Position numbers and translations under genes: made by a program
Notes under the pieces: generated by a model
What the model saw: only the letters and a program-made list of their open reading frames with translations
Databases searched by the model: none
What the model was told of the DNA's origin: nothing
DNA from: Ferruginibacter sp.
GTDB taxonomy: Bacteria; Bacteroidota; Bacteroidia; Chitinophagales; Chitinophagaceae
Reading direction: 5' to 3'
NCBI GenBank assembly: GCA_013141435.1
Contig: JABFQZ010000019.1
Span: forward strand, 1 to 64,000
DNA: 64,000 bases
Part shown: one piece after another, positions 1-64,000 of the stretch
How positions within the stretch are numbered: position 1 is the first letter of the stretch
Layout: every line of letters starts with the position of its first letter

Positions 1-3
1 ATT

Positions 4-456
4 ATGAAAAAATTTACAAGCATTTTAGCATTCACAATTTTAGCACTTGCAATTATTTCTTGCAAAAAAGATGATACAGTTGCACAAATACCAGCTGTAG
101 CTGCCAATGGTAATTTTACATGGACTACAAATGGAACAACTACTGTTAACACTGCCGACTCTGCATTTTATAGATCCCAGTTTAAAACGATTTTTGCTTA
201 TAAAAATATTAGCGGATTAATGAAGTTGCAGTACGAAATTAATTTAACGGCTGGCACACCTGCTACATATACTATTGGCAGTGGTAATGCAATTGCCTAT
301 ACTGCAAATACGCCTTTTTTTATACCAACAGCAGGCAATGTAATTATTACTGCAAATACAGGTACAAAGGTTACGGGTACGTTTACGGGAACAGGTACAT
401 TAACAGCTGGCACTAGTTCAGTGGCAGGTACATTTACGGATATACCAGTTCAATAA
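4..456 (+). CDS. Thr/Ala-rich secreted lipoprotein, function unknown
   Basis: A 150-residue protein with a signal peptide ending in the lipobox IISC. Cys20 is the predicted lipid anchor and is followed by Lys-Lys, so I expect export and membrane attachment. The rest is rich in Thr, Ala, Gly and Asn, with a run of short beta-type repeats near the C terminus (TGTFTGTGTLTAGT), and has no recognisable catalytic motif. The frame begins three bases into the window, so an operon partner upstream cannot be excluded. A 184-bp spacer separates it from the next gene. I do not recognise a family beyond small Bacteroidota lipoproteins. Confidence 0.75.
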   Translation: MKKFTSILAFTILALAIISCKKDDTVAQIPAVAANGNFTWTTNGTTTVNTADSAFYRSQFKTIFAYKNISGLMKLQYEINLTAGTPATYTIGSGNAIAYTANTPFFIPTAGNVIITANTGTKVTGTFTGTGTLTAGTSSVAGTFTDIPVQ

Positions 457-640
457 AAAGCAACTAATTTTTATTGGCAATGGCAATTCCAAAAAAATAA
501 ATACCAAATTCACGGTATATACAAAAATTAATCACTCTTTATCTTGCATCATAAAATGAATAAAAAAGTAAAGTTGTTATACCAACCTTTTTTGTATAAA
601 CCAATTTTATAAACATTACTTAAACCAAAAATTAAAAATT

Positions 641-2038
641 ATGAAAAAAATTATTTTAAGCTTCACAGCTTTGCTTTTGGTGGCTTTTAGCTATGCAAAC
701 AATATAGCAGTAGCCAATGCCACTTTATCTGGCCAAAATGTAACCCTACACACCGAAATAATAAATTTTGATGTAAGCTGGGCTAATAGTTGGCGCACAA
801 GTACCAACGAAAGCAATTACGATGGTGCATGGATATTTGTAAAGTTTCGTAAAATGGGTACGCTAGATTGGAGACATTGTACCATAAGCACTACTGGTTT
901 TGTAGTTGCCTCGGGTGGTGTTATTACTGTACCTACCGATAAAAAAGGTGCATTTATATACAAAGCAACCGATGGTATTGGTGCTGCTAATTATGTAGCA
1001 AACCAATTGGTATGGGAATATGGTACCGATGGTATTTTGGATAACGAAACGGTAGAAATTCGTGTATTTGCATTAGAAATGGTGTACATACCTCAAGGTA
1101 GTTTTCAACTTGGCAGCGGAGGTACAGAAAGCAATTGTTTTAAAACTGGAGCAACTGCAGCACCATATTTAATTACTGCTGCTACTGTAACTTTTGGGGC
1201 TACAGGTTCTAATTTGAATACAAATGGCATTGGCCCTACAAGTGGTACAATACCAACCGCATATCCTACAGGCTTTAATGCTTTTTGGATTATGAAATAC
1301 GAAACAAGCCAACAACAATACGTAGATTTTTTAAATCATATAGATTTGGCAAAAGCCACATTTAATGATATTACTTTTCATACAGGTACACACCCAAATT
1401 TTGTAGCAAATAATGCCGAAAGAGCAGCATACAGTTGTAATACACAAAGGCTTGCTGCAATGGCCGATTGGAGCGGCCTTAGGCCTTTTACCGAAATGGA
1501 ATACGAAAAAGCATGTAGAGGGTACAATACACCAGCTGTAGCAAACGAATACCCTTGGGGTACTACCACTATTTATCCACTAACGGCGGTAACTAATACT
1601 GGGCTGTTAAATGAAACAGTGAGTACACCATTAAATGCAAATTGTAATATACAAAGCAGTTATAATAATCTGACAAGGGTAGGGTTATTTGCTCGTACTA
1701 CAGGTTCTACCAGAGAGCTTAGCGGTGGTACTTATTATGGTGTAATGGATATGGGCGGAAGCGAAGCAGAAATATGTATAAATGCTTTATCGCCAACTAC
1801 TGGCCTTGCTTTTGATGGCTCCTTGCACGGAGATGGATTATTAGATGCTACTGGAGCTACAAATATTGCTAACTGGGTAGGCTTTGCAAAATATGGTTGG
1901 CGTAATGCTGGGTATAATGGCGCATTAGCCGAAGCAAGATTATCAGATAGACTTACTGCAAATTACTTTACTACGGGTTATGGGTATGATGTACAAGCAG
2001 GAGGTAATGGTATTCGTTTGGCAAGAACAGCACCATAA
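641..2038 (+). CDS. Secreted SUMF1/FGE-like domain protein, probably non-catalytic
   Basis: 465 residues. Residues 1-19 form a signal peptide. Residues about 25-140 form a beta-sandwich-like leader (WANSWRTSTNESNYDGAW) that often precedes this domain in Bacteroidota. From about residue 147 a formylglycine-generating-enzyme-like (SUMF1) fold begins: MVYIPQGSFQLGS, WIMKYETSQQQYVDFLN, LRPFTEMEYEKACRG, NEYPWG, and a C-terminal GGNGIRLART. The paired cysteines used by true formylglycine-generating enzymes near the C terminus are absent, and the usual GNVWEW element reads MDMGGSEAEICIN. I therefore infer a binding or structural role rather than sulfatase activation. A 27-bp gap to the next secreted protein suggests an operon. 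Confidence 0.85.
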   Translation: MKKIILSFTALLLVAFSYANNIAVANATLSGQNVTLHTEIINFDVSWANSWRTSTNESNYDGAWIFVKFRKMGTLDWRHCTISTTGFVVASGGVITVPTDKKGAFIYKATDGIGAANYVANQLVWEYGTDGILDNETVEIRVFALEMVYIPQGSFQLGSGGTESNCFKTGATAAPYLITAATVTFGATGSNLNTNGIGPTSGTIPTAYPTGFNAFWIMKYETSQQQYVDFLNHIDLAKATFNDITFHTGTHPNFVANNAERAAYSCNTQRLAAMADWSGLRPFTEMEYEKACRGYNTPAVANEYPWGTTTIYPLTAVTNTGLLNETVSTPLNANCNIQSSYNNLTRVGLFARTTGSTRELSGGTYYGVMDMGGSEAEICINALSPTTGLAFDGSLHGDGLLDATGATNIANWVGFAKYGWRNAGYNGALAEARLSDRLTANYFTTGYGYDVQAGGNGIRLARTAP

Positions 2039-2065
2039 TTATTCATCAATTTAAACTTAGTAATT

Positions 2066-2998
2066 ATGAAAAATACTTTCATACTGCTGCTTTGTATAAT
2101 GAATGTTTCTATACTATTTGCACAAAACAACCCAATTTTTGGTGGTGGAAATGCAGATGGATTTGACAAAACAAATTTTGCACAAGCAAGCAGCAATATT
2201 TTTAATGGGGGCGATGGCGATGGTTGGAATAAAACATCGTTTGCACAAGCAGTAAATAATATTTTTAATGGTGGCAACAATGATGGATGGAGCAGTATTT
2301 CATTTGCACAACCCATAAATAATATTTTTACAGGAGGCAATGGCGATGGCTGGAATAAAACATCATTTGCACAAATAGGCAACAATATATTTTTTGGTGG
2401 AGCTGGCGATGGATGGGCAAATACTTATAGGCCAATGGGTCCATTGCCAATTACTTTAGAATATTTTGCAGCAAAAAAAAATACACCCACATCTTCTATT
2501 TTAAATTGGAAAACATTGCAAGAAATAAATACTGCTTCTTTCGATATTGAAAGCAGTAATGATGCAATTGGTTTCAAAAAAATTGGAAATGTGCTAGCAG
2601 CAGGTAACTCTAATGCAGCAATAGAATATTCATTTATTGATAATAACCCTACAAAGGGTATAAATTACTATCGCTTAAAACAAATTGATAAAAATGGTAG
2701 TTTTGTATATACTCCTACCAGATTTGTAATATTCGACAACTTAAATGCTGCAACAGTAAAATATTACCCTAACCCAACCAATAGTATTTTAACCATTGAA
2801 ATGCCTACCATAAATGCAAACGAAATAAGGGTTGTAAATATTTCTAACACAGCTGGCGCTATGGTTATCCAATTAAAAATACCACCAACAGCTGGTAATA
2901 AAATGCAAATTGATTTATCAAAATATGCGAAGGGTATTTACTTTGTACAAATAAAATCAACAACTTTAAATAGTACCGAAAGAATAATTTTAAATTAG
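2066..2998 (+). CDS. T9SS-targeted protein with five 21-residue GGxGDGW repeats
   Basis: 310 residues. A signal peptide (1-19) is followed by five units of about 21 residues (residues 21-125) of the form NNIFNGGxGDGWNKTSFAQA. After a linker (PLPITLEYFAAKK) comes a fibronectin-like segment. Residues about 228-310 form a type IX secretion C-terminal sorting domain: YYPNPTNSILTIEMP, then KYAKGIYFVQI, then ERIILN. The protein should be carried across the outer membrane by T9SS and anchored or released at the surface. It lies 27 bp after the SUMF1-like gene, which suggests co-expression, and is followed by a good terminator. The ligand or role of the repeats is unknown. The repeats also leave the opposite strand open, producing a spurious antisense frame. 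Confidence 0.88.
   Translation: MKNTFILLLCIMNVSILFAQNNPIFGGGNADGFDKTNFAQASSNIFNGGDGDGWNKTSFAQAVNNIFNGGNNDGWSSISFAQPINNIFTGGNGDGWNKTSFAQIGNNIFFGGAGDGWANTYRPMGPLPITLEYFAAKKNTPTSSILNWKTLQEINTASFDIESSNDAIGFKKIGNVLAAGNSNAAIEYSFIDNNPTKGINYYRLKQIDKNGSFVYTPTRFVIFDNLNAATVKYYPNPTNSILTIEMPTINANEIRVVNISNTAGAMVIQLKIPPTAGNKMQIDLSKYAKGIYFVQIKSTTLNSTERIILN
2126..2440 (+). repeat. Five 63-bp tandem coding repeats
   Basis: In-frame repeat units of 63 bp inside the T9SS protein gene. They encode IFxGGxxDGWxxxxFAQxxN with strong conservation of the GG-DGW core and FAQ spacer. The first unit (GGGNADGFDKTNFAQA) and the last (FFGGAGDGWANTYRP) are the most diverged, as expected if units are gained and lost by recombination in the middle. 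Confidence 0.85.
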
Positions 2999-3024
2999 GG
3001 GGATTATTTTTATAATCAAAATGC

Positions 3025-3054
3025 AGAGCTACCACTTGGTGGCTCTTATTTTTT
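3025..3054 (+). terminator. Rho-independent terminator after T9SS protein gene
   Basis: Stem AGAGCTACCA / TGGTGGCTCT (one G-U pair, very short loop) followed by TTATTTTTTATTTT. It lies 27 bp after the stop codon of the repeat protein. Confidence 0.7.
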
Positions 3055-3321
3055 ATTTTGTGCCTGCCCAAAAACTTTTAAATCAAAATAATGCTTTTGG
3101 TACACATTTCAATCTTATAAATTGTAGTTTTAAGAAAGAAAAGTTTCAAAGGCTTTGTTTTGATAGTAATACCATTGCGAAAATTAAATTGTCCACTAAA
3201 ATCGCTGTGTATGTAGTTATCGCTGTTTCGCTGTGTAAATATTTAATCACATTGGTATAAGGTAGTCTTAAATTTTTCTTCAGCATAACTTGATAAAAAA
3301 TTTCAATCTTTACAATACAAA
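3055..3321. other. Intergenic region, no gene recognised
   Basis: AT-rich stretch between the convergent T9SS protein gene and porP/sprF. Only the two terminator hairpins at its edges are recognisable. The word ATCGCTGT occurs twice near 3200-3230. The short frames here lack any coding signature. Confidence 0.4.
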
Positions 3322-3367
3322 AAAAGCAGAGAAAAAAATGCATATAACATTTATTTTCTCTGCTTTT
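3322..3367 (-). terminator. Terminator after porP/sprF
   Basis: Inverted repeat AAAAGCAGAGAAAA (3322-3335) / TTTTCTCTGCTTTT (3354-3367). Read on the minus strand it ends in a T run and lies just downstream of the stop codon at 3383. Confidence 0.75.
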
Positions 3368-3382
3368 ATACAAAATATCTCT

Positions 3383-4384
3383 TTAAAACTTCGGACAAGG
3401 TATGCCCTTCGATTCCGATTTTCTTTTAATATAAATTATAGAAAACTCCGATCCACCTCTGCTTTGAGTTGCAGTTTTCAAACTACTTACATTTACATCA
3501 TAACTAGCGCCTATTCTTAAGCCAGCAGTTTCTAAGCCTATATATGGTATAATAGCATCACCAATTCTATACCAAGCACCTACAAAAATATTACTAGGTT
3601 TTACTTCATCGCCATTCAAGTTATACGATAAAGCACCACCAAGTGTAGCTTCACTGCTTTTGCTTTGTTGTTGGTATATGGCAGATGCATTAAGTTTTAA
3701 TACATCGCTAATAGGCAATGTACCACCACCATGCACTGTAAACCTGCTTGCCAATTGGTAATTGGTAGATATGAAGCCAACTGTAGGTTTATTAATATGA
3801 TAAACCGATACACCCAAATAATAATTATTATCACCATTGCTAGAGCCCGAAAATAAAAGCCCTGCGTTTAAATCAACATAATTTTGAGAATTGCCATTTT
3901 TTAAAAAATCGGTACGAGTACCTGTAAAGCCATTTTGCCTTAGCATATCTTCAAAAGTAAGTTTACCTTCTTCTATAACCAAACTGCTAAAAGTACCCTG
4001 AAACCCAGCACCAATAGTATTATAACCATCTTCATCTAAAGCTTTGTGGTAAGATAATGCTACCGACCCATAATTTAATTTTAATTGGCTATTAGCACTA
4101 GCATCTGTAAGGCCAGATACACCTACACCAAACACATCACCATTTGGCAATTTATTTTTCATAATACCACCGTCTATAGATGCACTAGTAGTTACATACG
4201 CTTTTGGTATAGATGGCCATTGGTCTCTATGGTTTGCAGCAAGCCTCCACTGCCCATCAAACTTGCCAGTAAATGCCGGATTAAGGGTAAGTGGCGACGA
4301 AAAAAATTGCGAAAAATGTGGATCCTGTGCCTGTGCACATACAGCCATCATTATTAGGGATAAAACACTTAAAAATCTTTTCAT
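3383..4384 (-). CDS. PorP/SprF family type IX secretion outer-membrane protein
   Basis: 333 residues with a signal peptide (1-19, ending AQA) and the family's N-terminal signature QDPHFSQFFSSPLTLNPAFTG. Further family stretches are LAANHRDQWPSI and repeated beta-strand segments such as NYYLGVSVYHINKPTVGF and LNASAIYQQQSK. PorP/SprF proteins are outer-membrane beta-barrels linked to T9SS, gliding and attachment of PKD/CTD-bearing surface proteins. This one stands alone, without gldKLMN or a PKD-domain partner nearby, and converges with the T9SS cargo gene at 2066-2998, a suggestive but unproven link. Confidence 0.9.
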   Translation of the reverse strand: MKRFLSVLSLIMMAVCAQAQDPHFSQFFSSPLTLNPAFTGKFDGQWRLAANHRDQWPSIPKAYVTTSASIDGGIMKNKLPNGDVFGVGVSGLTDASANSQLKLNYGSVALSYHKALDEDGYNTIGAGFQGTFSSLVIEEGKLTFEDMLRQNGFTGTRTDFLKNGNSQNYVDLNAGLLFSGSSNGDNNYYLGVSVYHINKPTVGFISTNYQLASRFTVHGGGTLPISDVLKLNASAIYQQQSKSSEATLGGALSYNLNGDEVKPSNIFVGAWYRIGDAIIPYIGLETAGLRIGASYDVNVSSLKTATQSRGGSEFSIIYIKRKSESKGIPCPKF

Positions 4385-4476
4385 TTATATACTATTCTAT
4401 TTTTAAAGGTAAGTAATTCAACCAAAAAGCTGCATACTATTTTTTGAAACATCCAAAAAATTAGCATAAAATTATA

Positions 4477-5127
4477 TTATTGCTGCATTTTAGCACCATA
4501 AGCAAGGTCGCCTGCATCGCCTAGACCAGGTATAATATATCCTTTTGCCGATAAATCATTATCAATACAACCACACCAAATTGTAGCAGTAGGTTCGGCT
4601 TTAAGCAAAGTTTCTACACCCTGCGTAGCAGCAATGGCACATACTACATGCAATTCTTTAATATTGCCAGCCTCTCTCAAATAATGTATAGCCTTTACTA
4701 ACGATGCACCAGTGGCAAGCATTGGATCACTTACTATAACTACTCTACCTTCAATAGGTGGGCAGCTCATGTATTCCAAAAGTATTTCAAAACTCCCATC
4801 TGTATTATGTTTACGATAGGCACTTAAAAAAGCATTATCAGCTTTATCAAAATAATTTAGTAAGCCATTGTGCATACCCAAGCCAGCACGCAATATAGTT
4901 GCTAGCACAGGTTGCTCTTTCAAAACCTTACAAGTAGCAATGCCCATAGGTGTCGTTATTTCAGCATCCACGGTTTCCATTCCTTTGCTTATTTCGTAGC
5001 CTATTACTTCGGCAATACGCTCAAGGTTTCTACGAAAACGCATTCTATCTTGCTGCACAGCTACATTCCTTAACTCACCTACCCAGTTACTTATAAGTGA
5101 ATGTTCTTTACTAAAATTGTGTACCAT
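4477..5127 (-). CDS. upp: Uracil phosphoribosyltransferase
   Basis: 216 residues, near the family's usual length of about 210. It makes UMP from uracil and PRPP in cytosolic pyrimidine salvage. Visible motifs are the PRPP-binding loop VVIVSDPMLATGASLV (about residues 128-143), the ATILRAGLGMHNG segment, and the uracil-binding C-terminal GYIIPGLGDAGDLAYG. The start ATG is well supported because conserved residues begin soon after it. A TAAATTTG element on the minus strand (plus coordinates 5168-5175) is a candidate -7 box. The gene is transcribed divergently from the lipoprotein at 5234. Confidence 0.95.
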   Translation of the reverse strand: MVHNFSKEHSLISNWVGELRNVAVQQDRMRFRRNLERIAEVIGYEISKGMETVDAEITTPMGIATCKVLKEQPVLATILRAGLGMHNGLLNYFDKADNAFLSAYRKHNTDGSFEILLEYMSCPPIEGRVVIVSDPMLATGASLVKAIHYLREAGNIKELHVVCAIAATQGVETLLKAEPTATIWCGCIDNDLSAKGYIIPGLGDAGDLAYGAKMQQ

Positions 5128-5233
5128 TTATATTAAAAATATTTCGTTAAAATTTTTATTATTTTGCCAAATTTAAAATAAAATCATCGGGTAAACATAC
5201 ATTTACCAAATCATTTTAATAAAACTTATACAA

Positions 5234-5650
5234 ATGAAATTTTTTACAGCTATTATTTGCACCATTGTTTTATTATCGGCCTGCGGTTTAGGGCAAGCAG
5301 ATAGTACCATTACCGAAGAAAAAAAGTACGAAAAAATAAAAGAGACCTTGGAGCAAACTGAGCAAAAAAATGCATCAAAATTTATAACAGTACAAGGCGA
5401 TAAAAAGAAAAACCTATTAGGACAAACAGTTGTAAAAGCCAATGTAACCAACAATGCTAAAATTGTAACTTACAAAGATGTAACCATAAAAATATCGTTT
5501 TATAGCAAAACCAAAGCTCTTTTAGAAGAAGATATTGAAACTGTTTATGAAGCAATAGCACCTGGTGCATCTACACATTTCAAATCAAAATTTTTTACCC
5601 CAAAAGGTACCGATAGTGTGGGTTTTATAGTTGAAAGTGCCAAGTTTTAA
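5234..5650 (+). CDS. Small lipoprotein with FxLYD-like beta domain
   Basis: 138 residues. The signal peptide ends in LLSAC, giving predicted lipidated Cys17. A charged helical stretch (about residues 25-45, TEEKKYEKIKETLEQTEQK) is followed by a compact beta-sandwich: TVVKANVTNNAKIVTYKDVTIKI... and a C-terminal FKSKFFTPKGTDSVGFIVESAKF. The order of strands resembles FxLYD-type exported domains that decorate Gram-positive and Gram-negative surfaces. No enzymatic residues are evident. It is a single gene, divergent from upp. Confidence 0.75.
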   Translation: MKFFTAIICTIVLLSACGLGQADSTITEEKKYEKIKETLEQTEQKNASKFITVQGDKKKNLLGQTVVKANVTNNAKIVTYKDVTIKISFYSKTKALLEEDIETVYEAIAPGASTHFKSKFFTPKGTDSVGFIVESAKF

Positions 5651-5679
5651 AAAAAATGGGGCTGTGTACAACCTATTTT

Positions 5680-5770
5680 TGGGCAGCATTAGTCAAGGCT
5701 ATACACTACAATCTTTTTTGCTCAAAGGCAGCAAAAAAGTATTTCCGTTTCTATCCTTCAGCCCTTGAGC
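5680..5770. repeat. Copy 1 of dispersed CTACAATCTTTTTTG repeat
   Basis: The stretch around 5708-5745 (CTACAATCTTTTTTGCTCAA, then AGGCAGCAAAAAAGTATT) matches the stretch at about 43620-43680 (CTACAATCTTTTTTTGTTCA, then AAAGCATTC...CAGCAAAAAAATATT). Both copies lie in spacers. The arms TTTTTTG and CAAAAAA can pair. Confidence 0.5.
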
Positions 5771-5902
5771 AGTATATCTATTTTCAGCATTTTTTTGTTT
5801 TATAAAATATTCCATTTTTCCCAAATGTAAAAACAGTTTTCCCGATTGCTATAACAGTTAAAAATAGTAGAAATTATTTTTGCAACTACATAAAAAATAC
5901 AG

Positions 5903-6341
5903 ATGCAAAGAAAAATAATACTTGCAATATTTATTTTAAACCTACAAAATAATAATTGCTTAGCCCAAGTAATTAAACCAAATGATACTAGCCAAGTAAA
6001 ATACCTCCAAGACATTACAGTAGTAGGCCGAAACAGTAAAAGCGATTATCAGCAAATGCCCGAAATAATAGGTACAAATAAGTAGTGTGGGTAAAACATA
6101 CAGCGATGCAAGCAATACCGAAACCTCTACTACAAATGCTCAAAATGGATTAATACCATCTTACAACATTACTGATATTACGGCTGCTTATAAATTACCA
6201 AATAATATAAAAATAAAAGCAGGTATTAACAATGCATTTGATAAAATATATTTTACCCGTAGGGCTGGTGGCTATCCTGGACCAGGAGCTTTGCCTGCCG
6301 ATGGTAGAACTTTTTTTGTGAGTATGGGGGCTAAGTTTTAA
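5903..6341 (+). pseudogene. TonB-dependent receptor remnant with large internal deletion
   Basis: The first part (5903-6083) reads as the start of a TonB-dependent receptor: signal peptide ending CLAQ, then VKYLQDITVVGRNSKSDYQQMPEIIGTN, which is a TonB box and start of the plug. It then hits a stop. In another frame, from about 6078, the sequence reads ISSVGKTYSDASNTETST and runs to a receptor C terminus (IKAGINNAFDKIYFTRRAGGYPGPGALPADGRTFFVSMGAKF in pieces), the final beta-strands of a FecA-like barrel. About 80% of a normal 700-800-residue receptor is missing. The junction lies near 6075-6082 and joins the two ends out of frame. A pseudogene is the simplest reading. Confidence 0.8.
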
Positions 6342-6346
6342 TTTAT

Positions 6347-6392
6347 AAAATGCCACAACATTATGTATCATATCTTTGTGTTGTGGCATTTT
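6347..6392. terminator. Bidirectional terminator
   Basis: Perfect 14-bp arms AAAATGCCACAACA (6347-6360) and TGTTGTGGCATTTT (6379-6392), with A/T tracts on both flanks. It lies between the convergent TonB remnant and the TonB-type receptor. Confidence 0.8.
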
Positions 6393-6402
6393 ATTTATGG
6401 CT

Positions 6403-8853
6403 TTATTTTACCCTGTTTTTTTCATCATCACTTTTTTCTTTCTTTTTTGCTGTTTGAAACTTGATGCCTTTGCTAAAACGATACGAAAAACTCAATCCCA
6501 TTGTTTGCCTATCATTCCATTGTTTTAATCGTGTATCTACAGTGCCATATTTTATATTAGCAGTAAATTTTTGGGTGTTTAAAATATCCCTAAAACTTAA
6601 TTTTATAGTAGCCTTTCCTTTTAGTATTGTTTTGCTTGCACCAGCATTTACTGCAAACATTTGGCTTATCAATATCAAATCTTCATTACCTTTTGGCCTA
6701 TAAAAACCACCTATGTCTGCTTTTATTGTTTTCGATATTTTAAATTGGTTATTGATATTAAACATCAAATTTCTGATGTTTATCTTTTCATTTGTGCCAT
6801 TTAAGTTTCCATTAATGGTTGCAAAATTTGTTTCGGCATAAATGCTAGTGGTATACCATTTTGTAACAGGTGCATTAAATGAAATAGAATAATTTATATT
6901 TCTTTTATTGGCTATGTTTTTCTTTGTAATATAAGTCTCATTTGTTTGCTCGTTTTGCTCCAAAATGTCAGTCATGGCTTTGTTAATAAACGAATATCCA
7001 AGTGTGTGATTTAAAGCACCACCAAGCATACTGTAGTTTAGCTCAGTATTATAAGCAAAATGAGGTTGTAAAAACACATTGCCTAATTCATATGTGTATT
7101 GATCTAAATAAAATCTAAAAGGATTTAAATCTTCATAATCTGGTCTTTGCACCCTTCTGCCAAAACTTACACTTAAGTTTTGTTTTTCGTTTATTTTATA
7201 GCTTGCAAATATTGTGGGAAAAATATTGAGATAGTTTTTTGTAAATGAGCTGTCATTTATTTTTTGTATTCCCTTGCTTACTGTTTGTTCGGCACGCAAG
7301 CCGGTACTAAATTCCCATTTTTTTCCTTTTGTAAAAGCATACGTTACATAAGCTGCATTAATATTTTCGGAGTAATCAAAATTATTTGTTCTTAATTTAT
7401 CTACTTCCCAATTATTGTTTTTTAACAGAAAAAATCCGGCATCATTGTTGGTTTTTACAAAGCTTGTTTTTGCACCTGCCTCTAGTTTTTGCCCTTTTGC
7501 AAAAGTTTTTTCGTAATCTATTTTAGCTAAGTAAATATTTATTTTACTTGGTAATTTTCCAAGTTGTACATCATTTTTGCCAGTTGGTAATCCTGCATTG
7601 TCATAGAAAACTGTATTTAAATTTTGAAGTTTGGAATTGTTGTATCCTATAAAATCTAGGTCGGCAAACAAATTGGCTGTTTTAGATATTGTTTTTCTCC
7701 AATTTAAATTAACAGATAAGTTTTTATTTTTTTGCGATGTTGATTGTGTGTTGGATGCTTTGCTAAGTAAGACATTGCTGTTATTAAAAATATCGCTTTT
7801 GTTTATCCAATTTTCACTTCCGTTGCTAATATTTGTTTCTGTTACAAAGCCTATAATATTGTTGCTGTCCAATAGATAATCCAATCCAACTTTTGCATAG
7901 CTGTAATTATTATCTCTAATTTGGTCAGCATCTTGAAAAAACCTTGATAACGGAGTTTTGGTTATAGGATCTACAAAAAAGCGATCTACAGAAAGGGTTT
8001 GTGTTCTTTTGTTATAATCATGACTTATGTTAGTGAAAATATTTATTTTTTTATTTTTATAATTGTAAGTAATTGCTTGATTGTTTCTCAAATAAAAGCC
8101 TTGTGTTAGTCCTGCTGTAATGCTGCCATTGCTGCCTTTGGCTTTATTTTTTTTCATTTTTAAGTTAATGATGCCGGAGTTTCCTGCTGCATCATAATTG
8201 CTACCTGGTTGCGATATAATCTCTATTTGATCCAATTGATTTGAAGGCATACTTTTTAGCATATTGGTTAAATCTTGAGCACTCAAGTAAGTTGGGCGTT
8301 TGTCTATCATTACCACAACTCCTTGTTTTCCTTTTAATGAAATATTTCCATCTTTATCAATGCTTATGCCAGGGCTTTTTTCGAGTACATCCAACACTGT
8401 GGCGTTTGAATTAGAGGGAGATGCATCCACATTTACAATCATTTTGCCGGCCTTTACCTCAATTAATTGTTTTTTGCTTGTTACAACCACTTCTTTATTT
8501 GTATTTAAATTTGGCATCAATTCTACTGTTTCAAATTTTTTGCCTTCATTTGTGATAGTTGCTGTAATTATTTGAGTTACAAAACCTACTCGGCTAATTT
8601 CATACACATAGTTTCCGGCTGCTTTTAATTCCAATTGCCAATTACCAAAAGAATCGGAAATTGCTGACTTTAGCAATTGTTTTTTTGTAGAGTCCAAAAC
8701 CGAAATAGTTGCCAACTCTAAAGGTTTCTTCTCCGAAACAATTTTTCCAGTTGTAATTATTGATTGTGCATTTGTAGCAAAATTATTTGCTAAGCATAAG
8801 ATTAGCAACAGTATTTTGGATAAACTCATTTGCTTAAAATTTTTAATTTTCAT
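6403..8853 (-). CDS. TonB-dependent receptor-type outer-membrane beta-barrel protein (OMP_b-brl_3 type)
   Basis: 816 residues. A signal peptide (about 1-29) precedes a carboxypeptidase-regulatory-like domain (about 32-110, ITTGKIVSEKKPLELATISVL). Next is a TonB plug (about 120-235: LDVLEKSPGISIDKDGNISL, IDKRPTYLSAQDLTNMLKSM, DQIEIISQPGSNYDAAGNSG). The remaining roughly 550 residues are an outer-membrane beta-barrel ending LSFSYRFSKGIKFQTAKKKE plus a charged tail. Such proteins are receptor-like transporters or outer-membrane proteins; the substrate is not evident. A long inverted repeat with a candidate -7 box lies directly upstream (8869-8929). Confidence 0.9.
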   Translation of the reverse strand: MKIKNFKQMSLSKILLLILCLANNFATNAQSIITTGKIVSEKKPLELATISVLDSTKKQLLKSAISDSFGNWQLELKAAGNYVYEISRVGFVTQIITATITNEGKKFETVELMPNLNTNKEVVVTSKKQLIEVKAGKMIVNVDASPSNSNATVLDVLEKSPGISIDKDGNISLKGKQGVVVMIDKRPTYLSAQDLTNMLKSMPSNQLDQIEIISQPGSNYDAAGNSGIINLKMKKNKAKGSNGSITAGLTQGFYLRNNQAITYNYKNKKINIFTNISHDYNKRTQTLSVDRFFVDPITKTPLSRFFQDADQIRDNNYSYAKVGLDYLLDSNNIIGFVTETNISNGSENWINKSDIFNNSNVLLSKASNTQSTSQKNKNLSVNLNWRKTISKTANLFADLDFIGYNNSKLQNLNTVFYDNAGLPTGKNDVQLGKLPSKINIYLAKIDYEKTFAKGQKLEAGAKTSFVKTNNDAGFFLLKNNNWEVDKLRTNNFDYSENINAAYVTYAFTKGKKWEFSTGLRAEQTVSKGIQKINDSSFTKNYLNIFPTIFASYKINEKQNLSVSFGRRVQRPDYEDLNPFRFYLDQYTYELGNVFLQPHFAYNTELNYSMLGGALNHTLGYSFINKAMTDILEQNEQTNETYITKKNIANKRNINYSISFNAPVTKWYTTSIYAETNFATINGNLNGTNEKINIRNLMFNINNQFKISKTIKADIGGFYRPKGNEDLILISQMFAVNAGASKTILKGKATIKLSFRDILNTQKFTANIKYGTVDTRLKQWNDRQTMGLSFSYRFSKGIKFQTAKKKEKSDDEKNRVK

Positions 8854-8868
8854 GTTTTTGTATTTTTA

Positions 8869-8929
8869 TTAGTACTATGGTTTGTTTAATTCTAAACAAA
8901 GCTAAGTACTTTGCTATGCATAGTACTAA
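8869..8929 (-). promoter_or_regulatory. Inverted repeat bracketing a candidate -7 box upstream of the TonB-type receptor
   Basis: TTAGTACTATG (8869-8879) and CATAGTACTAA (8919-8929) are perfect 11-bp inverted arms. Between them, the plus-strand CAAAGCTA (8897-8904) is TAGCTTTG on the minus strand, a match to the Bacteroidota TAnnTTTG -7 element. This arrangement suits an operator or hairpin controlling the receptor gene. No regulator gene lies adjacent. Confidence 0.45.
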
Positions 8930-9262
8930 TTAATTTGGACAAATGGCTAAATAATAGGGGCGAATGGTAATGGGTATATTTATTTGGGTGCAGAATTTTT
9001 AAAAATTGGATATTTAACTTGAAAAAAAGTTTAGTAAAAAATGATAAGTATCTATTCTAAGGATAAAGATTGCAAACAGTTGATTTTAATATTGAGATGA
9101 TGAATATGATTATTTGTTGTGAAAATGGAATATTATATTTAAAGATGCCCAAAGTGCTAAATTTGAACGGAGCGTCGCCACCAATGCTCAATCAAGGCTT
9201 TAAAGCTCAAAAAAACACTTAAAAAAATGCCATGGGAATTTTTATTTTCGCTACCCAAACCT
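8930..9262. other. Intergenic region between divergent receptor and atpD
   Basis: AT-rich, with no coding signature. I recognise only the flanking regulatory elements (8869-8929 and 9263-9270). Confidence 0.4.
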
Positions 9263-9270
9263 TACCTTTG
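9263..9270 (+). promoter_or_regulatory. Candidate -7 element of atpD
   Basis: TACCTTTG fits the Bacteroidota sigma-A -7 consensus TAnnTTTG and lies 38 bp before the atpD start. No clear TTTG at -33 is seen, so this is a partial match. Confidence 0.5.
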
Positions 9271-9299
9271 CGCCAAATTTAGAAATCACATATACTTAA

Positions 9300-10814
<1,515 letters not shown>

Positions 10815-10819
10815 TACGG

Positions 10820-10915
10820 AGTACTAAGTATTGAGTATTAAGACTGGGTCTCACGGAAAGTACTGAATACTCAAAATGGACTAGTCTAAATACTAAGTAC
10901 TCAATACTAAATACT
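10820..10915. repeat. Long imperfect hairpin of AGTACT/AGTATT words between atpD and the four-helix-bundle gene
   Basis: The left arm AGTACTAAGTATTGAGTA (10820-10837) matches, with two mismatches, the reverse complement of the right arm's TACTCAATACTAAATACT (10898-10915). AGACT (10840-10844) and AGTCT (10883-10887) extend the pairing. The roughly 38-bp middle has further AGTACTGAATACTC words. The right-arm word recurs at 11373-11390 ahead of atpC with one difference, and part of it occurs at 62237-62251. Confidence 0.75.
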
Positions 10916-10920
10916 GCACT

Positions 10921-11286
10921 ATGGGGATGCACAATTTTAGAGAACTTAAAATTTGGCAGAGGGCAATGGATTTAGCGGTAGAGGTTTATAAAATAGTAGA
11001 TGAGTTTTTTCCTAAAGAGGAGAGATTTGGTTTATCTGCTCAAGTAAAGAAAAGTGCGGTTTCAGTACCAAGTAATATTTCTGAAGGAGCTGGTAGAGCA
11101 ACAAACAATAAGTTTAGATATTTTCTTGAAATTTCAATAGGTTCAAATAATGAATTACAAAACCTACTGGAACTTGCAAGAAGATTTAATTATATAACAC
11201 AGGAGAGAACAGATAAAATTATCGATGAAGCTGTCCAAGTTTATAAAATGACACTTTCATTTTATAATTCATTAATGCCAAATTAG
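10921..11286 (+). CDS. Four helix bundle protein (23S rRNA intervening-sequence protein family)
   Basis: 121 residues, matching the S23/IVP-type four-helix-bundle family: FRELKIWQRAMDLAVEVY, then FPKEERFGLSAQVKKSAVSVP, NISEGAGR, and FLEISIGSNNELQNLLELARR. The ATG at 10927 (MHNFRELKIW) is an equally good start. The family is related in fold to Avd of diversity-generating retroelements. Its members are often found in rRNA intervening sequences or scattered through genomes, and the molecular role is unsettled. Here it interrupts atpD-atpC, an otherwise tight pair, with near-identical 18-bp words just before its own start and before atpC's start. I infer acquisition as a small module. Confidence 0.85.
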   Translation: MGMHNFRELKIWQRAMDLAVEVYKIVDEFFPKEERFGLSAQVKKSAVSVPSNISEGAGRATNNKFRYFLEISIGSNNELQNLLELARRFNYITQERTDKIIDEAVQVYKMTLSFYNSLMPN

Positions 11287-11370
11287 ATAATATTAAATAA
11301 TTGTATAAAATTGTAAAAAGTAATATCTAGCTATTTATTAAAAAGCTTTAATTTAAAAAGAGCTAATCTA

Positions 11371-11398
11371 TATACTCAATACTAATTACTCAATACTT
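11371..11398 (+). repeat. Direct copy of the TACTCAATACT word ahead of atpC
   Basis: TACTCAATACTAATTACT (11373-11390) differs at one base from TACTCAATACTAAATACT (10898-10915). A further CAATACTTT follows. The two copies lie 5 and 9 bp before the start codons of the four-helix-bundle gene and atpC. Confidence 0.7.
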
Positions 11399-11399
11399 T

Positions 11400-11651
11400 A
11401 TGACTTTAGAAATATTAACACCCGAAAAAAAAATATTTAGTGGCGAAGTGTTTGGCGTACAATTGCCAGGTATTACGGGTTTGTTTGAAGTATTAGACAA
11501 GCATGCACCACTTGTAAGTGCACTAAAAACTGGCAAGTTGAAAATTTTGAAAGATAAAACAACCACAAACTCTTATAACATACAAAGTGGTTTTGTAGAA
11601 GTAATTAACAATAAAACTACGGTGTTGGTAGAAGGTGCAGTAGAATTATAA
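11400..11651 (+). CDS. atpC: F1Fo ATP synthase subunit epsilon, short form
   Basis: 83 residues. Only the N-terminal beta-sandwich is present (LEILTPEKKIFSGEVFGVQLPG, FEVLDKHAPLVSALKTGKLKI, SGFVEVINNKTTVLVEGAVEL). The C-terminal helical domain found in about 130-residue epsilon subunits is missing, as is usual in Bacteroidota. It joins gamma to the c-ring in the rotor. Without the helical arm, the classical epsilon-type inhibition of ATP hydrolysis is unlikely. It follows the inserted gene, so its expression probably depends on readthrough from atpD. A terminator lies 22 bp downstream. Confidence 0.93.
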   Translation: MTLEILTPEKKIFSGEVFGVQLPGITGLFEVLDKHAPLVSALKTGKLKILKDKTTTNSYNIQSGFVEVINNKTTVLVEGAVEL

Positions 11652-11672
11652 TATTATTTGTATAAAAAATTT

Positions 11673-11702
11673 AAAGCCTACATTTATGTGTGGGCTTTTT
11701 TT
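11673..11702 (+). terminator. Terminator after atpC
   Basis: Stem AAAGCCTACA / TGTGGGCTTT with one G-U pair, loop TTTATG, then a T tract. Confidence 0.8.
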
Positions 11703-11788
11703 ATGGTGCATATTTTATATGCATAACACCAAAATATTATGTAGTCAGCCAACAAAAAGAGAACCTTATTTTATTTATACAGCGTTTT

Positions 11789-11849
11789 CCACTTTTGTCT
11801 TGAAATAAAAGTGGGGCAAAAATTCAATACTTCATAGAAATGAAGTATT
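11789..11849. repeat. Two adjacent hairpins downstream of fumC
   Basis: CCACTTTT (11789-11796) pairs with AAAAGTGG (11807-11814), and AATACTTCAT (11826-11835) pairs with ATGAAGTATT (11840-11849), the latter followed by T-rich sequence. The second could terminate transcription. The pair lies in the roughly 230-bp spacer between convergent atpC and fumC. Confidence 0.55.
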
Positions 11850-11929
11850 TTATAGTTTTAATTTGATTTCCGTCAATTAATACCATACTATTTTTTATAA
11901 AACTCAATGAGGTTTTCTGTTAAAGCCTT

Positions 11930-13327
11930 TTAAATATCACCAACCATATTTGCTGGTACTACCCAAGCATCAAATTCTTCGGCAGTAACATAGCCTAGTT
12001 TTATTGCCATTTCTTTAAGTGTAGTACCTTCTTTGTGTGCTGTTTGGGCTATTTCGGCAGCTTTATAATATCCTATTTTAGTATTTAATGCTGTTACCAA
12101 CATCAATGAATTATCTACATGTTTTTTTATATTGGCTTCAATAGGTGCTAAACCTATAGCACATTTATCGTTGAAAGAAACACAGCCGTCGCCCAATAAA
12201 CGAGCACTATGCAAAAAATTATAAATCATTACGGGTTTAAAAACATTTAGTTCAAAGTGCCCATTACTGCCACCAATACCAATAGTAACATCGTTGCCCA
12301 TTACTTGTGCCGCAATCATGGTAAGTGCTTCGCATTGCGTAGGGTTTACTTTACCTGGCATTATAGATGAGCCTGGCTCGTTATCTGGTATAAAAATTTC
12401 GCCAATGCCACTACGTGGACCGCTACTAAGCATACGAATATCGTTGGCTATTTTCATCAAACTTACTGCTACCATTTTTAATGCGCCATGCATTTCTACA
12501 ATGGCATCGTGTGCTGCTAGTGCTTCAAATTTATTTTGTGCAGTTACAAAAGGTAAGCCAGTTAGTGATGCAATATGTGCAGCTACATTTTCTGAATAGC
12601 CTGTAGGTGTATTAATGCCAGTACCTACAGCTGTGCCACCAAGCGCAAGCTCACTAAGATGTGGCAAGGCATTATTAATGGCTCGCAATCCATGATCTAA
12701 TTGTGATACATAACCACTAAACTCTTGACCCACAGTAAGTGGTGTAGCATCCATAAAATGTGTACGACCTATTTTTACTACATGCATATATTGCAACGAT
12801 TTTGCTGCAAGCGTATCTCTCAATTTTTTTATACCAGGTATAGTTACTTCTTGCAAAATTTTGTATGCCGCAATATGCATTGCCGTTGGAAAAGTATCGT
12901 TGCTACTTTGGCTTTTATTTACATCATCATTGGGGTGAAGAAACTTTTCTTTATCATCTAACTTGCCACCGTTTAATACATGCCCTCGGTAAGCTACAAC
13001 TTCGTTTACATTCATATTACTTTGTGTACCACTACCTGTTTGCCATACTACCAACGGAAAATATTCATCTAATTTATCATTCAAAATTTCGTCGCAAACT
13101 TTGCCAATCATATCACATTTTTCTTGCGAAAGTACACCTGCATCTTTGTTGGTAAGTGCTGCTGCTTTTTTTAAATATGCAAATGCCTTTATAATTTCTT
13201 TAGGCATTTTGTTTATATCTTCTGCTATTTTAAAATTATCGATACTACGTTGTGTTTGTGCGCCAAAATATGCATCTATAGGCACTTTTACTTCGCCCAT
13301 TGTATCTTTTTCTATTCTGTATTCCAT
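11930..13327 (-). CDS. fumC: Class II fumarate hydratase
   Basis: 465 residues, the expected length. It interconverts fumarate and malate in the TCA cycle as a cytosolic homotetramer without an iron-sulfur cluster. Visible features are [14 protein letters not shown] at the start, [33 protein letters not shown], the catalytic-region [19 protein letters not shown], and the family signature [17 protein letters not shown]. It is a single gene. CAAATATA on the plus strand at 13356-13363 (TATATTTG on the coding strand) is a candidate -7 box. Confidence 0.97.
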
Positions 13328-13363
13328 TTGTATAAATTAAAATTTTAACGATAAGCAAATATA

Positions 13364-13745
13364 AAAATTGCTGTTTTTAATACCTAATAAACTTTGAAAG
13401 AACCCAGTATTTTGTATAGTTTGATTGATTCTTTTACATTATTGAAAATCTAATACCCAAAACTAGTAATACTCTCTAATACCAATTATAAAAAAAGAGT
13501 CCAAAAATAAAATTGCCTGGTTGAGACTCTCATAAAATAAATTTTAAGCCCTTTGCAAATGACAGAATTCGCTACTATTAAAGTATCAAGCTGAGCCTGT
13601 CCAAGCTGGTGTGCTTCTTAAAAGCCAACCTTCGACAAGCTCAGATTGACAGATTATATATTATTTTTAAAAGGACTAAAAAATAAATATGATTGGTATA
13701 ACAACATATAAACATTTAAAAAAAAAGTGTCGCTATAAAATTTTC
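13364..13745. other. Intergenic region with a dispersed palindromic repeat
   Basis: No gene is seen. CTGAGCCTGTCCAAG (13591-13605) and CTTCGACAAGCTCAG (13630-13644) form an inverted pair with two mismatches. This resembles the widespread CTGAGCCTGTCGAAGG-type intergenic repeats seen in many bacterial genomes. Confidence 0.6.
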
Positions 13746-13786
13746 AACCCTGCAAATCATCATTTTTAGTTTTGATTTGCAGGGTT
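13746..13786. repeat. CCCTGCAAATC hairpin, copy downstream of the DUF4143 ATPase
   Basis: Perfect 14-bp arms AACCCTGCAAATCA (13746-13759) and TGATTTGCAGGGTT (13773-13786), ending two bases before the ATPase stop codon. It may double as a terminator. The same core arm recurs upstream of the gene at 14973-15009. Confidence 0.8.
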
Positions 13787-13787
13787 G

Positions 13788-14960
13788 TTATTTAAAATAC
13801 TTACACAAAAATAATTGCAAATCTACTACTCGTATTGCTGGTTTTAGTAAATAATCTGACCCTAAATTAGGTACAATAATAAAATTTTTCTTTGTATTTA
13901 AATCACTTATGCTTTCATAAAAACCTTTGCTTACAGTAGGTGTAGATGTATATTTTATTTCGATACTAATATGAGGGTTAATTCCTTTTACTAATACCAA
14001 ATCCATTTCTGCTCCATCTTGAGTTCGATAAAAATAGGCTTGCATACTATTGGGTAATACAGAGAGTATTTGCTCCACAACATATCCTTCCCATAAGCTA
14101 CCAAGTGCTGGGTGTACCTGCATAGCCTTTGCGTTGGGAATATTTAAAAGATAATTATTGATGCCGCTATCTCTTATGTACACTCTAGGTGATTTTACCA
14201 ATCGTTTTTTACCATTAAAATGAAAGGAAGGTAATATGCGAATCATAAAAGCTCCTGCCAAGTAATCTATATATTTATTAATAGTGGTAGGGCTTACACC
14301 AAGTCCTTTTGCAAAGCTATGTGCATTCCATATACCTCCTTGCTGGTGTGCAAGCATACGCCATAACCGCATCATTAAATCGGTAGAAAATGTTATACCA
14401 AACAATTGGTTAAGGTCTCTTTCTATAAAAGTTCTGATAAAACTATCCATCCAACTAAAATGAAATGCATCGGTTTTGGCAAGGTATGCATCTGGAAAAC
14501 CACCACGAAACCAATGTTTGGCAATTGTGTTAGCCTTAATGGGTAATTCGGAAATATGAAACGGACTAATAGGCAGATAAAATATTCTGCCAGCCAAAGT
14601 TTCTGAAGTGTTTTTTACTAAATCTGGCGATGCCGAACCTAACAATAAAAATTTGCCAGTACGTTTTTTTTTATCAATTAAGTGCCTCAAAAGCGCAAAT
14701 AATTCTGGCATACGCTGCACCTCATCTATTATTACACAATCATTTTCCATGCTAGTGAGCAACAACTGTGGATCAAAAAATTTTTGCCTATCTGCTGGGC
14801 TTTCTAAATCGAAATAAATAGTATTGCGGTTATTCGCTTTAGCAAATACTTTTGCAAGTGTAGTTTTGCCACATTGCCTAGGCCCTAACAAAGCTACAGC
14901 AGGAAACTGTTGCATTAGTTTATGTATTCGTGGAGTATCTAATCTGGCTAGCATACACAA
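13788..14960 (-). CDS. ATP-binding protein, AAA_14 plus DUF4143
   Basis: 390 residues. The Walker A motif LLGPRQCGKTTLAKVF begins near residue 24. A Walker B DCVIIDEVQRMPEL with following LLRHLIDKKKRTGKFLLLGSA (sensor-1 region) is at about 95-130. A winged-helix-like middle (AHSFAKGLGVSPTTINKYIDYL) precedes a C-terminal DUF4143 region with GAEMDLVLVKG and ISIEIKYT, resembling the D/ExK core of PD-(D/E)xK nuclease folds. These ATPases are common and patchily distributed in bacteria; their role is not established, though defence or mobility has been suggested. Related hairpins sit on both sides of this gene, consistent with a transferable unit. Confidence 0.9.
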   Translation of the reverse strand: MCMLARLDTPRIHKLMQQFPAVALLGPRQCGKTTLAKVFAKANNRNTIYFDLESPADRQKFFDPQLLLTSMENDCVIIDEVQRMPELFALLRHLIDKKKRTGKFLLLGSASPDLVKNTSETLAGRIFYLPISPFHISELPIKANTIAKHWFRGGFPDAYLAKTDAFHFSWMDSFIRTFIERDLNQLFGITFSTDLMMRLWRMLAHQQGGIWNAHSFAKGLGVSPTTINKYIDYLAGAFMIRILPSFHFNGKKRLVKSPRVYIRDSGINNYLLNIPNAKAMQVHPALGSLWEGYVVEQILSVLPNSMQAYFYRTQDGAEMDLVLVKGINPHISIEIKYTSTPTVSKGFYESISDLNTKKNFIIVPNLGSDYLLKPAIRVVDLQLFLCKYFK

Positions 14961-14972
14961 ATATACAAATAT

Positions 14973-15009
14973 CCCTGCAAATCGCCATATAAACTTTCGA
15001 TTTGCAGGG
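14973..15009. repeat. CCCTGCAAATC hairpin, copy upstream of the DUF4143 ATPase
   Basis: Arms CCCTGCAAATCG (14973-14984) and CGATTTGCAGGG (14998-15009), perfectly complementary, with a 13-bp loop. The core CCCTGCAAATC is identical to the arm of the hairpin at 13746-13786. The element starts 13 bp before the ATPase start codon. Confidence 0.8.
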
Positions 15010-15029
15010 GTGATGTTTTTAAAAAATTT

Positions 15030-15827
15030 CTATTTCCCAGTAAAAACTGCTTTTCTTTTTTCTAAGAATGCTGTAGTACCTTCTTTCATATCATCGGTAA
15101 TAAAACATTGCGAAAAAGCTTCTATTTCTTTATCGTAACCGCTTTTGCCGTTGGTGTAGGCGCTATCGCTTACTACAGCAACGTTTATACATTCTATAAT
15201 TTTACTTATAGCAATTGGTGCTTTGCTTTGTATAGTTTGTAAAATATCTTTTGTTCTTTCTAGCAAACTTTCGGCTGTAGTTACATGGTTTACCAATCCA
15301 ATTTTTAATGCTTCGGTGGCATCAATGATTTGTGCTGTCATTTGCAGCTCCATACTTTTTCCTTTGCCTACCAATTGTGTTAACCGCTGTGTACCGCCAT
15401 AGCCAGGTATTAAGCCAAGGTTTACTTCGGGCTGGCCAAATTTTGCGTTTTCGCTACATAATCTAAAATGGCAAGCCATTGCTAGCTCGCAGCCACCACC
15501 AAGTGCAAAGCCATTTACAGCTGCTACTATTGGCTTTGGGCTATTTTCTATTTTAAAAAATACATCTTGCCCACGCTTAGATAGTGCCATGGCTTCGGCC
15601 AAATCTAAGCCTCCAAACTCTGTAATATCGGCACCTGCTACAAATGCTTTTGCACCAGCACCTGTAATTATTGCCGATTTTATTTCATTGTTATTTAATA
15701 CCTCTGTCATAGCATCGTCTAAATCGGTAAATACATTTTTGTTTAATGCATTTAATTTATCGGGCCTATTTATTGTAATTAATGCTGTGCCATTTTCTAT
15801 TTCAAAAAGTAAGGTTTCAAAATTCAT
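15030..15827 (-). CDS. Enoyl-CoA hydratase/isomerase family protein
   Basis: 265 residues, the crotonase-fold length. The oxyanion-hole segments are AGAKAFVAGADITEF and NGFALGGGCELAMACHFRL. The catalytic-glutamate region is FGQPEVNLGLIPGYGGTQRL, and both acidic residues expected for hydratases are present (GGGCELA and GQPEV). It probably hydrates enoyl-CoA in fatty-acid or butanoate-type metabolism; the substrate cannot be fixed from sequence. It is the lead gene of a minus-strand stretch on this side of the ATPase. Confidence 0.92.
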   Translation of the reverse strand: MNFETLLFEIENGTALITINRPDKLNALNKNVFTDLDDAMTEVLNNNEIKSAIITGAGAKAFVAGADITEFGGLDLAEAMALSKRGQDVFFKIENSPKPIVAAVNGFALGGGCELAMACHFRLCSENAKFGQPEVNLGLIPGYGGTQRLTQLVGKGKSMELQMTAQIIDATEALKIGLVNHVTTAESLLERTKDILQTIQSKAPIAISKIIECINVAVVSDSAYTNGKSGYDKEIEAFSQCFITDDMKEGTTAFLEKRKAVFTGK

Positions 15828-15856
15828 TGTTTTTTATTTTCGAAGTTATAGTTTTA

Positions 15857-16207
15857 TTATTTATACAATGCCAACACTTGGCTTAAAATTAAATTTATTT
15901 TTTTTAGTGGTATATCTTTTTGGGCATCTATTAATAATATTTTCATGCTTACTCTTTTTTCTTGCAACAAATGTGGGTGGTTTATTTGTAGTCCTTTTAT
16001 AATGCCAATGTATGGTTGTTTGAATTTTTTATGTGTCCACAAATAACAAAATCGTTTGCCATTTATGTTGTAAAATGGTGCTCCATATTTCCAAGTTTCG
16101 GTAATATTTTCATCTAATTGCAAAATATGATTTCGCAAAAATTGTAGGCAACTTTTTGTTGGTTCTTCTTGTTGCAAGAAATAATTATCTATTGGACGAA
16201 GCAGCAT
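15857..16207 (-). CDS. DUF1801 domain protein
   Basis: 116 residues matching the small YdhG/DUF1801 fold: ILQLDENITETWKYGAPFY, then GKRFCYLWTHKKFKQPYIGII. The family's function is unknown; the fold resembles frataxin-like and SCP2-type small proteins. It lies one base after the methyltransferase gene upstream, so the two are almost certainly co-transcribed, and 29 bp before the enoyl-CoA hydratase. Confidence 0.8.
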   Translation of the reverse strand: MLLRPIDNYFLQQEEPTKSCLQFLRNHILQLDENITETWKYGAPFYNINGKRFCYLWTHKKFKQPYIGIIKGLQINHPHLLQEKRVSMKILLIDAQKDIPLKKINLILSQVLALYK

Positions 16208-16208
16208 A

Positions 16209-16841
16209 TTATAATGTGTATTGAAATATTTTTTTGTAGATATTGTGCCCAGTATCCCAACTAATTTGTTCGTTTTTTAAGATAAAGTTATTGTCTTTCA
16301 TTATTATTTTAAACTCTTGCTCGGTTAATAGCCTAAAATTACATATTCGTTGTTTTCGCTGTGGTTTGTGTGCAAGGTTTTCTTCTATAAAAAATGAAGC
16401 GTTTTTTATCATAATTCTTTTTATATCGGTAAGCATTTGTTTCTTTTTGCTCATTTCGTGCAGCACATCAAACATTAATATTTTTGTAAAGCTATTGCTT
16501 GGCAAATTGGTAGTAGAATCTGTACCTATTACAAACTTAAACTGTTCTATTTTTGCTATTCCTCCAAATTTTAATATTTGTTGTTCAAATCGTTTTTTAT
16601 TACATGTACTGTTATCTATATCTTGTACTGTAAACATAATATTAGAGTGTGCATTTGCTATTGGCATAAGCGAATAGCCAGCACCAGAGCCTATATCAAC
16701 TATTTTATCGGTATCGGATAGGGCAATAAATTTAAAAATTATATTGTTTTTTTTAATGGTAAGACTATCTTTTAGCACTTTTTGCGCATTGCTATTTTGC
16801 AGAAAAAAACTGGTAAGTATTAGTATGAAAATATTTTTCAT
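16209..16841 (-). CDS. Exported class I SAM-dependent methyltransferase-like protein
   Basis: 210 residues. A hydrophobic N terminus (1-19, ending SNA) looks like a signal peptide, which is unusual for an AdoMet enzyme but frequent in Bacteroidota homologues. Motif I, VDIGSGAGYSLMPIA (about residues 46-60), is clear. FTVQDIDNSTCNK fits motif II and ILMFDVLHEMSKKKQMLTDI fits the motif IV region. The substrate is unknown. It abuts the DUF1801 gene by one base. If the signal peptide is real, a periplasmic location would require an unusual source of AdoMet, so the N terminus deserves caution. Confidence 0.8.
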   Translation of the reverse strand: MKNIFILILTSFFLQNSNAQKVLKDSLTIKKNNIIFKFIALSDTDKIVDIGSGAGYSLMPIANAHSNIMFTVQDIDNSTCNKKRFEQQILKFGGIAKIEQFKFVIGTDSTTNLPSNSFTKILMFDVLHEMSKKKQMLTDIKRIMIKNASFFIEENLAHKPQRKQRICNFRLLTEQEFKIIMKDNNFILKNEQISWDTGHNIYKKIFQYTL

Positions 16842-17190
16842 TTAATAAAATTTTGCGTTTATTTTTATTGTAAAAATACTCAATTAGATAGTTATTTAGT
16901 ATCTATATTTTACTCGAATAAATTAATAAATGTTAATGACTATTCGCAATTACCACTTAGATACACAATAGTAATCCTATGTTTCTATATGGCAAAAATG
17001 GATAAAACATTAATACTGATAGTTACTCAGTTAGCAGTTATAAAAACGTTGCCACTTTAAATTGTAAAAAAAAAATGATGCCACTTGTACTACCGCTGAA
17101 TAGTGCGACGCCTATGCAGATGCTATGTAAAACAAATGATGGAAAACAAAGAATAATGAATTAAATATAAAATACTAATTTTTTTAGTTT
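16842..17190. other. Intergenic region between divergent methyltransferase and umuC-like gene
   Basis: About 350 bp, AT-rich. No gene or strong hairpin is recognised, apart from the candidate -7 box at 17191-17198. Confidence 0.4.
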
Positions 17191-17198
17191 TATATTTG
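17191..17198 (+). promoter_or_regulatory. Candidate -7 element of umuC-like gene
   Basis: TATATTTG matches TAnnTTTG, 22 bp before the start codon. No TTTG is seen at -33 and no LexA-type palindrome is recognised. Confidence 0.4.
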
Positions 17199-17220
17199 TG
17201 GTAATTATTTTACAAATTAA

Positions 17221-18507
17221 ATGAAAGCCATTATAGATTGTAATAGTTTTTATTGCAGCTGCGAAAGATTATTTAGACCAGAGCTTGACAATAAGCCTGT
17301 GGTAGTACTTAGCAATAACGATGGGTGCATTGTATCGAGAACAGATGAAGCAAAGTTACTTGGTATAGTTATGGCTGGGCCGTATTTTATGGCTAAACCA
17401 ATTATTGAAAAATATGGCGTAACCACTTTTTCATCTAACTACAATTTGTATGGTGACCTTAGCTGGCGTGTAATGGAAGCCTTGCGCATAATGCTTGGTA
17501 AAAAAAATGTAGAAGTATATTCGGTAGATGAGGCATTTTTAGAACTTAAAGAAATTGATAATAAAAGTTTTTTTGATACTGCACTGCACATAAGGCAAGT
17601 GGTAGAATTGTGGACAGGCATAAAGGTATCGATAGGTGTAGCGCCTACAAAAGTATTGTGTAAAGTGGCAAACCATTTGGCTAAAAAACATAAAATAGCT
17701 ACGCAATGTGTGGTAGTATTAGATACCGTAGAAAAAATAAACAAAGCGCTACAAGCTACGCCAGTAAACGAAGTGTGGGGTGTAGGCAGGCAGTATGCCG
17801 AAAAATTAAAAGAAATGAATGCTGTATATACTGCCTATGACCTTAGCAAAAAAAGCGAAGTATGGGCACAAAAAAACCTTGGTGGTGTAGTGGGTGTAAG
17901 GCTTATAAAAGAATTGAACAGCCAGCCTGTAATAGAAATGGCTAAAAAACAATTGACCGAAAAAAAAATGATTGCCTGCACACGCATGTTTGGAAAAAAT
18001 GTGCATACCATAGAAGATATAAAACAAGCTGTAGCTACCTATACTAGCCGTGCTGCCGAAAAACTTAGACGCCAAAATAGTGCTGCCACTACTATAAGTG
18101 TTTTTGTACTTACCAAAGAGCCAAGTAATAATGGACACTTTAGGCATGGCAATAGTATTAGCCATTGTATTGTATTGCCTATAGCCACTTGCGCCAGCAA
18201 TGAGCTTATAAAAGTAGCGCTAACTATTGTAGATAAAATTTTTACAAAAGGTAAACTATATAAAAAAGCTGGTGTTATACTTAGCGGCTTAGTACCCGAT
18301 AAAACGATACAAGGCAATATTTTTGTAGCAGAAAAAAACAATAATAAGCGTATGCTTATGAATACCATTGATAATATAAATTTTGCTATGCGAAACGATA
18401 TTGTAAAATTTGCTAGCAGCGGTACTAACCGCAATTGGAAAATGCGTACCGAAATGCGAAGCCCACGCTACAGCACCCGATGGGATGAAATGTATGAGGT
18501 GAGTTGA
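17221..18507 (+). CDS. umuC: Y-family DNA polymerase, UmuC-like
   Basis: 428 residues, close to Escherichia coli UmuC. Catalytic acidic residues are Asp6 (IIDCNSFYCSCER) and Asp103-Glu104 (YSVDEAFLEL). VLSNNDGCIVSRTDEAK is typical of the UmuC branch, and KVSIGVAPTKVLCKVANHLAKK and VNEVWGVGRQYAEKL (helix-hairpin-helix) follow. The little-finger and C-terminal UmuC-type DUF4113 region ends SPRYSTRWDEMYEVS. It should perform error-prone translesion synthesis during SOS. A umuD gene normally precedes it in Bacteroidota but is absent within the window on either side. Confidence 0.95.
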   Translation: MKAIIDCNSFYCSCERLFRPELDNKPVVVLSNNDGCIVSRTDEAKLLGIVMAGPYFMAKPIIEKYGVTTFSSNYNLYGDLSWRVMEALRIMLGKKNVEVYSVDEAFLELKEIDNKSFFDTALHIRQVVELWTGIKVSIGVAPTKVLCKVANHLAKKHKIATQCVVVLDTVEKINKALQATPVNEVWGVGRQYAEKLKEMNAVYTAYDLSKKSEVWAQKNLGGVVGVRLIKELNSQPVIEMAKKQLTEKKMIACTRMFGKNVHTIEDIKQAVATYTSRAAEKLRRQNSAATTISVFVLTKEPSNNGHFRHGNSISHCIVLPIATCASNELIKVALTIVDKIFTKGKLYKKAGVILSGLVPDKTIQGNIFVAEKNNNKRMLMNTIDNINFAMRNDIVKFASSGTNRNWKMRTEMRSPRYSTRWDEMYEVS

Positions 18508-18599
18508 AAAGTTATTTTGTGGAACTAAGCGTATTTATTTCACACAAAGAAGCAAAGATTACAAAGTGCACAAAGGATTAGCTTTTTAGTTGATTTTAA

Positions 18600-18881
18600 T
18601 TAGGATAATAATAACATTTGAGCCCATTTTGTTTTACAATCTCCTTCGGTTATGTATTCTGCTAGCACAAGCCCTGCTCCTACCCAGCCTTCTAATAAAC
18701 TTGTGGGGTTTGAGGGTGCCATGTTTTCGCCGTCTATTTCTTTATCTATATAATTACAGGTTTCGTTTATCCAGTAATGATAAGCTTCGTAATATTTAAA
18801 ATTTAAAGTATCATCGTACATGGCTCTGTACATTTGTGCAAGGCCTGAGCTGCCGTGGCAAAAGTGCAAACTACTACACAT
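18600..18881 (-). pseudogene. C-terminal fragment of a lanthionine synthetase C-like protein
   Basis: 93 residues reading FCHGSSGLAQMYRAMYD (the LanC Cys-His-Gly zinc-ligand motif), then NMAPSNPTSLLEGWVGAGLV and a normal-looking C terminus LAEYITEGDCKTKWAQMLL. LanC-like proteins are about 400 residues with an alpha-toroid fold. The N-terminal three quarters, including the first zinc Cys, are missing. Sequence upstream (plus coordinates above 18882) is unrelated; on the opposite strand it reads KPDYALGKYKQELMSIF, possibly the tail of another lost gene. No lantibiotic precursor or dehydratase is nearby. I call this a decayed remnant. Confidence 0.72.
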
Positions 18882-18999
18882 GGTATCCTTTAAGCCAGAT
18901 TACGCATTAGGTAAGTACAAACAAGAATTAATGAGTATATTTTGCAATAAAACTATATACCCGTAACTTTAAGCACATTTTAAAAATCCCCCAACTAAA

Positions 19000-19767
19000 A
19001 TGCTTAAAGAAATAATAATATCTATACAATCGTTTGTGGCAGCGCATAGGTTTATAATAAAACACAAATTGTGGAAATGGATTTTAATACCTGGTCTTAT
19101 TTATTGCATTTTATTTATGGCTGGCACATATCTTTTTGGTAAAACCAGCTATCAGGCTACTGAGTTTATACTTTTAAAAACTGGGCTTAAAACATGGCTA
19201 GAATCTATGCATGAAAGTTGGCTAAACTGGTTGGTAATTGTAGGGCAGTTTTTTATAATAATTATATTATTTTTATTTTATTTTTCGCTTTTTAAATTTA
19301 TTTTTTTAATAATTGGCTCGCCAGTATTTGCTTACCTAAGCGAAAAAACCGAAAGTATCATTGAAGGCAAAGAATTTCCTTTTAGTTTTTCTCAATTTAT
19401 AAAAGATATTGTAAGAGGCATAAAAATAGCTTTGCGAAATTTATTGTGGCAAACAGTGTATTTACTTTCTATTTTAATTTTTTCTTTTATACCTATAGTA
19501 GGCTGGGTAGCTCCGCTTATTGCATTGCTTACAGAGTGCTATTATTTTGGTTTTTCGATGTTGGATTATAGTAGCGAAAGGCACAAGCTTACTACAACAC
19601 AAAGCATTACATTTATTGGAAAACACAAAGGGCTAGCTATAGGAAATGGTGTGGTATTTTATATAATGCATTTTATACCTGTGCTGGGCTGGATGCTTGC
19701 ACCATCGTACGCTGTAATAGCTGCTACACTTAGCTTACACAATGCTAGGGCTAGGCAAGTAGTGTAA
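19000..19767 (+). CDS. EI24 (CysZ-like) domain integral membrane protein
   Basis: 255 residues with hydrophobic segments at about 25-48, 80-112, 145-185 and 205-245. The long hydrophobic block FFIIIILFLFYFSLFKFIFLI and the conserved IGSPVFAYLSEKTESIIEG fit the EI24/CysZ family. CysZ is a sulfate channel in proteobacteria; in Bacteroidota the function of EI24 members is not settled. It is a single plus-strand gene between a LanC remnant and a toxin-antitoxin locus. The C terminus LSLHNARARQVV is typical of the family. Confidence 0.85.
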   Translation: MLKEIIISIQSFVAAHRFIIKHKLWKWILIPGLIYCILFMAGTYLFGKTSYQATEFILLKTGLKTWLESMHESWLNWLVIVGQFFIIIILFLFYFSLFKFIFLIIGSPVFAYLSEKTESIIEGKEFPFSFSQFIKDIVRGIKIALRNLLWQTVYLLSILIFSFIPIVGWVAPLIALLTECYYFGFSMLDYSSERHKLTTTQSITFIGKHKGLAIGNGVVFYIMHFIPVLGWMLAPSYAVIAATLSLHNARARQVV

Positions 19768-19830
19768 ATAAAATATTTTTTTAGCTTTGCTTTTATTAGC
19801 TTTGAAAAACATTACTAAACACTTATTGAT

Positions 19831-20079
19831 ATGGTAACTTTAAATCCTCAATACATACAAGATACTGCTGGCAAAAAATTAGTGATATTAGCTGAAAAAC
19901 AGTTTGATACAATAATGGAAGAGTTGGAAGAGCTAGAAGATATAAAACGCTATGATAAAGCTAAACAAAAAAAACAAACTTCTATAGATGCTGAAATTGC
20001 TTTTAATGAAATAGAAGAAAAAAGCATGTATAAAATTAGAATTGAAAAGGCAGTGGTAAAGACATTGGAAAAAAATTAG
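19831..20079 (+). CDS. RelB-like antitoxin, reading on into the toxin start
   Basis: 82 residues as read: MVTLNPQYIQDTAGKKLVIL, then EKQFDTIMEELEELEDIKRYDKAK, a helical acidic antitoxin of the kind paired with Bacteroidota RelE toxins. The frame does not stop where expected: it runs into MYKIRIEKAVVKTLEK, which is the N terminus of the toxin, and ends at TAG in the A-rich region. Adding one A to the run at about 20018-20023 would end the antitoxin with a stop overlapping the toxin ATG. So this reading is an antitoxin fused to a toxin fragment, produced by small indels or by sequencing error. Confidence 0.7.
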   Translation: MVTLNPQYIQDTAGKKLVILAEKQFDTIMEELEELEDIKRYDKAKQKKQTSIDAEIAFNEIEEKSMYKIRIEKAVVKTLEKN

Positions 20080-20278
20080 CGAACCCTACTATTCTAAAAT
20101 AAAATTAGCAATAATTAAACTAAGTAAAAATCCACGACCACAAGGTTATATACAACTTAGTGGAAGAAAAGGCTTTAGAATTAGAGTAGCGGATTATAGA
20201 ATAATTTATGATATAAAAGATGATATTCTTACAATAGAAATTATAGATTTGGGACATAGAAAAGATATTTACAATTAA
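20026..20278 (+). pseudogene. RelE/ParE-type toxin with a frameshift in an A7 run
   Basis: From ATG at 20026 the toxin reads MYKIRIEKAVVKTLEK. After 20075 the frame shifts by one and continues ISEPYYSKIKLAII, LSKNPRPQGYIQLSG, FRIRVADYRIIYDIKDD, ILTIEIIDLGHRKDIYN to TAA at 20278. This is a complete RelE family mRNA-interferase fold split by one extra base. The run at 20069-20075 has seven As; six would restore the frame. Either the toxin is dead, the base is an error, or slippage on A7 makes some full-length product. It lies directly downstream of its antitoxin. Confidence 0.75.
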
Positions 20279-20302
20279 AGCCAAACTACCCTTTACAACC
20301 CT

Positions 20303-21007
20303 ATGCCTACCATATACCTTATACCCTGCGTACTAGCCGAAGATGCTACCCAAACAATACCAACTTATGTTATAGATGCAGTAAAAAAATGCCAAGTAAT
20401 ATTTGCCGAAAATGAACGTACGGCTAGGCGCTTTTTGAAAGCAATGGATAAAACTATTGTAATAGATGATTACGAATGGTATGCCATACACAAAGCCGAA
20501 GCAGAGCAAATTTTACAATTAAAACAAAAAATAAAAGAAGATAAAAATATTGCTATTATAAGCGAAGCAGGCTGCCCTGGTATAGCTGACCCTGGGCAAA
20601 TTTTAATAGCAGAAGCGCAAAAATTAAATTGCACTATAAAACCACTGGTAGGCCCAAACTCTATACTACTGGCACTTATGGCAAGTGGTATGAATGGGCA
20701 ACAGTTTGAATTTGTAGGATACTTGCCAATAGATAATGGCGAAAGAATAAAACGAATAAAAGAACTAGAACTTGCGTCGCAAAAAAATAATAGCACCAAA
20801 ATATTTATAGAAACTCCTTATCGAAATAACCCAATGATGGAGGCTCTTACAAAAGCTTGTGCCGATAAAACCATGCTTTGTGTAGCTGCTAATATTACTG
20901 CCAACAACGAATTTATAAAAACACAACCTATTGCTAACTGGAAAAATAAAATGCCGGAGCTTCATAAGCAACCGGCAATATTTTTATTGTATGCTGGGCA
21001 ATTGTAA
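20303..21007 (+). CDS. SAM-dependent methylase, RsmI-like
   Basis: 234 residues of the tetrapyrrole-methylase fold used by 16S rRNA cytidine-1402 2'-O-methyltransferase. Visible elements are IYLIPCVLAEDA, FAENERTARRFLKA, AIISEAGCPGIADPGQIL (AdoMet loop), LVGPNSILLALMASGMNGQ, and FIETPYRNNPMMEAL. The usual RsmI N terminus GTLYLVPTPIGN is altered here to MPTIYLIPCVL. This is the shorter Bacteroidota paralogue type (about 235 residues), so the rRNA target is an inference. It starts 24 bp after the toxin stop. Confidence 0.88.
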   Translation: MPTIYLIPCVLAEDATQTIPTYVIDAVKKCQVIFAENERTARRFLKAMDKTIVIDDYEWYAIHKAEAEQILQLKQKIKEDKNIAIISEAGCPGIADPGQILIAEAQKLNCTIKPLVGPNSILLALMASGMNGQQFEFVGYLPIDNGERIKRIKELELASQKNNSTKIFIETPYRNNPMMEALTKACADKTMLCVAANITANNEFIKTQPIANWKNKMPELHKQPAIFLLYAGQL

Positions 21008-21015
21008 AACTAATT

Positions 21016-21453
21016 TTATTGCTGATCTAGTGTAGCGCCATCTACAATATATTCGCTATCGCCACGCCAAGGTAATGCTCCTTTTTTTTGTTCGTAATGC
21101 AATCTTACTTTTTTACCTTCCATGTTCATCATCATTTTTGCAATGCTATCGTTTGCTATAGAAAAGAAAAATTTTTCGGAAGCTAATGCTACACCACTTG
21201 ACGATGATACACTACTCAATACCAATTCGCCTTCGTAGGTTTTCATTAAATTACCTTTGTGCGAAAGTTTTTGTAGCATTCCAGATCTTGATCCATCACT
21301 ATATGTGTAATAATATTTCCACCAAAAAATGGCTCCGCCCAATATTAAACCTAATACAAGTGCCATAAAAATATATTTACCGCAGCCCCCACTTTTCTTT
21401 TTCACTTCTATTTGATTTGGTATTTCTTTTGTAATATCTTTAAAATCTGCCAT
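21016..21453 (-). CDS. Single-pass membrane protein, function unknown
   Basis: 145 residues. A basic N-terminal segment (VKKKSGGCGKY) precedes one transmembrane helix (about 26-46, IFMALVLGLILGGAIFWW). The remainder carries YYTYSDGSRSGMLQKLSHKGN, KTYEGELVLSS and a C-terminal RLHYEQKKGALPWRGDSEYIV. The YSDGxRxGxLxKxSxKGxxxKTYEGEL pattern is a recurrent conserved unknown in Bacteroidota, sometimes mislabelled as a dehydrogenase. No enzyme motif is visible. It converges with the RsmI-like gene, with only 8 bp between the stops. Confidence 0.8.
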   Translation of the reverse strand: MADFKDITKEIPNQIEVKKKSGGCGKYIFMALVLGLILGGAIFWWKYYYTYSDGSRSGMLQKLSHKGNLMKTYEGELVLSSVSSSSGVALASEKFFFSIANDSIAKMMMNMEGKKVRLHYEQKKGALPWRGDSEYIVDGATLDQQ

Positions 21454-21617
21454 TAGCTTTGTATTTTATTTATTGTAAAATATTCTTTTATAGTGCAAAT
21501 ATATGGTGTTCCGTTTTCTTAATAATAAATCGTAAGGTTTTATTTGCTTAAATACAAAGTGCTATTTTTGCTAGTAAGCAAAGTAAAAATACTTTTTTAT
21601 TTTACCAATAATTGAAT

Positions 21618-22001
21618 ATGATAGTATCAAATTTATACATAGCACTCACTCCAAAAAAAGGTAGAGGTGTATTTACAAATACATTCATAGCTGCCGAAAC
21701 TGTAATTGAAATTGCTCCTGTAATTATAATGCCTAATACTGATAGAGAAAACCTAGACAAAACATTGCTACACGATTATATTTTTGAATGGGGACATGCT
21801 AAAACCCATTGCTGTATGGCTCTTGGCATAGTACCAATATACAACCATAGCTACCAAAGTAATTGCGATTATTTAATGGATTACGAAAACCAAACAATAA
21901 TAATACAAGTTGTAAAAGATGTGCAAGCAGGGCAAGAGCTTACCATAAATTATAATGGTGATAGCAACGACTCTAGCAAAATTTGGTTTGAAGCAAATTA
22001 A
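21618..22001 (+). CDS. Small SET-domain protein
   Basis: About 127 residues from ATG 21618; the frame also extends to a TTG at 21612, which I reject. A compact SET fold is visible: KKGRGVFTNTFIAAETVIE at the start, then LGIVPIYNHSYQSNCDY (the NH[S/G] motif) and GQELTINYNGDS (the ELxxxY motif). Bacterial SET proteins methylate lysines in proteins, and substrates are mostly unknown. It lacks pre- and post-SET cysteine clusters. It stands alone, between divergent and unrelated genes. Confidence 0.85.
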   Translation: MIVSNLYIALTPKKGRGVFTNTFIAAETVIEIAPVIIMPNTDRENLDKTLLHDYIFEWGHAKTHCCMALGIVPIYNHSYQSNCDYLMDYENQTIIIQVVKDVQAGQELTINYNGDSNDSSKIWFEAN

Positions 22002-22241
22002 CAATGGCAATTATTTTTTTAGCCTTATAACTGCTTTTACAAAAGCCATAGGTTGATTATGTTAATGCTAGCATTTAATTGTACTTACCTAATATATTAT
22101 TATACAATGTACCAGCATTTTTTAATAATAAAATTGCTTTAATTTTAAATTAAAAAACTTTTAAAATTAAAGCTAAAAAACACATTCTTTGAAAAAATTA
22201 CACTTACTTTCGTACTCTGTTCAAAAAATAATTAATACAAG

Positions 22242-22877
22242 ATGGCTAAAATAAAAAAACCAAAACATATTGCTATAGCTGGCAATATTGGGGCTGGCAA
22301 AACTACACTCACACAAATGCTAAGCAAGCATTATAAATGGATTCCACAATTTGAGGATGTAGATCACAACCCATATTTAAACGATTTTTATGAAGATATG
22401 CCAAGGTGGAGTTTTAATTTACAAATATATTTTTTAAACAGTAGGCTCAATCAATTATTAGAAATACAAAGAGGTTCTGAAATTGTAATACAAGATAGAA
22501 CCATATATGAAGATGCTAATATTTTTGCACCAAACCTACACGATATGGGGCTAATGGGCAAAAGAGATTTTGAGAACTATTATAAGTTTTTTGAAACTTT
22601 AAAAACGATGGTACAACCGCCCGATTTATTAATTTACCTAAAAGCATCGGTGCCTACATTAGTATCTCAAATACAAAAAAGAGGAAGAGAGTATGAAGAA
22701 AACATACGATTAGATTATTTAAAAAAATTAAATGAATACTATAATAGTTGGATAGACGGTTACAAAGAAGGTAAGCTTTTAATTATAGATGCAGATACAA
22801 ATAAATTTGCTGAAAACGACGACCACCTAGGTCAAATTATTAGTGGTATAGATGCTCAATTGTTTGGTTTGTTTTAA
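22242..22877 (+). CDS. Deoxynucleoside kinase (deoxyadenosine/deoxyguanosine kinase type)
   Basis: 211 residues. P-loop GNIGAGKT at residues 14-21. PRWSFNLQIYFLNSRL (substrate pocket), QDRTIYEDANIFAPNLHDMG (the DR[S/T]IYED motif of dAK/dGK enzymes) and the lid arginines in IQKRGREYEENIRLDYL are all present. It phosphorylates deoxynucleosides for dNTP salvage in the cytosol. Sequence alone does not fix base preference. Confidence 0.93.
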   Translation: MAKIKKPKHIAIAGNIGAGKTTLTQMLSKHYKWIPQFEDVDHNPYLNDFYEDMPRWSFNLQIYFLNSRLNQLLEIQRGSEIVIQDRTIYEDANIFAPNLHDMGLMGKRDFENYYKFFETLKTMVQPPDLLIYLKASVPTLVSQIQKRGREYEENIRLDYLKKLNEYYNSWIDGYKEGKLLIIDADTNKFAENDDHLGQIISGIDAQLFGLF

Positions 22878-22958
22878 TATAGAGATATGAGATTTAATAC
22901 AAACAAATAATGTAAAAGTATTTTGTATAGAAAACCATCTCAATTCTCAATACTATTC

Positions 22959-23612
22959 TTAATCTAACAAATTATTTTTCATAGCATAAAAAACCAACCC
23001 TACTGAGTTTTTTACACCAAATCGTTCCATTAATCTATCTTTAATAGCCTCTACAGTTCTTGGGCTAATATACACTTTGGCGGCTATTTCCGAAGCTGTA
23101 AATTCCATTGCTACTAATGTAAGTACTTCTTTTTCTCTTTCGCTAAGTACTGCTTCGGTAGCCAAAGATGGATTAAATTTTTGTTTCGAATAATTTTTTC
23201 TAATAAGAATTCTGTTTACAAAAGCGCTTAAATAAAAGCCAGTACGCATTACATCATTTATAGCTTTATACACTTCAGAAGGTTCGGTGTTTTTTAATAA
23301 ATAACCTGCAGCACCACAATCCATCAAATGCCCAATAAATCTATCATCTTCGTACATTGTAAGTATAATAACTCTTATTTGTGGGTATAGTTTTGTAATT
23401 GCTTTGGTAGCATCAATACCATCTTTTACAGGCATTTTAAGATCGCATAAAATTATATCTGGTATATCTTCGGGTATTATTTTTAAAAGTTCTTCGCCAT
23501 TTTCTGCTTCAAAAATAAATTTTACATTGGTATATTGTCGCATAGATTGTATAATACCTTTGCGAAATATTTTATGATCATCGGCAATACCAATTCTTAT
23601 ATTATCCAACAT
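22959..23612 (-). CDS. NarL/LuxR-family response regulator
   Basis: 217 residues. A receiver domain (about 5-125) has acidic pocket Asp11-Asp12, phospho-acceptor Asp57 (IILCDLKMP), conserved Thr in VIILTMYED, and Lys in YLLKNTEP. A C-terminal LuxR helix-turn-helix (about 150-215) reads LSEREKEVLTLVAMEFTASE, then VYISPRTVEAIKDRLMERFG. It should bind DNA when phosphorylated. No histidine kinase lies next to it in this window. A TATCTTTG element (plus 23618-23625) sits so close to the ATG that the message may have almost no leader. Confidence 0.93.
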   Translation of the reverse strand: MLDNIRIGIADDHKIFRKGIIQSMRQYTNVKFIFEAENGEELLKIIPEDIPDIILCDLKMPVKDGIDATKAITKLYPQIRVIILTMYEDDRFIGHLMDCGAAGYLLKNTEPSEVYKAINDVMRTGFYLSAFVNRILIRKNYSKQKFNPSLATEAVLSEREKEVLTLVAMEFTASEIAAKVYISPRTVEAIKDRLMERFGVKNSVGLVFYAMKNNLLD

Positions 23613-23736
23613 GATTACAAAGATAAGTTTAATAAATAATTAATTTATGCAAAATAAAATTAAAAATCATATTGTGGTTTTTCAAAAAACAATACCCAGT
23701 AGCTAATAATACTACTATGTTTGCAAAAAAAATATA

Positions 23737-24033
23737 ATGATAGTAAAACTTTTAAAAACTCCACTTGGCAAATTTAGAATTATTGCATTTTTGGAGGGTT
23801 GCTCTTTCTTACTTTTTGGATTAACAATGCCCATAAAATACATTTTAAAAATACCACAACCCAACTATATTGTAGGCGCTATACATGGTTTTTTATTTAT
23901 ACTTTACATAGCTTTATTACTATTTGTATCATACATACATAAATGGAAATTACAAAAAATAGCATTTGCATTTTTAGCTTCTTTAATACCTTTTGGTACT
24001 TTTTATGCCGATAAAAAGTTGTTCACTAAATAG
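23737..24033 (+). CDS. DUF3817 membrane protein
   Basis: 98 residues with three hydrophobic segments (about 15-35, 47-68, 75-92). The start FRIIAFLEGCSFLLFGLTMPIKYIL and the AIHGFLFILYIALL segment fit DUF3817, a small integral membrane family of unknown function. TATGTTTG at 23716-23723 is a possible -7 element. It is followed 39 bp later by another small membrane protein. Confidence 0.82.
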   Translation: MIVKLLKTPLGKFRIIAFLEGCSFLLFGLTMPIKYILKIPQPNYIVGAIHGFLFILYIALLLFVSYIHKWKLQKIAFAFLASLIPFGTFYADKKLFTK

Positions 24034-24072
24034 GTTTTTTATCTCAACCTTTCAAAGAGAAATTTTAAAATA

Positions 24073-24465
24073 ATGAAAGACAAAAAAGTAAACGAACATA
24101 TATTTACCGCTCATAAAATTGAAAATGTACATATTGTTTTTTGGCTATTAAAAGATGTAAGTTGGTGTATGGTATGGAAACCATTGGGCATTTTAATGAT
24201 TATACCTACTTTGTTTTTTTCTATAAAAATTTGCGTTCAAAATAAACATAACATAACAGAGACTTGCCATAATATTGCTATTACATTTTGGATATGTGCT
24301 AACTCTTATTGGATGATTAGTGAATTTTTAGAATTTGATACGAAGCCATTGTATTACACTTTTACCTATAAAGATTTAGCATTAATACCATTTATGGCTG
24401 GCATTGCTATATTAGGCTGGTATTACATTTGGAGGTGGTATAATAATAAAAATAAATGCCATTAA
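24073..24465 (+). CDS. Hypothetical multi-pass membrane protein
   Basis: 130 residues with hydrophobic stretches at about 22-50, 66-85 and 105-122. Notable are FWLLKDVSWCMVWKPLGILM and ANSYWMISEFLEFD, rich in Trp and aromatic residues, and a short charged C-terminal tail WYNNKNKCH. I do not recognise the family with certainty. It follows the DUF3817 gene at 39 bp in the same direction, so the two may form an operon. Confidence 0.7.
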   Translation: MKDKKVNEHIFTAHKIENVHIVFWLLKDVSWCMVWKPLGILMIIPTLFFSIKICVQNKHNITETCHNIAITFWICANSYWMISEFLEFDTKPLYYTFTYKDLALIPFMAGIAILGWYYIWRWYNNKNKCH

Positions 24466-24525
24466 ATTGGCCGTACTTATTAAAACTGTAAAATACACTT
24501 ATAAAATAAATCTTTCTAACTTTAT

Positions 24526-24650
24526 GGGAATCTCTAAAAACACAAAGATAAATTTTACCTAAATAACACTAATAAAATTCAAAAAAAGGACACAAAGAAA
24601 TACTCCTCATAGTGTCCTTTTTGGTTTGCAAACTCAGTTTTTAAAATTTT
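24526..24650. repeat. Dispersed CTCTAAAAA...TTTGGTTT element, copy A (downstream of mdh)
   Basis: Starts GGGAATCTCTAAAAACACAA and continues to GGACACAAAGAAATACTCCT, CATAGTGTCC, TTTTTGGTTTGCAAACTCAG and TTTTTAAA. The internal GGACAC / GTGTCC arms pair. The order of words matches copy B at 25706-25805 on the other side of mdh and copy C at about 41017-41105. Confidence 0.7.
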
Positions 24651-24669
24651 GAAATCAGATCAATTGGTA

Positions 24670-25605
24670 TTATATACTTAAAGTACTCAAAACATTATTC
24701 ATACTACGTACAGCATCGGCACTTTTTGCAAATGCTGCTTGCTCTTTGTCGTTAAGTTTTATATCTACAATTTTTTCCCAACCATTTTTACCTATGATAA
24801 CAGGCACGCCAATACAAATATCTTTTTGACCATATTCGCCGTCTAAATACACACAGCATGGTATCATTTTTTTCTCATCTCTCACAATTGCTTCTACCAC
24901 TGCACAGCCAGCAGCACCAGGTGCATACCATGCACTTGTACCAAGTAAACCTGTAAGTGTAGCGCCACCTACCATGGTGTCGGCTGCTACTTTTTGCAAT
25001 TTGTCATCGTCTAAAAACTGAGATACTGGTGTGCCAGTATAGGTTGCCAAACGGGTAAGTGGTATCATAGTTGTATCTCCATGTCCACCAATAACCATTG
25101 CACCTAAATCGTTTGCACTGCACCCTATGGCCTGCGATAAATAGTAGCGAAAACGGGCACTATCCAATGCTCCGCCCATGCCAATAATTTTTTCTTTTGG
25201 CAAACCAGTTTCTTTCAATGCTAAATATGTCATGGTATCCATAGGATTACTTATAACCACAATGATACAATTTGGCGAATGCTCTAATATAATTTTGGCT
25301 ACGGTTTTTACTATACCTGCATTTATGCCAATAAGCTCTTCTCTGGTCATACCAGGCTTACGAGGGATGCCCGATGTAATAACAGCTACGGTGCTTCCAG
25401 CGGTTTTGCTATAGTCTCCAGTACTACCAATGATTTTTGTATCAAAGCCTTCTAACTGGGCTGTTTGCATAAGATCCATTGCTTTGCCTTCTGCAAATCC
25501 TTCTTTGATATCTACAATTACCAACTCATCGCATATTTGTTTGCGGGCAATATTATCGGCGCAAGATGCACCTACAGCACCTGCTCCTACTACGGTTACT
25601 TTCAT
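24670..25605 (-). CDS. mdh: Malate dehydrogenase (LDH-like type)
   Basis: 311 residues from the ATG at 25605. The frame extends to 25647, but a promoter-like element (25645-25675) overlaps that extension, and MKVTVVGAGAVGAS is the family start. The NAD-binding VGAGAVGAS, TSGIPRKPGMTREELIGINA (substrate loop with arginines), VISNPMDTMTYLALK and catalytic-His GGHGDTTMIPLTR are visible. It oxidises malate to oxaloacetate in the TCA cycle. It lies between two related dispersed repeats. Confidence 0.96.
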   Translation of the reverse strand: MKVTVVGAGAVGASCADNIARKQICDELVIVDIKEGFAEGKAMDLMQTAQLEGFDTKIIGSTGDYSKTAGSTVAVITSGIPRKPGMTREELIGINAGIVKTVAKIILEHSPNCIIVVISNPMDTMTYLALKETGLPKEKIIGMGGALDSARFRYYLSQAIGCSANDLGAMVIGGHGDTTMIPLTRLATYTGTPVSQFLDDDKLQKVAADTMVGGATLTGLLGTSAWYAPGAAGCAVVEAIVRDEKKMIPCCVYLDGEYGQKDICIGVPVIIGKNGWEKIVDIKLNDKEQAAFAKSADAVRSMNNVLSTLSI

Positions 25606-25644
25606 AGTTATATTTTTTATTTTATATAATATTATTTTACCGTA

Positions 25645-25675
25645 CAAAGATAAACGATAATGATTAGTTTGGCAA
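25645..25675 (-). promoter_or_regulatory. mdh promoter
   Basis: On the minus strand the -7 element TATCTTTG (plus 25645-25652) is preceded, at a 20-bp spacing, by TTG (plus CAA at 25673-25675). This fits the Bacteroidota sigma-A pattern and places the start of transcription near 25638, about 33 bp before the chosen ATG. Confidence 0.6.
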
Positions 25676-25705
25676 TAAGAAAGATTAATAAAAATATTAT
25701 AAAGG

Positions 25706-25805
25706 AACCTCTAAAAACACAAATACAAATTTTACCGCAAAGAGCACAAAAAAATACTCCTCATTGTAAACTTTGTGGTTTCCAAACTTAATTTTTAGAG
25801 ATGCC
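25706..25805. repeat. Dispersed CTCTAAAAA...TTTTTAGAG element, copy B (upstream of mdh)
   Basis: Starts CCTCTAAAAACACAAATACA, continues ACCGCAAAGAGCACAAAAAA, ATACTCCTCATTG, TTTGTGGTTTCCAAACTTAA, and ends TTTTTAGAGATGCCC. The outer ends CTCTAAAAA and TTTTTAGAG form terminal inverted repeats. Same orientation and word order as copy A. Confidence 0.7.
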
Positions 25806-26027
25806 CATAAGTATTTTACAGCTAAATGCTTTTGAAATTTGAAGATTTATGCATAGTGTATTTTTCTTTAATTGTGCAACCAAATTATTTACACAAAAAA
25901 CAAAATGAAAATTATCAAAACTATTCGATAAAATTTCATAAATAAAGTATTGAAATTAACTTTTATGGCATTTTTTTTGTATAATATATTACAACAAAGG
26001 CTAAACAAACTAGATAATATTTGCTTG
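25806..26027. other. Intergenic region, nothing further recognised
   Basis: AT-rich spacer between the mdh-upstream repeat and the end of the outer-membrane protein gene. No coding or RNA signature is seen. Confidence 0.4.
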
Positions 26028-26705
26028 CTAATTTAATTTATAAACCAATTTAAACCCTGCAGCAATAGTTGGAAAAGCCTCTTGTGTGTGTGTATCAATG
26101 ATAAATGTACCACCTCTTGGTATTGTAAATGTTGCCCCTGCGGGTGTATCTTTGTTAGAAAAGGATTTCTTTCTAACTCCTAAGCCTGCATAAAATTCTA
26201 TTTTCATTTTTTTGAAAATAAATCTTGGTATTTGTACACCAGTTTTTACAACCAATGCTTTTACTTTTTTTATTTCGTTAAAACCACCTAAGTATTGATA
26301 CAAAAATGTGCCGTTGTTGTCTCTAATATCTAAAGCCGTATAATTTTTTTTTGTATTTTTTAAAAACAAACCCTCTATTGCTAAAAACATTTTTGCTTTA
26401 TCGGTAGTTTTGTTTTTGTTGAAGTAATACCTTATTTCTGGTTTTATTTTATAACCAATTGGGTGCCCTAAATTTCTTCTCTCCTCAAAATCTATAGTTT
26501 TATACAATATTACACCTACATCTACTCCTAAGCTAAAATGCTGCGATAAAAAATACTCCCCTCCCAAAGTTATACCAGCATCTGGCTCTATAAAAGATAA
26601 TAAATTTGTACGTAAATAAAAATCGTTTTTTTTAATTTGAGCAATCAAATTGTTTGAATAAAAAAACACAATTACACTTACCAAAACTAATCTATAAAAT
26701 TTCAT
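26028..26705 (-). CDS. Outer-membrane beta-barrel-like protein, function unknown
   Basis: 225 residues with a signal peptide (about 1-22, ending LIA). The mature part alternates as beta strands: LRTNLLSFIEPDAGITLGGE, FSLGVDVGVILYKT, KIKPEIRYYF, and a C-terminal FPTIAAGFKLVYKLN that ends like an outer-membrane strand. It resembles DUF3575-type barrels, but I am not certain. It is the third gene in a tight minus-strand set with two LVIVD-repeat lipoproteins (15 bp from the nearer one), which suggests a shared surface role. Confidence 0.72.
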   Translation of the reverse strand: MKFYRLVLVSVIVFFYSNNLIAQIKKNDFYLRTNLLSFIEPDAGITLGGEYFLSQHFSLGVDVGVILYKTIDFEERRNLGHPIGYKIKPEIRYYFNKNKTTDKAKMFLAIEGLFLKNTKKNYTALDIRDNNGTFLYQYLGGFNEIKKVKALVVKTGVQIPRFIFKKMKIEFYAGLGVRKKSFSNKDTPAGATFTIPRGGTFIIDTHTQEAFPTIAAGFKLVYKLN

Positions 26706-26720
26706 AAATAAATATTGCTA

Positions 26721-27467
26721 TTAATTTTTGATGATAGAAATAAGTACAGGCAAATGCACATTTGTAATATCAAATAATACCACACCTCCTTTTATATAAC
26801 ATACCAATACATTTCCTTTTACAATTACATCGTATGCTATTTCATTAAAATTTATTTTGTTTTTTAGTGTGGGCACAAATGGTTTTACGATATTAAATAT
26901 TTTTAAGCCACTATCGGCTTCACATACATACAAAGCAGAATCTTTTATACCTAGCCCATAAGGGTTAAACATTGCAGTTGCAGATATAGTACGGGGTTGC
27001 TCTATGTTTTTTATATTAAATGTGTTTAAAACACCACCACCCCATGCATTTCTTACGGTAGAATATGCCACCGAATCAACTGCTACTATTGGGTCTTTAC
27101 CTCTTACAAAATATTGTACTTCCGATATTTTTGTAGGTGTTTCGGGGTTTGAAATGGAGTATATGTACATTGCATTATTGGAACCTATAAACAACTTATC
27201 TTGATAAGGAAAAATGGTTTGTATAGCAAAGCCAACTTGCTGTGTGCTTTTAAAAACTGGACTACTTGGGTTGCTAATATTATAAACTTGTAAAGCATCG
27301 TTGCTTACTGTATATAAAGTATTGGCTACAATTATAAACCGAGTAAGCGATCCGTTTTGGCCACTACTACTTGCATCGCTATTTACACTGCTACCACCAT
27401 CTTTGGAGCAGCTTTGGTGCAAAAAAAATGTGCTTAGAAAAGCAAAAGCTAAAATTATTTTTTTCAT
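26721..27467 (-). CDS. LVIVD-repeat lipoprotein
   Basis: 248 residues. The lipobox gives Cys20 (HQSCSKDGG). Repeats of the LVIVD beta-propeller type are visible: LYTVSNDALQVYNISNPSSP, LFIGSNNAMYIYSISNPETP, and LYVCEADSGLKIFNI. These proteins form surface-exposed propellers of unknown ligand. The start codon overlaps the stop of the upstream lipoprotein (TAATG), so the two are translationally coupled. Confidence 0.85.
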   Translation of the reverse strand: MKKIILAFAFLSTFFLHQSCSKDGGSSVNSDASSSGQNGSLTRFIIVANTLYTVSNDALQVYNISNPSSPVFKSTQQVGFAIQTIFPYQDKLFIGSNNAMYIYSISNPETPTKISEVQYFVRGKDPIVAVDSVAYSTVRNAWGGGVLNTFNIKNIEQPRTISATAMFNPYGLGIKDSALYVCEADSGLKIFNIVKPFVPTLKNKINFNEIAYDVIVKGNVLVCYIKGGVVLFDITNVHLPVLISIIKN

Positions 27468-27991
27468 TATCGTTTACATTTTGGGTTATCAACTTGTTGC
27501 AAATTCCATTGTAGTACAATACCTTTTGATGCATCGGCACATTCAAAATAACAATTGGTATGTGGTGGGTATTGTAATGCTAAATCGGGGAAAGCATTAC
27601 CTACCCTAGAAGTTACTGTAACTGAGTTAGCTATACTTACATCTAACACTACCAAATCGGTTAAATTATTAGTATAAATATAATTGCCCTTTAAAGTAAG
27701 CTCCCTACAAAGGTTATTTTTTATAAAGCCAATTTTTATTGGGGCACTTGGGTTTGTTATATCTATTATATGTATTCCTTTATCGGTTTCTACTTGGTAC
27801 AATTTATTGCCGATAGTTGCAATTTTTCCACCATTTACAATTGCTTGAGGTGTTTGCCAAGTAATAACTTTTACATCTGGCGAATTAACATATACAGGCA
27901 CATAGGCACTTACAATACCTACGCCTTTGCGTTTATCGGTGCAGGAAAATAATGCTGCAGTAAAACTTATGAGCAAAATTATTTGTTTCAT
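27467..27991 (-). CDS. LVIVD-type lipoprotein, shorter
   Basis: 174 residues with lipobox LFSC giving Cys17. The propeller-type words are fewer: LYQVETDKGIHIIDITNPSAP and YIYTNNLTDLVVLDVSI. It resembles the N-terminal part of longer LVIVD proteins. The stop overlaps the next gene's ATG by one base, and a three-gene operon with 26721-27467 and 26028-26705 is likely. A Cys-containing C terminus (CYFECADASKG, then NPKCKR) is unusual for the family and could form a disulfide. Confidence 0.78.
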   Translation of the reverse strand: MKQIILLISFTAALFSCTDKRKGVGIVSAYVPVYVNSPDVKVITWQTPQAIVNGGKIATIGNKLYQVETDKGIHIIDITNPSAPIKIGFIKNNLCRELTLKGNYIYTNNLTDLVVLDVSIANSVTVTSRVGNAFPDLALQYPPHTNCYFECADASKGIVLQWNLQQVDNPKCKR

Positions 27992-28243
27992 ATAATGAGT
28001 GATTTATTGTAAGACTATAAATGTATTATTAATGATGCCTGACTTAATATAATTTTTCTGCTTTTTTCTTTAAACTAAAAAGGTATATTAAATAAAAGTG
28101 GCTTAATTTATTTAATTTTTATTTTTAAAACGCCTAATAATTTATCAAATAATACTGTACATGATTTTTTGAAATACCATATATGTGGTATTTTTTTTAT
28201 AGTTTCCAATACTTACTTTTACAGAATATGTAAACCATTAAAA

Positions 28244-29467
28244 ATGAAAAAATATATTTTACTCTTTACTTTATTGTTCAGTTTAAATTCATTTGCTCAA
28301 AACGTAGGCATTGGTACTTTAACGCCAGACAAAGCAAAACTAGTTGTAGACGGTTCAGCTACTTTAACTCAAGGTATTTTTGGTCCAGTTGGGAGTGCAA
28401 ATGTAATGTTAGACATATTTCCTCCAAAAATTGGATTTAATACTTACTATCAGGGTGGGTACAAATCATGGATAACTGGTTATAGTGGCATTATTAATCA
28501 TGATCAAAGTAATGGTAGATTTACTTTACAAACAAGCCCTGCTAGTTTGGCTGCAGGTACTGTTCAAAATTTTATTACAGGGCTTACTGTTGACGCTTCA
28601 CAAAATGTAGGTATAGGGAATATTACACCAGCATACAAATTAGATGTGGGTGGTAGGGCAAGATATAGAGCTAATGTGCCAAACGATATACTACAAAGCC
28701 CAGGATCTTATTATGATGATTATCGCAACGGTAATATTGCAGCATTTGCAGGAATGCAAGATAGTATAAGGTGGGGATTGTATGGCAGTGGAACTGGTGG
28801 TTATGGTTGGGGGTTTGATTTTAATACTAAAACGGGCAATGTAGGTATTGGCAAAAATGCAACTGATTTTTCTAAACTCACCCTTAATGGCAACACTGCA
28901 CTGAGCTTATATTCTGATATCGATTATTACGGAGGTATTTCTTACAATGGTACCAATATGATAATCTCTTCCGCTTATAGTAACATATTTGGAGGTATTC
29001 CTTCAAAAGATTTATTACTAAACCCACCAAGTTGTACAGGTTTATGTACCTTTTTTCCGGGAAAAGTTGGCGTTGGTGTTGATATACCTACAGCTAATTT
29101 TCATGTAGGAGGAAATATGATGATTGGTGCCGGTAGCCCAGCTACAGGTTACTTGGTAAGCATTAATGGAAAAATGATATGTGAAGAACTTAAAGTACAA
29201 CTTGATGGTGCATGGCCAGATTATGTTTTTGATAAAAAATACAAGTTACAAAGTATAGATGATTTAGAATTATTTATAAAAAGAGACAAACATTTGCCAG
29301 GTATTCCATCGGCAGAGCAAGTGAAAATAGAAGGTGTAGAAGTAGGTGATATGCAAAAAAGATTATTAGAAAAGATTGAAGAACTTACGCTTTATCTTAT
29401 TGAAATAAATAAAGAAAATAAAGATTTAAGAAAAGAGGTGGAAGCATTAAAAGCAACAATAAAATAA
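28244..29467 (+). CDS. Secreted fiber-like protein with C-terminal coiled coil
   Basis: About 407 residues from ATG 28244, where a clean signal peptide begins (MKKYILLFTLLFSLNSFAQ). The longer frame to 28169 adds 25 residues without signal character. Repeats of NVGIGTLTPDKAKLVV, QNVGIGNITPAYKLDVGG, GNVGIGKNATDFSKLTL and GKVGVGVDIPTANFHVGG are the VGIG-TP units found in phage-tail-fiber-like and S74-containing Bacteroidota proteins. The C terminus is HLPGIPSAEQVKIEGVEVGD followed by a heptad coiled coil (LLEKIEELTLYLIEINKEN). No S74 catalytic Ser-Lys pair is obvious. Confidence 0.82.
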   Translation: MKKYILLFTLLFSLNSFAQNVGIGTLTPDKAKLVVDGSATLTQGIFGPVGSANVMLDIFPPKIGFNTYYQGGYKSWITGYSGIINHDQSNGRFTLQTSPASLAAGTVQNFITGLTVDASQNVGIGNITPAYKLDVGGRARYRANVPNDILQSPGSYYDDYRNGNIAAFAGMQDSIRWGLYGSGTGGYGWGFDFNTKTGNVGIGKNATDFSKLTLNGNTALSLYSDIDYYGGISYNGTNMIISSAYSNIFGGIPSKDLLLNPPSCTGLCTFFPGKVGVGVDIPTANFHVGGNMMIGAGSPATGYLVSINGKMICEELKVQLDGAWPDYVFDKKYKLQSIDDLELFIKRDKHLPGIPSAEQVKIEGVEVGDMQKRLLEKIEELTLYLIEINKENKDLRKEVEALKATIK

Positions 29468-29552
29468 AACAACTCTTTACTTATTCAATAGTTATATAAA
29501 TAGGTACAATATCAAATGTATTTATAAAACAATTGTTTAAAAAACGAATACA

Positions 29553-32177
29553 ATGCTACTGAAAAATAATTTGCAAAATGCTGCACTTAACAACAATTAC
29601 ATAAAAAAAATAATTTCAATACTTACACTTAGTTTGTTTGTTTGTTCCAATGATTATGCACAAGGTTTTCAAGATATAATGACACATGCAAAGCCTGGCG
29701 AAAATTTTATCAGCATTGCAAAAAAAGTAAACGCTTTTTTTGAACCTTTGCCTCAACCAAAACTTAAAACCGAAGGATATAAATTATGGAAAAGATGGGA
29801 ATTTTATGCTTTGAGTCATTTAGATTCTACCGGAAATGTTGGCAATAGTGCGCATTATAACCATATAGCAATTACTGAAGAAAAAAATAAAAGAGAAGCT
29901 CGTAATAATACCCCTAATAATACCGAATTATTAAATGGAGGCTGGTTTCCCTTAGGACCTACAGCTATTCAAGCACCTTCTCCAAATTATTTAGGCAGAG
30001 TAAATTGTATGGCATTTCACCCAACCGATGCAAATATACTTTATGCAGGTACACCCGATGGGGGACTTTGGAAAACATTTAATGGAGGTAGCTATTGGTT
30101 GCCACTTACCGATGCATTGCCATGTAGTGCCGTATCTAGCATAGTAACACACCCCACCAACCCCAATATAATTTATATACTAACTGGCGATGGTGATGCA
30201 AGTTCTTCAAGCAATTATTTTAGAAAACCTGGAGCTGGTGTTTATAAAAGTACTGATGGTGGAATAACATGGGCAATAACCGGTTTAAATTTTTTAATGA
30301 GTGCAAGTATTTTTGGTTATGAAATGGTAATGTGTCCTACAAATTCGAATGTGTTACTTGCTGCCACATCACAAGGCATTTATAAAACAAGTAATGCTGG
30401 TATAACTTGGACAAGAGAAACAACTAATTCAGTTACTTCTATTAAATTTAAGCCAGACGATGCAAGCAAAATTATAGCTGCAGAACAATATAATAATAAT
30501 TTAATTCGATCATCCGATACAGGTAATACTTGGATAGCTTGTCCAAATTTCGCATTGCCAATAAGCAGCACATATAATAGAGCAGAATTAGCTGTGAGTC
30601 CAGCAAATTCGAATTTAGTATTTACCTCTACTTGGAGTTTTGTAAACTATTATCAAGGTTTGCACACATATAACTGGGCTACAAATACTGTAGCATTATT
30701 AAACACAACTCCAAATATTTTAGGAGCTTTTGGATGGTACTGTCAGGGTTTGTGGGTTAGCCCCTTCGATGTTAATCAAATAAGTATGGCAGGTACCGAG
30801 TTATATAGAAGTACCGATGGAGGAACTACCTTTTTTTTAGACCAAGATATTGTACATGCCGATGTGCATGGTTATTATTTTAATAATGTAAGCAATAAAT
30901 TGTATGTGGTTTGCGATGGCGGTATTTTGGTAAGCATCAACAATGGCGATACTTGGACAAACATTACTAATAATTTACAAATTACAGAATATTACAGAAT
31001 AAGTGGTGTAGAAAGTAATCCAGATATTATTTTTGGAGGGTCGCAAGATAATAGTCATCATTTGCGTACAAATAATACATCAACTTTTCAATGGAAATTA
31101 CAAGGTTTTGATGGTATGGATAATGCTATAGAGCAGTCGAATTCTAATGTTATGTATGGTTTTACTCAAAATGGACAAATAAATAAATCGACAGATGGAG
31201 GAGCTACTTTTGTATGGATACCACCAACAATTATGGGGCCAGGTAGAGAACCTTGGGTAACCGATTTTTTAATACACCCAACAATACCTGCAACCATTTT
31301 TTATGGTTCTATAAATGGTGTTTATAGACACACTAATAGAGGAGAACCTACAAATGCTTGGGTTAATATCGGAGGGGCAAAAGCTGCTATTGATATGGCA
31401 GTAAGCGCCATAAATCCCAATAGACTTTATGCAGTTGATAGAGATTCTGTTTTTAGAACTGATAATGTAAATGCAGCTACTCCTACTTGGACTGGATATG
31501 CACTTTCAATTTTACTATCAGGTTATTCAATATCAAGTATTGATGTAAATCCAGATAACGATCAAGAAATATGGATTACTGTTGAAGGATACGGTGTAAA
31601 CAAAAAAGTATATAGAAGTATAAATTCGGGCTTATCATGGACGAATGAGAGTGATAACTTACCAAATATACCTGTACATGTAATAAAATTTGAAGATACC
31701 AATGGGTCGCCTGCTGGATCTGTGTATGTTGGTACAGATATAGGTGTTTATTATAGAAACGACATTATTGGTCAATGGGTATATTTTAGTAATGGTCTTC
31801 CTGCAACTACAGTGCTTGATTTGGAAATAAATGAAAGTAATAATTTAATTACTGCTGGCACATTTGGCAGAGGTATTTGGCGTAGCCAAAGCTATTTGCC
31901 AACTTGCTTAACCGATATAAATATTATGTTAGGAATAAATGGTGTAGAGTATCAGCAAGCTTCAAATACAATTACAATGAGCAATGATATTTGGGGTGGA
32001 GTAGGTACTAGAGTAATGCTTAAAGCTGGAAATTCTGTTACATTAACGCCAGGGTTTGATATTCTTTCAGGTAACGAATTGAAAGCATTTATTGGGCCTT
32101 GTGCTAATGATAACCCAGTTTTTAGACAAGCCACATTGCCACTAAAAAAAGACACAACTAGTACTAAAAAACTATAA
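29553..32177 (+). CDS. Large secreted Asp-box/BNR (sortilin-type) repeat protein
   Basis: 874 residues with a signal peptide (about 1-36, ending DYAQ). At least seven Asp-box words occur: STDGGITWA, TSNAGITWT, SSDTGNTWI, STDGGTTFF, SINNGDTWT, STDGGATFV, SINSGLSWT, as in sialidase/Vps10 beta-propellers (about residues 130-780). The GRVNCMAFHPTDANILYAGT and GGLWKT start is typical. The last 90 residues hold an adhesin-like segment (VMLKAGNSVTLTPGFDILSG). I see no glycosidase catalytic set, so a binding or structural role is likelier. It follows the fiber-like gene by 85 bp. Confidence 0.85.
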   Translation: MLLKNNLQNAALNNNYIKKIISILTLSLFVCSNDYAQGFQDIMTHAKPGENFISIAKKVNAFFEPLPQPKLKTEGYKLWKRWEFYALSHLDSTGNVGNSAHYNHIAITEEKNKREARNNTPNNTELLNGGWFPLGPTAIQAPSPNYLGRVNCMAFHPTDANILYAGTPDGGLWKTFNGGSYWLPLTDALPCSAVSSIVTHPTNPNIIYILTGDGDASSSSNYFRKPGAGVYKSTDGGITWAITGLNFLMSASIFGYEMVMCPTNSNVLLAATSQGIYKTSNAGITWTRETTNSVTSIKFKPDDASKIIAAEQYNNNLIRSSDTGNTWIACPNFALPISSTYNRAELAVSPANSNLVFTSTWSFVNYYQGLHTYNWATNTVALLNTTPNILGAFGWYCQGLWVSPFDVNQISMAGTELYRSTDGGTTFFLDQDIVHADVHGYYFNNVSNKLYVVCDGGILVSINNGDTWTNITNNLQITEYYRISGVESNPDIIFGGSQDNSHHLRTNNTSTFQWKLQGFDGMDNAIEQSNSNVMYGFTQNGQINKSTDGGATFVWIPPTIMGPGREPWVTDFLIHPTIPATIFYGSINGVYRHTNRGEPTNAWVNIGGAKAAIDMAVSAINPNRLYAVDRDSVFRTDNVNAATPTWTGYALSILLSGYSISSIDVNPDNDQEIWITVEGYGVNKKVYRSINSGLSWTNESDNLPNIPVHVIKFEDTNGSPAGSVYVGTDIGVYYRNDIIGQWVYFSNGLPATTVLDLEINESNNLITAGTFGRGIWRSQSYLPTCLTDINIMLGINGVEYQQASNTITMSNDIWGGVGTRVMLKAGNSVTLTPGFDILSGNELKAFIGPCANDNPVFRQATLPLKKDTTSTKKL

Positions 32178-33374
32178 CTTATACAACTGCTTTTTTATAA
32201 GCCCAAAATTTGCAAACAGACAGATTGAAAATAAAATTGCTGCTAAGCTCAGTACATAAATATCAATAAAAGGCGAAAGCTTATCTTGCCCTGCAATAAA
32301 ATTTTGCTGAAACATAAACTGAAAAAATTGTGTTGCAGCAAGTGCCACTAAAATTATGATGGCAAAGATTGGTACCCATTTTTTTGCAACAGTTTTGCTA
32401 AGCCATAATGGCGAATAACCCAATGTTAATAATAGTTGTAAATTATCTTTGCTTTTGCTTATCATTAATTGCAAATAAAAAGAAAATAATAAAATAGATA
32501 GCAATACTACCAATATAGCTAACCCTGCAAGCCCTGCAATAATTGCTTGCAAGGTGCTTTTTACTCTTCCAAATTTTGTTTTATCTTTATTTACATGGTA
32601 ATTTTTTTGTTGTAAATAATTTTGTAATGAAGCACTATTTGCATCTATAGTTTTTATATAAACCCTTGCAGCAGGCTGTTGTGGCAAATTACCAAAGGTT
32701 TTGTTTCCCCATTCCAAAAAAGTTTTTGGTACAATTACCGAATTTATTCTATCGCTTACGGCTACTATATGCCCACTAAATTTTGTGCTTTTGCCATTTG
32801 CATCAATACATTCCAATATAATATTTACAGCACTAATACTACTTTCCGATAATTGTGGCAACCCTTGTGCAGGTGCAAATACATTGTACATTTCTAAAAA
32901 ATCGGCCGAAAAAATAATAGGTACATCTTGTTGACCAACTTGCCAATTAAATGTTGGAGGCACCGTATCTATAAAATTATTTTGTATGGTTTCTAAAAAC
33001 AAATCGGTACTAAAAGGGATTAAATCGCCTGCGCTTGCTTTGGCTCTAAACTGATTACTAATAAGTGGTGCAGCATCTGTAATAAATGATTGTTTTTTAA
33101 AATCTGCCACATCTTCATCTGAAAAACGATTGTCTTTCCCCATGTTATCGTTAGTAATAGTTTTGGTAACTGATATAAAATCAAAACCATTTTTCCGAGG
33201 ATTTTTTTCTTTTAGCAGTTGGTTTAAATTAATATACATCTGTACACAACAAAGCAATAATATTACACCTACAGTGAGCCCAGTATATCCAAAAAATCGG
33301 GAAGTTTTATTTCCAGTTTTTAAGAAAGAAGTAATTGTGCTAAAAGAAATATTTTTATTGGCTAGGGCTATCAT
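32172..33374 (-). CDS. ABC transporter permease, FtsX/MacB-like
   Basis: 400 residues. One transmembrane helix near residues 28-46 is followed by a large periplasmic domain (about 60-270), then three helices (about 275-300, 330-350, 370-390). This is the FtsX/MacB topology of mechanotransmitting transporters. The end KSKDNLQLLLTLGYSPLWL is the typical cytoplasmic motif (LxxLGxxxxxL). Its start overlaps the stop of the ATPase gene by 4 bp (ATGA), so the two are coupled. The substrate is unknown. Confidence 0.85.
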   Translation of the reverse strand: MIALANKNISFSTITSFLKTGNKTSRFFGYTGLTVGVILLLCCVQMYINLNQLLKEKNPRKNGFDFISVTKTITNDNMGKDNRFSDEDVADFKKQSFITDAAPLISNQFRAKASAGDLIPFSTDLFLETIQNNFIDTVPPTFNWQVGQQDVPIIFSADFLEMYNVFAPAQGLPQLSESSISAVNIILECIDANGKSTKFSGHIVAVSDRINSVIVPKTFLEWGNKTFGNLPQQPAARVYIKTIDANSASLQNYLQQKNYHVNKDKTKFGRVKSTLQAIIAGLAGLAILVVLLSILLFSFYLQLMISKSKDNLQLLLTLGYSPLWLSKTVAKKWVPIFAIIILVALAATQFFQFMFQQNFIAGQDKLSPFIDIYVLSLAAILFSICLFANFGLIKKQLYKL

Positions 33375-34012
33375 AAATATATTGTAGTGTCTGCTTTAAA
33401 AAATGGCAATTCATGCAAATCGGCAAGTATAATACTGGCGTTTCTTTGGGCAGCTTCTTCCTCTATTAAATTCAAAGCAATTTTACTGTTGTTTTCATCT
33501 AAATGGCTAAAAGGTTCATCTAAAACAATCAAATCGAATGGTTGTTGCAATGCTCTAATTATTGCAATACGTTGTTGCTCGCCATAGCTACAAGTTTCTG
33601 CTTGTTGGGTTAATTTATTTTTAATACCTAATCTCTCTGCCATTTCACTAATCTGCGAAACACTATGGTAAGGTGCTAAAGCTCTTTTTATTTCAATATT
33701 TTGAAATGTATTGTGCTCTTTAAATAACCTTAAATCCTGAAAGACAATACTCATGTGTATTGCTCGCATTTTAGCTAATTGTATATTATCAAAATCTTTT
33801 ACATTTTTGTTATTAAAAAAAATACTTCCAGCATAGTCGTTTCTTAATCCATACAAAAAATGTATAAGCGATGTTTTACCACTACCACTTGGCGCAACTA
33901 TTTGTATTTTTCTTCCCTTTTCAAAAAAAAGTTTTTTTTGCCATACTTGAGAGTTTGCAATTTTTTCTTTTTCCAAAAATTTTGGCGCTATATTTTTTAA
34001 TTCTATTTGCAT
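33371..34012 (-). CDS. ABC transporter ATP-binding protein
   Basis: 213 residues. Walker A APSGSGKTSLIHFL, Q-loop MSIVFQDLRLFKEHNTF, signature CSYGEQQRIAIIRAL (the canonical LSGGQ reads CSYGE) and Walker B DLIVLDEPFSHLDE are present, followed by the H-loop region ILADLHELP. It lacks the usual extended C-terminal part. It powers the FtsX-like permease encoded immediately downstream with a 4-bp overlap; both act at the inner membrane. A terminator hairpin for the preceding gene lies just upstream. Confidence 0.9.
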   Translation of the reverse strand: MQIELKNIAPKFLEKEKIANSQVWQKKLFFEKGRKIQIVAPSGSGKTSLIHFLYGLRNDYAGSIFFNNKNVKDFDNIQLAKMRAIHMSIVFQDLRLFKEHNTFQNIEIKRALAPYHSVSQISEMAERLGIKNKLTQQAETCSYGEQQRIAIIRALQQPFDLIVLDEPFSHLDENNSKIALNLIEEEAAQRNASIILADLHELPFFKADTTIYL

Positions 34013-34026
34013 TTTGCAAAAATAAA

Positions 34027-34056
34027 ATGCCGTCTTACTGCTATAGAAGACGGCAT
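34027..34056 (-). terminator. Terminator after DUF4836 gene
   Basis: ATGCCGTCTT (34027-34036) / AAGACGGCAT (34047-34056), perfect arms, 10-bp loop, followed on the minus strand by TTTTATTTTT. Confidence 0.8.
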
Positions 34057-34072
34057 TGAGTTAATTACTATA

Positions 34073-35701
34073 TTACTTTTCAGTTGGCAATGGCAACATT
34101 TTTTCATCTGCCATTACATCTTCTGTTTTCCATTTTTCAATATCGGCTAACTTCTTTTTTTTATCTATTGCGGCCATTATACCTGTATAATTATTTAGCT
34201 GTTTTAAACTATTTGTAGTTTTATCCATTAGGTTTATTTCCCAATGTTGGTTTATAGCACCATCTTTAAAATTGCCTCCGCTAATCAATAAATTATCCCA
34301 CATTTTAATATTTGCATTGTATTGCTCTGTACTAAAACTTGTGGTATTTTTATTTTGCTGAAAATTATTTATCACATATTGAAAATTAACATAACCGCCA
34401 AATGAACCACCTGTTATTTTATCTAAAAACGAATAAGTAGAATTAGCTGACCCTGTTAAATAAGCATCGGTGTTGGTTTTATTATTAGATAATACAAAAT
34501 ATTTTTCGTTAGTATTAAAAGAAATTTTTTCGGTCATTGCTGTTGCACCAAGCATAGGCGTACTCATTTTTTTTGCTGCATTTATAAGCTTGTTAAACGA
34601 ATTTTTTTCACCTATTGATGCTGCAAAAATATAATTAGCATTCGCACCAAAATCTGTACTATCTTTTTTTAAATCGGTTACAGCAAATAAAATATCGCCT
34701 TTGTTTGCTTTTATAAAATCATCTAAATTAAACCCAGTTTGCGATGCTCCAAGGTTTACAAGACCATCTATATTTAATATTTTCAAAAGTTCTTTTATTC
34801 CTTCTGGCTTAAAATGTAAGGCAAATAATCCAGCTACATTTTGCGAAGGAATATTTTTAATCATTGTATTATCAATATTGCCACCACTATACTTTTTGTA
34901 CAAATCGGTTATTTCTTTACCTGCATAAGATTTTGCATTAATGTTTATTTTGCCGTTTTCAAAATTTATAGTGCCGGCTGTAATAGCACCGTCGTATAAT
35001 TTATTCAAATTTGCCATAGCTGCCATTCCACTAAGCCCATCGCCTACATTTAGGTGCTGGGCATTTATCCAAAAATGCGCATCGGCCTTTTCGGCTATTA
35101 ATGCCGAAAATTTTTCATTACGCCCAAGGCTAATGCCCTCTTTTAATGCAATTAAATTTTCTGCATTTGTTATCGAAGAAAAGTTACTATTACCAAGGCT
35201 TTTATTCATATCATTAGCTTTTGTGGTAGCAATAAATATTTCTTTATTGTAAGCCACACAAGTGTTTTCGTTTGCAAAAAAAGTAAATTCATTCTTTACA
35301 GTTTCTGTTGCATCTTTATTGGCATCTTTAAGCATTTGCTTAAATTTTGCTTGGTCTTTTATAATACCTTCTATTACTGCAAAACTATTCGCAGTATCTT
35401 TTACCATAAAAATTATTAAATCACTTTTTATATTTACACCACTATTTTCTGGGTTATCCAAAATAGTTTTTGCAAATGCCGAGTGTGCACTATCCTTGTA
35501 CATTTCTTTAAAAAATTCGTTCTGCTTTATTTCATCCCAAGTAAGTTTATTATTGAGTGCTTCGCCATTTATATGTACTACAAATCCAGCATTTTCGGGT
35601 ATGTACCTACCTTGTTTATTGCTTTTTTTGCTACAAGCGGTTAATAGTATAACAGTTGCAAATGCAGTAAATACTACTGAAAAAATACGTTTTTTCATCA
35701 T
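34073..35701 (-). CDS. DUF4836 family lipoprotein
   Basis: 542 residues. The signal peptide ends LLTAC (Cys23) and is followed by SKKSNKQGRYIPENAGFVVH, matching the DUF4836 start. The middle contains repeated SKK/AEK-rich beta segments such as INAKSYAGKEITDLYKKYSG and the DUF's AKKMSTPMLGATAM. The C terminus is acidic (MADEKMLPLPTEK). Function is unknown; it is expected to face the periplasm or surface as a lipoprotein. It is a single gene between a terminator and hisS. Confidence 0.85.
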   Translation of the reverse strand: MMKKRIFSVVFTAFATVILLTACSKKSNKQGRYIPENAGFVVHINGEALNNKLTWDEIKQNEFFKEMYKDSAHSAFAKTILDNPENSGVNIKSDLIIFMVKDTANSFAVIEGIIKDQAKFKQMLKDANKDATETVKNEFTFFANENTCVAYNKEIFIATTKANDMNKSLGNSNFSSITNAENLIALKEGISLGRNEKFSALIAEKADAHFWINAQHLNVGDGLSGMAAMANLNKLYDGAITAGTINFENGKININAKSYAGKEITDLYKKYSGGNIDNTMIKNIPSQNVAGLFALHFKPEGIKELLKILNIDGLVNLGASQTGFNLDDFIKANKGDILFAVTDLKKDSTDFGANANYIFAASIGEKNSFNKLINAAKKMSTPMLGATAMTEKISFNTNEKYFVLSNNKTNTDAYLTGSANSTYSFLDKITGGSFGGYVNFQYVINNFQQNKNTTSFSTEQYNANIKMWDNLLISGGNFKDGAINQHWEINLMDKTTNSLKQLNNYTGIMAAIDKKKKLADIEKWKTEDVMADEKMLPLPTEK

Positions 35702-35732
35702 GTTTGATTTTTGTTATCGTTAATTGTTAAGT

Positions 35733-37100
35733 CTATTTATTATTTATAAAGACTGTTAAATCATCAAATGCTACTTCTTGTTGTATGCCATTTTTCAAAT
35801 TTTTTACCATACAGTTTTTTGTTTCCAGTTCTTTTGTTCCAATTATAATTGCATACAATATTCCTTTTTTGTCAGCATACTTAAACTGCTTTTCAAGCTT
35901 TACGTTTTCGGGATAAAGTTCGCAAGCAATATTATTATCTCTTAAAGTATTCATTAATTGCAATGCAATTTTCACTTCGTTTTGACCTAAGTTAAAAAAA
36001 ATGACTTTAGTTGTATTTGCTATATTTTCTGGAAATAAATTCATTTCTTCCATTACATCGTAAATTCTATCTATACCAAAACTAACACCTACGCCTGCAA
36101 TATTAGGCACACCAAATAAACCAGTTAAATTATCATACCTACCACCACCACCAATACTTCCCATTTTTACCTCTGCTGGCGCTTTAGCTTCAAAAATAAT
36201 TCCGGTATAATAGTTCAACCCACGAGCCAAAGTAAGATCTATACTTAAATTTACATTGCTTGTATTTGCCATTAAATATTTTAATTCTTCAATGCCAGCT
36301 CGACCAATTTCACTTTGTGCAAATAAAGTTTCTATTGCTTCTATTTTATCCTCATTGCTTCCATTTATATTCAAATATTTTTCAATAATGCTTATATTAT
36401 TTTCATTAAGCCCACGCTCAGTCAATTCTATTTTTACTTTTTCTAATCCTATTTTATCTAGTTTATCAATGGCTACAGTAATATCAATCATTTTTTGCTC
36501 ACCACCTGCAATTTGAGCAAGTGCAGCTAATACTTTTCTGCTATTTACTTTAAGCTCATAATTTTTCAATCCAAGCAGTACAAATACTCTATGATAGATG
36601 TTACTAAGTTCTACTTCGTTTATTAAAGAAGTGCTACCTACAATATCGGCATCGCATTGTGTAAACTCTCGGTAGCGCCCACGCTGAGGTCTATCGGCAC
36701 GCCACACAGGCTGCATTTGATAACGTTTATAAGGCATTGTAAGCATATTTGCATTCATGGCTACATACCTTGCAAAAGGAATGGTAAGGTCGTATTTTAA
36801 TGCTCTCTCAGTAAGTTGCGGCGTATTTTTCCCCTCCATTAATTTATCAAAACCTTCTTTTGCTTTGCTAATGTTTTTTGAATCGTTTAAGCCATTATTC
36901 AGTATTTTAAATATTAATTTGTCACCTTCTTCGCCATACTTACCCATTAGTGTTTCTAGGTTTTCCATTGCTGGTGTTTCCAAAGGTTCAAACCCATACA
37001 ACTCAAATACAGTGCGAATTGTATTTAAAATATAATTTCGTTTGTAAATTGTAATTGCAGTAAAATCTCTTGTGCCTTGTGGTATGCTTGGTTTAGTCAT
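35733..37100 (-). CDS. hisS: Histidine-tRNA ligase
   Basis: 455 residues. Class II motif 2 QMQPVWRADRPQRGRYREFT, the histidine-specific LARGLNYYTGIIFEAK (HisA) and motif 3 GVSFGIDRIYDVMEE are visible. The start PSIPQGTRDFTAITIYKRNY carries the GTRD element. A C-terminal anticodon-binding domain begins near residue 350 (VIFFNLGQNEVKIALQLMN). It charges tRNA-His in the cytosol. It is followed downstream by DUF4836 and preceded, 8 bp away, by the phosphatase gene, so those two may be co-transcribed. Confidence 0.96.
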   Translation of the reverse strand: MTKPSIPQGTRDFTAITIYKRNYILNTIRTVFELYGFEPLETPAMENLETLMGKYGEEGDKLIFKILNNGLNDSKNISKAKEGFDKLMEGKNTPQLTERALKYDLTIPFARYVAMNANMLTMPYKRYQMQPVWRADRPQRGRYREFTQCDADIVGSTSLINEVELSNIYHRVFVLLGLKNYELKVNSRKVLAALAQIAGGEQKMIDITVAIDKLDKIGLEKVKIELTERGLNENNISIIEKYLNINGSNEDKIEAIETLFAQSEIGRAGIEELKYLMANTSNVNLSIDLTLARGLNYYTGIIFEAKAPAEVKMGSIGGGGRYDNLTGLFGVPNIAGVGVSFGIDRIYDVMEEMNLFPENIANTTKVIFFNLGQNEVKIALQLMNTLRDNNIACELYPENVKLEKQFKYADKKGILYAIIIGTKELETKNCMVKNLKNGIQQEVAFDDLTVFINNK

Positions 37101-37108
37101 TATAATTC

Positions 37109-37576
37109 TTATTTTTTTGATGCTTTAAAATTTTTAATAATTGCATCGCAGGTATTGTCAATTAATTTATAAACTATTTCGTACCCATCTTCATTACCAT
37201 ACCAAGGGTCTGGTACATTTTCATTAGTATTTTCATTTAATTCATTCAAAAAATAATCTATTTTGTTCTCATCAAATTTATTACCTGCTATTTTTTTTAC
37301 ATCATCTAGCACATCTTTTGCCATAACGTAAATTTTATCAAAATTATCAAAGTCCGTAGCAAAAAATTGTCTCGATATTTGTTTACTTATATCTACTCCA
37401 TATTTCTTAGCTACTTTCTGACTAAATTTATGTGGAGCTTCGCCTACATGAAACCCATTGGTACCAGCACTTTCTACTACCCAATTCAAATTATGTGTTG
37501 CTACTTTTTGTTGCAAAATACCTTCTGCCAGTGGGCTTCTACAAATATTGCCTAGGCATACCATCAAAATTTTCAT
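37109..37576 (-). CDS. Low-molecular-weight protein tyrosine phosphatase
   Basis: 155 residues, the family size. The P-loop VCLGNICRSPLAEG (C-x5-R, Cys7 and Arg13) and the acid loop NVPDPWYGNEDGYEIVY, containing the catalytic Asp, are both intact. It dephosphorylates phosphotyrosine proteins in the cytosol. No tyrosine kinase or capsule cluster lies nearby; instead it sits 8 bp upstream of hisS, a housekeeping context. Confidence 0.94.
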   Translation of the reverse strand: MKILMVCLGNICRSPLAEGILQQKVATHNLNWVVESAGTNGFHVGEAPHKFSQKVAKKYGVDISKQISRQFFATDFDNFDKIYVMAKDVLDDVKKIAGNKFDENKIDYFLNELNENTNENVPDPWYGNEDGYEIVYKLIDNTCDAIIKNFKASKK

Positions 37577-37730
37577 ACAGTAAAGATAATACCGAAAAAA
37601 TAAATTACTTTTTCTTGTTTTTTATTCGGTATAAATAACTGTTTTGCGGTATTTTTTCATCACTAGTATTGCTTTACAAAAAAATGTTCATCATAATAAA
37701 GTATTACATTTCAGTACTATTAAAAGCACA

Positions 37731-37758
37731 TAAAAAAGCCCTACAAAAATGCAGGGCT
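37731..37758 (-). terminator. Terminator after rpsP
   Basis: On the minus strand: AGCCCTGC, loop ATTTTT, GTAGGGCT (one G-U), followed by TTTTTT. It lies about 30 bp beyond the rpsP stop at 37787. Confidence 0.8.
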
Positions 37759-37786
37759 CGATTAGTTTTTTTTGCAACAACAAATA

Positions 37787-38323
37787 TTACTCTGCTGCTG
37801 GTGTTTCGTCTGTTACAGGTGTATCGGCTACTGGAGCTTCTACTTCCGCAGTTTCAGCTACAACTTCCTCAGCTACTGGCGCTTCGGCAACTGGCACTGC
37901 TACAACTTCTTCAACTTTTTTTACTACAGGTACATTGCGTTTGTCTTGTTTAGCCTTTTTATCAATCCCTTGACGTTTAGCTACACTAGCATCATGCTCT
38001 GTACTCCAAGTTGTAAATTTTTCCATTGCTGCAGCTTCATCAAATAAGCCTAGGCCAACTCCACGAAGTAAATGCTTAAGGAACAATACGCCTTTAAACG
38101 AAAGAATACGGCGTACGGTATCAGTGGGTTGAGCACCTTTTTGTAACCAATCTAACGCTTTTTGACGGTCTATCAGTATAGTTGCTGGAACCGTTAAAGG
38201 ATTGTATGAACCAAGTTTTTGAATAAATTTACCATCACGAGGGCTGCGGCCATCGGCTACAACAATGAAGTAAAAAGGTCTTTTTTTAGACCCATGTCTT
38301 TGTAATCTAATTTTTACAGCCAT
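37787..38323 (-). CDS. rpsP: 30S ribosomal protein S16 with C-terminal extension
   Basis: 178 residues. The first roughly 85 are canonical S16 ([39 protein letters not shown]). The remainder is an extension seen in Bacteroidota, ending in an acidic Val/Ala/Glu/Pro low-complexity tail ([19 protein letters not shown] and more, from about residue 135). The tail's function is unknown. Adjacent rimM/trmD, common elsewhere, are absent. TATATTTG on the coding strand (plus 38383-38390) is a candidate -7 box. Confidence 0.95.
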
Positions 38324-38461
38324 AAAATAGAAATTTTTAGGTTGTGAACAAATATTGTTTAGTATTCCTTTAAAAAGGATTGCAAATATATGACTTTTTA
38401 TTATAAATATTATTTTAATATTATTTTCAAAAAAATCTATAGGCTTTTTTTGCAGAAAAAT

Positions 38462-39145
38462 TTACATTGAAGTTTCACCACTTCTAATAGCTTTCTTTTT
38501 ACCTTTATTTTTTCGTTCCCATTCTAGCATTTCGGGAGTTTTTGCTACCTTTTTCTTTTGTGTTGTTGTAGTAGTTTGTGTTACTTCTTTTTTGGGTGCA
38601 TTTGGCACTACAATGTTATTTCTATCCCATTCTTCTGTTTTTAATAATTTGCCGGTAAAAGATTCGTAATACCGCCAAGTGCCTTGTTTTACACTATAAG
38701 GTTCGGCTTTTTGTATTTTATAACTAATTATTTCGTTGCTACCTGTGCCATAAATTGGTATGGTGTCATTTGGTGCATCAGGGTTAAATCCTTTCCAACT
38801 TTCTTCTCTAAGCAACTCCCCATAAGGTGTGTAGTATTGTTGTTTTCCATCTTTGCCTCCGTGCAAGTAGGTTTCAAAGCCTATAGCATCTCCTGTAAGT
38901 GTATAATGCCTCCAAACACCTTCTTTCTTGCCGTCTTTAAAAATACCTTCATCTTCAAAGCCTTCTTCGCCTCTAAGTGGCTCGGTATGAATTACCCATT
39001 TGCCTTGTTTTAACCCATTTTTATCTACTTTATTTAATGTATCGCCATGTACTCCTATTTTATATGATTTTAATTGTGCTGAAACAAAATTTATTGTTAT
39101 AAAAGTAAAACAAAAGCTAATAAAAAATTTTAGTATGTAATTCAT
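38462..39145 (-). CDS. Secreted MORN-variant repeat protein
   Basis: 227 residues with a signal peptide (about 1-23, ending SAQ). MORN_2-type repeats: GLKQGKWVIHTEP, GKKEGVWRHYTLTGD, GGKDGKQQYYTPYGELLREE and KQGTWRYYESFTGKLLKTEE. Similar YwqK-like proteins are annotated as antitoxins by homology, but here the signal peptide points to export. The C terminus is basic (RKNKGKKKAIRSG). It is a single gene 138 bp before rpsP. Confidence 0.78.
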   Translation of the reverse strand: MNYILKFFISFCFTFITINFVSAQLKSYKIGVHGDTLNKVDKNGLKQGKWVIHTEPLRGEEGFEDEGIFKDGKKEGVWRHYTLTGDAIGFETYLHGGKDGKQQYYTPYGELLREESWKGFNPDAPNDTIPIYGTGSNEIISYKIQKAEPYSVKQGTWRYYESFTGKLLKTEEWDRNNIVVPNAPKKEVTQTTTTTQKKKVAKTPEMLEWERKNKGKKKAIRSGETSM

Positions 39146-39285
39146 AGTCTATAATTTAATACCAAATTTACAAAAAAAGTTAATTGATAAATGTTAATTT
39201 CACTGTAGTAATTTTATTTGCGATTTGTTTTTGAGTTGTTTACTTTAAAAAAGCGCAACAAAAAACATTACATTTATGAAATATT

Positions 39286-39666
39286 ATGAAAGATTTTAAA
39301 AAATACTACACACTACAAGCCACACCCGAAGAAGTTTTTGCAGCACTTACAAATGCTCCTACTATACAATTATGGAGTGGCTCGCCTGCCAAAATGAGCA
39401 CTGAGGTAAATAGCGAATTTTCGCTTTGGGAAGGTAGTATTGAAGGGGTGAATTTAGAATTTGAAAAGGATAAAAAAATTGTACAACAATGGTATTTTGG
39501 AGATCAAGAAGATCCGTCTATTGTAACTATTAAATTATTTGAAGATAAAAATAAAACATCGCTTGAGCTTAGGCATACTAATATACCCGACCAAGATTAT
39601 GATGATATTGTAGCTGGCTGGAACGATGCATATATGGGTAGCTTGATTGAATTTTACGAAGACTAA
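39286..39666 (+). CDS. START-like (SRPBCC/AHSA1) domain protein
   Basis: 126 residues that look like a Bacteroidota START-like protein: MKDFKKYYTLQATPEEVFAA, WSGSPAKMSTEVNSEFSLWE, IVQQWYFGDQEDPSIVTIKL, DIVAGWNDAYMGSLIEFYE. The fold is a helix-grip for hydrophobic ligands; the ligand is unknown, and AHSA1-like co-chaperone activity is only a family possibility. It converges with the cytochrome gene; the stops are 6 bp apart. Confidence 0.85.
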   Translation: MKDFKKYYTLQATPEEVFAALTNAPTIQLWSGSPAKMSTEVNSEFSLWEGSIEGVNLEFEKDKKIVQQWYFGDQEDPSIVTIKLFEDKNKTSLELRHTNIPDQDYDDIVAGWNDAYMGSLIEFYED

Positions 39667-39672
39667 AGGCCG

Positions 39673-40902
39673 CTATTTTTTTGAATGCAAAGTATCGTAT
39701 AATCCAATTTTGTGTGTACGCAAAAAGTAGGTAGATTTTATAGCATTACCAGATTCTTGAAAATCAATAGCTGTAGATGCTAGCTTAGGCATGTGGCAAT
39801 CTATACAATTTTCTTTTAAAATTTTTGTACTCAAAGTTTTTTCTGTACAAAAATTATTTTTGGTATCGCTATGGCAACCCATACATTTTTGCGATTGCAA
39901 AATTACACTTGTACCACCTGTATGAGCTCCATGGCAAGTAGTGCAATTCATTTTATCGGATTTTAAAAAACATTTACTCTGCTCTAATAACCTTTGTTGA
40001 TTGCCATGTACATCAAAATTATTTGTATTGTTTTTCCAAGGCATATCCATAAAAAAAGAGGTAAGCAAATTGCCTGGCACAAAATTAAATCTCGAATGTA
40101 ATTTTTCTTTATCATTGCCAGAGTGACACAAGCCACACATATCTAGTCTTTGCTGATTATTTAGTGTGTCTATTTTGGTTATATAATTTGCCACTTTTAT
40201 TTGGGGGTAAGCATTATGAAAATTTACATGATTAATTGCAGGACCATGGCACCGTTGACAATTTATGCCATGCATTAAACTACTTTTTTCTATAACCTCT
40301 GTTACATCTGGAGAGCCAAAAAATTCCCCTTTCTTTACTTCTACGTTTTGTTTTTGTTTTACAAAAGAGCTGTGGCATTCAAAACAACCTCTGTCTATCA
40401 ATTGATAAAAATTAGGTTCGCTAGCGGAAAAACCTGGACTTGTAGCCCAGCCATTTATAGCCGTGTTGAAATGAGAAATAGGTAATTCATAAGCTTTATC
40501 ATTGTGCCAATACAAGTATGTTTGTGCATTGGTTTTTCCAAAAACAATATCAAATTTATAGGCTTGTTTTTCTTTGTTATTTATGTATAACACTTGATAC
40601 ATACCACTATCTCTATTTTCCATTTTTACAATTGTACTATCGTTGTATGTAAAAATATTTTTACCAATTGCAAAACTTCCATGTACATTTTTTGGCGTAG
40701 CCTCAGCCGATGCATTAAAATGCGCAGACAGCATTGCACTATCGTATATAGCTTGGTGGCATTGCCTACAACTAGTTTCATTTGCAAACATGCTTCCCCT
40801 TGGGTCTGAAGATTTTTGAGCTGTGCTGATACATTGTGATAGAAATATAACTACTACCAGTAAAATTAAAAATGTGACAACAATTTTTTTAGTATTTTTC
40901 AT
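39673..40902 (-). CDS. Seven-heme c-type cytochrome lipoprotein
   Basis: 409 residues. The signal peptide ends in LSQC, giving lipid-anchored Cys24. Seven CxxCH heme sites occur in order: CRQCH, CFECH, CQRCH, CGLCH, CTTCH, CMGCH and CIDCH. The protein resembles cytochrome c554-like multiheme proteins of Bacteroidota and should carry electrons in the periplasm or at the outer membrane. The redox partner is not visible here; the neighbours are unrelated. Seven sites are all intact, so the gene looks functional. Confidence 0.92.
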   Translation of the reverse strand: MKNTKKIVVTFLILLVVVIFLSQCISTAQKSSDPRGSMFANETSCRQCHQAIYDSAMLSAHFNASAEATPKNVHGSFAIGKNIFTYNDSTIVKMENRDSGMYQVLYINNKEKQAYKFDIVFGKTNAQTYLYWHNDKAYELPISHFNTAINGWATSPGFSASEPNFYQLIDRGCFECHSSFVKQKQNVEVKKGEFFGSPDVTEVIEKSSLMHGINCQRCHGPAINHVNFHNAYPQIKVANYITKIDTLNNQQRLDMCGLCHSGNDKEKLHSRFNFVPGNLLTSFFMDMPWKNNTNNFDVHGNQQRLLEQSKCFLKSDKMNCTTCHGAHTGGTSVILQSQKCMGCHSDTKNNFCTEKTLSTKILKENCIDCHMPKLASTAIDFQESGNAIKSTYFLRTHKIGLYDTLHSKK

Positions 40903-41267
40903 TTGTTACTTTTCTAATAAAGCATTTCGCAATTTTACACATCAAATGTATTGCAATTTTTTATCAATATAATTTCTTGTTTTTCTCAAATTTTGGGAGT
41001 ACAATTTTTACCAAAAAGAGTACTTAGAAAATTTTCACAAAGCATACAAAGAAATGCTCCTCTTTGTGTACTTTTTGGTTTTCAAAGTTAGTTTTTAGTG
41101 ATGTGCTAAATATAATTAATAAAAAAGATGAACAACGATAAAATGATGAGAATTACGCCCGATTGTAGCAAGTACCCCACAATGAAGTGAGGATACGAAC
41201 GTAATGAGGAGTACTGCAAAAAGCGGGGGCTACTGTTTATTTTAGCCTAATGCTGGCGTACAAAATA
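40903..41267. other. Repeat-bearing intergenic region
   Basis: About 365 bp without a gene. It contains copy C of the CTCTAAAAA-type element (about 41017-41105) and, at about 41215-41275, a stretch with GGAGTACTGCAAAAAGCGGG, then AGCCTAATGCTGGCGTAC, homologous to about 62145-62210. Confidence 0.6.
41017..41105. repeat. Dispersed TTTGGTTTTCAAA...TTTTTAG element, copy C
   Basis: The words ACAAAGAAATGCTCCTC, TTTGTGTACTTTTTGGTTTT, CAAAGTTAG, TTTTTAGTGATG parallel copies A and B around mdh. The outer ends are more diverged here. Confidence 0.6.
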
Positions 41268-41879
41268 TTACTTTATGTTAACCGAAAACATTTTTTCGTT
41301 ACCCAAAAATCCTTCTAACTTATCTTCAACTGAGCATTCGCCCACACCTGCTGGTGTACCTGTAAAAATTAAATCGCCTATGTTTATAGTAAAATAGTTT
41401 GAAATATTTGAAATAATATCTGCAAAATTAAAAATCATATTATTTGAAAACCCATGTTGCACTTTTTCGTTATTTTTCATCAACGAAAATTCAATATTTT
41501 GCACCTTTAAATCTTTTGTAAGTGGTATAAAATTTCCTACAACTGCAGAGTTGTCAAAGGCTTTTGCTTTTTCCCAAGGCAAGCCTTTTTTCTTTAATTC
41601 GTCTTGAATATCTCTAGCTGTAAAATCTAAACCAACTGTTATAGCATCTACAAAACTAAGAGCTTGGTTAGCATTTATGTTTTTTCCGTTTTTACTAATT
41701 CTAAGCACAAGTTCGCATTCGTAATGCAGTTCGTTGGTAAAAATGGGGTAAAAAAAGGGGTTTTCTGATTGCAAAAGTGCGCTTTTGGGCTTCATAAATA
41801 CAACAGGTTCTGTAGGCACTTCATTGCCTAATTCTTTTGCATGTGCCACATAATTTCTTCCAATACAAAAAATTTTCAT
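41268..41879 (-). CDS. Fumarylacetoacetate hydrolase family protein
   Basis: 203 residues of the short FAH fold. The start KIFCIGRNYVAHAKELGNEVP, metal-ligand ELHYECELVLRIS (with E, E), VGLDFTARDIQ and DLIFTGTPAGVG are all in place. It is probably a small FAH-type hydrolase or decarboxylase acting on an acylpyruvate-like substrate; sequence does not fix the substrate. It is a single gene downstream of lysS (minus strand). Confidence 0.93.
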   Translation of the reverse strand: MKIFCIGRNYVAHAKELGNEVPTEPVVFMKPKSALLQSENPFFYPIFTNELHYECELVLRISKNGKNINANQALSFVDAITVGLDFTARDIQDELKKKGLPWEKAKAFDNSAVVGNFIPLTKDLKVQNIEFSLMKNNEKVQHGFSNNMIFNFADIISNISNYFTINIGDLIFTGTPAGVGECSVEDKLEGFLGNEKMFSVNIK

Positions 41880-41978
41880 TTATCTTCCCTTAAAATATTA
41901 AATATAAAACAAATGTAATGTAAAACATTGGTTAAAAACATTCTATTAAATTCAAATATTTAAAATAAATGCAATTTC

Positions 41979-43502
41979 TTAATCCATTTTTTCTGGTCTC
42001 ATCATAGGAAAAAACAATACATCTTGTATAGATACCTGCCCAGTAAGTAGCATACAAAGCCTATCAATACCAAAGCCAATACCACTTGTAGGTGGCATGC
42101 CATACTCCAATGCACGCAAAAAATCATGGTCTATAAACATGGCTTCATCATCTCCCCTTTCCATTAATTTTATTTGATCTTCAAAACGGGTGCGCTGCTC
42201 CAAAGGATCGTTAAGTTCGCTATAAGCATTGGCTATTTCTTTACCGTTTATCATAAGCTCAAAACGCTCTACTAAACCTGCTTTGCTACGATGTTTTTTT
42301 GTAAGCGGACTCATTTCTACTGGATAATCCGTAATAAAAGTAGGTTGTATGTAATGATGCTCACACTTACCACCAAAAATTTCGTCTATCAATTTTCCTT
42401 TACCCCATTTCTCATCTGCATGAATATTTATTTTTTTGCACACTTCTCTAATTCCAACCTCATCCATTTCACTAATATCAAAACCTGTATGTTCTTGTAT
42501 GGCATCGTACATTGTAATGCGTTTGTAAGGTGCTTTAAAGCTAATTTCGTTTTCGCCAATTTGTACCGTATCTACCCCATTTGTAGCTATAGCAGTTTTT
42601 TCTAGTAATTGTTCGGTAGTATCCATCATCCACTCATAATCTTTGTATGCTGTGTAAAATTCCAATACCGTAAATTCTGGATTGTGTGTACGATCCATAC
42701 CTTCGTTCCTAAAATTTCTACTAAACTCATACACCCACTCAAATCCACCTACAATAAGCCTTTTAAGATACAACTCATTTGCAATACGCATATACATTGG
42801 TACATCTAAAGCATTGTGGTGTGTGCTAAAAGGTCTTGCAGCTGCTCCTCCCGGAATACTCTGTAGCACTGGAGTATCTACTTCCAAAGCCCCACGTTCG
42901 TTTAAAAAACTACGTATGGCATTTACCATTTTGGTACGTTTTATAAATACTTCTTTTACTCCAGGGTTTACAATTAGGTCTGCATAACGTTGACGGTATC
43001 TAAACTCTGGGTCAGTTACTTCATCAAACGATTCGCCATCTTTTTCTTTTACAATTGGCAAAGGTCTAAGCGATTTGCTAAGTATCGTAAACTCTGTAGC
43101 ATGTATAGATGTTTCGCCTGTTTTGGTAGTAAATACATAGCCTTTTATACCAATAAAATCGCCAATATCAACCAATTTTTTCCACACATTGGCATACATA
43201 GTTTTATCTTCGTTAGGGCAAATTTCATCTTGCTTTATATAAAATTGTATTTTGCCACTCCCATCTTGCAGCACTGCAAAGTTAGCCTTACCCATATCTC
43301 TTACACTCATTATACGCCCAGCCACACACACATTAGCAAAATCGGCTTTATTTTCTTCGCCTTTATAATTTTCTTTTATTTCGGCAGCCGAAATATTTAC
43401 AGGGTACAATGCTGCTGGGTAAGCATCAATACCAAGTTTGGTAAGTTCTGCTAATTTTTCTCTTCTAATAATTTCTTGTTCCGATAAATGTTGTGAGCTC
43501 AT
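41979..43502 (-). CDS. lysS: Lysine-tRNA ligase (class II)
   Basis: 507 residues from the ATG at 43502; the frame extends to 43526 but a -7 box (43524-43531) overlaps that extension. OB-fold N terminus (CVAGRIMSVRDMGKANFAVL), class II motif 2 EFSRNFRNEGMDRTHNPEFT, GGAAARPFSTHHN, and motif 3 SGIGFGIDRLCMLLTGQ are visible. It charges tRNA-Lys in the cytosol. Confidence 0.96.
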   Translation of the reverse strand: MSSQHLSEQEIIRREKLAELTKLGIDAYPAALYPVNISAAEIKENYKGEENKADFANVCVAGRIMSVRDMGKANFAVLQDGSGKIQFYIKQDEICPNEDKTMYANVWKKLVDIGDFIGIKGYVFTTKTGETSIHATEFTILSKSLRPLPIVKEKDGESFDEVTDPEFRYRQRYADLIVNPGVKEVFIKRTKMVNAIRSFLNERGALEVDTPVLQSIPGGAAARPFSTHHNALDVPMYMRIANELYLKRLIVGGFEWVYEFSRNFRNEGMDRTHNPEFTVLEFYTAYKDYEWMMDTTEQLLEKTAIATNGVDTVQIGENEISFKAPYKRITMYDAIQEHTGFDISEMDEVGIREVCKKINIHADEKWGKGKLIDEIFGGKCEHHYIQPTFITDYPVEMSPLTKKHRSKAGLVERFELMINGKEIANAYSELNDPLEQRTRFEDQIKLMERGDDEAMFIDHDFLRALEYGMPPTSGIGFGIDRLCMLLTGQVSIQDVLFFPMMRPEKMD

Positions 43503-43523
43503 AAGTATGTTTAAATTGGGTGG

Positions 43524-43531
43524 CAAAGGTA
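43524..43531 (-). promoter_or_regulatory. Candidate -7 element of lysS
   Basis: On the minus strand TACCTTTG matches TAnnTTTG. It decides the start because it lies inside the longest open frame's 5' end. Confidence 0.5.
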
Positions 43532-43619
43532 GTTAATTAGCAGCTTTGCTGATACCGTAAAAACAAAAAAGGTGAGGCTCCAAGTAAATTATTGTTGTTC
43601 TTCATTTGAACGCTACCAG

Positions 43620-43690
43620 CCTACAATCTTTTTTTGTTCAAAAGCATTCAAAAAAAACAGCAAAAAAATATTCAAAATTTGGAAAGATAA
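43620..43690. repeat. Copy 2 of dispersed CTACAATCTTTTTTTG repeat
   Basis: CTACAATCTTTTTTTGTTCA followed by AAAGCATTC and CAGCAAAAAAATATT parallels about 5708-5745. It lies in the lysS-dus divergent spacer. Confidence 0.5.
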
Positions 43691-43765
43691 GAAAATTTAT
43701 AAAGCCCAAAATAATATTAAATTTGCAGCAAATACTAATTCAAATATCATTATTTAATTTTCAAT

Positions 43766-44803
43766 ATGCCATCAATAGGTCACATACAATTACCAGAGTT
43801 TCCTTTATTACTTGCACCCATGGAAGATGTGAGCGACCCTCCCTTTAGAGCAGTGTGCAAAGCAAATGGTGCCGATGTAATGTATAGCGAATTTATAAGT
43901 AGCGAAGGGCTTATAAGAGATGCAATAAAGAGTTTGAAAAAACTTGATTTTGAGGAAGAAGAGCGACCTTTTGCCATTCAAATATTTGGTGGGGACGAAG
44001 AGGCAATGGGGCAAAGTGCAGCTATTTGCGAAGCCGTAAACCCCGATTTTATTGACATTAACTTTGGCTGCCCAGTAAAAAAAGTAGCTCTAAAAGGTGC
44101 TGGTGCAGGTGTTTTAAAAGATATTGATTTAATGGAGCGGCTTACAAAATCGGTGATAGCTAGTACAAAATTGCCTGTAACTATAAAAACAAGATTGGGC
44201 TGGGATGATAATACCAAAAACATAGAAGAAGTAGCAGAGCGTATGCAAGATATTGGCGTAGCAGCCATAAGCATACATGGGCGTACACGCTGCCAATTGT
44301 ACAAAGGTGTAGCAGATTGGAGCCTAATAGCAAAGGTAAAAAACAACCCACGTATTACAATACCAGTATTTGGAAATGGCGATATTGATAGCCCACAAAA
44401 AGCTAAAGAATATAAAGAAAGATATGGGGTAGATGGCATAATGATAGGTAGAGCAGCCATTGGTTACCCATGGATTTTTAGAGAAATAAAACATTATTTT
44501 GCTACTGGCGAGCTGTTACCAGCACCTACATTAGAAGAGCGTATTGATGTTTGCAAAAAACACTTAAATAAATCTATTTCCTGGAAAGGACAAGTAGTTG
44601 GTATCAATGAAATGCGCCGCCACTATACCAATTACTTAAAAGGATTGCCAGGTATTAAAGATTTTAGATTACGACTTGTAACTCTTAACCAGCCTATTGA
44701 AATACATGAAGTGCTAGATGAAATAGCTGCACATTACAAAAATTATTGTTTTGAAAGAACCGCAATTGAATTGATTGATTATCATCAAAACTGTCCGCTG
44801 TAA
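43766..44803 (+). CDS. dusB: tRNA-dihydrouridine synthase (DusB type)
   Basis: 345 residues. FMN TIM-barrel start LPLLAPMEDVSDPPFRAVC-like (positions about 10-28: LLLAPMEDVSDPPFR), the catalytic-Cys region NFGCPVKKVALKGAGAGVLK, ISIHGRTRCQLYKGVADW and GNGDIDSP are all present. It reduces uridine in the tRNA D-loop region using NADPH. The C-terminal helical domain (about 250-345) binds tRNA. The gene is divergent from lysS. Confidence 0.93.
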   Translation: MPSIGHIQLPEFPLLLAPMEDVSDPPFRAVCKANGADVMYSEFISSEGLIRDAIKSLKKLDFEEEERPFAIQIFGGDEEAMGQSAAICEAVNPDFIDINFGCPVKKVALKGAGAGVLKDIDLMERLTKSVIASTKLPVTIKTRLGWDDNTKNIEEVAERMQDIGVAAISIHGRTRCQLYKGVADWSLIAKVKNNPRITIPVFGNGDIDSPQKAKEYKERYGVDGIMIGRAAIGYPWIFREIKHYFATGELLPAPTLEERIDVCKKHLNKSISWKGQVVGINEMRRHYTNYLKGLPGIKDFRLRLVTLNQPIEIHEVLDEIAAHYKNYCFERTAIELIDYHQNCPL

Positions 44804-44860
44804 TATTTTTACAAATAATAACAATGCTATTTTAAAATGGTTCAAATACATTCTATTCTA

Positions 44861-45604
44861 CTAGTTTGAGTCCACAAATTCAATATCATCATTATGCACA
44901 GCTGCAATATTTTTAAATCTTAAAATAATATTAGCAGTTGTAACCACATCTTTTTGGCAGTATGTTGCAATTCTTTTCAAATTTATTTTTCTTTCTTCGG
45001 TTGTGCCAGTATGGTATAACTCACCTACCATACTACCATCTATATCGTCTTTTGGCGATGGTAAGCCCAAGGCAGCGGCTAATAAATTTAAGGAAGTAAA
45101 GTTTTTGTAATCGCCAAATCTCCAATACTGAAAAGTATCTACAATATTGGTTTCCCATGGTTTCATATTTTGAAAATTGAGGTAAGATGGAATATGGATA
45201 TTATTTACCACTAATCTTCTACATATAAATGGAATATCAAACTCTTTAATATTATGTCCAGCAAAACACCACTTGCTATTAAAACTTTCTATTTTAGTAA
45301 TTGTTTCCAAAAAATTTGTAAGTATAATTTTTTCATCATCCCCATAAAAAGATTTTACCCTCATTTTTAAATTTTGCTCTTTAATAAAATAACCGATACT
45401 GATGCAAATTATTTTAGAAAATTCTGCCATAACACCTGCCCGCATTGGATAAAAATCGGCAGCAGTTTTGGCTTCCGGTAATATTTTTGCTGTTTTTTCT
45501 TGCCAAAGATTTTGCCATTCTTCGGTTAGTAAATTAAACGATGCTGATACAGATGCTGTTTCTATGTCAATTACGATTAAATCTTCGGGTCGAATATTGT
45601 GCAT
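44861..45604 (-). CDS. DEDDy-type 3'-5' exonuclease, PolB-exonuclease-like
   Basis: 247 residues. Exo I VIDIETASVS (Asp and Glu), Exo II FAGHNIKEFDIPFICRRL (Asp), and Exo III IATYCQKDVVTTANI (Tyr and Asp) complete a DEDDy set. The fold matches stand-alone predicted 3'-5' exonucleases related to family B polymerase proofreading domains. Its DNA or RNA substrate is unknown. It converges with dusB (57 bp between the stops). Confidence 0.87.
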   Translation of the reverse strand: MHNIRPEDLIVIDIETASVSASFNLLTEEWQNLWQEKTAKILPEAKTAADFYPMRAGVMAEFSKIICISIGYFIKEQNLKMRVKSFYGDDEKIILTNFLETITKIESFNSKWCFAGHNIKEFDIPFICRRLVVNNIHIPSYLNFQNMKPWETNIVDTFQYWRFGDYKNFTSLNLLAAALGLPSPKDDIDGSMVGELYHTGTTEERKINLKRIATYCQKDVVTTANIILRFKNIAAVHNDDIEFVDSN

Positions 45605-45777
45605 GAGAATAAATGTATTTTGTACTCCTAAATTTACGGAAAATTAAATTGGGACTTGTTTACATACTACACTTTAAAAATATTTTTTTGTGCTTTTTCA
45701 TTATATATGCTCCTTGAACAATATAAGAGAAAAGCATATTTATATTTCCGATTAGGTAAATGTTGCTTTTAAAAACC

Positions 45778-46419
45778 CTATAACGTTATTCCCAACGATA
45801 CTTGTATAGCTTGGTTTTTCCATTGTTGGTTGCTAAACCCATTTATATTACTTAAGCCTGCTTTGTATCTGGCACTAATATTTATGATAGACATTTGTAT
45901 CCAAAGCCCACCAATGACACTCCATTCGCCATTTTTATAAATATTTTTTACTCCTGTTTTTAAACTATCTACAGTTTGTTTTAGCAAGCCTCCATATGCA
46001 GGACCAAATTGCAGTTTTATTTTTTTTGTAGGTCCTACATTTACATTTAGCAAAAGCGGCACTTCTAAATAATCTAATTTGGCTTTATGTTGTGCTGTTG
46101 CGCCTCCTCCAAAAAGATCATCGGTAATTGTATTTACATCATTGGTAAATTCTGTTTGGGTTTGTACAAAATTTACTTCGGGTTGTAGTCCAAATTTATT
46201 GGTAAGTTTTAATTGTGCAAATACACCTCCTTGAAAATTATAATTAAATCCATTTTTATAAGCTACTCCTTTTATTTTATTAATGTTTGCTCCTGCTTTT
46301 GCGCCAATTTTAAAAAAATTCTCTCTGTCACTTTTTTGGCTAAAGACATTCATAGTTAGCAGTAAAATTGTTAAAAACAAAAGAATTTTTTTTGCAATAA
46401 TTTGTGGTGTATTTTTCAT
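45778..46419 (-). CDS. PorT-like outer-membrane beta-barrel protein
   Basis: 213 residues. A signal peptide (about 1-27, ending FSQ) is followed by FKIGAKAGANINKIKGVAYK, then the alternating GGVFAQLKLTNKFGLQPEVNFVQ, LEVPLLLNVNVGPTKKIKLQFGPAYG and a C-terminal GITL. These are features of porin-like/PorT-type beta-barrels. Function is not determinable beyond outer-membrane location. It is a single gene between the exonuclease and the LptF/G permease. Confidence 0.82.
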   Translation of the reverse strand: MKNTPQIIAKKILLFLTILLLTMNVFSQKSDRENFFKIGAKAGANINKIKGVAYKNGFNYNFQGGVFAQLKLTNKFGLQPEVNFVQTQTEFTNDVNTITDDLFGGGATAQHKAKLDYLEVPLLLNVNVGPTKKIKLQFGPAYGGLLKQTVDSLKTGVKNIYKNGEWSVIGGLWIQMSIINISARYKAGLSNINGFSNQQWKNQAIQVSLGITL

Positions 46420-46658
46420 AAAATTGTTGTTTAATAATGATGTTTATTTTACATAATGTTATCACAAACGAAAATCGTTCCAAAAAAGTTAGAAAGAATT
46501 AAAATTACTAATTTTATAAACCATTTTGGTTAAAACACAACATCTACAATACTTGTAGCGTAACCTACCATTTTGTTATTTAAAAGTTAATTGCATTTTT
46601 TCTTTAAAATTGTATTAAATATAATTTTATCTATTTGAGGTTTGAAACTAAAAAAAAC

Positions 46659-47753
46659 CTATTTAGCTGCACGATTATATAAATATAAAGCTAACAATCC
46701 AAAAATAACATTTGGCATCCATGCAGCCATTATTGGCGAAAAACTACCCTTGGTAGCGAACACCACCGAAAACCTACTCAGCAATATATATGCCATACTC
46801 AACACTACACCCAATGCAATATGAGCACCACTTCCTCCTCTTACTTTTTTTGAGGCAAGTACAGCTCCAATAATAGTAAGTATCAGTACAGATACTGGAA
46901 TTGCATCTCTATTATATCTTTCTACATTTAAAGTACTCAACATTTCGGAACCTCGAATTTTTTCTCTCTTTATAAATGCATCTAAATCTGGCGTACTCAT
47001 TTCATCTTTTAAATAATCATCTTTTCGTAAATCTATTGGTTTAAAATTAAAATTTATTTTACGTTCTATAGAATTAATAATGCTTTCGTTAGAGTCGTTA
47101 AATATTCTTTCGGCCACCGAAGTTAATTTCCACTTTTTTGATGCAGTATCCCAATTAAAATTAGATGCTCTGATATTATAAGCTAATTTATTGTTTTCAA
47201 ATTTTTGCATAAAAAACCCATTCCCTGTTTTCGAAATTGTATCATATCCTTTTATACCAATAAAACTATTGGAGTCTAATTTAAAATAAATATTTTGCTT
47301 GTACGAAGTATTGTTTGCAAGCATTGCCATATTTACATCTATGTATTTTTTCTCAAATTCTGCCCATTTTCTGTTAGCTACAGGCACTACATAACGATAC
47401 CCCAACCACAATATAGATGTAAGTATAAGGCCACCAATAAGAAATGGCAATAAGAACCTTCGAAACGTTACACCACTACTCAAAATAGCAATAACCTCCG
47501 ATCGTCCTGCCATTTTTGAAGCAAAAAATATTACTGAAATAAAAACAAATAACGGAAAAAGCATTGCATCTATTCTAGGTATGAAGCCTAAATAATGCTG
47601 ACTAAATATCTGCATTGCAGATAAATTAGATTTTGAAAAATCTTCAGTTTTTTCGCTTAAATCTACTACCACAACTATTGCAGTAAATAATATTAAGCAA
47701 AATAAAAAAGTAATAAGGTATCTCGAAATAATATACTTATCTAATATTTTCAT
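46659..47753 (-). CDS. LptF/LptG-family permease (YjgP/YjgQ)
   Basis: 364 residues. Three N-terminal helices (about 12-30, 55-80, 95-120), a periplasmic domain (about 125-260), and three C-terminal helices (about 275-360) with KKVRGGSGAHIALGVVLSM match the YjgP/YjgQ fold. The start LDKYIISRYLITFLFCLILF is typical. With an LptB ATPase and a partner permease it would extract lipopolysaccharide from the inner membrane. Only one of the two permeases is here. Confidence 0.92.
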   Translation of the reverse strand: MKILDKYIISRYLITFLFCLILFTAIVVVVDLSEKTEDFSKSNLSAMQIFSQHYLGFIPRIDAMLFPLFVFISVIFFASKMAGRSEVIAILSSGVTFRRFLLPFLIGGLILTSILWLGYRYVVPVANRKWAEFEKKYIDVNMAMLANNTSYKQNIYFKLDSNSFIGIKGYDTISKTGNGFFMQKFENNKLAYNIRASNFNWDTASKKWKLTSVAERIFNDSNESIINSIERKINFNFKPIDLRKDDYLKDEMSTPDLDAFIKREKIRGSEMLSTLNVERYNRDAIPVSVLILTIIGAVLASKKVRGGSGAHIALGVVLSMAYILLSRFSVVFATKGSFSPIMAAWMPNVIFGLLALYLYNRAAK

Positions 47754-47839
47754 AAAGTGCGAAAGTTACAACTTATTCCATTTTCCTATTTCTAAAATAG
47801 CAAGTAATTATTTCTAAAAAGTTAAAATACTGCTATTTA

Positions 47840-49072
47840 TCAATTATTACATAACCCAATTCCCTTAGCAGCTATCCACCCTGTTGACCAAGCATTTTGA
47901 AAATTAAAGCCACCAGTAACTCCATCTACATTTATTATTTCGCCTGCAAAAAACAAGCCTTCATGCAATTTGCTTTGCATGGTATTTACATCTATTTCTT
48001 CAGTTCTTATTCCGCCAGCCGTTACAAATTCTTCTTTAAATGTAGTTTTACCTTTTACTTCAAATGCGTGTGCACACAAATTTTTTATTAATTTATTCTC
48101 TTCTTTCGCAGGTAAATCTGCCCACCGAATATCATCTTTTATATCACTTAGTTGCAATAAATATTCCCAAAGTCTTGAGGGTAAATTGAAATGATTTCTG
48201 TTTTGAATTTTAGTTGTAGCCATTTCAAAACGCAACAATTGCATTTTTCCTTTTAGTGTAATTTCATTATACTCTGGCAGCCAATTTACTATTGCTGTAA
48301 AAATATAATTACGTTTTGCCAAAAGTATTGCGGCATAAGCCGATGTTTTTAAAATTGCTGGTCCACTCATTCCCCAATGCGTTATCAATAATGGTCCTTC
48401 TTGCTGTATCTTTTCGCCAGCAATTTTAACCGATACATTTTCTACCGACAAGCCCATTAGTTTTGTAATTTCGTTTTTTGGTATATTAAAGGTAAATAAC
48501 GATGGTAGTGGTTCTTCAATTGTATGTCCAAGTTTTGTTAACCATGAGCATTGCTCAATTTTTTGCAAACCTCCAGATGCTAAACAAACAAAATCAGCAA
48601 AATAATATTTATCATTTTTAGTTGTTATAATCCATTTATCGTTTTCCTTTTGCACCAATTTTATATCGGTATTCATCTCTATTTGCACTTTGTATTTTGT
48701 AGCTTCTTTCAATAAACAATCAATTATTGTTTGCGCTATATTAGTTGAAGGAAACATTCTACCGTCCGCCTCTGTTCTTAATTCTACACCTCTTTCATTA
48801 AACCATGCAATTGTATCAGTTGTAAAAAAATGATGAAATGCCTTTTTTAAAAATTTATCTCCTCTAGGATATTTTTTTATCATTTCAGCTATACTAAAAC
48901 AAGCATGAGTTACATTGCATCTACCACCTCCACTAACTTTTACTTTACTTAAAAGCTTTCCTGTTTTTTCTAAAATTACTACTTCTAAATTTGGGTAGAA
49001 TTTTGCAGCATTTATGGCACAAAAAAAACCTGCTGCACCACCACCGATAACCGCAAGTTTTTTGTTTTTCAT
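47840..49072 (-). CDS. YhiN/HI0933-type NAD(P)/FAD-dependent oxidoreductase
   Basis: 410 residues. FAD-binding start KLAVIGGGAAGFFCAINAAK, signature VSGGGRCNVTHAC, and C-terminal FVTAGGIRTEEID and LFFAGEIINVDGVTGGFNFQ. It is a conserved flavoprotein of unknown substrate, commonly annotated as aminoacetone oxidase by similarity, which is not established. It lies between the LptF/G permease and map on the minus strand, 86 bp from the permease. Confidence 0.92.
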   Translation of the reverse strand: MKNKKLAVIGGGAAGFFCAINAAKFYPNLEVVILEKTGKLLSKVKVSGGGRCNVTHACFSIAEMIKKYPRGDKFLKKAFHHFFTTDTIAWFNERGVELRTEADGRMFPSTNIAQTIIDCLLKEATKYKVQIEMNTDIKLVQKENDKWIITTKNDKYYFADFVCLASGGLQKIEQCSWLTKLGHTIEEPLPSLFTFNIPKNEITKLMGLSVENVSVKIAGEKIQQEGPLLITHWGMSGPAILKTSAYAAILLAKRNYIFTAIVNWLPEYNEITLKGKMQLLRFEMATTKIQNRNHFNLPSRLWEYLLQLSDIKDDIRWADLPAKEENKLIKNLCAHAFEVKGKTTFKEEFVTAGGIRTEEIDVNTMQSKLHEGLFFAGEIINVDGVTGGFNFQNAWSTGWIAAKGIGLCNN

Positions 49073-49123
49073 TTTTAATAGTTGGTTCTTAAATGTTATT
49101 GTTAACTTCTAATAGCAAATTGT

Positions 49124-49924
49124 CTAATAACTCCAACTTAAATTTACATTAGTTTTTTCAGCAGCCTCTATTTCCTCAAACGAACTCAATATATCTGGTC
49201 CTGCTTTTGTAATATGCACATCATGCTCAAAATGAGCAGATGGTTTGCCATCTTTTGTAAGCACCGTCCAACCATCATCTAAATGTAAAACTTCTTTAAC
49301 TCCCATATTTATCATTGGTTCTATGGCAAGTACCATACCTTCTTTTAGCTTTTCTTTGCTGCCTCTTTTGCCATAATTTGGTACTTGTGGGTCTTCATGC
49401 AATTTTCTACCCAAGCCATGCCCAACCAAATCTCTAACAACCCCATATCCATATTTTTTTTCAGTATGTTCTTGTATCGCATAAGCAATATCGCCTATTC
49501 TATTTCCTTGTCTAGCTTTATCTATTCCACAATATAATGATTCCTTTGTTACTCTTAATAGTTGTTTTACTTCGGTAGATACTTCTCCAACAGCATATGT
49601 ATATGCACTATCGCCATGAAACCCATTTTTAAAAACTCCAATATCTAAAGAAATAATATCCCCATCTTTTATAGGCGTATTGTTTGGAAAACCATGTACA
49701 ACAGCATTGTTCATAGATATACATGTAGCATAAGGAAAACCACTATAATTTAAAAAAGAGGGAATACCTCCATTGTCTCTAATAAAAGTTTCTACTAAAT
49801 TGTTTACTTGCATAGTTGTTATGCCTGGTTTTAAAGCGGCTGCAATTATAGCATGCGCTTTACCCACAAGTAAACAACTATGGCGCATTATTTCAATTTC
49901 CTCTTTTGTTTTATAATGTATCAT
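49124..49924 (-). CDS. map: Type I methionine aminopeptidase
   Basis: 266 residues from ATG 49924; the 11-residue extension to 49957 runs through the terminator hairpin and is rejected. Metal ligands are seen in DIISLDIGVFKNGFHGDSAYT (two Asp), GHGLGRKLHEDPQVPNYG (His), VLAIEPMINMG and HFEHDVHI (Glu). It removes the initiator Met from nascent proteins in the cytosol. It usually sits between secY and infA; here the secY side is intact and the infA side is missing. Confidence 0.95.
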   Translation of the reverse strand: MIHYKTKEEIEIMRHSCLLVGKAHAIIAAALKPGITTMQVNNLVETFIRDNGGIPSFLNYSGFPYATCISMNNAVVHGFPNNTPIKDGDIISLDIGVFKNGFHGDSAYTYAVGEVSTEVKQLLRVTKESLYCGIDKARQGNRIGDIAYAIQEHTEKKYGYGVVRDLVGHGLGRKLHEDPQVPNYGKRGSKEKLKEGMVLAIEPMINMGVKEVLHLDDGWTVLTKDGKPSAHFEHDVHITKAGPDILSSFEEIEAAEKTNVNLSWSY

Positions 49925-49945
49925 TTTCAAAAATATTTGAATTAA

Positions 49946-49981
49946 AATAAACCCCAACGCATTTATACGTTGGGGTTTATT
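49946..49981 (-). terminator. Hairpin terminator between secY and map
   Basis: Perfect 14-bp arms AATAAACCCCAACG (49946-49959) / CGTTGGGGTTTATT (49968-49981), 8-bp loop. On the minus strand the right side runs into TTTATTTTAATT. This would end the ribosomal transcript after secY, so map may need readthrough or its own promoter. Confidence 0.8.
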
Positions 49982-50002
49982 AATACTGTTAAAGGTTTAG
50001 AA

Positions 50003-51337
50003 TTAAATATCTGAAGTTACAGCTTGTCTTCCTTGCATTCTACCATTAGTCATTAATCCATCATATTGACGCATCAATAATTGTGTTTCTATTTGTTGTA
50101 GAGTATCTAAAACAACACCAACCATAATTAGTAAAGATGTACCTCCAAAAAAGGTAGCAAAATTTTGTTGCATTTTAAATACCAATTGAAACAAGCCTGG
50201 CAAAATACCTACCAACGCAAGCAATATAGCCCCAGGTAAAGTTATTCTATCCATAATTGTACCAATATAATCAGCCGTTGGTTGACCTGGTTTTACACCC
50301 GGTATAAAACCATTATTTCTTTTCAACTCATCAGCCATTTGCTTTGGGTTAAAAATTAAAGCTGTATATAAAAATGTAAATGCTATTACAGCTATTGTAT
50401 AAATAAGCATGTACCATATATTAGTATGGTCATTTAAAAAAGCCTGATTAGAAGATTTGCCAAGTCCAACCGCAAATCCAATAAAAAACAATATCGCTTG
50501 TGCAAATATTATTGGCATTACACCTGCAGCATTTACTTTTAGAGGTAAAAAATTGCGAGCTCCTCCCAATTGGCTATTGCCTACCATTTGTTTTGCATAA
50601 TTAACAGGTACTTTTCTTGTACCTTGTACAAGCATAATTAAACCAAGTATTATAGCTATCATAAATACTATCTCTATTAGCATTATCAATAACCCACCTG
50701 CACCCATAGTGATACGAGAATTGAACTCTTCTCTCACAGCTTGAGGAAGACGAGCTAAAATACCTACCATAATTATAATAGAAGTACCATTGCCTAAGCC
50801 TTTATCAGTAATTTTTTCGCCTAGCCACATTACAAATAATGTACCTACAGTTAATATTACAACAGTAGAAATCCAAAAGAAATTACCATATGCAGGTATA
50901 AGGGCTTCGCCATTACCTTGACTCTTTAAAAAGCCAATATAAGCAGCTGCTTGAAAAGCAGTTACAGCAACAGTTAAATAACGAGTCCATTGATTAATTT
51001 TCTTTCTGCCACTTTCTCCTTCTTTTTGTACTTTAGCCATTTGAGGTACCAGAATAGTAACCAATTGCATAAAAATAGAGGCAGAAATGTATGGCATAAT
51101 ACCCAAGGCAAAAATAGAAGCTTTAGAAAAAGCTCCACCAACAAAGGCATCTAACAATCCAAGCATTCCCCCTTTTGATGTATTGCTTAAAGCAGCTAAT
51201 TTATTTGGATCTATACCTGGCAAAACAATAAAAGAACCTAAACGATAAATAAACAATAACCCAAGGGTAAATATTATTTTATTCCGTAGCTCTTCAATGC
51301 TCCAAATATTTTTAAGTGTAGTTATAAACTTCTTCAC
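50003..51337 (-). CDS. secY: Protein translocase subunit SecY
   Basis: 444 residues with ten hydrophobic segments. The start NIWSIEELRNKIIFTLGLLF, IMPYISASIFMQLVTILVP, and plug/loop elements (RLGSFIVLPGIDPNKLAALS, GFIPGVKPGQPTADYIGTIM) are typical. It is the central channel of the Sec translocon in the inner membrane and the last gene of this spc-type cluster before a terminator. It follows rplO at a 74-bp spacing. Confidence 0.97.
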   Translation of the reverse strand: MKKFITTLKNIWSIEELRNKIIFTLGLLFIYRLGSFIVLPGIDPNKLAALSNTSKGGMLGLLDAFVGGAFSKASIFALGIMPYISASIFMQLVTILVPQMAKVQKEGESGRKKINQWTRYLTVAVTAFQAAAYIGFLKSQGNGEALIPAYGNFFWISTVVILTVGTLFVMWLGEKITDKGLGNGTSIIIMVGILARLPQAVREEFNSRITMGAGGLLIMLIEIVFMIAIILGLIMLVQGTRKVPVNYAKQMVGNSQLGGARNFLPLKVNAAGVMPIIFAQAILFFIGFAVGLGKSSNQAFLNDHTNIWYMLIYTIAVIAFTFLYTALIFNPKQMADELKRNNGFIPGVKPGQPTADYIGTIMDRITLPGAILLALVGILPGLFQLVFKMQQNFATFFGGTSLLIMVGVVLDTLQQIETQLLMRQYDGLMTNGRMQGRQAVTSDI

Positions 51338-51411
51338 TATGTTAATTTCGTTTTTAAAAATGCATTAAAAGAAAAAACGCATACTTGATGCGCTATTCAA
51401 ATATAGTAAAA

Positions 51412-51861
51412 TTATTTTACAATTTCTATTGTACCTCCTGCGGCTTCTACAGCAGCTTTTGCAGTTTTACTTGCAGCATTTACTTTAAAAGTATATTTAC
51501 CTTTTATTTCTCCGCTGCCTAATAATTTTACATTATCCTTTTGGCTTATTAAACCATTGATATATAAATTTGGTAAAGTAAATTCTGTAATGCCGTATTT
51601 TTCAGCGTAATGGTCTATTTTGCCAATATTCAACGCTACATACTCTACACGGTTAATGTTTTTAAACCCACGTTTTGGCACTCTACGTTGTATTGGCATT
51701 TGTCCACCTTCAAACCCTGGTTTACTTTTGTAACCAGCACGACTTTGACCACCTTTATTACCTTTGGTAGATGTACCACCTTTACCACTTGCTTCACCAC
51801 GACCAATTCTGATGGCTTTGTGTGTAGAACCTTTTGCAGGTTTTAATGTATGTAAATTCAT
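51412..51861 (-). CDS. rplO: 50S ribosomal protein L15
   Basis: 149 residues. MNLHTLKPAKGSTHKAIRIG, GRGEASGKGGTSTKGNKGGQ and RVPKRGFKNINRVEYVALNI are the family signature stretches. The Gly/Lys-rich N-terminal arm threads into the large subunit. It lies between rpmD and secY in normal spc order, with a 132-bp spacer to rpmD that is longer than usual. Confidence 0.97.
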   Translation of the reverse strand: MNLHTLKPAKGSTHKAIRIGRGEASGKGGTSTKGNKGGQSRAGYKSKPGFEGGQMPIQRRVPKRGFKNINRVEYVALNIGKIDHYAEKYGITEFTLPNLYINGLISQKDNVKLLGSGEIKGKYTFKVNAASKTAKAAVEAAGGTIEIVK

Positions 51862-51993
51862 ATTGCTTTTGTTTTTTACTTACGCCCCAAAAGCATTTGG
51901 AGCTCGCTTGTTAAAATATTTATTTTTTATTGAATTGCTGCAATCTATATACGTTATTTTATAGTTGTATATAAATAAACTAATAACTAAATG

Positions 51994-52173
51994 TTATGCT
52001 TCTTCAACTTTTACCAAATGGCTAACTTTAGCAATCATTCCTACAATTTGAGGAGTTCCTTCTTTTTCTACTGTTTTGTTTATTTTGGTTAACCCCAATG
52101 CTTGCATAGTTCTTTTCTGACGTTCAGATCTATCAATTACACTTTTAATTTGAGTTACTTTAAATTTTTTCAT
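51994..52173 (-). CDS. rpmD: 50S ribosomal protein L30
   Basis: 59 residues, too short for a long-frame scan but clear on the minus strand: [20 protein letters not shown], then [20 protein letters not shown], then [19 protein letters not shown]. The family motif Q-x(4)-GL...K and the conserved HLVKV end are present. It completes the L15-L30-S5-L18 order. Confidence 0.95.
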
Positions 52174-52220
52174 TTCTATATTTTTTATCTACATATTAAG
52201 TATTAAACCTAATACTAATT

Positions 52221-52739
52221 TTATCCGTTAAATACTTTTTTCAAAGAAATATTACGAGTTCTAGAAACCTGAATAGGCTCACGTAATGTAGCTAAAGCTT
52301 TTACTGTAGCTTTTACCACATTTTGCGGATTAGCTGATCCTAAATTTTTAGCAAGAATATCAGTAATGCCAGCAAGTTCTAAAACTGCACGCATACTGCC
52401 ACCAGCAATTACACCAGTACCATGAGCTGCAGGTTTTATTAATACTTTAGCTGCACCCTCTTTGCTAAGTTGATCATGAGGTATAGTGCCATGCATAACA
52501 GGAACTTTAATTATGTTCTTTTTTGCATCTTCTATTCCTTTTGTAATAGCTTCTTGTACTTCTTTTGCTTTTCCAAGACCACAACCTACTATACCAGCAC
52601 CGTTACCTACAACTACTAAAGCTGAAAAGCTAAAAGCACGACCACCTTTTGTAGTTTTTACTACACGGTTTATAGAAACAACTTTATCTTTTAACTCAAA
52701 GTCGCCAGCTTTCATTTTATTTGCAATTATGTTTGACAT
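52221..52739 (-). CDS. rpsE: 30S ribosomal protein S5
   Basis: 172 residues. [20 protein letters not shown], the ribosomal-ambiguity region [20 protein letters not shown], and [20 protein letters not shown] are signature S5 stretches. It contributes to decoding accuracy. Spacing to rpmD is 47 bp. Confidence 0.97.
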
Positions 52740-52796
52740 TTATATCGTTTTACGATGTATAATTATATTTTATTTTACTTACCTTTTCTACAAAAA

Positions 52797-53150
52797 CTAG
52801 AAAATTAATCCACCTTCTCTTGCACCTTCAGCTACTGCTTTTACACGTCCATGGTAAATGTAACCACTTCTATCAAAAACAACTTTAGAAATACCTAATT
52901 CAATAGCTTTTTTAGCAATAGACTCTCCCACCATTTTGCTTTTATCTACTTTAGGTGCTTTTTGTGCAGCAATATCTTTTTGTTTTGACGATGCTCCAGC
53001 AATAGTAGTGCCAGTTTCATCATTTATTAATTGAGCATAAATATCCGAATTGCTTCTAAAAACTGTAAGGCGTGGCATAGATGCAGTACCATTAACTTTC
53101 TTACGAATGCGGAAACGGATTTTTTGTCTAGCCTGTGATTTATTATTCAT
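52797..53150 (-). CDS. rplR: 50S ribosomal protein L18
   Basis: 117 residues. ARQKIRFRIRKKVNGTASMP, RLTVFRSNSDIYAQLINDET and the C-terminal FDRSGYIYHGRVKAVAEGAR are typical. It binds 5S rRNA together with L5. Standard spc position between rplF and rpsE. Confidence 0.97.
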   Translation of the reverse strand: MNNKSQARQKIRFRIRKKVNGTASMPRLTVFRSNSDIYAQLINDETGTTIAGASSKQKDIAAQKAPKVDKSKMVGESIAKKAIELGISKVVFDRSGYIYHGRVKAVAEGAREGGLIF

Positions 53151-53210
53151 CTTTATTTATTTTATATTCCTCGATACTGCCGAAGAAAAAATTTAATTAG
53201 TATTTCAATT

Positions 53211-53765
53211 TTATTTACCAGCCGATTTACCAGCTTTTCTTCTAAGTATTTCGCCAACAAATTTAACACCTTTCCCTTTGTATGGTTCCGATTTGCGTAA
53301 GCTTCTTATTTTGGCACATACTGCACCTAATAATTGCTTATCCACACTTTCTAAAGTTATGATTGGGTTTTTCCCTTTTTCTTGAAGTGTAGTAACATTT
53401 AATTCTTTTGGCATTTCTATAATAATATTATGAGAATATCCCAAAGCCAAATCTAATATATTACCAGTGCTTGTAGCTTTATAACCAACACCTACTAACT
53501 CTAATTGTTTAGTAAAACCTGTTGTAACACCTACAACCATATTGTTTATTAAAGAACGATACAAACCATGCATTGCACGGTGACGAATTTGATCTGTTGG
53601 TCTTTTGAATTCTACAATATTACCATTTATATCAACAACAATATCTCTATCAATTGTTTGCTTTAATTCTCCCTTAGGTCCTTTTACTGATACCTCATTT
53701 TCTTTATTAAGTGTTATTGTAACACCAGCAGGTATTTCAATTGGTTTTTTACCTATACGACTCAT
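53211..53765 (-). CDS. rplF: 50S ribosomal protein L6
   Basis: 184 residues. MSRIGKKPIEIPAGVTITLN, VKGPKGELKQTIDR, GVTTGFTKQLELVGVGYKAT, and the C-terminal PYKGKGVKFVGEILRRKAGK are canonical. It sits near the factor-binding site of the large subunit. Confidence 0.97.
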   Translation of the reverse strand: MSRIGKKPIEIPAGVTITLNKENEVSVKGPKGELKQTIDRDIVVDINGNIVEFKRPTDQIRHRAMHGLYRSLINNMVVGVTTGFTKQLELVGVGYKATSTGNILDLALGYSHNIIIEMPKELNVTTLQEKGKNPIITLESVDKQLLGAVCAKIRSLRKSEPYKGKGVKFVGEILRRKAGKSAGK

Positions 53766-53850
53766 AATTTTCTTTTTAAATCTTTTATAATAAAAATGTA
53801 TTTTAAATGTGTTCAGCCTGTATAGCTCGGCTTAATTATCATTTTTAAAA

Positions 53851-53880
53851 ATTTGATTACCCATTTTTAAATAATCAAAT
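53851..53880. repeat. Inverted repeat in the rpsH-rplF spacer
   Basis: ATTTGATTA (53851-53859) / TAATCAAAT (53872-53880), perfect 9-bp arms in the 123-bp spacer. Confidence 0.4.
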
Positions 53881-53888
53881 ACTTCATT

Positions 53889-54287
53889 CTAGTAAATGTT
53901 ACAAAGAACTTCTCCTCCTACATTTTGCATCTTTGCTTCTTTATCAGTCATTACACCTTTAGATGTAGAGATTATAGCAATACCTAAACCGTTTTTTACT
54001 CTCTTAAATTCATCAGGTTTAGCATAAGTACGTAAACCAGGGCGGCTAATTCTTTCTAAACTTTGAATAGCAGGTAACTTAGTAGTAGCATCGTATTTTA
54101 ATGCAATTTTAATAATTCCTTGCTTTTTATCTTCTTCAAATTTGTACTTAAGAATATATCCTTTTTCGTACAAAATTTCTGTAATACGTTTTTTTAAATT
54201 ACTTGCAGGTATTTCTACAATACGGTGATTAGCCATTTGTGCATTTCTAACTCTTGTTAAAAAATCTGCTATCGGATCAGTAACCAT
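53889..54287 (-). CDS. rpsH: 30S ribosomal protein S8
   Basis: 132 residues. MVTDPIADFLTRVRNAQMAN, HRIVEIPASNLKKRITEILY and the C-terminal GIAIISTSKGVMTDKEAK match S8. It is a primary 16S rRNA-binding protein and in other bacteria represses the spc operon; no such target site is apparent here by eye. It is followed by a 123-bp spacer to rplF. Confidence 0.97.
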   Translation of the reverse strand: MVTDPIADFLTRVRNAQMANHRIVEIPASNLKKRITEILYEKGYILKYKFEEDKKQGIIKIALKYDATTKLPAIQSLERISRPGLRTYAKPDEFKRVKNGLGIAIISTSKGVMTDKEAKMQNVGGEVLCNIY

Positions 54288-54366
54288 TGTTCTATTTTGT
54301 TAAGTTATTTTAATATTTTTTCAATGCGATATCCAAGTCTCTCATAGAGAGATTCAGTTACTTGCT

Positions 54367-54636
54367 TTACCAGCTTGCTTTCGTTACTCCTGGTATTTTA
54401 CCATTCAATGCCATATCTCTAAACATGATACGATTTACACCAAAATGACGCATATATCCACGAGGACGACCAGTTAATTGACAACGATTTCTTAAACGAA
54501 CAGGCGAAGCATTTTTTGGAAGTAAATCCAAACCTGCATAATCACCAGCAGCTTTTAAAGCAGCTCTTTTGTCAGCATATTTTGCAACAATACGTTCTCT
54601 TTTTCTTTGCCTAGCTTCAATCGATTTTTTTGCCAT
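54367..54636 (-). CDS. rpsN: 30S ribosomal protein S14 (zinc-free form)
   Basis: 89 residues with a single Cys ([20 protein letters not shown]), so it is the zinc-independent type. [20 protein letters not shown] and [20 protein letters not shown] fit the family. Standard position between rplE and rpsH. Confidence 0.96.
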
Positions 54637-54653
54637 AATTATTTTGTTTTATT

Positions 54654-54685
54654 TTAATACTAAATACTCAGTACCAAATACTATT
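54654..54685. repeat. AATACTAAATACTCAGTACC repeat words in rplE-rpsN spacer
   Basis: TTAATACTAAATACTCAGTA followed by CCAAATACTATT. These are the same words as in the repeats around the atp four-helix-bundle gene. Confidence 0.55.
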
Positions 54686-55247
54686 TCTTTACATTTTTAA
54701 AAGGCATTCCCATTTCTTTAAGCAATTCGTATGCTTCTTCATTGGTATTTGCTGTAGTTACAAATGTTATATCCAAACCAGTTATTTTATTTACCTTGTC
54801 AATATCTATTTCAGGGAAAATAATTTGCTCAGTAATGCCCAAAGTATAGTTACCTCTGCCATCAAAAGCTTTATCGTTAATTCCTTTAAAGTCACGTACA
54901 CGTGGCAATGATACAGAAACCAATCTATCCATAAATTCAAACATTTTTTCGCCACGTAAAGTAACTCTTGCACCTATTGGCATGTTCTTACGCAACTTAA
55001 AGTTTGATATATCTTTTTTAGAATTTGTAGCTACTGCTTTTTGTCCAGTTATGTTTGATAACTCATCAATTGCAATATCAATAAGTTTTTTGTCATTTAC
55101 AGCTCCATTTACTCCACGATTCAAACAAATCTTGGTTAATTTTGGCGCTTGCATTACAGTTTTATAACTGAATTTTTTCATTAAAGCAGGTATAACTTCT
55201 TTTTTATACTTATCTGCTAATCTTTGGGTTGTTGCTATTGTGCTCAT
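54681..55247 (-). CDS. rplE: 50S ribosomal protein L5
   Basis: 188 residues. [60 protein letters not shown] and the C-terminal [20 protein letters not shown] are canonical. It binds 5S rRNA. Its start overlaps the stop of rplX by one base, so the two are coupled. Confidence 0.97.
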
Positions 55248-55585
55248 TATTTAATTACCTCCCCTGATTTTTTTGTTATACGAACTAATTTACCTTCTAC
55301 TCTAGTACGCTTAATTTTTGTTGCCGATCCTGCTTTTGCATCCCATAGCATAACATTACTTATCGCTATTGGTGCTTCTACTTTTACAATACCACCTTTA
55401 GTGTTTTGTGCTGTAGGTTTTGTATGTTTGGTTACGATATTTACACCTTCAACCAATACACGCTTTTTTTCTACTAATATTTCTAACACTATACGAGGTT
55501 TTTTCAAATCCTTGTCGTCTCCAGCAATAACTACTACCGAATCTCCTTTTTTAATGTTGAACTTAGGTTTAAATCTTGTGCTCAT
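55247..55585 (-). CDS. rplX: 50S ribosomal protein L24
   Basis: 112 residues with a KOW start ([20 protein letters not shown]), [20 protein letters not shown] and a C-terminal [20 protein letters not shown]. It initiates 50S assembly at the 5' end of 23S rRNA. The one-base overlap with rplE indicates coupling. Confidence 0.96.
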
Positions 55586-55647
55586 TTTTATAAATTTTCA
55601 AATTTACAGATTTGCAAATTTGCGTATCTGATTTTTTTTGTGTTTAA

Positions 55648-56016
55648 CTATAGTACCTCTGGTGCAAGTGAAATAATTTTCATGTATCCTTTATCTCTTA
55701 ACTCACGAGCTACAGGCCCAAAAATACGAGTACCTCTTGGTTCGTCAGAATTGTTTAATAATACTACTGCATTGTCATCAAAGCGAATATAAGAGCCATC
55801 TTTACGACGCAATTTATTAACCGTTCTTACAATTACAGCTTTACTAACTGTACCTTTTTTTACACCACCTTGAGGAGTAGCTTCTTTAATAGTTACTACA
55901 ATTTTATCCCCAATTTTGGCATAATCTTGTCCACTATTTCCTAATACACGTATACATAATACCGATTTGGCACCACTGTTGTCCGCTACATTTAGTCTAC
56001 TTTCTTGCTGAATCAT
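55648..56016 (-). CDS. rplN: 50S ribosomal protein L14
   Basis: 122 residues. [40 protein letters not shown] and [20 protein letters not shown] match the highly conserved family. Contacts the 30S subunit at bridge B5/B8. Confidence 0.98.
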
Positions 56017-56026
56017 TTTGTTTTAT

Positions 56027-56071
56027 TTAGTATCTAATAATTAGTACTATGTACTTAGTTACTAGACTAGT
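56027..56071. repeat. AGTACTATGTACTTAGT repeat words in rplN-rpsQ spacer
   Basis: TTTAGTATCTAATAATTAGT, then ACTATGTACTTAGTTACTAG. Words of the AGTACT family in a 138-bp spacer, one of the longest in the cluster. Confidence 0.5.
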
Positions 56072-56154
56072 TCTTAATTGTTAAAGGCTTTTTTATCTTA
56101 CTAAAACATTTCGTTAAGAAATTTTTTATCTTAAAGCAATGTAATAAGTAGATT

Positions 56155-56421
56155 TTATTTCACTTTCTCTACCACTTCTACCAATCTCCAACGCTTCAAT
56201 TTGCTCAAAGGTCGAGTTTCCATAATTTTTACAGTGTCACCAATGCTGCATTCATTGTTTTCATCATGTGCATGAAATTTAGAAGTTTTTTTCACAAATT
56301 TACCATACAAAGGATGTTTTACTTTTCTTTCGATAGCAATTGTAATGGTTTTATCCATTTTGTTACTAGTTACAATACCTGTTCTAGTTTTTCTTATTTT
56401 TCTTACTATATTATCTTCCAT
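56155..56421 (-). CDS. rpsQ: 30S ribosomal protein S17
   Basis: 88 residues. [40 protein letters not shown] and [20 protein letters not shown] fit the family. Primary 16S rRNA binder. Confidence 0.96.
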
Positions 56422-56445
56422 TTTTATTCTTTTTTGATGAGGCTA

Positions 56446-56655
56446 TTAAGCTCCAATCTGAGTTTTTCTTAATTGAGTTTTCAACCTAGCTATATCTCTT
56501 CTCAATGCACGAATGCTTTGAGGATTTTCAAGAGGAGCAATTGCATGAGCAAAAGTTAATTTTTTCATACGCAATTCATCTTCTTTAATTTTAGCTGTCA
56601 AATCTGCCTCAGATAATCCTTTTAGGCTATTTGCAAAATCGTTAGTTTTAGACAT
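56446..56655 (-). CDS. rpmC: 50S ribosomal protein L29
   Basis: 69 residues, slightly longer than the usual 60-66. LKGLSEADLTAKIKEDELRM and NPQSIRALRRDIARLKTQLR are the two-helix L29 hairpin. It lies at the tunnel exit. 24 bp before rpsQ. Confidence 0.95.
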   Translation of the reverse strand: MSKTNDFANSLKGLSEADLTAKIKEDELRMKKLTFAHAIAPLENPQSIRALRRDIARLKTQLRKTQIGA

Positions 56656-56718
56656 CTTACTTTTTATTTGAACTTTTAAAATTTTTAGAATTAATAAATA
56701 ACTCTTTAGATTTATATT

Positions 56719-57138
56719 TTATGCTACAAAATCTCTACTTACGATAAATTTTGTAAGAATTGGCAATTTTTGAGCAGCTAATGCAAATGCATGTTTTGCT
56801 ACTTCAACTGGTACACCATCTGCTTCAAACAAAATTCGTCCAGGTTGTACAATTGCAGCCCAACCCTCTGGATTACCTTTACCTTTACCCATCCTTACCT
56901 CAGCAGGCTTTGCTGTAATTGGTTTATCAGGAAAAATTCTTATCCATACATTACCTTCTCTTTTCATAGCACGTGTCATTGCCTGACGAGCACTTTCTAT
57001 TTGCCTATTGGTAAGTTGTACGCTATCTAAAGCTTTTAAACCAAATGTACCAAAAGCCAAAGTAGCTCCTCTTTTGGTATCGCCCTTCATTCTACCTTTT
57101 TGGGTCTTTCTATGTAATACTCTTTTCGGTGATAACAT
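56719..57138 (-). CDS. rplP: 50S ribosomal protein L16
   Basis: 139 residues. [40 protein letters not shown] in variant form ([20 protein letters not shown]) and [20 protein letters not shown] are typical. It shapes the tRNA A-site of the large subunit. Confidence 0.97.
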
Positions 57139-57261
57139 TTTCTTAAAATTTGCTAATTCGATAATTTGCTATTGTGCTTTTTTAAACACTACCAGCATAT
57201 TTAATATTTTAGACTTTGTAATTATATCAGCAATTTGCTAACGAGTACATTGTCTCAGTTT

Positions 57262-58038
57262 TTATCTTCTTCCGCCACCACCGCTTCTACGGTCATCTCC
57301 ACCTCTTCCTCCACCTCTGCGGTCATCTCTTCTATCAAAACCACCTTGTCTATTATCTGGTCCTTCATTTTTAGCTCCTGCTAAAACATTTGGATTCAAA
57401 TCTCTTTTACCTAAAACTTCTCCTTTACAAATCCATACTTTGATACCAATTTTACCATAAACTGTAAGGGCAAATACATTTGCATAATCAATATCCATAC
57501 GTAGTGTATGCAATGGTGTGCGTCCTTGTTTAATTTCTTCGCTACGAGCAATTTCAGCACCACCTAAACGGCCACCTACTTTTACTTTAATACCTTCGGC
57601 ACCCATACGTAATGCAGAAGCTATTGATAATTTTATAGCTCTTTTATAGCTTATACGATTTTCTAATTGACGAGCAATAGTATCGGCTACAATTGCTGCA
57701 TCTAATTCTGGTCGACGAATTTCCAAAATATTAATTTGCACATCGTCTTTACCACACAACTTTTTCAGTTCTTCTTTAATTCTATCAACTTCTCCACCAC
57801 CTTTACCAATAATAATACCAGGCTTTGCAGTATGAATTGTAACAATTAACTTATTAAGTGTACGTTCGATTACAATTTTAGATATGCTAGCTTTACTGAT
57901 ACGTGCATTAAGATAATTTCTAATCTTATCGTCTTCAATTAGTTTTTTTGCATAATCCTTTTTGTGAGCGTACCAGTTGCTGTCCCAGCCTCTTGTTATA
58001 CCTAATCTAGCACCAATCGGATTTGTTTTCTGACCCAT
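57262..58038 (-). CDS. rpsC: 30S ribosomal protein S3 with Gly/Arg-rich tail
   Basis: 258 residues. [20 protein letters not shown], the KH-domain core [17 protein letters not shown], and [20 protein letters not shown] are canonical S3. The last roughly 30 residues are an RGG/DRR-rich tail ([20 protein letters not shown]), which is longer and more basic than in Escherichia coli. It sits at the mRNA entry channel. Confidence 0.97.
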
Positions 58039-58077
58039 AGTATTTATTTAGCTCCCGATATTTCGGAATTAATTTTA

Positions 58078-58521
58078 TTATTCTGTTTCTGAATTAGCTT
58101 TTTTCTTAGTTACTGTTTTTTTAGCTGTTGGTTTTGTTTCTACAGCTTTTTCTGCAACAACTTTTTTTGTTTTTACAACTGGCTCAGCAGCAGTATCTAC
58201 AAAAACAGTTACATGGTTACTACGTTTACGTACTCTATAACCACGACCTTGTGGTGCAGGACGCATACGTTTAATAACTCTTGCTGCATCTACAAAAATT
58301 GTTTTTACGATTAATGCACTTTCATCTGCACCTTCGTTTTTTGCTTTCCAATTGCTTATTGCAGAAAGAATAAGTTTACGCAAAGGAACTGAAGGATGTT
58401 TAGAACTATGATCTAAAATCGCTAAAGCCTTTTCTACCTTCATTCCACGAACAAGATCTGCTAATAAGCGCATCTTTCTAGGTGATGTAGGTTCATTATT
58501 TAATTTTGCTACTGCTTCCAT
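58078..58521 (-). CDS. rplV: 50S ribosomal protein L22 with basic tail
   Basis: 147 residues; the core is about 110. [40 protein letters not shown] (as [20 protein letters not shown]) are typical. The C-terminal tail is Lys/Thr/Ala-rich ([16 protein letters not shown]). The beta-hairpin reaches the exit tunnel. Confidence 0.96.
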
Positions 58522-58597
58522 TTTTATTTTTATTGTAAGTTGTAAGTAATAAGTTGTAAGTTTTTATCAACTCTCAACTGCTATCTGCCAACTGCTT

Positions 58598-58867
58598 TTA
58601 TCCTTTTTTGTTTGAGTGTCCTCTAAAATTTCTTGTTGGTGCAAATTCTCCTAATTTATGACCTACCATAAACTCTGTAACATAAACTGGTATAAACTTA
58701 TTACCATTATGCACTGCAAAAGTTTGTCCTACAAAATCAGGAGATATTGTACTTCTACGGCTCCAAGTTTTAATTACTCCTTTTTTACTTTTTCCTTCTC
58801 CCATTGCAAGAACTTTTGCTTCAAGTTTTGCTTCAATGTAAGGACCTTTTTTTAATGAACGACTCAT
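58598..58867 (-). CDS. rpsS: 30S ribosomal protein S19
   Basis: 89 residues. [40 protein letters not shown] and [20 protein letters not shown] are the invariant S19 stretches. It sits in the 30S head. Confidence 0.97.
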
Positions 58868-58924
58868 ATTTTTTATTTTTGTTTATTTTCCCAAATTAAG
58901 AATGGGATATTTTAACAATGAAAA

Positions 58925-59764
58925 TTATTTACTTAATTTTTTTCCATTTTTACGTTGGATAATCATTTTATCAGACCCTTTGCCACGAGTACGTGTAATT
59001 TGACCTTTTGCATATTTACCTTTACGACTACGTGGATGACCACCAGATGCTCTACCTTCACCACCGCCCATTGGATGATCTACCGGGTTCATAGCTACTG
59101 CTCTTGTACGTGGACGAACACCTTTCCAACGGTTACGACCTGCTTTACCAGCACTTTCTAAACTATGATCGCTGTTTGAAACAACACCTACTGTTGCGTA
59201 ACAATTTATTAATACTCTTCTCAATTCGCCACTTGGCATTTTTAGAATTGCGTATTTTTCTTCTTTATTACTTAATTGAGCAGATGTACCTGCACTTCTT
59301 ACTAAAATACCACCTTGACCTGGTTGCATTTCGATATTATGAACATTTGTACCTAATGGCATGTTTTTAAACATCAATGCATGTCCTAATTCTGGAGCTA
59401 CTGCATCGCCACTTAAAACCGTTTGACCTACTTGTAAACCAGCTGGAGCAATGATGTAACGTTTTTCTCCATCGGCATAATGTAATAAAGCTATAAAAGC
59501 GGTACGGTTTGGATCGTATTCAATAGACTTTACAGTTGCAGGAATATCTTTTTTATTTCTTTTAAAATCTATGATACGATACATAGTTTTATTTCCTCCA
59601 CCCATGTAACGCATACTTCTACGTCCGTCTGAATTACGACCAGCTGTATTTTTTTGCTTTTCAAGCAAAGTTTTTTCAGGTTTGTTGGTTGTTATTTCTG
59701 CGTAAGCATTACCAATTCTCCATCGAGTACCTGCTGTGGTTGGTTTGTATTTTCTAAGTGCCAT
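58925..59764 (-). CDS. rplB: 50S ribosomal protein L2
   Basis: 279 residues. [60 protein letters not shown] with the conserved peptidyl-transferase-region histidine. Standard S10 order. Confidence 0.98.
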
Positions 59765-59817
59765 TTTTATTAATCTTTTTTTGTCAAAACTTTGCGGTGC
59801 TGACCACCATTCTTTAA

Positions 59818-59883
59818 ATTTAGTATCTAGTGCTTAGTATTAGGTATTGATATAATTATTTTTACTTAATACTTTGTACTCTA
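59818..59883. repeat. AGTATCTAGTGCTTAGTATT repeat words in rplW-rplB spacer
   Basis: TAGTATCTAGTGCTTAGTAT, TAGGTATTGATATAATT, ACTTAATACTTTGTACTC. Same word family as 10820-10915, in a 119-bp spacer. Confidence 0.5.
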
Positions 59884-60183
59884 TTATTGTGCAGAGAATA
59901 CATCAATTGTATCTCCTTCTGCCACTGTAACAATGGCTTTTTTCTTAGCAGCCTTACGACCAATAATAAAACCAGCTTTTGTATATTTAGCTTTTAATTT
60001 AGATGGCATTACTGCTGTATTTACCATTTCTACTTGAACTCCGTAAAAAAGTTCTACAGCTTTTTTAATTTCTAATTTGTTCGATTTTCTATCTACTACA
60101 AAAGTGTAGCGATTCATTTTTTCTGCTTGCTTATTAGCTTTTTCAGAAAGAACTGGCTTTATTAATATATCTGATGGTTTCAT
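59884..60183 (-). CDS. rplW: 50S ribosomal protein L23
   Basis: 99 residues. MKPSDILIKPVLSEKANKQA, YTFVVDRKSNKLEIKKAVEL and VNTAVMPSKLKAKYTKAGFI fit the family. It binds at the tunnel exit. Confidence 0.95.
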   Translation of the reverse strand: MKPSDILIKPVLSEKANKQAEKMNRYTFVVDRKSNKLEIKKAVELFYGVQVEMVNTAVMPSKLKAKYTKAGFIIGRKAAKKKAIVTVAEGDTIDVFSAQ

Positions 60184-60214
60184 TTATTCTAATTTAAAAA
60201 TTAGCTATTTAATT

Positions 60215-60853
60215 TTATGCTTCTGCTTCTATTACTTCTTCGGTAAATAATTTTGCTGCACTTTCTGAAAGTACTAACACATTTGCATTTAAAATATCGT
60301 ATGTGTTCATATCACTAATTACAGTGCCACTTACACCTGGTACATTGCGAAGGCTTAAATAAAAGTTATCGTTGTATTCCGGTATTACAAACAAAGATTT
60401 TTTACGACCCATGTTTAGGTTTTTTAATACCCCTGTAAAAGTTTTAGTTTTTGGAGTATCCATAACTATATCTTCAAGAATAATGATACCATTTTCTTTA
60501 GCTTTGTACGATAAAGCACTCATTTTAGCTAAGTCTTTTACTTTACGATTAAGTTTGATATCGTATTTATGTGGTTTTGGGCCAAAAATTGTACCTCCAC
60601 CTTTGTATATAGGACTTCTAGCATTACCCTTACGAGCTCCACCTGTGCCTTTTTGCTTATGTAATTTTTTTGAAGATCCTTGAACTTCAGATCTTGTTTT
60701 AACTTTGTGTGTACCTTGACGCTGTGCACCTAAGTATTGCTTTACTGCTAAGTAAATAACATGATCGTTCGGCTCTATACCAAATATTTCTTCTGGTAAT
60801 TCAACTGTTCTTCCTGTTTTTTCTCCTTTGGAGTTTAATATATCTAGTTGCAT
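60215..60853 (-). CDS. rplD: 50S ribosomal protein L4
   Basis: 212 residues. QLDILNSKGEKTGRTVELPE, RSEVQGSSKKLHKQKGTGGA, RKGNARSPIYKGGGTIFGPK are the typical L4 loop elements. In gamma-proteobacteria L4 autoregulates the S10 operon; I see no clear leader target. Its start is 2 bp after the rplC stop, so the two genes are coupled. Confidence 0.97.
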   Translation of the reverse strand: MQLDILNSKGEKTGRTVELPEEIFGIEPNDHVIYLAVKQYLGAQRQGTHKVKTRSEVQGSSKKLHKQKGTGGARKGNARSPIYKGGGTIFGPKPHKYDIKLNRKVKDLAKMSALSYKAKENGIIILEDIVMDTPKTKTFTGVLKNLNMGRKKSLFVIPEYNDNFYLSLRNVPGVSGTVISDMNTYDILNANVLVLSESAAKLFTEEVIEAEA

Positions 60854-60855
60854 AA

Positions 60856-61473
60856 TTATTTCTGTATTAAAACGATTGAACCAATATGGCCCGGAACCGA
60901 ACCGCTTATTAATATGTAGTTTTTTTCTGCGAAAATTTTAACTACTTTAAGACCTTTCATCATTACTCTATCGCCACCCATACGGCCTGCCATACGCATA
61001 CCTTTAAATACACGACTTGCATCGGAAGAGTTACCGATAGAACCAGGGGCTCTTGAACGATCATGCTGACCATGGGATTGACCACCAACACCTTTAAAGC
61101 CGTGGCGCTTTACAACACCTTGAAAGCCTTTACCTTTGGTTGTACCGACTACTTCAACGCTATCGCCTTCAGTAAAAATATCTACTGTGATTTCTTCTCC
61201 AACATTTTTTGTTGATTCGCTATTGCGTATTTCTTTTACTACTTTTTTCGGCGCTGTATTAGCTTTTGCAAAGTGTGCAATTTCCGATTTGAGGGAGTGT
61301 TTTTCTTTCTTATCTCCGAATGCAATTTGGAGTGCATTGTAACCGTCTGTTTCTACGGTCTTTTTTTGGGTAACTACGCAAGGCCCAGCTTCTATGATGG
61401 TAACGGCTGTTTGTTTGCCTGTTTCATCAAAAATACTGGTCATGCCAATTTTTTTTCCAATAATACTTTTCAT
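60856..61473 (-). CDS. rplC: 50S ribosomal protein L3
   Basis: 205 residues. [60 protein letters not shown] and [20 protein letters not shown] are the canonical stretches, including the conserved Gln region of the peptidyl-transferase-facing loop. Confidence 0.97.
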
Positions 61474-61615
61474 TGTATTTTATTTGTATTCAGCGCTCCT
61501 TATTTTTTATTGCTTTATCAGGCTTAGCATGACAAAAGCGCAACAAGGAGATGAATGTTTAATTTTCTATTTTAAGATCTTACCTTTTGCCTCCCCAACT
61601 TTATCGGGGGGTTCA
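61474..61615 (-). promoter_or_regulatory. rpsJ-rplC spacer with a CCCC/GGGG hairpin
   Basis: This 142-bp spacer is the longest inside the cluster. Near 61595-61612 it holds CCTCCCCAACTTTATCGGGG. Read on the minus strand, CCCC and GGGG can pair around GATAAAGTT. It could act as a processing or attenuation site, but no homologue is known to me. Confidence 0.35.
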
Positions 61616-61921
61616 TTAGGCCTTTATTTCTACATCTACACCACTTGGCAAGTCTAGTTTGCTTAAAGCATCTACCGTACGACTGCTGCTAGTGTATATA
61701 TCTAACAAACGCTTGTGTGTACACAATTGAAACTGCTCACGAGCTTTTTTGTTTACATGAGGTGCACGTAATACAGTAAAAATTTTCTTCTGTGTAGGAA
61801 GTGGAATTGGCCCTGTAACTACTGCTCCTGTACTACGTACTGTTTTTACAATCTTCTCTGCAGATTTATCTACCAAGTTGTGATCGTAAGACTGTAATTT
61901 TATTCTGATTCGTTGTGACAT
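61616..61921 (-). CDS. rpsJ: 30S ribosomal protein S10
   Basis: 101 residues. [40 protein letters not shown] and [20 protein letters not shown] are canonical. It is the first gene of the cluster, with a clear promoter upstream and no fusA, rpsG or rpsL before it. Confidence 0.97.
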
Positions 61922-61961
61922 ATATAAAGAACTTTTTTTGTGCCGTTTTTTATTTGGAGTG

Positions 61962-61992
61962 CAAAAGTAGGGGGATTATTTTGAATGGCAAA
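61962..61992 (-). promoter_or_regulatory. Promoter of the S10-spc cluster
   Basis: On the minus strand: TTTG (plus 61989-61992), 19-bp spacer, TACTTTTG (plus 61962-61969). This is the best match in the window to the Bacteroidota sigma-A consensus TTTG-N19-21-TAnnTTTG, about 40 bp before the rpsJ start. Confidence 0.75.
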
Positions 61993-62352
61993 GTTTTTTT
62001 AAGTTTTTTTTAAAAGTTTTTACAGTACAAGTGATTTTTTTGCATATTTATACCTGACAAATGTTTTTTTGCTACTTGATTTTTGCATCATGCCTCGCTG
62101 TGTTTATCTTTTTTACAAATTAACAGGATGTTTAGGAGTAGTACATAGTGTAGCGGAGTACAGAAGCGACTGCTTAGCCCGAAAAAGCCTAAATAAAAGC
62201 TGGCAGTATTACAAAGGTAGGCAGCTACAAATATTGAGTATTTAGTATTGAATTTCAATACTTTAATCATATAAATTACCAACCACTTTTTGCAACACTA
62301 CAAAAAAAAATAAAAGTGCAAAACCAAAAAATGCGTTTTGATTCTTATTGTT
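61993..62352. other. Repeat-bearing intergenic region upstream of rpsJ
   Basis: No gene. It holds a degenerate copy of the AGCCTAA...GCTGGC element (about 62145-62210) related to that at 41215-41275, and the word AGTATTTAGTATTGA at 62237-62251, which is part of the complement of TACTCAATACTAAATACT. Around it, AGTATTGAA and TTCAATACT (62242-62260) form a 9-bp palindrome. Confidence 0.55.
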
Positions 62353-63186
62353 TTAATAATCACCTAATGTTTCTGGCAATTCGGAAAGAGCTTTAGCTAA
62401 CTGCTCATCGTTTGGTGCAATGCCGTGCCACTCATGTGTACCTTCCATAAACGAAACACCTTTGCCCATTATAGTTTCCATTAAAATAACTACTGGTTTT
62501 TTATTGCCAGTTTTATTTTTTGCTAGTGTTAACCTTGCTATTATTGCCTCCATATCATTGCCTTCCATTTCTACTACTTCCCAGTTAAATGCTTCTAATT
62601 TTGCTTTTAAGCTAAATAAATTCATAACTTGATTGGTAGATCCGTCTATTTGTTGGCCATTTACATCTATTGTTGCAATTAAATTATCTATGCCTTTGCT
62701 ACCGGCAAACATTATTGCTTCCCAGTTTTGACCTTCTTGTAGCTCTCCATCGCCAAGTAGGGTATATACTATTTGAGTGTCGTTATTTAGTTTTTTTGCT
62801 TTGGCTGCGCCTATGGCTACACTTAAGCCTTGCCCTAGTGAACCACTTGCCATGCGCACACCTGGCAAATGATCGTGTGTGGTGGGATGCCCTTGGAGGC
62901 GTGTGCTTAATTTGCGAAATGTGGCAAGCTCAGTTACAGGAAAGTAACCGCTCCTAGCTAACACACTATAAAAAAGTGGGGAAATATGCCCATTGCTTAA
63001 AAAAAATAGATCTTCACCTTTTCCGTCCATCTTAAAACTTATATCATGTTTCATTATTTTAAAATACAAAGCTGTAAGAAAATCAGTGCAGCCTAATGAA
63101 CCTCCTGGGTGTCCACTTTGTACGCCATGTACCATTCTTACTATATCTCTTCTTATTTGGTTGGCTGTATCTACTAAATTATTCAT
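62353..63186 (-). CDS. Transketolase, N-terminal (thiamine-pyrophosphate-binding) subunit
   Basis: 277 residues, matching the N-terminal half of split transketolases. HGVQSGHPGGSLGCTDFLTA, SNGHISPLFYSVLARSGYFP, MASGSLGQGLSVAIGAA, and the TPP motif LLGDGELQEGQNWEAIMFAG with NVNGQQIDGST (as DVNGQQ) are intact. Transketolase links the pentose-phosphate pathway and glycolysis. The C-terminal half is normally the next gene; here the next gene downstream is rpsJ. The catalytic partner must lie outside the window. Confidence 0.92.
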   Translation of the reverse strand: MNNLVDTANQIRRDIVRMVHGVQSGHPGGSLGCTDFLTALYFKIMKHDISFKMDGKGEDLFFLSNGHISPLFYSVLARSGYFPVTELATFRKLSTRLQGHPTTHDHLPGVRMASGSLGQGLSVAIGAAKAKKLNNDTQIVYTLLGDGELQEGQNWEAIMFAGSKGIDNLIATIDVNGQQIDGSTNQVMNLFSLKAKLEAFNWEVVEMEGNDMEAIIARLTLAKNKTGNKKPVVILMETIMGKGVSFMEGTHEWHGIAPNDEQLAKALSELPETLGDY

Positions 63187-63363
63187 GATTATATAATTGT
63201 GTTTTTTTACAAAATTAGTTTAAAACTGTACATTTTTTCTAAATAATCGTCTTATTTGTAAAAGTGAATACTTTTTTTTGTAAGGATTACGTTCTAAATT
63301 AAACTTTTTAACTGATTTTAAATTATATACGATTACAAATAGATAAAGTACAAACATATTTTA

Positions 63364-63371
63364 TACTTTTG
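63364..63371 (+). promoter_or_regulatory. Candidate -7 element of the glycosyltransferase gene
   Basis: TACTTTTG matches TAnnTTTG, 27 bp before the start codon. No TTTG is seen at -33. Confidence 0.45.
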
Positions 63372-63398
63372 TGATAAATTAAGTATCTAAAGCGATTT

Positions 63399-64000
63399 AT
63401 GCAATATATAATACTGGGTGCTATTTTAGCATTTATAATAAGTTTTTTTGCAATCCCCATTATTATTGGAATTGCAAAAAGCAAAAAGCTTTTTGATGAA
63501 CCAGATGAACGTAAAGTTCATAAGGCTATTATTCCTACTATTGGTGGTGTGGGCATTTTTGCTGGTTTTATTATTGGGTTATTAATGTGTGTGCCTGAGT
63601 TTGCAATTGATGCAAATAAATTAAAATATTTTGCTGCTGCAATTATTGTAATATTTTTTCTTGGTCTTAAAGACGATCTTGTAATATTATCTGCTTCAAA
63701 AAAATTAATTGGTCAAATAATTGCTGCTGGTATTATTATCCGCTTTGGCAATGTATACATAGATAATATGCATGGTTTTTTAGGTATTACTACTATACCT
63801 CATTATGCAAGTATATTTTTTACGCTATTTACTATTATTGTAATAACAAATTCATTTAATTTAATAGATGGTGTAGATGGTTTGGCTGGTAGTTTAGGAT
63901 TGCTTACTACGGCAGTATTTGGTTTATATTTTTATTTTGCAGGGCAGTTTACTTATGCTGTAATGGCTTTTTCTTTAGTAGGTGCTATTGCAGGGTTTTT
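63399..64000 (+). CDS. MraY/WecA-family polyprenyl-phosphate sugar-phosphate transferase (partial)
   Basis: At least 200 residues; the gene continues past the window edge. It starts MQYIILGAILAFIISFFAIP with a transmembrane helix, then KLFDEPDERKVHKAIIPTIG (family signature DxPDxRKxHxxxxPxxGG), FFLGLKDDLVILSASKKL (the DD motif) and NSFNLIDGVDGLAGSLGLL (the NxxNxxDGxDGLA motif). It should transfer a sugar-1-phosphate to undecaprenyl phosphate at the inner membrane, starting O-antigen, teichoic-like or capsule synthesis (WecA/TagO type rather than MraY). Confidence 0.92.
   Translation, partial: MQYIILGAILAFIISFFAIPIIIGIAKSKKLFDEPDERKVHKAIIPTIGGVGIFAGFIIGLLMCVPEFAIDANKLKYFAAAIIVIFFLGLKDDLVILSASKKLIGQIIAAGIIIRFGNVYIDNMHGFLGITTIPHYASIFFTLFTIIVITNSFNLIDGVDGLAGSLGLLTTAVFGLYFYFAGQFTYAVMAFSLVGAIAGF

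Follow-up and report, generated by a model that had tools for sequence, protein, structure and literature searches.

What kind of unit lies between atpD and atpC in the window (the whole stretch of 64,000 nucleotides that was analysed), and whether it arrived there recently or has long occupied the site, are the questions raised by this locus. The feature is best explained as a hairpin-armed IVP element inside the essential ATP-synthase operon, where it fills the gap between two co-directional genes. An S23/IVP-family gene had been placed between atpD and atpC by the earlier note on this DNA, and this is confirmed by the ORFs and by profile matches to PF05635 (IVP; 121.1 bits, cut-off 33.8) and TIGR02436 (116.1 bits, cut-off 24). 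The same note had picked out two 18-bp words, TACTCAATACTAAATACT (10898–10915, 5 bp before the IVP ATG) and TACTCAATACTAATTACT (11373–11390, 9 bp before atpC); both positions are right, 17 of the 18 bases are identical as claimed, and the inverse word is present after atpD (10820–10837). The features of the region are:

9309–10814, + strand: atpD, F1F0 ATP synthase beta, upstream host gene (ORF; Pfam ATP-synt_ab, 217.6 bits)
10820–10844, + strand: 5' arm, heptad array AGTACTAAGTATTGAGTATTAAGAC, C-poor (sequence)
10884–10915, + strand: near 3' arm GTCTAAATACTAAGTACTCAATACTAAATACT, G-poor (sequence, word match, RNA fold)
10921–11286, + strand: IVP / S23 four-helix-bundle protein gene (PF05635, TIGR02436, structure model)
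11372–11397, + strand: far 3' arm ATACTCAATACTAATTACTCAATACT (sequence, word match)
11400–11651, + strand: atpC, ATP synthase epsilon, downstream host gene (ORF; Pfam ATP-synt_DE_N, 81.1 bits)

The three reading frames, atpD, IVP and atpC, are all on the + strand and the arms fit closely between them: the 5' arm begins 5 bp 3' of the atpD stop, the near 3' arm ends 5 bp 5' of the first IVP ATG, and the far 3' arm stops 2 bp short of the atpC start. The IVP ORF encodes 121 aa, or 119 aa if begun at the second ATG (10927), which may equally be the start. The 18-mer was considered as the repeat unit and rejected, the two words being pieces of arrays of a degenerate heptad, TACTNAW. Before the IVP the array reads TACTAAG TACTCAA TACTAAA TACT and before atpC it reads TACTCAA TACTAAT TACTCAA TACT, while the array after atpD is the reverse complement of these. 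The two direct copies emphasised by the earlier note are real, but the general architecture (described below) is one of inverted arms. The element of the window departs from it in having a second 3' arm: the near one precedes the IVP start and the far one precedes atpC. Complementary ends able to form a stem, as in rRNA intervening sequences, are present as the arms and a predicted hairpin, although the site is between atpD and atpC and not inside an rRNA gene. In the predicted RNA fold the 5' arm (10820–10844) is paired with the near 3' arm (10884–10915); the interval 10812–10925 gives z -3.73 (200 shuffles), and the longer interval 10800–11420 gives z -2.73 (20 shuffles). The best predicted fold in the window closes 5' of the IVP and not around it, and the far arm before atpC may be an alternative partner for the 5' arm.

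Modelling of the IVP by AlphaFold2, as a monomer only, gave four helices (pLDDT 95.6). The closest PDB entry is 2gsc (TM 0.84–0.90), followed by 2rld, and the model has the four-helix bundle of both; the 2gsc relative is a homopentamer (Lin et al., as cited in a passage of PMC4990558). The protein is under purifying selection: among 73 IVP pairs at 75% identity or more, 38 had usable dS, and all 38 show dN/dS below 0.3 (median 0.078). At L111, L123, L127, L147, L156, L158, L164 and L168 the IVP lies in a frame of about 280–315 codons, more than twice the usual length, and these genes possibly carry a second domain. A role as a defence system was considered and rejected, as PADLOC gave no hit.

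The model also matches Avd (4dwl; TM 0.74–0.76, E 0.1–0.43) and a chain of a DGR ribonucleoprotein. Together with weak matches to Avd profiles, this fold likeness is what favours an Avd-like protein acting with a reverse transcriptase in DGR-like retro-mobility. The profile scores, however, are under their cut-offs (26.4 vs 40; 26.3 vs 80), and no RVT_1 domain was found in the host genome (G000, 100% complete) or in 9 of the 10 IVP-bearing relatives searched, so that a resident retro-mechanism is unlikely. The retroelement-linked mobility that the earlier note had thought plausible finds no backing in this search, which was for the RVT_1 family alone; a resident retroelement was rejected on the same absence, and we regard the Avd reading as scarcely credible.

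The junction itself was compared across the genus. The atpC search gave a match in 54 of 59 genomes (host included) and 30 atpD-atpC loci (again with the host) were examined; two further junctions (L074, L087) entered the set by way of the IVP search, which had found an IVP at each, giving 32. An IVP is present at 7 of the 32, or at 5 of the 30 not chosen for an IVP. The empty sites that were looked for were seen at the other 25 junctions, with gaps of 9–136 bp. Such empty sites, and the two near-identical direct words, would suit the proposal of the earlier note that a small unit of repeat plus ORF had recently been inserted at atpD-atpC next to a pre-existing repeat. The phylogenetic data point the other way. 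The six atp-site IVPs that were placed in the IVP tree group together as a single clade (100/96), and atp-site IVPs are 43–67% identical to that of the host. On the AtpD+AtpC tree the sister of the host is G031 (99/91), which keeps arms of the same word (GTATTGA) around a short spacer with no IVP, and next comes G006 (93/84), in which the IVP is broken, being split between two frames. Because of the single atp-site clade, the IVP-less hairpin and the broken gene, the IVP is read, from these alignments and trees, as an old, sporadic occupant of the site that has been lost or broken repeatedly. Its presence on the host tree needs 5 changes, 3 of them forced by well-supported branches, and presence followed by loss fits the site better than fresh gain. 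Among the 96 loci compared, no IVP at least 95% identical to that of the host lies at another site of a close relative. A recent insertion is thus improbable. In the atpD-atpC gap of two relatives (L054/L055, genomes G011 and G005) the IVP-less hairpins differ by exactly one heptad in each arm; this is the one pair with coupled 7-nt changes in both arms, which are not the rule in 16 others.

The word of the atp element is not confined to this junction. Eight matches at up to 3 mismatches occur in the window (0.45 expected; 8 reached in 0 of 100 shuffles), and 29 at up to 2 mismatches occur in the host genome, against 2 for the reversed control. Four of the 29 adjoin IVP genes and 25 do not. 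The host carries five IVP genes, three of them with in-frame stops; two of the five (on C34 and C42) are flanked by the atp-type word and the remaining three by other words. The tie between repeats and four-helix-bundle genes elsewhere, which the earlier note proposed to check, holds for other IVP genes but not always for this word. A scan of 847 kb of the host for inverted repeats yielded, by eye, mainly terminator-like hairpins. Arrays without an IVP include a GTATTGA hairpin (G000:C1:60860, L013) in the ATP synthase operon, where its neighbours look by eye to be atpF and atpH, an array in the window at 58522–58924 (GTAAGTTGTAAGTAATAAGTTG ... CAACTCTCAACTG) whose word is unlike the atp one, and a long ACATTTT heptad array after a gene on contig C13 of G000 (95549–95792).

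That the arms are MITE- or REP-like sequences moved by a Y1 (RAYT) or other transposase, with the IVP as a passenger, was also weighed, as the host carries a single clear Y1_Tnp gene besides two weak ones. By eye the flanks of the clear gene (L065) have no heptad arms and carry other palindromes instead, and the words differ between the IVP elements of one genome. REP families have one conserved sequence each, unlike the IVP-element words, and this explanation appears very improbable. The RAYT-like gene of L065 (G000:C21:144369 on) is followed by palindromic repeats (CCCCGTCGGGG / CCCTTCGGGA) of a separate repeat family. Another repeat, containing GCGTCGC(C)A, lies at about 9165–9205 of the window (GGAGCGTCGCCACCAATGCTCAA), with similar copies, by eye, close to other intergenic stretches of the genome (L009, L015 and L065).

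Relatives of the IVP gene are very common: PF05635 matches were found in 89 of 93 genus genomes (87 over the cut-off) and in 235 of 296 sampled phylum genomes (221 over the cut-off). The genus set was drawn from 114 loci, the best-scoring part of a longer list, which gave 117 IVP frames (100 full-length), and the 96 IVP loci with at least 150 bp of flank on both sides were used. The phylum set has 30 usable loci, and the named set began with 80 loci and 83 frames, of which 71 were usable (61 Bacteroidota and 10 others, the latter labelled Clostridia, Selenomonadales, Ruminococcus, Planctomycetaceae, Desulfobacteraceae, Syntrophobacterales, SAR324, Chlorobiota, Alphaproteobacteria and one plain 'bacterium'). 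An inverted score was obtained by matching the upstream flank to the reverse complement of the downstream flank, for each locus with itself and for crossed pairs (284 in the genus). The genus median is 14 for self and 8 for crossed comparisons; 64 of the 96 loci exceed the crossed 95th percentile, and 32 are not above the control. The same level is exceeded at 11 of the 30 phylum loci, and in the named set at 31 of the 61 Bacteroidota and 9 of the 10 others, which are all titled MAGs, some perhaps misbinned. A minority of loci also have raised direct repeats: the genus median is 8, with an upper tail (90th percentile 12.5 vs 10 crossed), and in the named set 10 of the 61 Bacteroidota and 2 of the 10 others exceed the crossed 95th percentile.

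The flanks also have the 7-nt period of heptanucleotide repeats. Self-match in the genus peaks at lags 7, 14 and 21 (lag 7, 0.368 vs 0.275 for the window control), and the 30 phylum loci give 0.345 at lag 7. Lag-7 arrays occur in 45 of 96 (5') and 42 of 96 (3') genus flanks, where the next best lags have 12 and 15, and in 31 of 71 and 35 of 71 named flanks (next best 9 and 8). The median length of 153 arrays is 35 nt, which gives weak support to the idea of five heptads per pentamer, but four heptads are commonest (43 arrays), followed by five (36). The 76 5' arms hold 67 different words, yet the arms within one element match. Their bases are biased (8–11% C in 5' arms, 8–9% G in 3' arms) and the resulting polarity, a C-poor 5' arm and a G-poor 3' arm, is seen in 29 of 36 genus and 23 of 32 named elements (52 of 68 together), with full reversal in 0 of 36 and 2 of 32. 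This polarity is oriented with the transcript, as seen from the sequences; the IVP is co-directional with both neighbours at 75 of 89 genus and 60 of 66 named scorable loci. The RNA duplex predicted between the upstream and downstream flanks has a median energy of -52 kcal/mol in the genus set and -55 in the named set, vs about -40 for crossed pairs, and at 30 of 96 genus and 23 of 71 named loci the energy is under the crossed 5th percentile. Single-linkage clustering of the 167 genus and named proteins at 55% left 20 clusters. The inverted signal was present in 15 of them, lag-7 arrays were present on 10 and 11 of the 20 flanks (next best lag 3 and 3), and the polarity was as stated in 6 of 10, mixed in 4 and reversed in none. 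As regards a possible location in rRNA, open frames of at least 70 codons lie on both sides of the IVP at 155 of the 167 loci; the other 12 have only 154–260 bp on the empty side, ended by a contig or stretch edge. Judged from the flanks compared, the anatomy around IVP genes is real and general, and recurs both within Bacteroidota and at loci whose labels name other phyla.

How such elements are inherited can be followed in pairs of loci. Where two IVPs have no neighbour in common, words are shared by 11 of 26 pairs at 60–70% identity (reversed control 1 of 26) and by 8 of 8 above 80%, where the reversed control also passes 4 of 8; at least one pair counted as lacking a shared neighbour, L123/L127, is really a single site cut by a contig end. 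Below 60% identity 1.5–6.5% of IVP pairs share words, and word similarity, on this measure, follows IVP similarity. For same-site pairs with an IVP identity of 0.3–0.5 the arm match is 14.3 within and 8.0 across elements, the former being higher in 36 of 40 pairs and lower in 3, with a smaller effect in closer pairs; by these scores both arms change together at one site. On the IVP tree, 12 of the 15 largest groups of same-site loci are each set apart from all other tips by a single branch. Flanks are shared by all 13 phylum pairs at 85% identity or more (among the pairs listed), and a neighbour by 24 of 32 genus pairs at 80% or more. When near-identical copies inside a single genome were sought among phylum loci, the best 40 pairs contained one old same-genome pair (67%) and otherwise orthologues that share a site. 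The comparisons show mostly vertical inheritance of the IVP at a site, with losses, and movement of the unit is, on the same counts, not frequent.

There are nevertheless cases in which the arms and IVP behave as a unit. Two loci of one genome bin (L153/L159, both in G101, 78% complete and with 4% contamination) are 83% identical over 744 bp covering the arms and IVP, with unrelated flanks, and in two other genomes (L086/L088) an IVP and its adjoining arms are common to both while the sites are different. IVPs at what by eye is an argC-argD junction and on the upstream side of argH likewise have words and clade in common. A further case is that of the sister tips G008 and G078, whose atpD genes agree at 95% as far as the stop codon and whose downstream sides agree at 94% over the first 400 bases (86% over 1450). 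Between these similar flanks the units of arms and IVP differ (IVP 47% aa), and the two IVPs fall in different subclades, in conflict with the AtpD/AtpC tree. In the remaining six same-site pairs whose flanks reach 90% identity the IVPs are at least 90.6% identical, and at L104/L145 the flanks have 81% in common and the IVPs 30%. The best interpretation of these patterns is that the complete unit is now and then exchanged or relocated.

Control genes (at least 100 aa, from three genus genomes, unmatched to the IVP for length or operon position) were scored for an inverted flank score of 12 or more plus a lag-7 array on either side. This combination was found for 4 of 667 host genes (one being the IVP of the window), 0 of 165 in G073 and 1 of 160 in G018, a total of 5 of 992, and for 39 of 96 genus and 28 of 71 named IVP genes. 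Taken by itself, the inverted score discriminates less well in the AT-rich host, where 55 of 667 genes reach it. Heptad arrays do not need an IVP, because arrays without one are common, in 36 of 513 host intergenic regions (a count that takes in the two arrays of the atp element), 16 of 107 and 6 of 120. Most are single, with an inverted partner in 8 of 36, 4 of 16 and 2 of 6 (reversed control 4, 0 and 0). For two words, all genomes in which a word-bearing IVP was seen (4 of 4 and 5 of 5) fall among the 14 and 15 of 93 having at least 4 matches, under thresholds set after seeing the counts and with relatedness ignored. Further word-bearing IVPs may exist undetected in other genomes, some genomes have a high reversed control, and G073 drops to 3 matches for the second word once its own arm is removed.

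The frequency of IVP-less arrays in the same genomes, and the mostly vertical descent of the IVPs, would agree with an ordinary, perhaps regulatory, host gene and heptad arrays that are neutral products of slippage, both tolerated at operon junctions. Heptanucleotide repeats are over-represented in many bacteria and polymerase slippage has been proposed for them (sections of PMC4679880 and PMC4692102). Such an explanation would not by itself account for lag-7 arrays on both sides of 29 of 96 and 22 of 71 IVP genes as against 6 of 992 of the unmatched control genes, for the general lack of inverted partners in IVP-less arrays, for arms that match better inside one element than across elements, or for a unit relocated along with its arms. 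It is considered unlikely.

Instead, the same layout with changing words around many IVP relatives points to an overlooked kind of genetic element. The outer anatomy is fixed and the words are element-specific, and therefore a nucleic-acid ligand is predicted for each IVP. It is proposed that the two arms base-pair in the operon mRNA, around or just before the IVP frame, as do the complementary ends of intervening sequences in 23S rRNA. The paired arms would then be cut or processed by RNase III or an enzyme like it, so that the element is tolerated by the host genes. An IVP oligomer, possibly a pentamer as in the solved relative, may bind the heptads of the element that encodes it. Such binding might keep the arrays matched and help the unit to spread between junctions, in a homing-like way and without a resident reverse transcriptase. 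In the window, the two 3' arms could compete for the single 5' arm. This account as a whole, from the hairpin-armed element and mRNA arm pairing to own-heptad binding and homing-like spread, is probably correct in our view, with moderate confidence. A bolder version, possible but rather doubtful, is that IVP genes are the coding part of widespread homing-like hairpin elements of bacterial operon junctions that have neither nuclease nor reverse transcriptase, and that the IVP ring reads, rewrites and spreads its own heptad array. Each lineage would then own a private, evolving word on both arms, with IVP-less copies seeded elsewhere in the genome, and the intervening sequences of rRNA would be a special case, recognised before the rest.

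Several known systems resemble parts of this element. Heptanucleotide tandem repeats, such as the cyanobacterial heptamers, TAACTGA in Beggiatoaceae and Bacteroidetes and GGGAATC in Xanthomonas, similarly have a degenerate 7-nt unit, are intergenic, often lie near start codons and are sometimes inverted (passages of PMC4679880 and PMC4692102). In contrast, the inverted pairs described here frame IVP genes and use many words, and a term search of those two papers returned no mention of four-helix-bundle or IVP genes. The heptad arms might account for part of the scattered heptad repeats. No tie of IVP genes to heptad arms was found in the literature covered (parts of PMC5524665 and PMC10910872 among it; most subscription journals and bioRxiv fall outside), nor was the hairpin-arm anatomy found described, around what is a very common gene. 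The Avd protein of diversity-generating retroelements has the four-helix-bundle fold in common with the IVP, and its homology to PF05635 is noted in PMC10053308 (in part), but the present protein scores below the Avd cut-offs and its genome is without an RVT_1 reverse transcriptase. S23/IVP genes are described in PMC4990558 (in part) as having no known function. They have been seen in cas loci, one of them between cmr3 and cmr2 in Pleurocapsa (a passage of PMC3936711), and an IVP element might explain such genes inside operons without their belonging to those systems.

The closest likeness is to the 23S rRNA intervening sequences with an S23 ORF in Leptospira and Coxiella, in which an S23/IVP gene likewise lies between stem-forming complementary ends, with RNase III cutting as a precedent (passages of PMC4990558). 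Sporadic presence, and inserts with and without an ORF, are further points in common (PMC4990558; PMC11270868 for CPR rRNA inserts; both in part); in sections of the latter, IVPs occur here and there at rRNA insert sites where homing endonucleases prevail, and some of the inserts have no ORF. Reductive evolution has been described for the Coxiella ORF, whereas the present IVP is under purifying selection. The present element differs further in sitting between protein genes of an operon and in having arms made of 7-nt unit arrays with a word that differs per element, heptads having been read at the present loci alone. Homing introns and endonuclease genes form site-faithful lineages with patchy presence, exchange without flanks, and loss, and the IVP is likewise site-faithful, patchy, exchanged without its flanks and lost; the IVP is not known to have a nuclease or ribozyme. 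The best reading of the element between atpD and atpC is that it is the operon-junction counterpart of an rRNA intervening sequence.
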